From the NCBI GenBank assembly GCA_025355765.1, contig JANXZB010000076.1:1-34710 (forward strand): a stretch of 34,710 bases of DNA, given 5' to 3'. Positions 1-34,710 of the stretch are shown piece after piece; position 1 is the stretch's first letter; each line of letters opens with the position of its first letter. The stretch is from Actinomycetes bacterium (lineage in GTDB: Bacteria > Actinomycetota > Actinomycetes > Nanopelagicales > Nanopelagicaceae). Made by a program: the position numbers and the translations under genes. A model generated the notes under the pieces. That model ran no database searches and had not been told where the DNA came from. It saw nothing but the letters and a program-made list of their open reading frames with translations.

Positions 1-739
1 CGGTCGTTCAGGACGCGATGCATACGAAGAAGGACATATTCCTGGCGCTGTTTTTATTGATCTTGAAAATTCTCTTGCCGGCCATGGTGGCCAGGGCCTT
101 GGTCGGCATCCGCTTCCGACGCCTGCGCTTTTTGCTGAAGAGATGTCACGCAATGGAATAGGCGATGGCGCCACTGTTGTGGCATATGACGATGCCGGCG
201 GCGTCATCGCAGCGCGTTTAGTGTGGATGCTGCGCACTCTGGGCGAAAGTGCCGCACTTTTGGATGGAGGATTGCAGAACTTTAAAGGGGAGTTAGAAGC
301 TTGTTCCGTGAAGCCGGTCATTGCTAAGTTTTCAACACGCTTGTGGCCGCAATCTCGCATAGCCACGATTGATGACGCAAGCGATGCGAGGAATGTCGTT
401 CTCGATGCCCGCAACCGCGACCGTTACCAAGGCGAGAACGAACCGGTGGATCCGCGCGCCGGTCATATCCCGGGTGCTATCAATATTCCATGTCGAGAGA
501 ACCTCAATCCCGACGGCACTTTTTTGCCAGTACCTGTCCTGCGTCAACGCTTTGTTGAAGCTGGAGTCGGAAACGGCAAATCCGTCATTTCCTATTGCGG
601 CTCTGGTGTGACGGCCTGTCACAATCTGCTTTCCATGGAATTGGCCGGCTTTGCCCCAGGGCGCCTCTTCCCAGGATCGTGGTCCCAATACAGTCAGGCG
701 GCAGATCGCCCTGTTTCTACGGGTAGTGAACCTAAGTAG
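1..739 (+). CDS. Two-domain rhodanese-type sulfurtransferase, 5' end outside window
   Basis: Thiosulfate/3-mercaptopyruvate sulfurtransferase-like protein that moves sulfane sulfur through a cysteine persulfide, probably in the cytoplasm. The reading frame is open from base 2, so the start lies left of the window. The first visible domain has the rhodanese motif EGHIPGAVFIDLE and an acidic VAYDD where an active domain would carry its cysteine, so it is the inactive half. The second domain has AGHIPGAINIP and the active loop CGSGVTAC near the C-terminus. This inactive-active order is normal for the TST/MST family. The next gene starts 12 bases downstream on the same strand, so the two are probably co-transcribed. 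Whether thiosulfate or mercaptopyruvate is the substrate cannot be read with confidence. Confidence 0.9.
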   Translation, partial: GRSGRDAYEEGHIPGAVFIDLENSLAGHGGQGLGRHPLPTPALFAEEMSRNGIGDGATVVAYDDAGGVIAARLVWMLRTLGESAALLDGGLQNFKGELEACSVKPVIAKFSTRLWPQSRIATIDDASDARNVVLDARNRDRYQGENEPVDPRAGHIPGAINIPCRENLNPDGTFLPVPVLRQRFVEAGVGNGKSVISYCGSGVTACHNLLSMELAGFAPGRLFPGSWSQYSQAADRPVSTGSEPK

Positions 740-751
740 ACTCAACAAACT

Positions 752-1762
752 ATGGCGCAAGCAATTCTTCTCGTCGGTGGATTTGGTACTCGATTAATGC
801 CGCTGACCCGCAACGTTCCAAAGCCGATGCTGCCAGTTGCTGGCTTGCCCGTCACCGAACATCAATTGGTGACAGCTAGGCGGGCAGGTATCACCTCCTT
901 GGTTCTGGCGACCTCCTACTTATCCGATGTTTTCATCCCTTATTTCGGGGATGGATCACGATGGGGAATGCATCTTCAATATGCCGTGGAAGAGGAGCCC
1001 CTAGGCACCGGTGGCGCAATCAGAAATGCGGCGCAACTGCTCACAAGGGATGAATCCATAGTCATCGTCAATGGTGATGTGCTGAGTTCCCATGACCTAA
1101 CCCGTCAGATCCAGATGCACGAATCCTTGGATGCTGACGTCACGATGCATTTGACTCATGTGGCCGATGCGCGGGCCTACGGATGCGTCCCTATTGATAA
1201 GGATGGTCGGGTAGCGGCTTTTCTTGAGAAGATGGAAAACCCAGTTGCCAACACTATTAATGCCGGGTGCTACGTCTTTAATTCGAGAGTAATCGATCGA
1301 ATTCCTGCAGGAAAAGTTGTCAGCATTGAACGCGAAGTCTTCCCTGAATTGGTAGATCAAGGTAGGGCGCTTTATGGCATGGTGGACGATTCTTACTGGA
1401 TCGATATCGGCACACCCGCGGCGCTCTTGCAGGGCTCGATAGATGTCGTGCGAAATACTGCGAATTCGGCGGTCTTGGACGGGGTAGCCCTCGTACATAG
1501 ATCGCAGGATTACGTGGCACATGAAGGGGCAATCATCGATCCAGGGGCAATCATCACCGGGGGATCAGCCATCGGTCGTGCTGCTCACATCGGGGTCGGG
1601 GCAATAGTGGACGGCTCAATTATTTGTGATGGTGCGAAGGTTTTAGCAGGTGCACATATCCGCAAATCATTCGTGGCCGCAGGTACAAATGTGTCGGGCA
1701 AGTTAAATGTGCACGATTCTTATATTTCGACAGAGGAGATTACGAGTCTTCTGCCCTTATAG
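752..1762 (+). CDS. NDP-sugar pyrophosphorylase, likely mannose-1-phosphate guanylyltransferase
   Basis: Nucleotidyltransferase of 336 residues that should join a sugar-1-phosphate to an NTP, most likely making GDP-mannose for envelope glycans. The N-terminus has the nucleotide-binding signature LLVGGFGTRLMPLT followed by the catalytic KPMLPVAG segment. VNGDVL near residue 110 is the metal-binding Asp region. From about residue 250 the sequence becomes a left-handed beta-helix with isoleucine/glycine-rich hexapeptides. Mycobacterial manB (Rv3264c) is of similar size and also lies near whiB2 and a phosphomannomutase, which supports the GDP-mannose assignment. Glucose-1-phosphate as substrate cannot be excluded by sequence alone. 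No strong ribosome binding site precedes the ATG; translation may be coupled to the rhodanese gene. Confidence 0.85.
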   Translation: MAQAILLVGGFGTRLMPLTRNVPKPMLPVAGLPVTEHQLVTARRAGITSLVLATSYLSDVFIPYFGDGSRWGMHLQYAVEEEPLGTGGAIRNAAQLLTRDESIVIVNGDVLSSHDLTRQIQMHESLDADVTMHLTHVADARAYGCVPIDKDGRVAAFLEKMENPVANTINAGCYVFNSRVIDRIPAGKVVSIEREVFPELVDQGRALYGMVDDSYWIDIGTPAALLQGSIDVVRNTANSAVLDGVALVHRSQDYVAHEGAIIDPGAIITGGSAIGRAAHIGVGAIVDGSIICDGAKVLAGAHIRKSFVAAGTNVSGKLNVHDSYISTEEITSLLPL

Positions 1763-1797
1763 CGTGAAATTAAATGCAGGTAAAGGCGAAAAATGAC

Positions 1798-1826
1798 TTG
1801 ACTTAAACGACTTACACGCGTGTAAT
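1798..1826 (+). promoter_or_regulatory. Probable whiB2 promoter, TTGACT-N17-TGTAAT
   Basis: A -35 hexamer TTGACT (1798-1803) and a -10 hexamer TGTAAT (1821-1826) are separated by exactly 17 bases, giving a predicted start of transcription near 1833. This is the best sigma70-type promoter seen in the window and would give whiB2 a leader of about 97 bases. A perfect palindrome overlaps the end of the spacer and the -10 box. Confidence 0.6.
1812..1825. promoter_or_regulatory. Perfect 14-bp palindrome over the whiB2 promoter, operator candidate
   Basis: TTACACGCGTGTAA reads the same on both strands and covers the downstream part of the promoter spacer and most of the -10 box. A dimeric protein bound here would block RNA polymerase. 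The binding protein is not known from the sequence. Confidence 0.5.
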
Positions 1827-1929
1827 TCACTTATTGGATATGCGCCTGCGCGCCTTCCGAGAAGAGTTTTCCAAGTGGATGACAGGCAATGGCAAGTCTA
1901 GGCAAGATAGAATATTGAGGAGTGTAGGA

Positions 1930-2205
1930 ATGTCAGATATTCGACCTGATGGTCCCAACATCCAACTCATCAGCGGCGATACCGTTGAACTTTCATGGCA
2001 GGAGCGCTCACTTTGTGCCCAAACCGACCCCGAAGCCTTCTTTCCTGAGAAGGGCGGTTCAACTCGTGAGGCAAAGCGAGTATGCATGTCCTGTGATGTC
2101 CGCAGCGAATGCTTGGATTACGCCCTTGCCCATGACGAGCGATTTGGAATCTGGGGCGGTTTATCCGAACGCGAACGTCGTCGCATTAAGCGTCGTCCCG
2201 CCTAA
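1930..2205 (+). CDS. whiB2: WhiB-family iron-sulfur transcription regulator, WhiB2/WhmD type
   Basis: Small [4Fe-4S] regulator that works with the primary sigma factor; WhiB2/WhmD controls septation in other actinobacteria. The start chosen is ATG 1930, preceded by GAGGAGTG, giving 91 residues, close to the family norm. Four cluster cysteines are at residues 29, 52, 55 and 61 in the pattern C-X22-C-X2-C-X5-C. The core CAQTDPEAFFPEKGG, the turn GIWGGLSE and a basic C-terminal tail RERRRIKRR are typical of the WhiB2 group. The frame is also open back to a TTG at 1834, one base past the predicted transcription start, so a longer 123-residue form is possible but less likely. It sits between sugar-nucleotide and glycosyltransferase genes, as in mycobacteria. 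Confidence 0.93.
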   Translation: MSDIRPDGPNIQLISGDTVELSWQERSLCAQTDPEAFFPEKGGSTREAKRVCMSCDVRSECLDYALAHDERFGIWGGLSERERRRIKRRPA

Positions 2206-2225
2206 AGCGCGGACGGGCAGTCTCA

Positions 2226-5200
2226 GTGGCTGACTCCGCATTCAGCAGCCATCACGTCACGGCAATACTCGTCGTTCATGATGGCGCGATATGGCTACCC
2301 GAAGTGGTGGCCTCGTTGGCATCCCAGACCCGACCAATTGATCACACTCTGGCCGTAGATACGGGTTCCCAGGATGCATCGCTTAAACTCCTAAAAAACG
2401 CCCGGGTGGCTTCTGTTTCTCTGCCTCGTGATACCGGCTTTGGTGTGGCAGTCTCTGCTGGCTTAGAAACTTTGCCGGCGCGATCTGGTGAGAATGAATG
2501 GATTTGGTTGATCCATGACGACTGTGCTCCTCAACCTGGTGCTCTCGAAGCCCTGTTAAATGCAGTTGAAGATCGGCCTCATGTCGCAATTGCCGGACCC
2601 AAATTGCGTGGCTGGTATGACCGCACGCATCTTCTCGAAGCGGGCGTGAGCATTGCCAATAACGGAGCTCGTTGGACGGGCCTGGAGGCGCACGAGTACG
2701 ACCAGGGTCAACACGATGGAATTCGCGAAGTCCTCTCCGTGAGTACGGCCGGAATGTTGATACGTCGTGAAGTATTTGAAGAACTTGGCGGCTTTGATCC
2801 GAACCTGACACTTTTCCGCGATGACGTTGACCTGGGATGGCGTGCACATGTGGCCGGACATAAAGTCATTGCGGTTACAGAGGCGGTGGCCTTCCACGCC
2901 GAAGCGGCTGCATCCGAGCGTCGCAAACTCGATGTCAAAAGCGGAGTCTTCCGACGTCCTTTGATTCTGGATCGACGCAATGCTGCCTATGTCCTCCTGA
3001 CGAATTCCTCATGGTGGTTGCTTCCTTGGCTAGCGATTCAACTTCTGGCAAGTGCGATGATGCGCGCCGCGGGATATTTCTTGGCCAAACTTCCGGGCTA
3101 CGCCTCGGACGAAGTTCTAGCTGTTGCCCTATTGATAATCCGGCCCGGCATGCTTCTGGAAGCGCGGAAATTCCGACGAAAACACCGCCTCATTTCTGCG
3201 CGCGTCGTCTCCGTTTACATTCCTCCACGATGGTCCCAACTCCGCCTCGGAATTCTGCGCGCTAGCGAAGGGATTCGACAGAGCCTTCTGCCGCCAGCAC
3301 CAGAGTTTTCCGGCGCCCTTGATGCTCCGACGGCTGACGAGGATCTACTTGCTCCTGCAACGACGAGTTATTGGCGCTCTGCATTTTTGCGTCCTGAAAT
3401 CTCAGGAGTGCTTTTCCTCATCACCATTACCTCCATGTGGTCAAGCCATCGTTACGGCTCACTCGTTGGTGGAGCCCTTCCGAGTACGCCCATTGGGGCT
3501 AGTGATTTATGGAGTCGTTATGGCGAGTCATGGCACCAGATAGGAATGGGAAGCTCCGCGGCTACTCCCACATGGATTTTCATTCTGGCTCTGCTCTCAA
3601 CCATATTTCTTGGAAAAGCATTTGCCCTTGTCGTCTTCCTGTTCTGGGTAGCGCCTCTCCTTTTCATGTGGTCGATGTACTCGTTGCTGCGAAAACTCTC
3701 CCAGAACTCATGGCTAGTAGTTGGCGCGAGCATTGCTTATGCGCTTTCCCCGGTGGCGGTGGCGGCGATAAATTCCGGCCGGCTTGGCACGATCGCGGCT
3801 CTGATGATTGGACCGCGTCTGGTGAGTTTCCTCAGCCGGATGAAGAAGATTGAGGATCTTCGATGGCGCACGATTTTTGGTTTCAGCCTTCTCGTTGGCG
3901 CGCTGACTGCTTTTAGTTTGCCTGCCTATATCGGAATAGTGCTGATCTACTTTGTCGGACTCATTCGCGATATTCAAGACCAACGGATTCGTCCGGATCG
4001 GGCTCTCCTTTTAACTCGGTTAAGCAAGAGAGCGATTCTGATATTCACCCCGTTCCTTCTCTGTCTACCTTGGTCCTTTGAAGCCCTCGTCCATCCAAGT
4101 CGCTTCTTGCTTGAGCCAGGTCTCCTTCTTCAAGGAGGTGGGCCAAATCTTGCATTCCTGGCAAATCCAGGTGGGCCCGGATCCATTCCTTGGTGGGTTA
4201 TCAGCCCTGTAACACTTGTCTTGATCATCGCTAGTTTGTCCTCGGGCATGGCACGCAAGTTCGCTGAAGTCGGTCTCTTCTTTCTCGTCATCGCAACGTT
4301 CCTGAGTGTTCTTTCAATTTCGGGACACTCAAGTGCCAACAGCGAGCCACTCTGGACTGGCACTTTGTTGGCATATGCGACAATCGCTGCCCTTTGTGCA
4401 GGTGTCGTAATTCTCAACGGATTACGCCAAAAACTGGCAAATGTCAGATTTCACTACCGTCACATACTCGCCGGCCTCGCAATAGCGGGCACATTGGTTT
4501 ACAGCCTTTCAGCTTCAGCTTGGGTCTTTGCAGCGGGGGCGAAATCACCTGTTCATGCCAACCAATCTTCGATCTTGCCACCATTCCTGGCCGTCACCCC
4601 AGGAGTAAAGACTTTGGTGCTGCGAAATATTTCCCATGGAAAGACAGTGACTTTCTCATTCTTTATAGCCCGAGAAAGTGACGCCGTGCTGGGTGATCCT
4701 GATCTAGCACCGACCAACTCTGCCGATGTTGAAATGGCAGTCCGGGAAATTGTTGACGGAACGGGAATCAACAGCAGCAAGGTTCTGGCAGGCTACGGGA
4801 TCAAATATCTCTTCATGAAGAATCCAGTGGACACGCAACTTGCCAGGGCCGTAGATGGACTGGGCGGATTCATTCGCAATTCCTCTACTCAAGCAGGCGT
4901 GGTTTGGCGAGTGGCAGGAATCAGTGATCGACTTGTCTTCACGGATTCCTTGGGCAAGTCAGTGGCTCTGCGAACTGGTGACATTTCGGCGCGCGTTGCA
5001 AGCCCTGGGGCTGGAACAATTTCCCTGGCCGAGAATTACGACAATGCTTGGCAAGTAATTCAAAACGGCAAGCAGTTGACTCGCTCAAAGAATTCTTTTG
5101 GACTGCCGCAATTTCAGGTTCAACAAGCCGGGGAATTCTCCCTGATTCACGATGGAACCTCCAGGAGAGCCTGGCTTTCCCTTGAAATGATTATTCTTCT

Positions 5201-5270
5201 TGGCGTTCTCCTGATGATGGTTCCGAGTGGACGCCGCCGCGGAGAGATTGCCCTTGAGGAACTGACATGA
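2226..5270 (+). CDS. Giant membrane glycosyltransferase, GT2 domain fused to a polytopic membrane domain
   Basis: A 1014-residue protein starting at GTG 2226. Residues about 10-230 form a family 2 glycosyltransferase domain, with the metal-binding HDD at 97-99 (in LIHDDCAPQPG) and the acceptor-side motif DDVDLGWR at 199-206. From about residue 255 hydrophobic segments begin, followed by a long polytopic region to about 780, then a mainly non-membrane segment and a last membrane helix near 985-1005 ending in a basic tail. This suggests cytosolic sugar activation and an outward-facing C-terminal part, so transfer to an envelope polysaccharide or lipid-linked sugar. The last 4 bases overlap the DUF5719 gene, and it lies 20 bases after whiB2. 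The sugar and acceptor are unknown; proximity to GDP-mannose genes makes mannose a candidate. Confidence 0.85.
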   Translation: MADSAFSSHHVTAILVVHDGAIWLPEVVASLASQTRPIDHTLAVDTGSQDASLKLLKNARVASVSLPRDTGFGVAVSAGLETLPARSGENEWIWLIHDDCAPQPGALEALLNAVEDRPHVAIAGPKLRGWYDRTHLLEAGVSIANNGARWTGLEAHEYDQGQHDGIREVLSVSTAGMLIRREVFEELGGFDPNLTLFRDDVDLGWRAHVAGHKVIAVTEAVAFHAEAAASERRKLDVKSGVFRRPLILDRRNAAYVLLTNSSWWLLPWLAIQLLASAMMRAAGYFLAKLPGYASDEVLAVALLIIRPGMLLEARKFRRKHRLISARVVSVYIPPRWSQLRLGILRASEGIRQSLLPPAPEFSGALDAPTADEDLLAPATTSYWRSAFLRPEISGVLFLITITSMWSSHRYGSLVGGALPSTPIGASDLWSRYGESWHQIGMGSSAATPTWIFILALLSTIFLGKAFALVVFLFWVAPLLFMWSMYSLLRKLSQNSWLVVGASIAYALSPVAVAAINSGRLGTIAALMIGPRLVSFLSRMKKIEDLRWRTIFGFSLLVGALTAFSLPAYIGIVLIYFVGLIRDIQDQRIRPDRALLLTRLSKRAILIFTPFLLCLPWSFEALVHPSRFLLEPGLLLQGGGPNLAFLANPGGPGSIPWWVISPVTLVLIIASLSSGMARKFAEVGLFFLVIATFLSVLSISGHSSANSEPLWTGTLLAYATIAALCAGVVILNGLRQKLANVRFHYRHILAGLAIAGTLVYSLSASAWVFAAGAKSPVHANQSSILPPFLAVTPGVKTLVLRNISHGKTVTFSFFIARESDAVLGDPDLAPTNSADVEMAVREIVDGTGINSSKVLAGYGIKYLFMKNPVDTQLARAVDGLGGFIRNSSTQAGVVWRVAGISDRLVFTDSLGKSVALRTGDISARVASPGAGTISLAENYDNAWQVIQNGKQLTRSKNSFGLPQFQVQQAGEFSLIHDGTSRRAWLSLEMIILLGVLLMMVPSGRRRGEIALEELT

Positions 5271-6568
5271 AAATCAAGCGCGCGCTAATAGTTTTCGGAA
5301 TCGTGGTCTTCACACTAGTGACGACCAATTACCTCACAACCGGTGGGGCGAAACTTAATTTCTCCGAGAATTATCCTGCAGTTGTCTGCCCACCTACGGA
5401 TTCAAATGTCAACTCTCAAGTCTCCATCGCATCCAAGAAGACACCGTTTCGAAGGATTATCGGAAAATCGACTGGGCTTTCACCGATCAAGACCACCCGC
5501 TATTCAATTGCCAATGAGGCGATTCTTCTCGACCAAGGTGAAGTCAGTTCGATAACTTGGCAGAGTCTGCCGGGAGTATGGGCTGGATCCACGTTGTGTC
5601 GAGCTCCCCAAGGAGATCAATGGTTCGTCGGAGGAACTGCAGATATCACTGGCAAGGGTCGTTTGTACATAGTAAACAGCGGTCTGAGTGATGCGATCGT
5701 CGATGTCGCGGTGTGGAGTGAATCTGGTCCGCAAATTGCCAAAGTTTTAACCATCTTAGCCAATTCATCGTCACGGGTTCCCCTTGACCAACTCGCCACG
5801 GGCGCTTCTCGACTCACGATTCGAGTAACAGCACGATCAGGACGGATAAATGCCTTCCTCTTCGATGAAAGAGGCAAAGGGTTGAAAACGCTGGGCGGGG
5901 ACGCCGTCAACTCAGTTGACTTTCCGCGGACTGATCTTGTCCTTTCCGGGATTCCTCAACAGGTAATCAAGGGCGTGGGCGGACCACATACACTCAGAAT
6001 ATTGGTGCCGGGAAACGCGGATGCGAATATTCGAGTGGATTCCATCTCGAAAGACGGCGTATTCGTACCCGTTGGTCTGGACGGTAGGGATGTCCCACAC
6101 GGAAAGGTCGTGGACATTCCCCTGAGTTCCACGATCGCCTATAGCGCGTTCTCCCTTCGCATTCGCTCCGACCAACCGCTAGTTGCAGGTGTCTACACGC
6201 CGCTAAAACTAAAGGATCATCAAGACATCGTCTGGAATTCGGCCAGTCCAAAGTTGGTACCGATGACGATGGCGCTAACCGGATTAGCCCCGGCGCTTGT
6301 ATTCACAGGCGACACGATTGACTTGGTTGTCGCCACTCGCTTCGTGACCGGACGTGTTAAGAGTGCCCATGTCGTTGGTAGCGATGCCGTGATTTGGAGG
6401 GTGCCAGATAACGCGCAGTCCATCACCATCTCCAATATCAAATCCGATGTGGCAGGCAGCGGGTTGATCTCTTCGGTCAGCGGAGCGGGAGCCTTCCCAC
6501 TTGCCGTCGGCAGCACTTTGGCACGAGCAGCCATTCCTGTCTCCGACATCGCCGTTATTAATCGTTAG
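5267..6568 (+). CDS. DUF5719-type exported protein, partner of the glycosyltransferase
   Basis: 433 residues with an N-terminal membrane anchor or signal sequence (MKIKRALIVFGIVVFTLV), then a long beta-rich extracytoplasmic part without recognisable catalytic residues. I recognise the family from its fixed position between a large glycosyltransferase and DUF3499 in actinobacteria; its biochemical role is not established. The ATG overlaps the glycosyltransferase stop in an ATGA junction, so the two are translationally coupled and probably act together at the outer face of the membrane. Only two cysteines lie outside the anchor, near residues 41 and 109, which could form a disulfide. Confidence 0.75.
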   Translation: MKIKRALIVFGIVVFTLVTTNYLTTGGAKLNFSENYPAVVCPPTDSNVNSQVSIASKKTPFRRIIGKSTGLSPIKTTRYSIANEAILLDQGEVSSITWQSLPGVWAGSTLCRAPQGDQWFVGGTADITGKGRLYIVNSGLSDAIVDVAVWSESGPQIAKVLTILANSSSRVPLDQLATGASRLTIRVTARSGRINAFLFDERGKGLKTLGGDAVNSVDFPRTDLVLSGIPQQVIKGVGGPHTLRILVPGNADANIRVDSISKDGVFVPVGLDGRDVPHGKVVDIPLSSTIAYSAFSLRIRSDQPLVAGVYTPLKLKDHQDIVWNSASPKLVPMTMALTGLAPALVFTGDTIDLVVATRFVTGRVKSAHVVGSDAVIWRVPDNAQSITISNIKSDVAGSGLISSVSGAGAFPLAVGSTLARAAIPVSDIAVINR

Positions 6569-6619
6569 TGCTCGGGTCATTGCAGAAGAAATCGAGTTCT
6601 TCCCACTAACCTTTGAGAC

Positions 6620-6982
6620 ATGACATCTCATGTGGGCCGCGTATGCTCCCGCGGAGGGTGCCGCCGCAAGGCGGTCATGACACTGACCTACGTGTATGCA
6701 GATTCGATTGCCGTGGTAGGTCCGCTAGCAACATTCGCTGAACCCCATGCTTACGACCTATGCGAGATTCACGGTGAAAGACTTACGGTCCCCAATGGCT
6801 GGAACGTCATTCGGCAAGAGCGCACGGGCACTGAACCTGGTCCAACTGATGAAGATCTTATGGCGATCGCCGATGCTGTCCGAGAAATTGCCCTGCCTGC
6901 CAAGGCATCCGATGAGCCAGCAGCGCAAACAGGCGTCCCAGGTCTTGGCCGACGTGGACATCTGCGCGCCGTCCGTTCGTAG
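6620..6982 (+). CDS. DUF3499 family protein
   Basis: 120-residue soluble protein of the actinobacterial DUF3499 family, function unknown. The N-terminal half shows the family hallmarks: VCSRGGCRRKAVMTLTYVYA, then AEPHAYDLCEIHGERLTVP. The CxxxxC pair plus a later C-x2-H could bind zinc (inference). The C-terminal 40 residues are low in conservation and probably flexible. The gene starts 51 bases after DUF5719 and ends 2 bases before phosphomannomutase, its usual neighbour. There is no ribosome binding site; TAACCT at 6607-6612 lies at -10 distance from the ATG, so this transcript may be leaderless. Confidence 0.88.
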   Translation: MTSHVGRVCSRGGCRRKAVMTLTYVYADSIAVVGPLATFAEPHAYDLCEIHGERLTVPNGWNVIRQERTGTEPGPTDEDLMAIADAVREIALPAKASDEPAAQTGVPGLGRRGHLRAVRS

Positions 6983-6984
6983 CC

Positions 6985-8349
6985 ATGAGCGGTTTCACAT
7001 CGCCGGATATCTTCAAGGCCTATGACATTCGCGGCCTAGTTGAGAATGAAATAACCCCTGATTTCGCTTTCCGGGTCGGATTGGCATTTGCCCGATTTCT
7101 TGAACAAGAGCGCGAACCGGGGACAATTGTCATTGGCGAAGATATGCGTCCTTCATCTCCGCTATTGGCCGATGCCTTTTCTGCTGGTGTCTCGTCAAAT
7201 GGAATGGATGTCATCCGAATCGGACTGGCATCAACTGACATGCTCTATTTTGCCTCGGGCAAATTGAATATGCCGGGGGCAATGTTCACGGCCAGCCATA
7301 ACCCTGCCGAATACAACGGGATCAAGTTGTGCAAGAGCGGGGCACGCCCAATCGGCAAAGAGTCGGGATTGGTAGCGATCGAACGCGATGTAATTGAAGG
7401 AAGTCCAATCAGCATGCGCTCAGTTGGCAGAGAATCTCGGCGAAATATGTTGGTTGAATACGTTGAGCATTTGCTTTCATTGGTGGACGTGATGCAGATC
7501 CGTCCGCTGAAGATCGTCATTGACGCCGGCAATGGGATGGCTGGCTACACCTCCAAGCCCGTCTTTGAGCGACTCAACGTCGAAGTGATCGAGCTCTTTT
7601 TCGAACTTGATGGAACCTTCCCGAATCACGATGCCAATCCAATTGACCCTACCAATCTCCGGGATTTACAGAAGGCTGTCCTCAAACATAAGGCAGATAT
7701 TGGTCTGGCCTTTGATGGCGATGCTGATCGTTGCTTCCTGGTCGATGAAAAAGGGGAGATCGTCAACCCCTCGACTTTGACGGGCCTGATCGCAGCACGC
7801 GAATTATCGAAGTATCCGAAATCCAGCGTCATTTACAACCTCATCTCTTCCAGATCCGTTGCTGAAATCGTCAACGAGAACGGCGGCACCGCGATCCGTA
7901 GCCGAGTTGGCCACTCATACATCAAGAAATTGATGGCAGATACAGGCGCAGTCTTTGGAGGAGAACATTCGGGCCATTTCTACTTCCGCGATTTCTGGTG
8001 CGCTGATTCGGGAATGCTCGCCGCCCTCCACGCGGTCGCGGCATTGGGTACGCAAGCCACTCCGCTTTCGAAGTTATTGAAAAAATATCAGAGGTACTTC
8101 GCCAGCGGAGAAATCAATTCAACGGTTTCTGACCCCGCCTCGATCCTTGCCCGAGTTGAAGAGTTGTATGGCAAGAAAGCCGGGGTGACGTTGGATCATC
8201 TCGATGGCCTAACGGTGGAGGCCGAAGCCTGGTGGTTCAATGTGCGCTCATCGAATACTGAGCCACTTCTACGGCTCAATGTTGAGGCAAAAACCGGGGC
8301 CCGTTTGGAGCGGGTACGGGATGAGGTTCTGGGTCTCATCCGCGGCTGA
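6985..8349 (+). CDS. manB: Phosphomannomutase/phosphoglucomutase
   Basis: 454-residue alpha-D-phosphohexomutase that interconverts the 6- and 1-phosphates of mannose (and often glucose), feeding the guanylyltransferase encoded upstream. All four domain signatures are present: the phosphoserine loop TASHNP with Ser104, the Mg-binding loop DGDADR at 244-249, the sugar-specificity loop GEHSGH at 326-331, and the phosphate-binding loop RSSNTEP near the C-terminus. GEHSGH is typical of bifunctional PMM/PGM enzymes. Length and order match mycobacterial Rv3257c (pmmA). It starts 2 bases after DUF3499 and is followed by a 70-base gap holding a likely promoter. Confidence 0.93.
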   Translation: MSGFTSPDIFKAYDIRGLVENEITPDFAFRVGLAFARFLEQEREPGTIVIGEDMRPSSPLLADAFSAGVSSNGMDVIRIGLASTDMLYFASGKLNMPGAMFTASHNPAEYNGIKLCKSGARPIGKESGLVAIERDVIEGSPISMRSVGRESRRNMLVEYVEHLLSLVDVMQIRPLKIVIDAGNGMAGYTSKPVFERLNVEVIELFFELDGTFPNHDANPIDPTNLRDLQKAVLKHKADIGLAFDGDADRCFLVDEKGEIVNPSTLTGLIAARELSKYPKSSVIYNLISSRSVAEIVNENGGTAIRSRVGHSYIKKLMADTGAVFGGEHSGHFYFRDFWCADSGMLAALHAVAALGTQATPLSKLLKKYQRYFASGEINSTVSDPASILARVEELYGKKAGVTLDHLDGLTVEAEAWWFNVRSSNTEPLLRLNVEAKTGARLERVRDEVLGLIRG

Positions 8350-8366
8350 GATGTGCCCTTCCTAGG

Positions 8367-8396
8367 CTGACCAAGTAGCCTTAGGGGTCTTAATAC
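8367..8396 (+). promoter_or_regulatory. Possible promoter for ahcY-mtrA-mtrB
   Basis: CTGACC (8367-8372), an 18-base spacer and TAATAC (8391-8396) resemble a sigma70 promoter with a weak -35 box. An imperfect inverted repeat (CCTAGGCT 8361-8368 with AGCCTTAGG 8377-8385) overlaps the -35 side. It has no T-run, so I do not call it a terminator. Nothing matching an S-adenosylhomocysteine riboswitch is seen in this 70-base gap. Confidence 0.35.
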
Positions 8397-8419
8397 CGTT
8401 TCCTAGAAGGAGTCTTTTC

Positions 8420-9703
8420 GTGAGTTCATCCACCGTCACACTTCCGCGACACGAAATTGCCGATGCAAGCCTTGCCTCAGAGGGTCGAAAGCGGATCGAA
8501 TGGGCCGAGCGGAACATGCCGGTGCTTGCTCAAATACGTGAGCGCTTTGAAAAGAGTCAGCCATTTACAGGTGTCCGTATCGCAGCATGCATGCACGTCA
8601 CAACTGAGACGGCGAATCTGATGCGCACGCTCAAGGCAGGTGGAGCCGAAATCGCACTGTGTGCATCCAATCCTCTTTCCACCCAAGATGACGTTGCGGC
8701 GGCACTTGTGCACGAATATGGAATCAGCGTCTTTGCAAGAAACTCCGTTGATCGCGACGGCTATTACTCACACATCAATGCCGCGTTGGATATCGCACCG
8801 CATCAGGTCTTTGATGATGGTTGCGACCTGGTCAACACTTTGCACACGACGCGTAAAGAACTCATTGCCGGAATCACGGGCGGCTGCGAAGAGACGACCA
8901 CAGGTGTTATCAGATTGAGCCAGATGGCAAAAGACGGCGCATTGCAATTTCCGATGATCGCGGTCAATGACACCGATACAAAGCACATGTTCGACAACCG
9001 CTACGGAACCGGGCAGTCCAGCCTTGACGCGCTATTTCGTTCCACCAACTTCCTGCTTGCAGGACGAATTCTTGTCGTTGCAGGTTTCGGCTATTGCGGC
9101 AAGGGAGTGGCCGAGCGGGCAAAGGGCATGGGCGCCGATGTCATCGTCACTGAAATCAACCCCACGAAGGCACTCGACGCCATGATGCAGGGATATCGCG
9201 TGATGCCAATGATCGATGCGGCAAAGGTGGGAGATGTTTTCATTACCGTAACCGGCAACCGAGATGTACTTCGTGAGGAACATTTCTCAGTTATGAAAGA
9301 CGGCGCCATCATGGCCAACTCTGGCCATTTTGACATCGAAATTGACGTGGCCTGGTTGGAGCAGAAGGCGGTCAAGAAGAATTCGAAGATTCGCCATCAA
9401 ACCGACGAGTACGTCATGGACGATGGACGCCGTTTGCTGCTATTGGCCGAGGGTCGCTTGGTAAACCTAGGTGCTGCAGAAGGTCACCCGGCCGCAGTAA
9501 TGGATATGTCTTTTTCTGATCAAGCTCTAACCGCCGAATGGCTTGTTGCCAACGCCAAGGATTTGCCAGCTGGCCTTCACGAAGTTCCAGAGCACATCGA
9601 TCTTGAAGTTGCCAAGTTAAAGTTGCAGAGCATGGGCGGACGGATTGACACACTTACCCCAGCCCAAGATATGTACCTCAACTCGTGGGAACACGGTAGC
9701 TAA
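8420..9703 (+). CDS. ahcY: Adenosylhomocysteinase, short-type
   Basis: Hydrolyses S-adenosylhomocysteine to homocysteine and adenosine, clearing the product of methyltransferases; cytoplasmic, NAD-dependent. GTG start at 8420 with AAGGAG (8407-8412) seven bases upstream. Substrate-side motifs HVTTETANLM, NDTDTKHMFDNRYGTGQS and the NAD-binding glycine loop GFGYCGKG at 222-229 are clear. The protein has only 427 residues and ends in YLNSWEHGS. The long form usual in high-GC actinobacteria (about 490 residues in mycobacteria) has an internal insertion and a C-terminal Lys/Tyr tail that reaches into the neighbour's NAD site; both are absent here. This is the short form known from archaea and Thermotoga. 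Its stop overlaps the mtrA start by one base. Confidence 0.93.
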   Translation: MSSSTVTLPRHEIADASLASEGRKRIEWAERNMPVLAQIRERFEKSQPFTGVRIAACMHVTTETANLMRTLKAGGAEIALCASNPLSTQDDVAAALVHEYGISVFARNSVDRDGYYSHINAALDIAPHQVFDDGCDLVNTLHTTRKELIAGITGGCEETTTGVIRLSQMAKDGALQFPMIAVNDTDTKHMFDNRYGTGQSSLDALFRSTNFLLAGRILVVAGFGYCGKGVAERAKGMGADVIVTEINPTKALDAMMQGYRVMPMIDAAKVGDVFITVTGNRDVLREEHFSVMKDGAIMANSGHFDIEIDVAWLEQKAVKKNSKIRHQTDEYVMDDGRRLLLLAEGRLVNLGAAEGHPAAVMDMSFSDQALTAEWLVANAKDLPAGLHEVPEHIDLEVAKLKLQSMGGRIDTLTPAQDMYLNSWEHGS

Positions 9704-10389
9704 TGACTCTGGTAATGGTCGTCGACGATGACCAGGACCTTGCCGAGATGCTCGGCATCGTTTTGACCAGCGCAGGAATCGACGTGGACCTGGTGAGTCG
9801 CGGAGATGAAGTTCTCGAGGTATTTCGTGCCAACCCGCCCGATCTAGTTTTACTCGACGTCATGTTGCCAGGACTCAATGGCATCGAAGTTTGTCGTCTG
9901 ATTAGGGCAGAGTCGATGGTGCCGATTGTGATGTTAAGTGCGAAGGGTGACACCCTCGATGTTGTCGAAGGGCTTGAAGCCGGCGCAGATGACTACATGA
10001 TCAAGCCGTTCAAGCACCCTTCAGAACTTGTGGCTCGAATTCGCACACGCCTTCGTCGCTCATCTGCCGGACTCTCCGGAAGACTCACTTTGGCAGATTT
10101 GGCGATTGATCTCGTAGCTCATCAGGTGACACGTGGCGGAAAGGTCATTGCACTCACTCGTTTAGAGTTCGATCTTCTCGTGGCCCTGGCAAAGGAACCA
10201 CGAAGAGTCTTCACGCGTGATGCGCTCCTAAGCGAGGTCTGGGGCTATCGCCACTCAACTGATACACGTCTTGTAAACGTTCACGTCCAAAGGCTCCGCG
10301 CGAAAGTCGAACACGATGCTGAGAATCCTGAAATCGTCGTGACCGTTCGCGGGGTTGGATACAAAGCGGGAGTAACAGGCGGAGTGTGA
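9703..10389 (+). CDS. mtrA: MtrA response regulator, OmpR/PhoB family
   Basis: 228-residue DNA-binding response regulator paired with MtrB; in actinobacteria it links cell-wall, division and replication control. Receiver domain at 1-115 has the acidic pocket VVDDD, the phosphoacceptor Asp52 in LLDVMLPG and Lys101 in MIKPFK. The winged-helix domain (about 135-225) contains the very conserved stretch WGYRHSTDTRLVNVHVQRLR and ends in VRGVGYKAG, almost word for word as in mycobacterial MtrA. The ATG shares one base with the ahcY stop codon, and mtrB begins one base after its stop, so the three genes form an operon. Confidence 0.96.
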   Translation: MTLVMVVDDDQDLAEMLGIVLTSAGIDVDLVSRGDEVLEVFRANPPDLVLLDVMLPGLNGIEVCRLIRAESMVPIVMLSAKGDTLDVVEGLEAGADDYMIKPFKHPSELVARIRTRLRRSSAGLSGRLTLADLAIDLVAHQVTRGGKVIALTRLEFDLLVALAKEPRRVFTRDALLSEVWGYRHSTDTRLVNVHVQRLRAKVEHDAENPEIVVTVRGVGYKAGVTGGV

Positions 10390-10390
10390 G

Positions 10391-11962
10391 ATGACTCGCT
10401 TTATCCGGGTCGCCCGTTTTCGGAATTCTCTGGCATTTAAAGTAATTTTCTCCACCGTTCTGCTCTGTATGGGCGTGGTGTGGCTTACCGGGTCGGCCCT
10501 TTACGCCCAACTTTCCGAAGGCATTCGTAAAGTCAAGGTTGAGTCATCGGTTGCAGAAACCCGATCGGCGATTTTTAACGCGCAGTACAGGATCATTCTT
10601 GCTTCAGATTCGGAAGCTAAGGCAATAAAGCAGATCGTCGATGACATCATCGTGAATTCTCCCAGCGTTATTGGCACTGCCATTAATGGGCGGGAGGTCG
10701 CACTGTTGCGAACGGCGCCAACACCTAAAGGTAAAATTGATTATCAGCGCACATCCAATGAGATGTTGGTGTCATCGATACCGAAAGAGTTGCGCACGCG
10801 TGTTCAGAAGGACATCTCGACTCAGTGGTCTGAGACTGTTATTCAGTATTCGGACGGATCAACGGTTCCCGCTTTGGCAGTCGGCGAGAAGATAACAATT
10901 CCCAAAGGGGGCTCCTATGAGATGTATTTGCTCTTTAGCTTGGTGAGTCAGAACGCGACCCTTGATTTACTGAGTCGATCGCTTTTCTTTACCGGTTTGG
11001 CCCTGCTTTTCTTGATCACGCTTATCACCTCTCTGGTAGTTCGTCAGATTGTTCGACCAGTGCGTGAGGCCGCCCAGATTGCGGAAGGCTTTACCGCCGG
11101 AGACCTTGGCCAGCGCATGCAGATAAAGGGCAAGGATGAGATTGCCAGGCTCGGTACTGCATTTAACGAGATGGCTCTCTCGTTGCAGGATCAGATCACG
11201 CGGTTGGAGAACTTGTCTCGAGTCCAACAGCGCTTCGTATCCGATGTGTCCCATGAACTTAGAACTCCACTCACGACCTTGCGAATGGCCTCGGAGCTCA
11301 TTCACTCATCCCGCGATCAATTCGATCCGAACATCGCCCGAAGCGCCGAACTACTCGTGGCGCAGATAGATCGTTTTGAAAGGCTGTTGGAGGACTTGCT
11401 TGAAGTAAGTCGTTTCGATGCTGAAGTAGCCATCCTTGAAAGCGTCGAATTCGACATGGTGTCCCTAGCCACGAGATGCATATCTGATCTCTCCCTTCTT
11501 GCGAAGGAACGAGGTACGACCATCGAGCTGTCGTATTCGGAGGAGCCGGTATTAATCGATGCCGATGTGCGACGAGTCGAGCGCATCCTGCGAAACTTGT
11601 TAACCAACGCCATCGAGTATTCGGATTCAAAACCGATAAAGGTTCGAATTGTCGCATCGGAGGATGAAGTTGCTGTGGGCGTGCGCGACTATGGCGTTGG
11701 CCTGGAAGAGTCATCTGCGTACAGGGTCTTCGATCGCTTCTGGCGGGCGGACCCATCGAGAGCACGAGTGCGTGGAGGCACCGGTCTTGGACTATCGATC
11801 GCTCTAGAAGATGCAAGGTTGCACAACGGCGAACTTGAAGCCTGGGGCAGGCCGGGCAAAGGGGCGCACTTTGTGCTCACTCTTCCACGTCGTGCGGGGG
11901 GAGAAGTTCTTACCCGTCTCATTCGACTTCAACCAGAGGATTACCCGTCCACAATTCGATAA
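10391..11962 (+). CDS. mtrB: MtrB sensor histidine kinase
   Basis: 523-residue membrane kinase for MtrA. Order: cytoplasmic N-terminus, membrane helix at about 17-39, extracytoplasmic sensor domain 40-195, second helix 197-219, HAMP linker 220-272, dimerisation domain with phospho-His288 in DVSHELRTPL, and an ATPase domain with the N box LLTNAIEY, the G1 box DYGVGL and the G2 box GGTGLGLSIA. The sequence RFWRADPSRARVRGGTG is characteristic of MtrB. The lipoprotein gene lpqB, which usually follows mtrB and modulates it, is absent: the next gene is comF-like, about 20 bases on. Confidence 0.95.
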   Translation: MTRFIRVARFRNSLAFKVIFSTVLLCMGVVWLTGSALYAQLSEGIRKVKVESSVAETRSAIFNAQYRIILASDSEAKAIKQIVDDIIVNSPSVIGTAINGREVALLRTAPTPKGKIDYQRTSNEMLVSSIPKELRTRVQKDISTQWSETVIQYSDGSTVPALAVGEKITIPKGGSYEMYLLFSLVSQNATLDLLSRSLFFTGLALLFLITLITSLVVRQIVRPVREAAQIAEGFTAGDLGQRMQIKGKDEIARLGTAFNEMALSLQDQITRLENLSRVQQRFVSDVSHELRTPLTTLRMASELIHSSRDQFDPNIARSAELLVAQIDRFERLLEDLLEVSRFDAEVAILESVEFDMVSLATRCISDLSLLAKERGTTIELSYSEEPVLIDADVRRVERILRNLLTNAIEYSDSKPIKVRIVASEDEVAVGVRDYGVGLEESSAYRVFDRFWRADPSRARVRGGTGLGLSIALEDARLHNGELEAWGRPGKGAHFVLTLPRRAGGEVLTRLIRLQPEDYPSTIR

Positions 11963-11983
11963 TGGATTTTTGCACGCGTCTTG

Positions 11984-12643
11984 ATGCACCCCGACACTTC
12001 TGTGGTGAGAATTCATGAGGGATTTCTAGAATTAGTTTTTCCGCGCCGTTGCATCGGATGTGGCGCGCCTCGACAGGATCTCTGCGGAAGTTGTGTCAAG
12101 GAACTTCAATTACAGAATTTCCGGAGTCGCTGCGGTTCGATTCCAGTTTTCTCGTCGATTCAGTATGGTTCCAAGGCAAGTCGCATCCTCTTGGCTGCCA
12201 AGGAAGATGGCGTCAAGAAAGCCGACGATATTCTCTTGAGTGCTCTTGCTCATTCTCTTCATTGCGCGACAAGGGCATCTGGTATTCGGCCCGCATTAGT
12301 TCCCATTCCCCACAGCAAGCAGGCCTTAAGGCGACGTGGAAGGAACTTCGTTGGCGAGATTACCGACCGCATGGCAACAATGGAGGGGCTTCCCGTTCGC
12401 AATATCATTCGGCACAATCGAAGGGTCAGCGATCAGTCCCTGCTTAATGCAACCTCGCGTCTTGGGAATCTTTCGGGGGCGATGAGCGTTATACGTCATT
12501 GTGGTCGGTCATGCGAGGTAATCGTCGTAGATGATTTAGTCACGACCGGTGCCACCTTGCGTGAGGCTGTGAGAACGCTGGAAACAGGCGGATTTCACGT
12601 CATTGCAGCGGTTACCGCCCTCGTGGCTCTTCCCCTACGATAG
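11984..12643 (+). CDS. ComF-family phosphoribosyltransferase-like protein
   Basis: About 219 residues. An N-terminal zinc-type cluster RRCIGCG followed by LCGSC is joined to a phosphoribosyltransferase fold whose PRPP loop reads VIVVDDLVTTGATL. The segment VPIPHSKQALRRRGRNF is the classic ComF signature. ComF of Gram-positive bacteria acts in DNA uptake, but this actinobacterial group is also kept in non-competent species, so its role here is uncertain. The start is unclear: ATG 11984, TTG 11981 and GTG 12002 are all in frame, and none has a good ribosome binding site. It lies between mtrB and secA as in mycobacteria (Rv3242c), but the ribosome hibernation gene that normally separates comF and secA is missing. 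Confidence 0.85.
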   Translation: MHPDTSVVRIHEGFLELVFPRRCIGCGAPRQDLCGSCVKELQLQNFRSRCGSIPVFSSIQYGSKASRILLAAKEDGVKKADDILLSALAHSLHCATRASGIRPALVPIPHSKQALRRRGRNFVGEITDRMATMEGLPVRNIIRHNRRVSDQSLLNATSRLGNLSGAMSVIRHCGRSCEVIVVDDLVTTGATLREAVRTLETGGFHVIAAVTALVALPLR

Positions 12644-12708
12644 GGCAATGAGTTGGGGCACTTCCCCTTTTAAGCGCCGTTTCGCGTGAGTATGAGAAAG
12701 GTTGCGGC

Positions 12709-15378
12709 ATGCCAGCATTTTTAGATCGAATTTTGCGGGCAGGAGAAGGACGAACACTCCGTGAATTGGGGAAAGTCGTCACACTCGTAAATAGTCACGA
12801 GACAGAAATCTCCGCTCTCAGCGATGAGGCATTGCGAGGTATGACCGACAAGTTCAAGGAACGCCTCGGCAAGGGTGAGACACTGGATGACCTCTTGCCT
12901 GAGGCTTTCGCCGTTGTGCGCGAAGCTGCCAAGCGAACACTGGGTCAGCGACATTACGACGTTCAGCTCATGGGTGGCACCGCATTGCACCGCGGGAATA
13001 TCGCTGAGATGCGAACAGGTGAAGGAAAGACCCTGGTTGCGACTCTGCCTTCCTATCTCAACGCTTTGGCAGGTCGCGGCGTTCATGTTGTAACGGTCAA
13101 CGATTACCTTGCAGAACGCGATAGCGAGTGGATGGGCCGCATTCATAGATTCCTCGGGCTAACGGTTGGCGTAATTCTCGGATCCATGGACCCAACAGCG
13201 CGCCGCATCGCGTACGCGGCCGATATCACCTACGGCACCAACAATGAGTTTGGTTTTGATTATCTTCGCGACAATATGGCATGGACACTCGATGAGTGCG
13301 TGCAGCGCGATCACTACTTCGCTGTGGTGGATGAAGTTGACTCTATTTTGATCGATGAGGCGCGTACGCCTTTGATTATCAGCGGACCTGCTGACAAGGC
13401 CACCAAGTGGTACGTCGAGTTCAACACCATCGTCCAGAAGCTTGTCCGCGATGTGCACTACGAAGTCGATGAGAAGAAGCGCACTTCTGGAATTCTCGAA
13501 GAGGGCGTCACCAAAGTTGAAGAATTGCTTGGCATCAATAATCTTTACGAATCCGCCAACACACCGCTGATCAGCTACCTCAACAACGCGGTTCGTGCGA
13601 AGGAACTATTCAAGCGCGACAAAGACTATGTTGTCATGAACGGCGAACTTTTAATCGTTGATGAACACACTGGTCGCATACTCGCAGGTCGTCGTTACAG
13701 CGAAGGTATGCACCAAGCGCTGGAGGCGAAAGAGCGCATTGAAATTCAAGACGAGAATCAGACTCTTGCCACGATTACGCTTCAGAACTACTTCCGTTTG
13801 TACGAAAAGATTTCCGGCATGACCGGTACCGCAATGACAGAAGCTGCCGAATTCATGCAGATCTACAAACTCGGCGTGGTTCCGATTCCGACAAACCGCG
13901 AAATGATCCGCGCAGACCAGGCCGACCTTGTTTATAAATCTGAAGTTGGAAAATTCGCGGCTGTGGCCCAAGACATTGTTGAGCGCCATCGTAAAGGACA
14001 GCCAGTTCTGGTAGGCACTGTCAGCGTTGAAAAATCCGAAGAGCTCTCTGCAGTCCTCAAGAGGAATGGCGTCGCCCACGAAGTTCTCAACGCAAAGCAT
14101 CACGAACGAGAAGCCGCCATCATTGCAAGGGCCGGTGCCGTTGGCGCCGTAACCGTTGCAACCAATATGGCCGGCCGCGGTACCGACATCATGCTCGGCG
14201 GCAATCCTGAGTTCATGGCAGATTTCGAACTTCAACACCGGGGACTTTCGCCAGTTGATACTCCAGAGGAATACGAGTTGGGCTGGCCAGCTGAATTGGC
14301 CAAGCAGAAGGCTGCCGTCGCCGCCCAGCACGAGCAAGTAATTGCCCTTGGTGGCCTCTATGTTCTCGGAACAGAGCGTCATGAATCCAGGCGTATTGAT
14401 AATCAGCTGCGTGGGCGTTCTGGTCGTCAGGGTGATCCCGGAGAGTCGCGTTTCTATCTGTCGCTGCAAGACGATCTCATGCGTCGATTCAACTCAGGGA
14501 TGGTCGAACGTTTCTTGTCGGCCGCCGGGATTCCCGAAGATACGCCTATCGAATCCAAGATGGTCAGTAATGCAATCCGCTCTGCGCAGACCCAAGTTGA
14601 ATCACAGAACTTTGAAATCCGCAAGAACGTATTGAAGTACGACGATGTTCTAAATCGTCAGCGTCAAGTCATCTATGGCGAGAGACGTCTGGTTCTTGAG
14701 GGCAAAGACATTCAGGACCAAGTGCAGACATTCTTGAAGGACACTCTCTGCGCTTACGTCCGGGCCGCCACATCGGGTGGATACGCAGAGGACTGGGACT
14801 TGGAAACGCTATGGACGGCACTTAGGGCCCTCTATCCGATCTCATTCACCATTGAAGAATTAGATAAGGAACTCGGAACTCGAGTGGCCTTAGACGCTGA
14901 TTTCTTGGAGCAGAAGGTGATTGACGACGCGCTTTTGGCCTATGCGGCGCGCGAAGAATTCCTCGGCTCTGAAGTCATGCGCGAACTTGAGCGCAAGATC
15001 CTGCTTTCTGTGCTTGATCGCAAATGGCGCGAACACCTTTATGAAATGGACTACTTGCAAGAGGGAATTGGCCTGCGCGCTATGGCCCAGCGCGATCCTC
15101 TCGTCGAATACCAGAATGAGGGCTTCGAACTTTTCTCCGCGATGATGGATGCCATTAAGGAAGAAATTGCCGGTTACCTCTTCAATATTGAAGTAACCGT
15201 CGAGGAGAACAGCAACGAAGTTACTGGCAAGGGTCTCGAGGAGCCGTCTGCTCCCGTCGAACTTCAATACTCGGCGCCGGATGAAAACGGTGCCAACGTC
15301 ACTGGCGGAATCTCGCGTAATGCTCTGTGCCCGTGTGGATCAGGGAAGAAATACAAACGGTGCCACGGCGCAAAATAA
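12709..15378 (+). CDS. secA: Preprotein translocase motor ATPase SecA
   Basis: 889-residue ATPase that drives proteins through SecYEG at the inner face of the membrane. Walker A MRTGEGKT is at 101-108, and the DEAD-type Walker B region [15 protein letters not shown] is near 210. The second ATPase half carries MAGRGTDI and the arginine-finger region [14 protein letters not shown]. The C-terminus ends in the SEC-C zinc motif [14 protein letters not shown], which binds SecB-like partners or ribosomes in other bacteria. Length fits SecA1. ATG 12709 follows AGAAAGG. The gap of 65 bases to comF contains no gene. Confidence 0.98.
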
Positions 15379-15386
15379 TTTTGTGA

Positions 15387-16001
15387 CTAGAGAAGTGTGA
15401 GTGAAGTGCAGAGCCAGCGATGGTCTACGCCTTCAAATCTAATGGCGAGTGATCTGATGCGATCATCAAATCGCACGGTAAGGGCGCTTTCGCAGATTCC
15501 ATCAAGTGGTTGGCACTGATGGAGTTTTCGAATCCTTCCGACATCCTTTTGCGATCCAACTTTCGTCGTTAATTGACTGTATATCGTGTGATGGCACCAT
15601 CTGGCTAGTTGCGCAGGTTGTCGCTTGGCAGCCCAGATCTCCAGGACGCTCGTTGCAAATTTCAAAGTCCACAGCCGAAGGTCTGGGAGCCCACTTGCAG
15701 ATGTTGGTTGCGGGGCGAATTCAGGATCAAAATCTTCGCCAAAATTACTGGGCAATGAATAGAGCAGCGGCTCTTGCTTGACGCTTTTTTGCACATTTTG
15801 TTGGAAGAGATCGAGCATGGGGTGATTCCAGAGGTCGCTCTGGGTGCTGGATATGGGGGAGAGTGAAACTGGTCGGGAAGTGAGAATTGAAGTTGTCATT
15901 GGCACACTCTCGTCAGGACCGAGCTGTGCGACCTCGCCCATGCGGAGGAGTTTCACCTCATCCCTTCGGATGATTGTGGACACATTGGGCAGCGGTGTCA
16001 C
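15387..16001 (-). CDS. DUF6459 (Rv3235-like) protein
   Basis: 204 residues if the GTG at 16001 is the start. The N-terminal half is polar and low in complexity, probably disordered. The C-terminal 100 residues form the conserved core, with LRLWTLKFATSVLEIWAAKRQPAQ and, near the end, HRWLCTSL. These match my memory of the actinobacterial Rv3235-like family found next to secA. Function unknown. It is convergent with secA (8-base gap) and divergent from the SAF-domain gene (about 22 bases between starts), so their promoters must overlap coding sequence. Later in-frame ATGs exist, so the exact start is uncertain. Confidence 0.75.
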   Translation of the reverse strand: MTPLPNVSTIIRRDEVKLLRMGEVAQLGPDESVPMTTSILTSRPVSLSPISSTQSDLWNHPMLDLFQQNVQKSVKQEPLLYSLPSNFGEDFDPEFAPQPTSASGLPDLRLWTLKFATSVLEIWAAKRQPAQLARWCHHTIYSQLTTKVGSQKDVGRIRKLHQCQPLDGICESALTVRFDDRIRSLAIRFEGVDHRWLCTSLTLL

Positions 16002-16023
16002 TAAGCCCCTTTAGTTGCTCCTT

Positions 16024-16620
16024 ATGAGACGGTCCAAAACCAGAATTCAAACTCGCACGGTCGCAGCAGTGATCCTGATGTGTGCCTCCTTCCTCTCGGC
16101 GTATCTGCTCTCCTCCATCGCGAATCGCACTGAACTTTTCTGGAGTGCCAAAACTTCCTTGGTCCCTGGCAGCCAGATATCAATGAATGACTTGGTCCCA
16201 AAACGGGCGGCCATCCCCGGTGGAGCCAACGCTTATATTTCGACAAATTCCAATGTGAACCACTTCTTTGTGCTCCGGGCAATGAGTCCGGGTGAGTTCC
16301 TGCCAGTGAACTCCCTAAGTGTCGTCGCCAAAATCGCGATGAGTTCGGTACCAATAAGCGTTCACACTTCCGATCTGCCATTTGATATTCAGGCAGGCCA
16401 AGAGGTGAATCTCTATCACGTCGGAGATTCGCACTTGACTAAAGAAATTGGTCCTCCCGAATTGGTCTTATCTCATGCCTATATTCAAGGCATCGATCGG
16501 AAAGGACAGAATCTTGGAGGAGATTTAACGTTAACCATATTTGTAAACGCCAGAAGCATCATGGCGCTGTTGGACGCTACAGCAACAGGACGCGTCGTTG
16601 TGGTTCGGGTCAATGGCTGA
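16024..16620 (+). CDS. SAF-domain membrane-anchored protein, CpaB/RcpC-like
   Basis: 198 residues from ATG 16024 (a TTG lies three codons earlier). One N-terminal membrane helix at about 12-32 (VAAVILMCASFLSAYLL) is followed by an SAF domain at about 43-105, recognised by the sequence around LVPGSQISMNDLVP and the later GEFLPVNSL. In pilus systems such proteins (CpaB/RcpC) lie in the periplasm or wall and touch the secretin or pilus. No secretin, pilin or TadA gene is seen here. The 3' end overlaps the next gene by 8 bases, so the two are co-translated. The resemblance is to the domain only; a pilus role is not shown. Confidence 0.75.
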   Translation: MRRSKTRIQTRTVAAVILMCASFLSAYLLSSIANRTELFWSAKTSLVPGSQISMNDLVPKRAAIPGGANAYISTNSNVNHFFVLRAMSPGEFLPVNSLSVVAKIAMSSVPISVHTSDLPFDIQAGQEVNLYHVGDSHLTKEIGPPELVLSHAYIQGIDRKGQNLGGDLTLTIFVNARSIMALLDATATGRVVVVRVNG

Positions 16621-17713
16621 AATCGCATTGCCGGAAGTTGTCACAGCAGTAGCAGATTCAGCGTTGGAGGGGTTTGTAGCCGGAACCCTTTACAGCCAAG
16701 GCTGGAACGTAATTTTCCGAGCCCTAGATGCTGCATCACTTCTCACCTTTGTTGACTCTGATGTGCTTCGGTCGCGCAACGTTGTACTCATTTACTCTCC
16801 TGATCTGCCCGGGATTTCTCCCGAAACTATTGCCGGCCTCCAAGGCAAAGTGAGACAAGTTGTTGGGTTCACCGCCGATGCGGGCCAAGCACAAGATTAC
16901 GTAGGGCTATTTCCAATTCCGCTCGAACCTTCTGAGCTTCTCAATTTGGTCAGGGGGTTTGTCAGGGCTCCACTGGTAAGAAACGCACACATGGAGACTC
17001 CTAAGAGTCGACGGGCAAAAGTGGTCGCCATCGGCTCTTCCACCGGATCGGCCGGGTGCACGAGTTTGGCGTTGAACCTTGCCATGGAACTCAGTGCCCT
17101 CGGTCATGAGACAGTGCTGATCGATGCTGACGTACGCAACCCGTCTATCGCTCCTTTGCTATCCCTTCACAAGCTGGACCAAGAGAATTCCTCTCGGACG
17201 ATTGCTCCGCATTTAAGCGTTAGTGAATTCACTCGGGAACGTGTTCCAAAACTTGCAGACTATCTTGACGAACTTTTTAGCAGAACAGATTTTGCGGTGA
17301 TTGATCTTGGTTCCCTCGTTGGGGTCTCCGATTCCTTGACCGACCGACGATGGACCTCCTCAATGGTTCACTGGTCGTGTGAGAGGGCAGATGCACTGTG
17401 GCTCGTGGGCAAATGTGATGTTTTGGGCATGCACCGTTTGGAAGCGTTAGTGCGTGATTTCGCGCAGACCACAATTCGAGCCAAAGTCAGCATCGCATTG
17501 AGCATGACTTCACGTGGGCGAAAGGGAAGAGCTCGTGAGGACCAGTATTTTGCAATTGCCGCCCCGCTTAGGCCAGAGAATCTCTTCACTTTGCCTCGGG
17601 ATGCCCGCTCCTTGATGCAAGCAGAAGAAGAACGGGCAACTTTGATTGAAGTCGCCGAGCGCTCTTCTTTGCGAAGGAGCATCGCTGCTATGGCGGTCGG
17701 ACTAACTACGTAG
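16613..17713 (+). CDS. CpaE/Ssd-like MinD-fold protein with degenerate P-loop
   Basis: 366 residues from ATG 16613, overlapping the SAF gene. Residues 1-120 look like a receiver-type or CpaE N-terminal domain without a conserved phospho-Asp. From about 137 a ParA/MinD fold follows: the P-loop region is AIGSSTGSAGCTSLALN (140-155), then VLIDADVRNPS (168-178) as Walker A' partner. Compared with the deviant Walker A KGGxGKT, both lysines are replaced (T and C), so ATP hydrolysis is doubtful. Mycobacterial Ssd (Rv3660c), a septum-site regulator, also lacks the lysine at this point. A role in localisation or division is plausible but not shown. No other Tad/Flp genes are nearby. Confidence 0.75.
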   Translation: MAEIALPEVVTAVADSALEGFVAGTLYSQGWNVIFRALDAASLLTFVDSDVLRSRNVVLIYSPDLPGISPETIAGLQGKVRQVVGFTADAGQAQDYVGLFPIPLEPSELLNLVRGFVRAPLVRNAHMETPKSRRAKVVAIGSSTGSAGCTSLALNLAMELSALGHETVLIDADVRNPSIAPLLSLHKLDQENSSRTIAPHLSVSEFTRERVPKLADYLDELFSRTDFAVIDLGSLVGVSDSLTDRRWTSSMVHWSCERADALWLVGKCDVLGMHRLEALVRDFAQTTIRAKVSIALSMTSRGRKGRAREDQYFAIAAPLRPENLFTLPRDARSLMQAEEERATLIEVAERSSLRRSIAAMAVGLTT

Positions 17714-17732
17714 TTGCTTATATCCTTAGATC

Positions 17733-18119
17733 ATGCGCGCATATGTGGCAATCACCCCGCCGGAACTGCAGGGTTTCATAGACTCCGGTTCATTCAAGGC
17801 CTCTAATGCACTAGTCGTCAATCAAACTCTGTCTGAAGAGCTTGAGTCCGACACGGAAGAGGAATTGGAGTTTGAGTCCTCTTTCCAGGCAGCGATGCAA
17901 TCGCGTGCGATGCAAGGACCGGGGGCACTCGGAATGGTCTTGGCCGTCGACCTGACGGCCGATCAAGTGGGGGCAGCGCAAGGAAATCACGTTGAATTGC
18001 TCTCAAATCTGTCGTGGTCGCAAGTCGAGTCTCTCCTTGTGGCAGAGTCAGAGGAACCTGAATTGTCGTGGTTTGCTGCCCAAGAGATCCCGACCTATCT
18101 GCCGCAATGGTTGGCGTGA
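17733..18119 (+). CDS. DUF6912 family protein
   Basis: 128-residue acidic soluble protein. The start MRAYVAITPPELQGFIDSG and the central EEELEFES stretch are typical of an actinobacterial family of unknown function (DUF6912) that often lies close to secA and pdtaS. There are no membrane segments and no cysteine. There is no ribosome binding site before ATG 17733; a TATCCT at 17721-17726 sits at exactly -12 to -7 from the A of ATG, which suggests a leaderless transcript. The gene ends 12 bases before the kinase gene. Confidence 0.72.
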   Translation: MRAYVAITPPELQGFIDSGSFKASNALVVNQTLSEELESDTEEELEFESSFQAAMQSRAMQGPGALGMVLAVDLTADQVGAAQGNHVELLSNLSWSQVESLLVAESEEPELSWFAAQEIPTYLPQWLA

Positions 18120-18131
18120 GAGGGTTTATCC

Positions 18132-19601
18132 ATGGCCCAAATTGATGATTTGCTGGAAGGGCGAAGTTCGCTCACATCCCAACAGATTCATCGCCTTCAC
18201 GAACTCACGGCCGATTGGCAGATGCTCTCTGATCTCTCCTTCGCAGATCTAATTCTCTGGGTTCCACTTCGCAAAGACAGTAAGAGTTGGCCAACGGGCC
18301 ACATCGCGGTGGCACACATTCGACCCACAACCGCCGCAACTGTCTTTGCTCACGATGTCATTGGGGATGAGATCTCTTGGGGGGCCAGGGGTCGCATTGA
18401 TGCGGCACTGTCGAATGGCGAAATTATCCGAGACTCTGAACCTGAAAAGGTCGGGGAACTCATGATCAAAGAAGAGACGATCCCTGTGAGCTTTGCGGGT
18501 CAAATTATTGCAGTTATCTCAAGGCACCGTAATGCCGAACTCATGCGCTCGCCAAGTCGACTAGAATTGAATTATCGAGAAATCGCACACAATCTTTACC
18601 GAATGGTTTCTGAGGGAACTTTTCCATACCCGGATGCAATTTCGGTTTTTGATCCCTTGCCGCGCGTAGGTGACGGATTAATTCGGTTGGATGTAAATGG
18701 TGTTATTTCCTATGCCAGTCCAAATGCGCGATCTGCTTTCAGCAGATTAGGTTGGGCAAATGAATTAGAAAGTTATTCACTAGGCGATGTTGCGGAGTCA
18801 TTAACAAAAGCGCGACAAGAAGCACATGAAGAAGGACTAAAGAGTTCGCTCAGTGGCAGAGCGCTGCGTCGAGTTGAGTGCGAGAATCCATCCGGGACGA
18901 TAGATCTTCTTGTGATGCCGTTGATTCAGGGCAGCGACCGAATCGGTGCAATCGTTCTTTTGCATAACATCACCGAAGTGCGCCGACGCGATCGCGAACT
19001 CGTCACCAAGGACGCCACAATTAGGGAGATTCACCACCGTGTAAAAAATAATCTTCAGACCGTCTCGGCGCTGCTACGTCTGCAATCTCGTCGGATAGAA
19101 GATCCTGCTGCTAGCGCCGCCCTGGGGGAGGCAGTTCGCCGTATCGGCTCCATAGCGATGGTCCACGAAACCTTGTCGGGCAGTTCGGAGGAGACTGTGG
19201 CCTTTGATGAAGTTCTTGACCGACTCATATCCAATGCCCGCGAATTGAGCCCTCGCGCAAATGCCATCACCATCGAGCGCGAAGGCCAAGTCGGAACCCT
19301 TGAGCCCAGGCTGGCAACTCCTTTGGCGCTGGTCGTCACCGAGCTCATTCACAACGCCCTCGAGCATGGTCTAGCCGCACAGGGGGACTCACTTCGCATT
19401 CTCGTGGAGCGGAGTCAGGCTGGGGTCTCCATCCGCATTTACGACAATGGAGTCGGACTGCCTATCGATTTCGACCTGGAAGTCTCTTCAAATTTGGGTC
19501 TTCAGATTGTCAGGACTCTGACAGAGAATGAACTTCGGGGTCGACTCATCCTTGAAGGTGCCCATGAGGGCACTTCGGCGCTTGTGACATTTCCTTTATG
19601 A
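18132..19601 (+). CDS. pdtaS: PdtaS-type cytosolic sensor histidine kinase
   Basis: 489 residues with no membrane helix. Order: GAF-like domain about 30-150, PAS domain about 180-285, a HisKA_2 dimerisation domain with EIHHRVKNNLQTVSALLRLQ (phospho-His at 301/302), and an ATPase domain with the N box TELIHNALEHG and the G box YDNGVGL. In mycobacteria PdtaS phosphorylates the ANTAR RNA-binding regulator PdtaR, which acts on transcription attenuation. No PdtaR gene lies in this window. Position next to convergent whiB1 is the same as for Rv3220c/Rv3219. ATG 18132 follows GAGAGGG. The gap to whiB1 is 12 bases. Confidence 0.92.
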   Translation: MAQIDDLLEGRSSLTSQQIHRLHELTADWQMLSDLSFADLILWVPLRKDSKSWPTGHIAVAHIRPTTAATVFAHDVIGDEISWGARGRIDAALSNGEIIRDSEPEKVGELMIKEETIPVSFAGQIIAVISRHRNAELMRSPSRLELNYREIAHNLYRMVSEGTFPYPDAISVFDPLPRVGDGLIRLDVNGVISYASPNARSAFSRLGWANELESYSLGDVAESLTKARQEAHEEGLKSSLSGRALRRVECENPSGTIDLLVMPLIQGSDRIGAIVLLHNITEVRRRDRELVTKDATIREIHHRVKNNLQTVSALLRLQSRRIEDPAASAALGEAVRRIGSIAMVHETLSGSSEETVAFDEVLDRLISNARELSPRANAITIEREGQVGTLEPRLATPLALVVTELIHNALEHGLAAQGDSLRILVERSQAGVSIRIYDNGVGLPIDFDLEVSSNLGLQIVRTLTENELRGRLILEGAHEGTSALVTFPL

Positions 19602-19613
19602 ACTCCAGAAGGT

Positions 19614-19886
19614 TTAGCGAATCTGGCTGGGTTGCTCCACTAAGCGGGCCCGATTTCGAGCCGCACGGCGTTTGAGGGCACGGCGCTCATCCTCAGATAA
19701 CCCACCCCAGACGCCTGCATCTTGGCCGCTCTCGAGTGCCCATGCCAGACAGGCATCCTTTACGATGCAGCGGTTGCAGACCTTCTTTGCCTCTTCTATC
19801 TGCGTGATCGCAGGGCCGGTATTGCCTACCGGGAAGAACAGTTCTGGATCTTCATCGCGGCATGCTGATTGATGTCGCCAGTCCAT
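19614..19886 (-). CDS. whiB1: WhiB1-type iron-sulfur transcription regulator
   Basis: 90 residues from the ATG at 19886, which is preceded on this strand by AGGAAGGG. The protein starts MDWRHQSACRDEDPELFFPV, nearly as in mycobacterial WhiB1, so longer upstream starts in this frame are not used. Cluster cysteines at residues 9, 37, 40 and 46; GVWGGLSEDERRALKRR gives the turn and the basic DNA-contact tail. WhiB1 binds the primary sigma factor and its cluster reacts with nitric oxide in mycobacteria, where the gene is essential. Convergent with pdtaS. Its promoter must lie in 19887-20074; I see no convincing hexamer pair or CRP-type site there. Confidence 0.95.
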   Translation of the reverse strand: MDWRHQSACRDEDPELFFPVGNTGPAITQIEEAKKVCNRCIVKDACLAWALESGQDAGVWGGLSEDERRALKRRAARNRARLVEQPSQIR

Positions 19887-20074
19887 AGACCTACCCTTCC
19901 TGTTGATATCCATACGGCAGCCGCCGCTAGTTTGCGCCTGATATGAGGTATTGGGACCGAAGTAGTGTGATCCGAGAGACCAATTCTCTCTGCTCCTGTG
20001 TCTATTAACAAGGAGATAGCCCAAAAGATTTCCCGAGCCGTACGTGATTTATCTCGCCTTGGCCGATTTGTCGC

Positions 20075-20106
20075 AAAAAAGACGTTTCTGATCAGATCCT
20101 GAGAAA
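20075..20106 (-). terminator. Possible intrinsic terminator of tRNA-Arg
   Basis: On the minus strand TTTCT-CAG, a GAT loop and CTG-(ATC bulge)-AGAAA form an 8-bp stem with a three-base bulge, followed after four bases by six T residues (20080-20075). The stem is weak, so this is tentative. Confidence 0.4.
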
Positions 20107-20120
20107 GGCGAAGTTAGTTG

Positions 20121-20192
20121 TGCCCCCGGCAGGATTCGAACCTGCGCACCCGCCTCCGGAGGGCGGTGCTCTATCCCCTGAGCTACGGGGGC
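20121..20192 (-). tRNA. tRNA-Arg, anticodon CCG
   Basis: Reading the minus strand from 20192 gives a full cloverleaf: acceptor GCCCCCG/CGGGGGC, D arm GCTC/GAGC with loop AGGGGATA, anticodon arm CCGCC/GGCGG with loop CTCCGGA (anticodon CCG at 20159-20157), a 4-base variable loop, and T arm GCAGG-TTCGAAT-CCTGC. The discriminator base is A at 20121 and CCA is not encoded. It would read CGG codons. It is divergent from msrA, whose likely -10 box starts 11 bases beyond the tRNA 5' end. Confidence 0.95.
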
Positions 20193-20202
20193 GCACTTTG
20201 GT

Positions 20203-20208
20203 TAGAAT
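20203..20208 (+). promoter_or_regulatory. -10 box for leaderless msrA
   Basis: TAGAAT lies at -12 to -7 relative to the A of the msrA ATG (20215), so transcription would start on the start codon. No ribosome binding site is present. Any -35 element would fall inside the tRNA-Arg gene and is not recognisable. Confidence 0.45.
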
Positions 20209-20214
20209 ACCCTG

Positions 20215-20742
20215 ATGTCTTCGACCGCATATTTCGCAACGGGCTGCTTCTGGGGTGCCGAACGCCGATTCTGGAATCTTGATGGGGTGATCGCGACCAG
20301 CGTCGGGTATATGGGCGGGACCCGCCCCAATCCAACGTATGAACAAGTGTGCACCGGCGTCAGCGGTCATGCTGAGACGGTCCTGGTCGAATTCGACACT
20401 AGTGTTATCGACTACCAAGTGTTGCTTGCCGAATTTTGGTCGATGCACGATCCAACCTCACTTAACGCTCAGGGAAATGATGTTGGTTCCCAATATCGCA
20501 GCGCGATTTTCTTCACGACGCCCGTACAGGAAAATTTGGCGCTCGCGACTCGAGAGATTTATCAGAAGGCGATTATGCCGGCAGGCTATGGCGACATTGT
20601 CACCGAGATAGTCCCTGCCGACAGAAATACCTACTGGCCGGCTGAGGAAAACCACCAGAAATATTTGGCGAAGAATCCCAACGGGTACGACTGTCATTCA
20701 AGCACCGGCGTCCTCTTTCCCATGGAGCACCATGTCCGCTAA
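20215..20742 (+). CDS. msrA: Peptide-methionine (S)-S-oxide reductase MsrA
   Basis: 175 residues. Reduces the S epimer of methionine sulfoxide in proteins; cytoplasmic repair enzyme. The catalytic Cys11 is in TGCFWGAER, followed by YMGGTRPNPTYEQVCTGVSGHAE, the most conserved part of the family. The C-terminal half includes YRSAIFF and EENHQKYLAKNPNGY; a further cysteine near residue 160 may resolve the sulfenic acid. The 3' end overlaps msrB by 11 bases, so the two stereospecific reductases are made together. Confidence 0.96.
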   Translation: MSSTAYFATGCFWGAERRFWNLDGVIATSVGYMGGTRPNPTYEQVCTGVSGHAETVLVEFDTSVIDYQVLLAEFWSMHDPTSLNAQGNDVGSQYRSAIFFTTPVQENLALATREIYQKAIMPAGYGDIVTEIVPADRNTYWPAEENHQKYLAKNPNGYDCHSSTGVLFPMEHHVR

Positions 20743-21175
20743 TGAGATCGAGAATCTGCGTCCGGATGGCACTGCATACCCGGTAAAGATAGATGAAGAT
20801 AACTTGAAGAAATCGGTAGACCCTCTCTCCTTTGATGTCCTTCGCAAAGGCGCGACCGAGAGACCTTTTACCGGTGAATATGTGGATACGGAAACCGTGG
20901 GCGTATACAAATGCAAAGCATGTAGCGCCGAACTTTTTCGAAGTGAGACAAAGTTTCATTCTGGTTGTGGCTGGCCATCTTTTTATGCCCCTTCCCAGGA
21001 CGACGCCGTAGTGCTGGTGGAAGATCGCTCTCTTGGAATGCGCGTTCGCACTGAAGTACGTTGTGGCTCTTGCGGCTCGCACCTCGGTCACGTCTTTGAA
21101 GGCGAAGGTTACGACGTACCCACAGATCAGCGCTGGTGCATTAATTCAGTCTCAATGTTCTTGGAGCCAAAGTAA
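20732..21175 (+). CDS. msrB: Peptide-methionine (R)-S-oxide reductase MsrB
   Basis: 147 residues. Complements MsrA by reducing the R epimer. The two zinc CxxC pairs (61/64 in CKAC, 111/114 in CGSC) and the catalytic Cys136 in RWCINSVSM are intact, as is SGCGWPSF. ATG 20732 lies inside the end of msrA. The gene ends one base before the convergent glycosylase gene (stop at 21177). Confidence 0.96.
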   Translation: MSANEIENLRPDGTAYPVKIDEDNLKKSVDPLSFDVLRKGATERPFTGEYVDTETVGVYKCKACSAELFRSETKFHSGCGWPSFYAPSQDDAVVLVEDRSLGMRVRTEVRCGSCGSHLGHVFEGEGYDVPTDQRWCINSVSMFLEPK

Positions 21176-21176
21176 A

Positions 21177-21800
21177 TTATTTGTTCTCCACCGCGCGCCA
21201 GCAATACCAAGCAACAACGCTTCGGTGTGGGCGGAATTTTTCTCCACGAGCATGAAGTTTCTTCGGTTCGATCTGTTCTTTGAGGTGGTGGATCTTCTCC
21301 CATCCCCGTCTGACACCTAGGTCTCCAATTGGCCACGTATCGAGGCGTCCTAGCTGAAACATCATGAACATATCTACGGTCCACGGTCCGATTCCCCAGA
21401 GTGAGTTGAGTTGAGTTGAGACCACTTCGTCATCGAGCAGATGCAACTTATTGATGTCCACCTCGCGAGTTAGGGCCGCATTGCTCAGTCCTTGAATTGT
21501 TTTTGCCTTTGCCCCGGACAGCCCAGCAGAGCGAAGTTCATCGTGTTCTAGCTTGGAAATTCTCGACGGGGTAATCTTGCCGCCGGCTAGCTCAACGAGC
21601 CTGGCATGAATTGTGTCAGCGGCTCGGATGGCTAACTGTTGCGAAATAACAGATTCAACGAGTGATTCAAAGTGAGAGCGTACCGACGGTGCAATACCAA
21701 TCGGGCAGAGGGGACTCGCTTCAATAATTGGAGTGAATTTAGAGTCGGCGTCACAGATTTGGGCGAGAGCACGTTTCATCTGCGCAGTAGAGAATGCCAT
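21177..21800 (-). CDS. DNA-3-methyladenine glycosylase II, HhH-GPD superfamily
   Basis: 207-residue base-excision repair enzyme that should remove alkylated purines. The helix-hairpin-helix GIGPWTVDMFMMF is followed by the catalytic Asp160 in PIGDLGVRRG, as in AlkA/MAG1-type enzymes; no iron-sulfur cysteine loop is present. It is shorter than E. coli AlkA (lacks its N-terminal domain), like the compact actinobacterial and yeast forms. The codons for TQLNSL contain three tandem GAGTT units (21403-21417, plus strand). The DUF4389 gene lies 6 bases upstream on the same strand, so they may be co-transcribed. Confidence 0.9.
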   Translation of the reverse strand: MAFSTAQMKRALAQICDADSKFTPIIEASPLCPIGIAPSVRSHFESLVESVISQQLAIRAADTIHARLVELAGGKITPSRISKLEHDELRSAGLSGAKAKTIQGLSNAALTREVDINKLHLLDDEVVSTQLNSLWGIGPWTVDMFMMFQLGRLDTWPIGDLGVRRGWEKIHHLKEQIEPKKLHARGEKFRPHRSVVAWYCWRAVENK

Positions 21801-21806
21801 TGAGGA

Positions 21807-22394
21807 TTAAAGGGTGAAACTTGGATATTCGTCTGTCACTAGAGCGAATGCATATCCGTAGACTCGATTCCAATAGGTGATCGTGCCCATCACTCCACTC
21901 GCGCACCAATCGGGGTATTCGCCCGTAAACACGATTGTGAACCACGCAAGAATTGTTAGGATCATTGCGTAGACGGCGTAGACGGCGCCCACGATGTACA
22001 AGGGAATAGCCAAGAACCATTTCACTAAAGGTAAGCCACGACTTAGTGTGCGCCCACCTTGGATTTCGGGAAACTCCACCCCGACTTTCTCATTCGCTTC
22101 GATGGAAGGGTAATCATCTGTGAGCAAGAGAAAGTAAGCGCAGATACGCACCGACAAGCCGAGGAGAGCCTTGTTAAATGCCAGGACATAGGAGGGGTAG
22201 GAGCCTCGAAAAAGTAACGTCAGGACAACCGGAAAGAAGAGAACCCCAGCGACATATGAGTTGGAAGAGTCGAAACCGTTAAACGAATTAGCGAGGATCG
22301 CAATCGGAATTATCAGTATCGCCCGGAAGAGAACCGTGATCCGATCGCGATTTTTAACTTGGAGTTGGATGTAGGTTGTAATTTGCTGATTCAT
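21807..22394 (-). CDS. DUF4389 membrane protein
   Basis: 195 residues with four to five hydrophobic helices. The repeated DUF4389 features are visible: FRGSYPSYV, then LPLVKWFLAIPLYIV, AWFTIVFTGEYPDW and a C-terminal TDEYPSFTL. The family is common in actinobacteria and of unknown function. It has its own promoter region (22395-22520) shared with the divergent LacI-family gene. No catalytic residues are recognisable. Confidence 0.85.
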   Translation of the reverse strand: MNQQITTYIQLQVKNRDRITVLFRAILIIPIAILANSFNGFDSSNSYVAGVLFFPVVLTLLFRGSYPSYVLAFNKALLGLSVRICAYFLLLTDDYPSIEANEKVGVEFPEIQGGRTLSRGLPLVKWFLAIPLYIVGAVYAVYAMILTILAWFTIVFTGEYPDWCASGVMGTITYWNRVYGYAFALVTDEYPSFTL

Positions 22395-22520
22395 AGTGAC
22401 AATCTAGCCTTTCACTTGCCTCAGGTTCCATCCCTACTCTAGTTTTAGGACACTGTTTTTGGGGAAAGCACTCTAAAGATGGAAGTCCGAAGAACGTGAA
22501 GATAATTGGAGAGAGTGATA
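22395..22520. other. Divergent intergenic region, DUF4389 / LacI-family gene
   Basis: 126 bases between two divergent starts. GGAGAG at 22508-22513 serves the LacI-family start. I searched by eye for the CG-centred palindrome typical of LacI operators and found none, so autoregulation is not supported here. Confidence 0.5.
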
Positions 22521-23516
22521 ATGGCCGGGATAAAGGAAGTTGCCGCGCTGGCTGGCGTATCAACGGCAACTGTTTCTCGGGCGCTGAGAGGTATGCAACA
22601 TGTCAACCAAGAGACTCGCGAAAGAATTATTGCCGCAGCTGAGAAACTCAATTATCCCCTCGAAGTAGCTTTTGCGAGTACGCGGATGCACAGCGTTGGG
22701 GTCGTCGCCCCTTTCATCTCCAACTGGTACTACTCGAACGTCATTCATGGCGCCGAGCACGCCCTTCGGGAAGCCGGTTATGACCTGCTTCTCTACAACT
22801 TTGGCCAGATGAAGGGGCGCGAGCGACTATTCCAACACAAACTTCTCAAAGGCAGAGTCGACGGAATCATCGTAATTAGCGTTCCACCTAGCAAGGAAGA
22901 ATTTGACTCGATGCTTAACCTTGGAATTCCTATTGCTCTGGTGGGTATGCACCACGAAGGATGCGCCAGCGTTGCCATTGACGACGTGGCTGGAGCAAGG
23001 ACGGCAACCCAGCATCTGGTAAATCAAGGGCACAGACAGATTGCGCTGATGTCGGGGCGCACCGATGACCCTTTCAATTTCAGCGTTCCCCAAGACCGCC
23101 GCCTTGGCTTCATGCAGGTACTGGCCGAAAACAGGCTGGAATGGATTCCAAGTCGCGAAGTGCATGGAGATTTCACTATGCATGCCGGGGCGCGGGCAAT
23201 GGATGATCTACTGGCTCGTCCCAATCGCCCCACAGCGATTTTCTGCGAATCCGATGAGATGGCAATTGGCGCGATGCAGGCTGCCAGGCGACACGGACTT
23301 AAAGTTCCAGATGACATGTCAATTATTGGTTTTGACGGACACGAGATGGCTGAATTCTCAGACCTGACCACGATCGAACAGCCCGTTCAGTTGATGGGAG
23401 AACTTGCGGCAAGTGCGATCATGGAAAAACTGCGCAGACCAAGTGCTGAGTTGCCATCAATAACCTTGCCCACCACGTTAATCGTGCGCAATTCGACCAG
23501 GCGGATTAATTGCTAG
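22521..23516 (+). CDS. LacI-family transcription regulator
   Basis: 331 residues from ATG 22521. The N-terminal helix-turn-helix IKEVAALAGVSTATVSRALRG (residues 4-24) and hinge are textbook LacI family, followed by a periplasmic-binding-protein-like effector domain (VGVVAPFISNWYYSNVIHGAE near 60; VPDDMSIIGFDG near 280; LTTIEQPVQLMGE after it). Effectors of the family are usually sugars or nucleosides. The two genes behind it are PLP enzymes for sulfur amino acids, an unusual partner, so the effector is open. It lies 33 bases ahead of the aminotransferase gene on the same strand. Confidence 0.92.
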   Translation: MAGIKEVAALAGVSTATVSRALRGMQHVNQETRERIIAAAEKLNYPLEVAFASTRMHSVGVVAPFISNWYYSNVIHGAEHALREAGYDLLLYNFGQMKGRERLFQHKLLKGRVDGIIVISVPPSKEEFDSMLNLGIPIALVGMHHEGCASVAIDDVAGARTATQHLVNQGHRQIALMSGRTDDPFNFSVPQDRRLGFMQVLAENRLEWIPSREVHGDFTMHAGARAMDDLLARPNRPTAIFCESDEMAIGAMQAARRHGLKVPDDMSIIGFDGHEMAEFSDLTTIEQPVQLMGELAASAIMEKLRRPSAELPSITLPTTLIVRNSTRRINC

Positions 23517-23549
23517 GCCAATCCAGTCACAAGATGGAATACTGACGCA

Positions 23550-24704
23550 ATGCCGCCAATTGAGATAACAGCTTTTGCGCTAGAAGAATTGCGTACGCAC
23601 CGAAGTGAGAAGTGGCGAGATTTTCCCAGCGATGTGCTGCCTCTTCCAGTTGCAGAAATGGATTTTCCCATTGCTCTGCCGATTCGAGAGCTCTTGATGG
23701 AGATGGTTTCTCGTTCCGACCTCGGATACTTAGGTCCGATTCCTGAATTGCCTCTGGCATTTGAAAACTTCGCCAAGAAGCGATGGGGCTGGGTTCTTGA
23801 TCCAAACCAAGTTCATATAGTCACCGACGTTGGCGTTGGAGCCGTAGAGGTTTTGCGCCTCTTCGCTAATCCCGGTGATCGCGTTCTCATCAACACCCCC
23901 GTGTATCACAACTTCAACACGTGGGTGCAGGAGGCAAAATTAGAGAAGGTGGATGTTCCATTTGAACAAGTGGGACAAGAGTGGAAATTAGATTTGAGAG
24001 CAATTGAGGAGGCCTATCGGAGCGGAGTGAGAGCCCATCTTCTTTGCAATCCGCATAATCCACTCGGGTATGTCTATTCAAAATCGGAGTTGCTCAAGAT
24101 TGCGCAATTGGCGCGAGAATATTCCGTAATCGTCATCAGCGATGAGATCCATGGTCCGCTTACTTTCTCCGAATCGAACTTCGTTCCTTTCCTATCTTTA
24201 GGCGAGGATGCTGAGTCCGTTGGAATCGTGATCACCGCGGCCAGCAAGGCGTGGAACATCGCCGGCCTTAAATGCGCGATTGTGATCAGCCAGAGCCGGA
24301 GCATGGACGCGCTACTAAAGACGCTTCCCGTTGCAACGCACTACCGTGCTTCACTCTTGGGTGCCTTCGCTACGGCAAAAGCTTTTTCCGATGGTGAAGA
24401 GTGGTTGGACGGTGTTATCAAGGCACTGGATTTCAATCGCTACCTCTTACGTGATTTGCTGGATAAGAAGATTCCTGAAATCAAATATCAAGTGCCAAGC
24501 TGCACTTATTTAGCCTGGCTCGATCTCGAGGCTTTGAATCTTGGAACTAATCCCTCGCAAATACTCCTTGACAGGGGACGAGTGGCACTTTCACCGGGCA
24601 AAGCTTTTAGTCCGCACACCACTAGTTTCGTTCGTCTCAACTTTGCGACAAGTCCGGAAATCCTGACTGAAGCAGTCAATCGAATGGCGGTAGCAATCTC
24701 ATGA
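23550..24704 (+). CDS. MalY/PatB-type PLP-dependent C-S lyase (cystathionine beta-lyase-like)
   Basis: 384-residue fold type I aminotransferase-like enzyme. PLP-binding Lys233 is in the MalY/PatB motif ITAASKAWNIAGLK; SDEIHGPL (197-204) holds the Asp that contacts the pyridine ring, and NPHNPLGYV is the substrate-carboxylate region. MalY/PatB enzymes cleave C-S bonds of cystathionine, giving homocysteine, pyruvate and ammonia; some are aminotransferases instead. The stop overlaps the next PLP gene (ATGA), which also acts on cystathionine-type substrates, so a joint role in transsulfuration or sulfur salvage is likely. Confidence 0.9.
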   Translation: MPPIEITAFALEELRTHRSEKWRDFPSDVLPLPVAEMDFPIALPIRELLMEMVSRSDLGYLGPIPELPLAFENFAKKRWGWVLDPNQVHIVTDVGVGAVEVLRLFANPGDRVLINTPVYHNFNTWVQEAKLEKVDVPFEQVGQEWKLDLRAIEEAYRSGVRAHLLCNPHNPLGYVYSKSELLKIAQLAREYSVIVISDEIHGPLTFSESNFVPFLSLGEDAESVGIVITAASKAWNIAGLKCAIVISQSRSMDALLKTLPVATHYRASLLGAFATAKAFSDGEEWLDGVIKALDFNRYLLRDLLDKKIPEIKYQVPSCTYLAWLDLEALNLGTNPSQILLDRGRVALSPGKAFSPHTTSFVRLNFATSPEILTEAVNRMAVAIS

Positions 24705-25816
24705 GTGAGAAGAATGTTCTTCGTCCGGAAACTTTAGCGATTTCAACAGGGCGGCCCTCAAAGGGACCAGACGGTCCTGTCAATACACCCATCTCGTTGA
24801 ATTCAACATTTCATGCCGGCGGCGATGTTGGATATGGCCGGTACGGCAATGAGAATTGGACGGCGTTAGAGAATGCGATCGGCGCATTTGAATCCGGAGC
24901 CTCGTTAATTTTCTCCTCGGGTATGGCAGCCATCAGCGCGGTGTTCTCAATCTTGCCCGTCGGTGCCGTAGTCACAGCATCACATCAGGGCTATAGCGGG
25001 GTGATGACGCTACTTAACAATTTGCACGCTTCCGGAAAGATCGACGTTCGCTTCGTGGACGTCTCCGATACGGAGGCGGTTCTGGCGGCCCTTCCTGGAA
25101 CGGCGCTCCTGTGGCTGGAATCGCCAACCAACCCCACTTTGGCGATTGCCGATCTACCTCGTCTTATTTCTGCCGCCAAAGCTGAAGGATGCGGAGTCGC
25201 AGTTGATAATACTTTTGCCACTCCATTGCTCCAGCAGCCACTCGTCATGGGGGCAGACATCGTCGCCCACTCGGTGACCAAATATTTCGCGGGCCATAGC
25301 GATGTTGTCATGGGATCCCTTTCAACCAGAGATCCAGCCCTTTTCACCCGCCTTGAAGATGTACGCAAAATTGGCGGAGCCATACCAGGACCCTTTGAAG
25401 CCTGGCTCGCATTGCGGGGATTGCGGACTTTCCCTTTGCGATTTGAACGTGCCTGTGCAAACGCGATGGAGATTGCCACCAGACTTTCTTCCCACCCTAA
25501 AGTGGCAGAAGTCCACTATCCCGGTCTTCCCGAGGATTCCCAGCACGCGCGGGCAGCGAGTTTCATGAAGGGATTCGGGGCAGTACTTTCGTTCACACTT
25601 CATTCTGACGGTGAGCACGCGGATCGTGTTTGTGAATCATCCTCTGTGATTACCTACGCCACCAGCCTTGGTGGGATTGAATCACTCTGGGAGAGACGGC
25701 GCCGATGGGCCGGCGAAAGCAAGAGCGTTCCAGAGAGCCTTATTCGTCTCTCACTCGGCTGTGAAAATATAGAGGATCTCTGGGAAGATATTCTCAGGTC
25801 ACTGGAAAAGGCTTAG
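24701..25816 (+). CDS. Cys/Met-metabolism PLP enzyme, cystathionine gamma-lyase/synthase type
   Basis: 371 residues. PLP-binding Lys194 is in HSVTKYFAGHSDVVMG; YGRYGNENWTALE (45-57) supplies the tyrosine contact from the neighbouring subunit, and LESPTNPTL is the substrate loop. The C-terminal SLGGIESLWERRRRW resembles actinobacterial cystathionine gamma-lyases more than classic gamma-synthases, but the two reactions cannot be separated safely by eye. Translation is coupled to the PatB-like gene by a 4-base overlap. Together they could run homocysteine-cysteine conversion in either direction. Confidence 0.88.
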   Translation: MSEKNVLRPETLAISTGRPSKGPDGPVNTPISLNSTFHAGGDVGYGRYGNENWTALENAIGAFESGASLIFSSGMAAISAVFSILPVGAVVTASHQGYSGVMTLLNNLHASGKIDVRFVDVSDTEAVLAALPGTALLWLESPTNPTLAIADLPRLISAAKAEGCGVAVDNTFATPLLQQPLVMGADIVAHSVTKYFAGHSDVVMGSLSTRDPALFTRLEDVRKIGGAIPGPFEAWLALRGLRTFPLRFERACANAMEIATRLSSHPKVAEVHYPGLPEDSQHARAASFMKGFGAVLSFTLHSDGEHADRVCESSSVITYATSLGGIESLWERRRRWAGESKSVPESLIRLSLGCENIEDLWEDILRSLEKA

Positions 25817-25870
25817 GTGCCACGTGGAAATCAACCAGCATGCAAGGACTAAGTAGAGTATTTTAGAGAC

Positions 25871-26020
25871 ATGTTCAAGTTCATGCGACGTGTCTCTGGA
25901 GTAGTGGTTATTACCATTCTCTCCTTTCGTGCCGTCGGCTCCTTTCTCTCGTGGGTAGAGAGACAAGAGGACGGTCCACAGAGTGTATGGACCGATGAAG
26001 ATGAATTTGAAGACGCCTGA
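25871..26020 (+). CDS. Small membrane-associated protein, 49 residues
   Basis: ATG 25871 to TGA 26020. A short basic N-terminus (MFKFMRR), one hydrophobic stretch at about residues 8-28, and a strongly acidic tail ending DEDEFEDA. The shape suggests a single-pass or membrane-surface peptide with its acidic end in the cytoplasm. There is no ribosome binding site; TATTTT at 25859-25864 lies at -12 to -7, compatible with a leaderless transcript. It overlaps the start of the next frame by about 20-30 bases. I do not recognise the family; coding is supported by composition and position only. Confidence 0.5.
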   Translation: MFKFMRRVSGVVVITILSFRAVGSFLSWVERQEDGPQSVWTDEDEFEDA

Positions 26021-26390
26021 GTATCAACCCGGAAGCTGCAATATAGGCGGGCCTGAAGTCCGTCGGCGAAAAATATCTGCGCTTATCGGTGCTGTTCTCT
26101 CGGTTGCATTTTACATATTTGCATTGTCAATCCATGCACCTAAAGGCGTTCGGGCACTGGTATTTTTTCCCTTAGTCCTGGCCACGATTGGCTGGTTCCA
26201 GACTCGCCGAAAGTTCTGTCTGGCTTTTGGCTTAAGCGGTGTTTTCAATTTTGGAAATTTGGGTGAAGTCTCGCGTGTGCAGGATCCCGCCCAGCGGTCG
26301 GCTGACCGTGCTCAAGCGTTGAAAATTCTGGCACAGGCCACAGCAGTAGGCATAATGCTTGCGCTAATTCTTACCTTTTTCCCCGCGTAA
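25995..26390 (+). CDS. Small membrane protein with YQPGSCNIG motif, function unknown
   Basis: About 131 residues; in-frame starts are GTG 25983, ATG 25995 and ATG 26001, and none has a clear ribosome binding site. A soluble N-terminus with YQPGSCNIGGPEVRRRK precedes two close hydrophobic helices (about 30-65), a central loop with CLAFGLSGVFNFGNLG, and a third helix at the C-terminus (ILAQATAVGIMLALILTFF). The PGSCNIG and FGLSGVFNFG segments look like conserved family motifs; I do not know a function. It overlaps the preceding small gene, so they may be translated together. Confidence 0.65.
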   Translation: MKMNLKTPEYQPGSCNIGGPEVRRRKISALIGAVLSVAFYIFALSIHAPKGVRALVFFPLVLATIGWFQTRRKFCLAFGLSGVFNFGNLGEVSRVQDPAQRSADRAQALKILAQATAVGIMLALILTFFPA

Positions 26391-26487
26391 TCCCGGGCCT
26401 TATGTATTCTCAGCACATTCTATGGACAGAATCTACCAAGGCGACTTGCTTTGTGGCATTGTTGGCATCGGAGACAGGGAGTGTTAC

Positions 26488-26829
26488 ATGAAAATCGTTG
26501 TCCACGCTCGTCAAGCTCAACTAGCAGAAGACTTCAAAATAATCGTAGACGAAAAACTAAATTCAATGAATCGCTTTAGTGTCACAATTGATCGAGTTGA
26601 AGTAGAAATTATTCATGAGGCAAATCCAAGGCAAGGGAAATTCTCCCACCGTGTCATCTTGACGTCTCACGGCGCAGGACCTTTACTACGTGCCCAGGCC
26701 GCTGCTTTTAACGATCTAGCCGCCTTCGATTTGGCGATCAAGAACTTCGAATTGCAGATAAGAAAAATCCATGAGCGCGAAAAGGAAATCGTTCACGACA
26801 GTGTTCGTAAGAAGGCGGTTTCCGAGTAG
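26488..26829 (+). CDS. hpf: Short ribosome hibernation promoting factor (HPF/RaiA-like)
   Basis: 113 residues from ATG 26488, with AGGGAG just upstream. The sequence MKIVVHARQAQLAEDF and, later, EIIHEANPRQ and LRAQAAAFNDLAAFDLAIKNF follow the S30AE/HPF domain that binds the decoding site of the 30S subunit in resting cells. The C-terminal dimerisation domain of long HPF, usual in Gram-positive bacteria, is missing; after the first domain only a charged tail remains. In many actinobacteria an HPF gene lies between comF and secA; here that place is empty. The gene ends 4 bases from the convergent terC-like gene. Confidence 0.82.
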   Translation: MKIVVHARQAQLAEDFKIIVDEKLNSMNRFSVTIDRVEVEIIHEANPRQGKFSHRVILTSHGAGPLLRAQAAAFNDLAAFDLAIKNFELQIRKIHEREKEIVHDSVRKKAVSE

Positions 26830-26833
26830 GTCT

Positions 26834-27742
26834 CTACTCGGCTCCGGCAATTCCACGGGTTGCCGTAAGACTTGCAACGGTAGTAACAATCAAGCAAGTG
26901 ATGATCGACCCAAGACTAAAAGTCAGCGAGAACTCGGGCACGTGCATCCCCAATACGTCGTGAACGCCAACCCCGTGCAGTGCTTCGAAAATCATTTTGA
27001 TGCCAATGAAGGCCAGGATGATCGAGAGTCCTTTGGATAGGTAGATCAGTCTCTTTAAGAGGTTTTCGAGAAGGAAATAGAGTTGGCGAAGTCCCATCAG
27101 GGCGAAGATGTTGGCGGTCGTGACAATGTAGGCGTTCTTAGTTAGACCGAAAATTGCTGGAATCGAATCCAACGAGAAGACCAAGTTGGTGAGGCCAAGG
27201 GCAACAAGGGCGATGGAGAACGTACTTAGGCCACGAGCCTTCATCTTTGCGACTATTTTGCCTTCCTTCCATTCGTCCTCGTCGCTGCTCTCGCTGTAGA
27301 GCGAGTAGGCCGTGTAGAGGAGAAATGCGCCGAAGAGAAAGAAGATGCTTGCGAAGCGAGAGATGAGTGCAGCACCAAGGGGGATGAGAGCACCTCGCAT
27401 CACTATCGTCAGCATGATTCCAAGCAGGAGAACTAGTTGTTGCTTCTCCTTTTTGACGTGAAGATGACCGAGGATGATGATGAATACGAAAATGTTGTCA
27501 ACGGATAGCGCGTACTCAGTTAACCACCCGGCGAAGAACTCCTGCTGAGCTTGGGCGTTAGCAAAAAGCGGCAGCATGAAGAATCCGAAGACCACCGCCG
27601 CCCCGATGTAAACGACGGTCCAGACTCCAGCCTCAAAGAGGGAAGTGGGGAGGTTCCTTCGCAGAATTGCCAACCACAAGTCCAAAAGAATGACCAGGGC
27701 GAGGATTCCAATTGTTACAAACCACGTTGTGGCTGAGATCAT
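26834..27742 (-). CDS. TerC-family integral membrane protein
   Basis: 302 residues with about eight to nine membrane helices. Family motifs with conserved acidic residues inside helices are present: LTEYALSVDNIFVF and LVFSLDSIPAIFGLT. Members of this family (TerC, Alx, MeeF-type) export metal ions such as Mn2+ or load exported metalloproteins. The acidic loop ESSDEDEWKEGK sits on the predicted cytoplasmic side. Only 37 bases separate its start from the neighbouring same-strand gene's stop, so there is no room for a yybP-ykoY manganese riboswitch directly upstream. Confidence 0.92.
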   Translation of the reverse strand: MISATTWFVTIGILALVILLDLWLAILRRNLPTSLFEAGVWTVVYIGAAVVFGFFMLPLFANAQAQQEFFAGWLTEYALSVDNIFVFIIILGHLHVKKEKQQLVLLLGIMLTIVMRGALIPLGAALISRFASIFFLFGAFLLYTAYSLYSESSDEDEWKEGKIVAKMKARGLSTFSIALVALGLTNLVFSLDSIPAIFGLTKNAYIVTTANIFALMGLRQLYFLLENLLKRLIYLSKGLSIILAFIGIKMIFEALHGVGVHDVLGMHVPEFSLTFSLGSIITCLIVTTVASLTATRGIAGAE

Positions 27743-27779
27743 GGCGCAATCTTGTCACATGAACGCTCTGACAAAACAA

Positions 27780-28166
27780 TCAGGCAGTGAACTTGCCTTC
27801 CAGTCTTTGCAGCAATTGGTGCACTTCAACTGAGATTTCCTTTAATTCCTTTAGTTCTTCGTTTGCAATCCCTCGCGCCTCCTTGGCAAGTTCGAATTCT
27901 CCAAGGCTTGCCGTGTGAGTTTCATTAATCTTCTGTTCGACACTTTTGGATTGAACGTCCTGCCCGACCATGATTATCGAGAGAAGGACTAATTGTAGAA
28001 AGGTTTGGGCTATCCAGGCGACAATCACCACGGTATCGCCGGTTTTCAAGGCGCTTGGCAATGAAACCAACGCAATGGCCGCGAAGGCGTAGGCGCACCA
28101 CATGGTGCCGACCAATGAGGTAATCCTGGCGCCAAGTTTCTGATTGAAATCCGCAATTTTGCTCAT
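27780..28166 (-). CDS. Two-helix membrane protein, DUF1003/low-affinity permease-like
   Basis: 128 residues from the ATG at 28166 (longer upstream frame lacks family features). MSKIADFNQKLGARITSLVGTMWCAY leads into two hydrophobic helices (about 20-45 and 52-75) and QTFLQLVLLSIIMVGQDVQS, then a charged, helical C-terminal tail likely to form a coiled coil. The hairpin layout is shared by DUF1003 proteins and the low-affinity iron permease-like family; I cannot separate them by eye. Lies upstream of the TerC-like gene on the same strand, and divergent from the next gene with 103 bases between starts. Confidence 0.6.
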   Translation of the reverse strand: MSKIADFNQKLGARITSLVGTMWCAYAFAAIALVSLPSALKTGDTVVIVAWIAQTFLQLVLLSIIMVGQDVQSKSVEQKINETHTASLGEFELAKEARGIANEELKELKEISVEVHQLLQRLEGKFTA

Positions 28167-28269
28167 GAGCGCTTCTTTCGTGGAAAGTGAGGTGAAATCT
28201 TGAATAAACGATATCGCCAAGCGTCGATTTCGATCAGAGGCACACCCTTTATTGGTACCCTCATTCATC

Positions 28270-28950
28270 ATGCAGAACGATTCCGTGACCGCAGCGAGCC
28301 CTCACTGGCACCGTCCTCATATGGGCGAGCATCGTTGGCCGGTCGCCCTCGTCGTGGTCTTGGTCATCACTTTGCAATATTTGTTGCCTCACAAGTTAGC
28401 CCTCTCATTCCAAACTCCGATCTGTTTCGTGGAAGGCGCACTCCTAATTGCTGTGATGCTCGTAAATCCGAAGCGGATATCGGAGCACATTGTCTCCGCC
28501 AGAGCGCTTGGAGTGCTACTCATTGCCACAATGACACTCTCAAACACCGCATCTGCCATTAAGTTAATTGACGCCATCATCACCAAAGGCGTGACTGATG
28601 CAAGAGGGTTATTGGCGTCAGGGGGATCCATCTGGTTGACCAACGTGGTCGTCTTTGGACTCTGGTACTGGGAATTGGACCGAGGTGGCCCAGGGAAAAG
28701 AGCGCAGGCGATACATCCCTTTCCTGATTTCATGTTTCCGCAAATGTCTGATCCGCTTTATGCACCCCGTACGTGGCATCCAAACTTCTTCGACTACCTA
28801 TACACATCCTTTACAAACGCGAGCGCGTTCAGCCCAACGGATGTAATGCCACTGACTCGCTGGTCGAAGATGTTGATGTTGGTGCAGTCCACCACGGCCC
28901 TTTTAATGGTCGGTCTGGTATTTGCGCGCGCAGTCAATATTCTTCATTGA
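28270..28950 (+). CDS. DUF1345-like integral membrane protein
   Basis: 226 residues from ATG 28270. Four to five membrane helices, with a pore-loop-like end: FDYLYTSFTNASAFSPTDVMPLTRW before a last helix. The pattern of a YxSFTN motif followed by SPTD before a final helix recalls the DUF1345 family and two-helix potassium-channel-like proteins. Substrate unknown. No ribosome binding site; TACCCT at 28256-28261 could give a near-leaderless mRNA. The stop is 2 bases before the FAD-oxidase start, so the two are coupled. Confidence 0.65.
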   Translation: MQNDSVTAASPHWHRPHMGEHRWPVALVVVLVITLQYLLPHKLALSFQTPICFVEGALLIAVMLVNPKRISEHIVSARALGVLLIATMTLSNTASAIKLIDAIITKGVTDARGLLASGGSIWLTNVVVFGLWYWELDRGGPGKRAQAIHPFPDFMFPQMSDPLYAPRTWHPNFFDYLYTSFTNASAFSPTDVMPLTRWSKMLMLVQSTTALLMVGLVFARAVNILH

Positions 28951-28952
28951 CC

Positions 28953-30377
28953 ATGACCCGAAATCGTGTGGAACTTACTTCAGATCAACTGAGCGCGCTT
29001 GGCTTGCTGGTCGATGGGCGCGTCAGCACTTCTCCATCAGTTTTGGATCAACATGGGCGCGACGAATCTGCCTTTCCCCCAATGCGACCATCAGCGGTAG
29101 TCATGGCGTCGTCTACGCTGGAGGTTTCCAAGGTCCTCGCTTACTGCAACGCAGAGCGGATTCCAGTTGTTCCATTTGGTGCAGGGACTTCATTGGAGGG
29201 GCACGTCGTTCCGTTATATGGCGGCATAAGCCTGGATCTGACGAACATGAATCGCATCATTGAAGTGCGCCCCGATGACTTGCTCGTACGTGTGGAAGCA
29301 GGTGTTCAAAGAATTGCCCTCAATGAAAAGTTGGCTAACGACGGACTTTTTTTCTCCGTTGACCCAGGGGCCGATGCGACAGTTGGGGGAATGGCCGCGA
29401 CAGGAGCTGCCGGTACGACGACAGTTCGTTACGGATCCATGCGTGAAAATGTCATGGCGCTCACCGCGGTTCTTGCTGATGGCCAGATAATCCACACTGG
29501 TCGAGATACGCGCAAGCTTTCCGCGGGCTATGACCTGACTCGATTGCTCGTTGGTTCAGAGGGAACTTTGGCGGTGATCACGGAATTGTCACTGCGAGTC
29601 TTCGGTATTCCCGAACAGATGGCTGCGGCCATCGTGCGATTTCCCACGTTAGCGCAAGGCGTCAGCGCTGCAACGGCAATTGTGAAAGCCGGAATTGCGA
29701 TTGCTCGCTGTGAGTTCCTAGATGAAACCAGCATTCGCAATGTCAACGCATACAACTCAATGTCCCTGACGGAGTTGCCGACTCTCTTCTTCGAATTTCA
29801 CGGAACGCCGCAAAGCGTGCAAAATGATGCCAAGGCAGTTCAAGACGTTGTCACCGAATTTGGGGGTTCTGAGTTCGAGTGGACAAGTGATGAAAGTCAG
29901 CGTCGGAAATTATGGAAAGCACGCCATAGTGCGCACTGGGCAATGGTCGCCGCCCATCCTGGCAGGAAGGGAGTGAGCACGGATATGGCAGTCCCCCTCT
30001 CGCAATTGGCCGGTGCAGTGGCGATGGTGGATAAAATCTTCTCAAAACATAAGTTTCCACATTCGATTTTGGGTCATGTTGCGGACGCGAACTTTCACTG
30101 TCTTGTCATTACTGATCCCTCTGTTCCAGAGCAACTCATCGAAATTCGAGAATTGGTGCATGAGATCAATCTGATGATCATCCAGATGGGCGGAACTTGC
30201 ACTGGCGAACACGGGATCGGGGCAGGGAAGATCAACGCCTTGATCATTGAGGCAGCAGATTCGCTAGTGGTAATGAAGGCGATTAAGAAAGCGCTGGATC
30301 CACATTGGATCCTGAACCCAGGGAAAATATTTGAAGCCGAACTAACTTTTTTTGTTCTTGATCCTGGCGTTCTGTGA
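28953..30377 (+). CDS. FAD-linked D-lactate dehydrogenase/glycolate oxidase-type enzyme
   Basis: 474 residues from ATG 28953. FAD-binding type 4 (PCMH) domain at about 35-210 with PVVPFGAGTSLEGHVVP, DPGADATVGGMAATGA and the later GSEGTLAVITELSL. The C-terminal FAD-oxidase cap contains HVADANFHCL and GTCTGEHGIGAGK with the metal/substrate histidines, and ends near ILNPGKIF. These match LDHD/GlcD-type enzymes that oxidise D-2-hydroxy acids to 2-oxo acids, with electrons passed to a carrier or the membrane. A short tail after KIF overlaps the convergent secreted-protein gene by 36 bases. The exact acid (D-lactate, glycolate, other) is not clear. Confidence 0.9.
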   Translation: MTRNRVELTSDQLSALGLLVDGRVSTSPSVLDQHGRDESAFPPMRPSAVVMASSTLEVSKVLAYCNAERIPVVPFGAGTSLEGHVVPLYGGISLDLTNMNRIIEVRPDDLLVRVEAGVQRIALNEKLANDGLFFSVDPGADATVGGMAATGAAGTTTVRYGSMRENVMALTAVLADGQIIHTGRDTRKLSAGYDLTRLLVGSEGTLAVITELSLRVFGIPEQMAAAIVRFPTLAQGVSAATAIVKAGIAIARCEFLDETSIRNVNAYNSMSLTELPTLFFEFHGTPQSVQNDAKAVQDVVTEFGGSEFEWTSDESQRRKLWKARHSAHWAMVAAHPGRKGVSTDMAVPLSQLAGAVAMVDKIFSKHKFPHSILGHVADANFHCLVITDPSVPEQLIEIRELVHEINLMIIQMGGTCTGEHGIGAGKINALIIEAADSLVVMKAIKKALDPHWILNPGKIFEAELTFFVLDPGVL

Positions 30378-31031
30378 TTTTTCAGTCTTTGGAGATGGCT
30401 CGATCTGCTTATTCGCCTTATCGACTGCAACTGGCTTCACCGGAGCGATCGGCTTGACAGGTTCTGTCGGCGCAACCAGAGCCGCCGGCTTGATGGGCTT
30501 TGCGGGAAGGGCTGGCTTGACGACATTTCCCAACGCATCAAGTGCGGTTTTGCGTGCCGCAGCGGCTGCAATAATTGCGGCGTTTTTTGCACTCACAGCT
30601 ACGCTCTTCTGAACTGCTGTGGTGGTCCCCGAAAGGACGCTGGCTAAGTCAGAGTCTGCTTTGGCAATAGCGATTTGAAAAGTTGAAATGATGGACTGGC
30701 GTTTTGCCCGGCGTGCCGCTTGGTCAGATTCGTACTGGGAGTTCGCTAACTTGACGGCTGCGGTGTACTGATCCATTTGAACTTTCCAGGCGGCGTTGTA
30801 CTTCTCCACGGCAGCCTTCCAGTCGGCGCGATATTGGTCCATCGCAGATTGGTAGGCAGCAAGGGCAACTTTGTAGGCGGCTAATTGACCGGCGTATGTC
30901 GTAGCCACAGGGGAAGCGGTGGCTACTGGAGTGGGTGTTGGAGACGAGTCCGTGGCACTAGCGACAGAAACAGAGCCTAGAATCAAACCCACGCAAAGTA
31001 CCGAGGTAGTAAAAACCTGCTTTGATCTCAT
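30342..31031 (-). CDS. Secreted alanine-rich coiled-coil protein
   Basis: 229 residues from the ATG at 31031, with AAGGAG six bases upstream. A cleavable signal peptide (residues 1-27, ending SVASA) is followed by a Thr/Pro-rich linker (DSSPTPTPVATASPV), then a long helical region about 48-165 rich in Ala, Tyr, Gln and Lys (QLAAYKVALAAYQSAMDQYR), which should form a coiled coil. The end is a Pro-Lys-Val repeat (PVKPIAPVKPVAVDK) and a basic tail, perhaps wall-binding. No enzyme motif; family not recognised. It is divergent from the two-component system at 31194, and the shared 162-base gap holds a direct repeat, so it may be a target of that regulator (inference). Confidence 0.8.
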   Translation of the reverse strand: MRSKQVFTTSVLCVGLILGSVSVASATDSSPTPTPVATASPVATTYAGQLAAYKVALAAYQSAMDQYRADWKAAVEKYNAAWKVQMDQYTAAVKLANSQYESDQAARRAKRQSIISTFQIAIAKADSDLASVLSGTTTAVQKSVAVSAKNAAIIAAAAARKTALDALGNVVKPALPAKPIKPAALVAPTEPVKPIAPVKPVAVDKANKQIEPSPKTEKSQNARIKNKKS

Positions 31032-31048
31032 TGATTGCTCCTTGCCTT

Positions 31049-31070
31049 CATAAAGTCAAGAGGCTTTATG
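31049..31070. repeat. Inverted repeat in the leader of the secreted-protein gene
   Basis: CATAAAG and CTTTATG form a perfect 7-bp inverted repeat around an 8-base loop, 18 bases upstream of the secreted-protein start. It could be an operator half-site pair or an mRNA hairpin; there is nothing to choose between them. Confidence 0.4.
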
Positions 31071-31088
31071 GGATGATTGTGGGGATAG

Positions 31089-31107
31089 ATTCTGTGCGTA
31101 TTCTGTG
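31089..31107 (+). promoter_or_regulatory. Direct repeat ATTCTGTG with 11-bp period, probable response-regulator site
   Basis: ATTCTGTG occurs at 31089-31096 and again at 31100-31107, separated by CGT, so the repeats are one helical turn apart. OmpR/PhoB-type regulators bind as head-to-tail dimers to such repeats. The site lies 87 bases upstream of the response-regulator ATG and 58 bases from the divergent secreted-protein start. Confidence 0.5.
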
Positions 31108-31193
31108 AAAACCCTCTGGCGACCTTGCGGAAGGCTTCCAGGGGCCCGGTCGGATGGACTAACTGGCTATACCCTCACTGTCTGGAGGACTAG

Positions 31194-31889
31194 ATGAATA
31201 ACCCCTTAGTTTTGATCGTGGACGACGAAGTTGGCGTGCGCGAACTTCTCACTGATGCCCTCAGTCTTGGAGGTTTTGAAACCCTCGAGGCCAAGGACGG
31301 CATGAGCGCGCTCACGCTCATCCGCAAACATAAACCCGATCTTCTGATTATAGATATCAACATGCCCGTGATGGATGGTTTTGATCTGCTCGAGCGCGTT
31401 CGAAGCAGCAAGAACCAAGTGCCAGCGATCATGTTGACGGCTCGCAAGGACCGTACCGATGTCTCAAGAGGATTGCGCTTGGGAGCCGATGACTACGTGA
31501 CCAAGCCGTTCGGATTGGAAGAGTTGCTCCTTCGAGTCCGCGCGATTTTGCGGCGAAGTCAACCTGTCACGGAAGAATTCTCCATACTTACGTGCGGCCC
31601 TATTTCACTTAACGAGGAGACCTACGAAGTATTTCTCAATGAGGAACCTGTCGAGTTATCCAAGACAGAGTTTCGATTGCTTCAGCACTTGCTACAAAAC
31701 AAAGGGCGAGTCTTAACAAAATCCAGTCTTCTCAGTGCCGTCTGGGATATCGACTTTGATTCGGATACCGGAGTCGTCGACACGTATATTTCATACCTGC
31801 GTAAGAAGTTCCACTCGGATTATTTCGACGGGATAAAGACCGTGCGTGGTATCGGCTTCCAGATTATCGAGCCCAAAGAGGCGAAGTGA
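31194..31889 (+). CDS. OmpR/PhoB-family response regulator
   Basis: 231 residues, ATG 31194 with GGAGGA at 31184-31189. Receiver domain with acidic pocket IVDDE, phosphoacceptor Asp54 in IIDINMPVMDG and Lys104 in YVTKPFG; the C-terminal winged helix (about 130-228) has the recognition region DTGVVDTYISYLRKKF and ends TVRGIGFQI. This is not MtrA: the DNA-contact region differs clearly. It resembles the TrcR/PrrA group. The stop overlaps the kinase start (GTGA). The trigger and targets are unknown; the direct repeat upstream suggests autoregulation. Confidence 0.92.
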   Translation: MNNPLVLIVDDEVGVRELLTDALSLGGFETLEAKDGMSALTLIRKHKPDLLIIDINMPVMDGFDLLERVRSSKNQVPAIMLTARKDRTDVSRGLRLGADDYVTKPFGLEELLLRVRAILRRSQPVTEEFSILTCGPISLNEETYEVFLNEEPVELSKTEFRLLQHLLQNKGRVLTKSSLLSAVWDIDFDSDTGVVDTYISYLRKKFHSDYFDGIKTVRGIGFQIIEPKEAK

Positions 31890-33247
31890 AATTACGGACG
31901 AGGCTAACTTTAGCCTCGGCTGCGGTGACCTCAATTAGCACCTTGCTCATTGGAGGCTTCGCCGTAAATTCTTCGCATAATTCTGGAATCGCACTATTGG
32001 ATAAATCCCTCAATCAGGTCGCGATCTCAGTTCGAGGTAACACAACGGCTGCCCTTTCTGAAGCTCTGTATTCAGTCCAACAAAGCGATCTGGCTTTGAC
32101 CCTGGTCTATTACACCGTACAACGGCAGCCATCAGTTCTCAATGAATCAAAACTCACAGTCGTACCCAATCCCTCAAGCAGTGAAATGAAAAGAAGCCTC
32201 AAACGTCCCATGACGCACGTCGGGATTGAGAACTTTCGCTTTCGCACCATCTCACTCTCTGATGGTGAGTACTTGGTAGTTGCCGCATCCCTCCATGACA
32301 TCGACAAACGGTATCGGGCAGATCTCCTTCGCCTTCTATTCTTTATTCTCGGCTGTTTGGTAGCGGCTGGAATCGCGACTTGGGTATTGGTCCGGCGCGA
32401 CATGAAACGGATTGAAATTCTGATCGCCACTGCCGGGGATATTTCTCGCGGAGAAACAGACGTACACATTCCGCCCACGCATGGAAATTCTGAGATCGAC
32501 CAACTTGCTGATTCTCTCAACAAGATGGTTGTCGCTTTGCGACGCACCGCCGAAATCGAGGAGCAGGCAGCGGTCAAAATGCAGGACTTCTTGGGGGATG
32601 CATCCCACGAACTGCGTACGCCACTCACAGTCGTAAAAGGCTATGTTGAGTTGCTCGCTGGCCAAGTCATGGTTGATCCGGAAAAGAGATCTCGCGCGTT
32701 CCAGCGAGTGGGCTCGGAAATTGTTCGTATGGAAACGTTGATTTCCGATCTTCTATTTCTGGCCGAATTTGGCGATGTTCCAAATCAAGAATTCTCAAAG
32801 GTTGATATTTCAGAAATCGTGCTCTCGCATTTGGCTGATTTTTCTACTCTTAATGAATCACGACAGATCGAAGCCGAAGTCGAAGAGGCCGTGATGATTG
32901 ATGGTTCAGCGCCACATCTCTCCAGGTTGATATCTAACATATTCGGCAATATCTCAAGGCATACTCCAACAGACGCACCCGTACGTGTGACTTTGAAAAA
33001 ATCGACTGGCAGAGTCGCTGTGTTGATTGAAGACGGAGGTCCGGGTTTGCCAGATGGGGCATACGCCAGCGGAATGCAGGGCTTCCAACGCTTTGATAAA
33101 TCGCGCTCGCGCGAGCATGGGGGTTCAGGATTAGGCATGAGCATAATTGTCGCGATTGCCCGAGAGCATTCAGCCCAGGCTGACCTGCAACGCAGTGATC
33201 TTGGCGGACTGGGAGTCCATCTGACTTTTGGTGATTTGCCAGCATGA
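31886..33247 (+). CDS. Membrane sensor histidine kinase, copy 1
   Basis: 453 residues, GTG start overlapping the regulator stop. First membrane helix about 8-28, extracytoplasmic sensor 29-145, second helix 147-169, HAMP 170-222, HisKA with phospho-His241 in DASHELRTPLTVVKGY, ATPase N box NIFGNISRHTP, G1 box EDGGPGLPDG and G2 box GGSGLGMSI. The sensor has no cysteine or known ligand fold. From codon 102 on, the sequence is repeated in inverted orientation at 33653-34710 with about 87% protein identity (I count about 44 differences in 345 residues). The stop overlaps the ATG of a truncated methyltransferase-like gene. Confidence 0.93.
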   Translation: MKLRTRLTLASAAVTSISTLLIGGFAVNSSHNSGIALLDKSLNQVAISVRGNTTAALSEALYSVQQSDLALTLVYYTVQRQPSVLNESKLTVVPNPSSSEMKRSLKRPMTHVGIENFRFRTISLSDGEYLVVAASLHDIDKRYRADLLRLLFFILGCLVAAGIATWVLVRRDMKRIEILIATAGDISRGETDVHIPPTHGNSEIDQLADSLNKMVVALRRTAEIEEQAAVKMQDFLGDASHELRTPLTVVKGYVELLAGQVMVDPEKRSRAFQRVGSEIVRMETLISDLLFLAEFGDVPNQEFSKVDISEIVLSHLADFSTLNESRQIEAEVEEAVMIDGSAPHLSRLISNIFGNISRHTPTDAPVRVTLKKSTGRVAVLIEDGGPGLPDGAYASGMQGFQRFDKSRSREHGGSGLGMSIIVAIAREHSAQADLQRSDLGGLGVHLTFGDLPA

Positions 33248-33394
33248 CAACTGATTTGACGCAAGCCTTTGATGAGGCACGACAGGCCATCGAAGCCACT
33301 GATTCATTGGTCAGGGTGGTTCTCTCGGGTGCTCGTCGAAATATGACACCTCCTGCGCGGCGAATCGATATCCGCCCGGTGCTAATAAAGACCA
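32190..33394 (+). repeat. Left arm of a long imperfect inverted repeat
   Basis: This 1205-bp stretch pairs with the reverse complement of 33506-34710 without a net gap: paired bases always sum to 66900 (for example the ATGs at 33244 and 33656). In the last 151 bp I count 18 mismatches (88% identity). The spacer is 111 bp. The arm probably continues left through the rest of the kinase, but its partner there lies outside the window. Confidence 0.9.
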
Positions 33395-33505
33395 AGATTT
33401 TGCTTCAAGTCACACAATTTGATGGGCGCCAGACAACTGCAAAAAATTACGAAGTCAAGGATCTAAAAATCTCCGAACTCCTAGAGAGCGGGTATTCAAA
33501 TATTC
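33244..33505 (+). pseudogene. Truncated methyltransferase-like gene, copy 1 (N-terminal 87 residues)
   Basis: Starts with ATG overlapping the kinase stop. MTTDLTQAFDEARQAIEATD, then VVLSGARRN, IDIRPVLIKTK and FDGRQTTAKNYEV resemble the N-terminal extension that precedes the SAM-binding domain in a group of actinobacterial class I methyltransferases of about 390 residues. No SAM-binding motif is reached: at about codon 87 the sequence runs into the reverse complement of the second copy. The frame stays open to 33678, adding 57 residues that are only the antisense of copy 2. Probably a non-catalytic stub; family assignment is moderate. Confidence 0.6.
33395..33505. other. Spacer at the centre of the inverted repeat
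   Basis: 111 bases not shared by the arms, continuing the methyltransferase-like frame of copy 1. The arm ends show a little similarity on both sides (ACCAAGATTTTG against, on the other strand, ACCAGAATATTTG), so the true junction may lie up to about 10 bases inside. No terminator, recombinase site or insertion sequence is seen here. Confidence 0.6.
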
Positions 33506-33656
33506 TGGTCTTTATTAGCACAGGTCGGATGTCGATTCGTAGTGCAGGAGGAGTCATATTTCGACGAGCACCCGAGAGAACTGCCCTGACCAAAGAATCT
33601 GTGGCTTGGATTGCCTGTCGTGCTTCATCGAAAGCCTGCGCCAAATCAGTTGTCAT
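33506..33656 (-). pseudogene. Truncated methyltransferase-like gene, copy 2 (N-terminal about 50 residues)
   Basis: Begins at ATG 33656, overlapping the kinase copy 2 stop in the same ATGA junction as copy 1. Homology to copy 1 runs to codon 50-51 (RPVLIKT), after which the frame continues into spacer antisense to a stop at 33447. Of 18 base differences from copy 1, 14 are at third codon positions, and only 4 of 50 residues differ. Confidence 0.6.
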
Positions 33657-34710
33657 GCGGACAAATTACCAAATGTGAGATGAACTCCCAGACCGCCCAG
33701 ATCACTTCTCTGTAGGGCGACTTGGGCGGAGTGCTCGCGGGCAATGGCAAAAATTATGCTCATGCCTAAACCAGAACCCCCATGTTCCCGGGAACGCGAT
33801 TTATCGAAGCGTTGGAATCCTTGCATTCCGCTGGCATATGCCCCATCTGGCAAACCCGGGCCTGCGTCTTCGATCAGCAGATCCACTCTGCCGACCATTC
33901 TTTTCAAGCTCACACGCACAGGTGCACTTGAGGGAGTATGCCTGGAGATATTGCCGAAGATGTTAGAGATCAGCCTGGCGATGTGTGGTGCCGAGCCGTG
34001 AATCGTCACCGCTTCTTCAATGTTTGCGTCAATCTGCCGCGACTCGTTAAGGGTTGAAAAATCAGCCAAATGCGAGAGCACGATCTCTGAAATATCGATT
34101 TTCGTGAATTCTTGATTTGGGACATCACCGAATTCAGCCAAGAAGAGTAGATCCGATATCAACGTCTCCATACGAACAATTTCAGAGCCCACCCGTTCGA
34201 AGGCGCGCGCTCTCTTTTCTGGATCCGCCATCGCTTTACCTGATAGCAACTCAACATAACCTTTTACAACAGTAAGTGGCGTGCGTAATTCATGAGATGC
34301 ATCCCCCAAGAAATCCTGCATCTTCATTGCTGCCTGCTCCTCAATGAGGGCGGTGTGCCGCAAGGCGATAACCATCTTGTTCAGAGATTCGGCAAGTTGG
34401 TTTATCTCGGAATTTCCTTGTGCGGGTGCGATGTGGACCTCGGTCTCGCCTCGTGAAATATCCCCGGCCGTGGCGATCAAGACTTCGATGCGCTTCATAT
34501 CGCGCCGGACCAACACCCAGGTCGCAATGCCAGCTGCGATCAAGCAGATGAGAATGAATAAGAGAAGGCGCAACAGATCAGCCCGATAACGTTTGTCGAT
34601 GTCATGGAGGGAGGCTGCAACAACTAGGTATTCACCATCTGAAAGAGAAATGGTGCGGAAGCGAAAATTCTCGATCCCTGCGTGCGTCATTGGTCGTTTG
34701 AGGCTCCTCT
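33653..34710 (-). CDS. Membrane sensor histidine kinase, copy 2, 5' end outside window
   Basis: 352 codons visible, equivalent to residues 102-453 of copy 1. It keeps the end of the sensor domain, the second membrane helix (LLRLLLFILICLIAAGIATW), HAMP, the phospho-His motif DASHELRTPLTVVKGY, and the N, G1 and G2 boxes, so it should be active. Differences from copy 1 are spread out, with clusters in HAMP and in the ATPase lid region. It is convergent with copy 1. By analogy, a second response-regulator gene should lie just beyond the window on the minus strand. Confidence 0.92.
   Translation of the reverse strand, partial: RSLKRPMTHAGIENFRFRTISLSDGEYLVVAASLHDIDKRYRADLLRLLLFILICLIAAGIATWVLVRRDMKRIEVLIATAGDISRGETEVHIAPAQGNSEINQLAESLNKMVIALRHTALIEEQAAMKMQDFLGDASHELRTPLTVVKGYVELLSGKAMADPEKRARAFERVGSEIVRMETLISDLLFLAEFGDVPNQEFTKIDISEIVLSHLADFSTLNESRQIDANIEEAVTIHGSAPHIARLISNIFGNISRHTPSSAPVRVSLKRMVGRVDLLIEDAGPGLPDGAYASGMQGFQRFDKSRSREHGGSGLGMSIIFAIAREHSAQVALQRSDLGGLGVHLTFGNLSA

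Follow-up and report, generated by a model that had tools for sequence, protein, structure and literature searches.

Between a two-component operon and a divergent gene for a secreted coiled-coil protein lies a short direct repeat, and the locus raises the question of whether this repeat is a docking site for the neighbouring regulator and which of the two flanking genes it serves. The window analysed here is a whole stretch of 34,710 bp, the entire contig C74 of a 1.70-Mb genome in 138 contigs. Within it, a 162-bp spacer (31032-31193) separates the secreted ORF (30342-31031, minus strand) from the regulator gene (31194-31889, plus strand) and holds two exact twin copies of ATTCTGTG, at 31089-31096 and 31100-31107, which start 11 bp apart and have CGT between them (31089-31107). 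A direct repeat of 11-bp period between the two-component system and the secreted gene had been the original prediction, and both its exactness and its coordinates were confirmed. An exact 8-mer repeat of period 11 arose in 0.29% of 20,000 dinucleotide shuffles of the 162-bp spacer, and one of any period from 9 to 12 in 0.94% of 20,000 shuffles of the same spacer; apart from 31089-31107, the 34,710-bp window contains no other exact run of at least 8 at period 11.

Read on the minus strand, the repeat becomes TCACAGA-N4-GCACAGA, the 7+4+7 layout of PhoB and PhoP boxes, which fits the OmpR/PhoB-family spacing first proposed for it. The element extends past the repeat, with CCTCTGG (31113-31119) and CTTGCGG (31124-31130) in the same 11-bp phase, and across loci the conserved core on the minus strand is TTTTCACAGA-N4-nCACAA. 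The features of the locus are the following.

31124-31130, minus strand: half-site A, CCGCAAG (CTTGCGG on the plus strand), two 11-bp steps upstream of half-site C; CCnCAA is conserved at box positions -19 to -14
31113-31119, minus strand: weak half-site B, CCAGAGG, in the 11-bp phase; weak information at -8 to -2 in 36 promoters
31102-31108, minus strand: half-site C, TCACAGA, which together with the preceding TTT is the most conserved unit; box positions 1-4 and 6-9 are highly conserved in 36 promoters
31091-31097, minus strand: half-site D, GCACAGA, which follows half-site C at a 4-bp spacing (11-bp period); C and D together are the repeat
31076-31081, minus strand: predicted -10 of the secreted-protein gene, CACAAT, its -11A and -7T being box +31 and +35
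31069, minus strand: predicted transcription start of the secreted gene, at box +42, where the start codon of the secreted gene lies in some other genera
31049-31070, minus strand: hairpin CATAAAG/CTTTATG opening the 5' leader of the predicted mRNA; relatives have a stem at the same place
30342-31031, minus strand: secreted coiled-coil protein of 229 aa, with a signal peptide (by eye), a P/T linker, a long helix and a P/K-rich tail; member of a paralogous family
31170-31175, plus strand: possible -10 of the regulator operon, TACCCT, 24 bp before the ATG; TAnnnT occurs 22-25 bp before the ATG in 13 of 15 genus loci
31194-31889, plus strand: OmpR/PhoB-family response regulator of 231 aa (PF00072 and PF00486), the presumed box-binding protein
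31886-33247, plus strand: partner histidine kinase (HAMP, HisKA, HATPase_c)

A second kinase copy (33653-34690) is inverted and partial, and lies within a 1210-bp inverted repeat that reaches the contig end and shows 18% DNA difference. The arms of this inverted repeat (32192-34708), at 32192-33401 and 33499-34708, are 82% alike and hold the cut-off kinase copy and the start of the next gene. In the kinase part, 149 of the 201 differences between the copies fall at third codon positions, and the reading frame cut at the junction here directly follows the kinase in 4 of 4 relatives examined. The inverted copy could be either a join of two related strains (a chimeric contig) or a real inverted duplication. 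The duplicated kinases of the original prediction did not prove general, since the other genomes of the genus with a match carry one gene each: a kinase match (E ≤ 1e-60) was found in 13 of them, the two matches of G007 being two parts of one gene on two contigs and the match of G008 being partial. The regulator-bearing genomes G003 and G012 gave no kinase match at E ≤ 1e-60.

Conservation of the box at regulator loci

The regulator was found in 16 of the 21 genomes of the genus (E ≤ 1e-60), in 67 of 151 genomes and 13 of 17 genera of the family (E ≤ 1e-65), and in 113 of 201 genomes sampled at the order level (E ≤ 1e-68), all 113 of which belong to the same family. We examined 69 regulator loci (L001, L009-L025 and L201-L251), and 67 of them, from 12 genera plus L025, were testable; L248 and L249 were left out on account of contig ends, with only 4 bases upstream in L248 and no start in L249. 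A box with at most 5 mismatches of the 16 specified bases, at most 500 bp from the regulator start, was present at 62 of the 67 testable loci, covering 10 of the 12 genera plus L025, and it reached at most 3 mismatches at 53 of the 67. These counts bear out the conservation that the original prediction had proposed to check upstream of this regulator family. The record of L025 (CAMBGS010000004.1) is titled Bifidobacterium breve; it carries the family's regulator, groups with these genomes and is probably a mislabelled MAG.

No box was found at five of the 67 loci, namely L222 (genus g14) and L233, L236, L250 and L251 (genus g5). These five loci also have no signal-peptide ORF in the stretch examined, and four of them form one clade, L251 being absent from the tree. 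At 59 of the 62 box-positive loci, a divergent ORF has a signal-peptide-like start by a crude rule, the exceptions being L013, L243 and L246. In L243 and L246 the divergent gene beside the box has no obvious signal peptide, and the L246 product looks helical, charged and unlike the rest of the family.

Upstream of 79 outgroup regulators (330 bp, both strands), 0 of 79 stretches had a box at ≤3 mismatches, 5 had one at 4 mismatches and 17 at 5, against a null mean of 6.7. Because 22 of the 79 reach ≤5 mismatches, only closer box matches discriminate by themselves. Enrichment of the box upstream of regulators outside the family was considered and was not clear in this comparison (79 upstreams, null mean 6.7). 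Within the family, the repeat is very probably a real conserved docking site, and one for the neighbouring regulator.

The predicted promoter of the secreted genes

The secreted protein has 8 family matches in its own genome, on contigs C74, C67, C102 and C104, and no match in Pfam or NCBIfam at E ≤ 0.001. Its AlphaFold model from the single sequence had a mean pLDDT of 64.5 and one helix at residues 46-133, with ten-residue means of 84-95 over residues 51-130, and was too weak for a fold search. When the genome of the window was searched with the box, 16 sites were found at ≤3 mismatches, versus 7 with a reversed-pattern control; besides the window site, they include sites directly before paralogues on C102 (one, at 1 mismatch) and on C104 (at 2 and 3 mismatches).

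To describe the promoters of this family, a non-redundant set of 41 was used (40 from the genus and L025), 7 of the 48 ORFs found having been dropped as duplicates or for doubtful starts. The box was present at ≤3 mismatches in 33 of the 41, and 24 of those 33 boxes lie 76-82 bp before the start codon; two promoters, one in L154 and one in L155, had no box (7-8 mismatches). Column counts were made on the 36 promoters with ≤4 mismatches, aligned ungapped on the box alone, with three promoters at 5-6 mismatches excluded. The alignment has C at +4 and +6, AG at +7/+8 and CACA at +15, as well as CCnCAA at -19, two 11-bp steps upstream, with a weak unit between. In it, two direct repeats of 7 bp stand strictly 4 bp apart (CnCA(G) at +4 and CACA at +15), the spacer being fixed in the search pattern, which other spacings would escape.

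All 36 promoters have A at +31 and all 36 have T at +35, which correspond to -11A and -7T in a -10 hexamer located 9 bp beyond the box, and the three excluded promoters carry the same pair. Directly divergent from a regulator gene are 17 of these 36 secreted genes, and 19 are not. At the 62 box-positive regulator loci, A+31/T+35 occurs in 56 and the same pair shifted by one base in 5 (61 of 62 together), the sole exception being L013 (C at +35), whose adjacent secreted gene is missing. In L013 (genome G011) the regulator-adjacent box is kept and the -7T lost, and a family member with its own box lies farther away. The box takes the -35 position at a fixed distance to the -10, which is the class II geometry of PhoB-like activators. 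Given this fixed distance to the -10 and the occurrence of the same box before unlinked secreted paralogues, the box, as far as can be read from the sequence, belongs first to the promoter of the secreted gene. The predicted link between the regulator and the secreted protein is upheld by the fixed -10 geometry, by the box at unlinked paralogues and by the co-occurrence described below.

With the -10 at box +30 to +35, transcription would be expected to start at about +42. An ATG lies exactly at +42 (+43 in the shifted loci) in 23 loci, compared with 0-2 at every other offset from 36 to 57; 16 of the 23 open a frame of at least 100 aa, and a 17th has GTG. By our own reading 15 loci are leaderless, 12 in genus g16, 2 in g9 and 1 in g7. 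In these loci (L207-L210, L214-L221, L226, L227 and L231), the ATG of the divergent secreted gene is at the predicted transcription start. The start codons come from a script and may be wrong; on the secreted side of L016, L017, L209, L210 and L218 they were set by hand. L023 and L235 were rejected as leaderless, since their signal peptide comes from a later start, and others, such as L024, L237, L240 and L242, were rejected as chance ATGs inside a leader. Leaderless mRNAs are probable in three genera (15 loci).

In the window's own genus there is a short leader, the first bases of which are often a hairpin. A strong stem near the 5' end was present in 28 of 38 unselected leaders, versus 4 of 38 upstream control stretches and 9.7% of shuffles, and 15 of 39 leaders singly beat their own shuffles at 5%. 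Covariation was counted on 22 of the 39 leaders, picked for having a hairpin. In this picked set the paired cells, the doubly changed cells and the covariation score (0.423 versus 0.256 in shuffles) exceeded those of all 500 shuffles, and the pairs with double change (6 versus 5.1) and the pair types (15 versus 14.4) were not above shuffles. The inner pairs of the hairpin change on both sides, one pair being GC in 13, AU in 6 and GU in 3 of the 22. The hairpin likely serves mRNA stability.

The regulator side and the presumed binding protein

On the other side of the box, the distance from its end to the regulator start ranges from 13 to 162 bp at the 62 loci, so there is no fixed promoter geometry towards the regulator. 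A phase of 10-11 bp runs through these distances and is strongest at 10.5 bp, with R = 0.53 in 35 sequence clusters (0 of 5000 block-shift nulls), R = 0.47 in 17 (p = 0.001) and R = 0.45 in 10 (p = 0.022); when one member was drawn per cluster, p was <0.0002, 0.008 and 0.067, respectively. Periods of 8, 9, 12, 13 and 14 were not significant, and the start distances on the secreted side showed no comparable phase peak (lowest p 0.049, at period 11, in one of four clusterings). This test was devised post hoc, after the distances had been seen, and the helical phase gives a hint that one box may serve both genes, with an added effect on the regulator operon. At the 15 genus loci, the TAnnnT nearest the regulator ATG lies 52 (two loci), 56 (five), 57 (two), 58, 67, 68 and 140 bp from the box end in 13 of them; no TAnnnT was seen near the ATG in L011 and L013, and L012, L016 and L020 have further candidates. 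Class II geometry on the regulator side was rejected because these distances scatter.

The box might still serve mainly for autoregulation of the regulator operon and stand before the secreted gene as a by-product of the divergent layout. The 10.5-bp phase held on the regulator side, with no comparable peak on the secreted side, agrees with this, as does L013, where the box is kept without an adjacent secreted gene. We consider it improbable, however, as the box with its fixed -10 also precedes secreted paralogues away from the regulator, and the five boxless loci also have no signal-peptide ORF in the stretch examined. In addition, the box ends 13 bp from the regulator start in L247 and 22 bp in L241 (24 in another register), which leaves no room for a promoter between.

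The window regulator is of the OmpR/PhoB family, with the receiver PF00072 and the Trans_reg_C winged helix PF00486 above the cut-off, and it falls below the cut-off of each NCBIfam model among the 25 matches listed; its best PDB match is M. tuberculosis PhoP. In a tree with a midpoint root, the family clade (34 rows, support 100/99) is sister to a 71-row clade with mycobacterial PhoP and L002, a regulator of the window's own genome (G000). Since the family clade lies beside the PhoP clade and not inside it, the regulator may be said to work like PhoP, and we do not class it as an orthologue of M. tuberculosis PhoP. PhoP contacts bases through N212, V213, E215, S216, Y217 and Y220 (PMC4832192); at these positions the residues of the window regulator are G, V, D, T, Y and Y. 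Asn212 of PhoP thus corresponds to Gly in the window, and the relatives shown vary between Gly, Ser, Thr and Asn.

Among the 21 genus genomes, the regulator and the secreted family are co-present in the same 16 and co-absent in the same five (G002, G004, which is 74% complete, G014, G016 and G020). The plain box at ≤2 mismatches gave three sites in these five genomes, two in G014 and one in G016, all at 2 mismatches. Across the family, the pattern of box plus -10 without mismatches gave 65 sites in 49 of the 67 regulator-positive genomes (reversed-pattern control 8), and 18 of the 67 had no exact match. In the 84 regulator-negative genomes it gave 9 sites in 9 genomes, which is background level as the control gave 11 (positive versus negative genomes, Fisher p = 1.6e-15, phylogeny ignored). 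The link between regulator and box is partly confounded, because the regulator and secreted genes adjoin and so come and go as a unit.

A different transcription factor, such as L002, could bind the box and be tied to the window regulator by gene neighbourhood only. L002, the own-genome regulator nearest in the similarity ranking, has a similar recognition helix (DAGIVETYVSYLRKK) and sits in the clade holding PhoP; a site with 3 mismatches is found upstream of the L002 gene, and G014 and G016, where L002 is present and the window regulator absent, hold 2 and 1 sites, respectively, at 2 mismatches. Yet L002 occurs in 19 of the 21 genus genomes, including three of the five without the regulator and the secreted family (G002, G014 and G016), and these three have no box at ≤1 mismatch, no box plus -10 pattern and no secreted family. 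Box presence tracks the window regulator instead, and binding by another factor appears to us just as improbable as a mainly autoregulatory box.

Away from the regulator in other genera, 20 sites of the box plus -10 pattern were opened, 14 in regulator-positive and 6 in regulator-negative genomes. Secreted-family-like genes follow five of the 14 (L252, L253, L258, L259 and L260). Another four (L254-L257), all from genus g9, stand before a conserved non-coding block with its start at +42, and the remaining five precede neither a secreted-family-like gene nor the RNA. None of the 6 opened sites in negative genomes precedes a secreted-family-like gene, and no phosphate gene was recognised among the opened sites. 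The g9 block of about 85 nt folds into an 11-bp stem and two inner hairpins (-32 kcal/mol), with almost no covariation among the four sequences. It had no Rfam match at the gathering threshold and no credible one at E ≤ 5, where one sub-threshold hit fell on the other strand. A covariance model found the RNA in 5 of 151 family genomes, all in g9; the fifth, G028, was outside the model and has a box (3 mismatches by our own count) with A+31/T+35 at the same distance. At L292-L296 (g9), for example L294, the intergenic RNA starts exactly at the predicted transcription start of a box plus -10 promoter. The 5' end, GTCCTTCCGGAGAC, is anti-Shine-Dalgarno-like (UCCUUCC).

In genus g9 the 5' end of this RNA is predicted to lie at GTCCTTCC.

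Proposed mechanism and comparison with known systems

With a probability of about 0.8, we propose that the repeat forms the core of an operator of the PhoP/PhoB type, which the neighbouring regulator would bind, primarily to activate the secreted gene and its paralogues. What the sequences themselves display is the conservation of the box, the fixed -10 geometry, the box at unlinked paralogues and the co-occurrence with the regulator. From these we infer the window regulator as the binder, activation rather than repression, and autoregulation. The adjacent kinase would activate (phosphorylate) the regulator (31194-31889), and the phosphorylated regulator would occupy the minus-strand sequence TCACAGA-N4-GCACAGA as a dimer arranged in tandem; half-sites A and B may take up additional copies. 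The box would then stand in for the -35 of the divergent secreted gene and recruit RNA polymerase to the -10 lying 9 bp downstream. The same box would be the activator site for secreted paralogues elsewhere in the genome, and the bound regulator may act on its own operon too, from the same helix face.

The strictly fixed distance to the -10 could also suggest that the conserved element is an extended promoter of an alternative sigma factor and not an activator site. This is very unlikely in view of the 11-bp direct repeats, with additional half-sites phased to lie on that face too, the 7+4+7 arrangement known from PhoP, and the concentration of pattern hits in regulator-positive genomes. That the repeat arose by chance and has no function is hardly credible, for although 8-mer pairs arise in about 0.3% of shuffles of such a spacer, the element is conserved across 10 genera and its -10 geometry is fixed.

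Beyond the operator itself, we tentatively suggest a dedicated two-component regulon of small-genome actinobacteria. In it, one PhoP-type box would activate an expanding, divergently transcribed secreted coiled-coil family with leaderless or hairpin-led mRNAs and, kept in helical phase at distances that vary, would exert feedback on the operon of the regulator; in one genus the same regulator would also have captured a structured small RNA with an anti-Shine-Dalgarno-like 5' end, paralleling PhoP and Mcr7. Such a system would be ordinary in mechanism, in the grammar of OmpR/PhoB, and new in what it controls; literature searches on acI, Nanopelagicales and Planktophila, judged from the search results alone, returned no paper on such a system. 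The host group is little studied and probably represents freshwater acI actinobacteria (Nanopelagicaceae), as we read it. For a multigene secreted family that matches nothing in Pfam or NCBIfam, the analysis names a regulator, an operator, a transcription start and a set of targets that can be put to the test, and complete or near-complete genomes of relatives with the system are at hand (G013, G028 and G101). It also suggests that the PhoP-type operator grammar may extend beyond PhoP to its sister clade, where a contact residue has changed.

In the CpxRA-CpxP system, a two-component operon controls a small helical secreted protein that is encoded divergently from it, and here, too, a two-component operon is divergent from a secreted helical protein. 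Unlike CpxP, the secreted protein here belongs to a multigene family and matches nothing in Pfam or NCBIfam at E ≤ 0.001. The E. coli PHO box replaces the -35 and has a fixed gap to the -10; likewise, the box here occupies the -35 place and keeps a constant distance to the -10. E. coli PhoB binds in tandem to a pair of direct-repeat units of 11 bp, each made of 7 conserved positions and 4 others (PMC4415409), and two 11-bp direct-repeat units make up the box here. In contrast to E. coli PhoB, the half-site here is of the CACAG type and not CTGTCAT, and no phosphate genes were recognised among the sites opened.

M. tuberculosis PhoP is the nearest solved regulator. Its site consists of TCACAGC repeats of 7 bp that must be spaced by exactly 4 bp, and tri- and tetra-repeats are bound more tightly (PMC4832192); the system described here is alike in its 7-bp TCACAG half-sites, 4-bp spacer and tri/tetra arrays. 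Read by eye, TCACAGG-AAGT-GCACAGC lies upstream of the mycobacterial L038 (= PhoP) and TCACAGG-AAGC-TCACAGC upstream of the mycobacterial PhoP-like L046. In ChIP-seq of M. tuberculosis, 22 of 29 cases had the PhoP motif in the orientation of the gene (PMC4038636), and the box here is similarly orientated toward the secreted gene. Unlike PhoP, the regulators here are in a sister clade, with Asn212 replaced in the window and in most of the relatives shown, and the targets seen are the secreted coiled-coil family and one RNA. PhoP also controls a non-coding RNA, Mcr7 (PMC4038636), and the RNA found among the predicted targets here, in one genus, resembles this arrangement.
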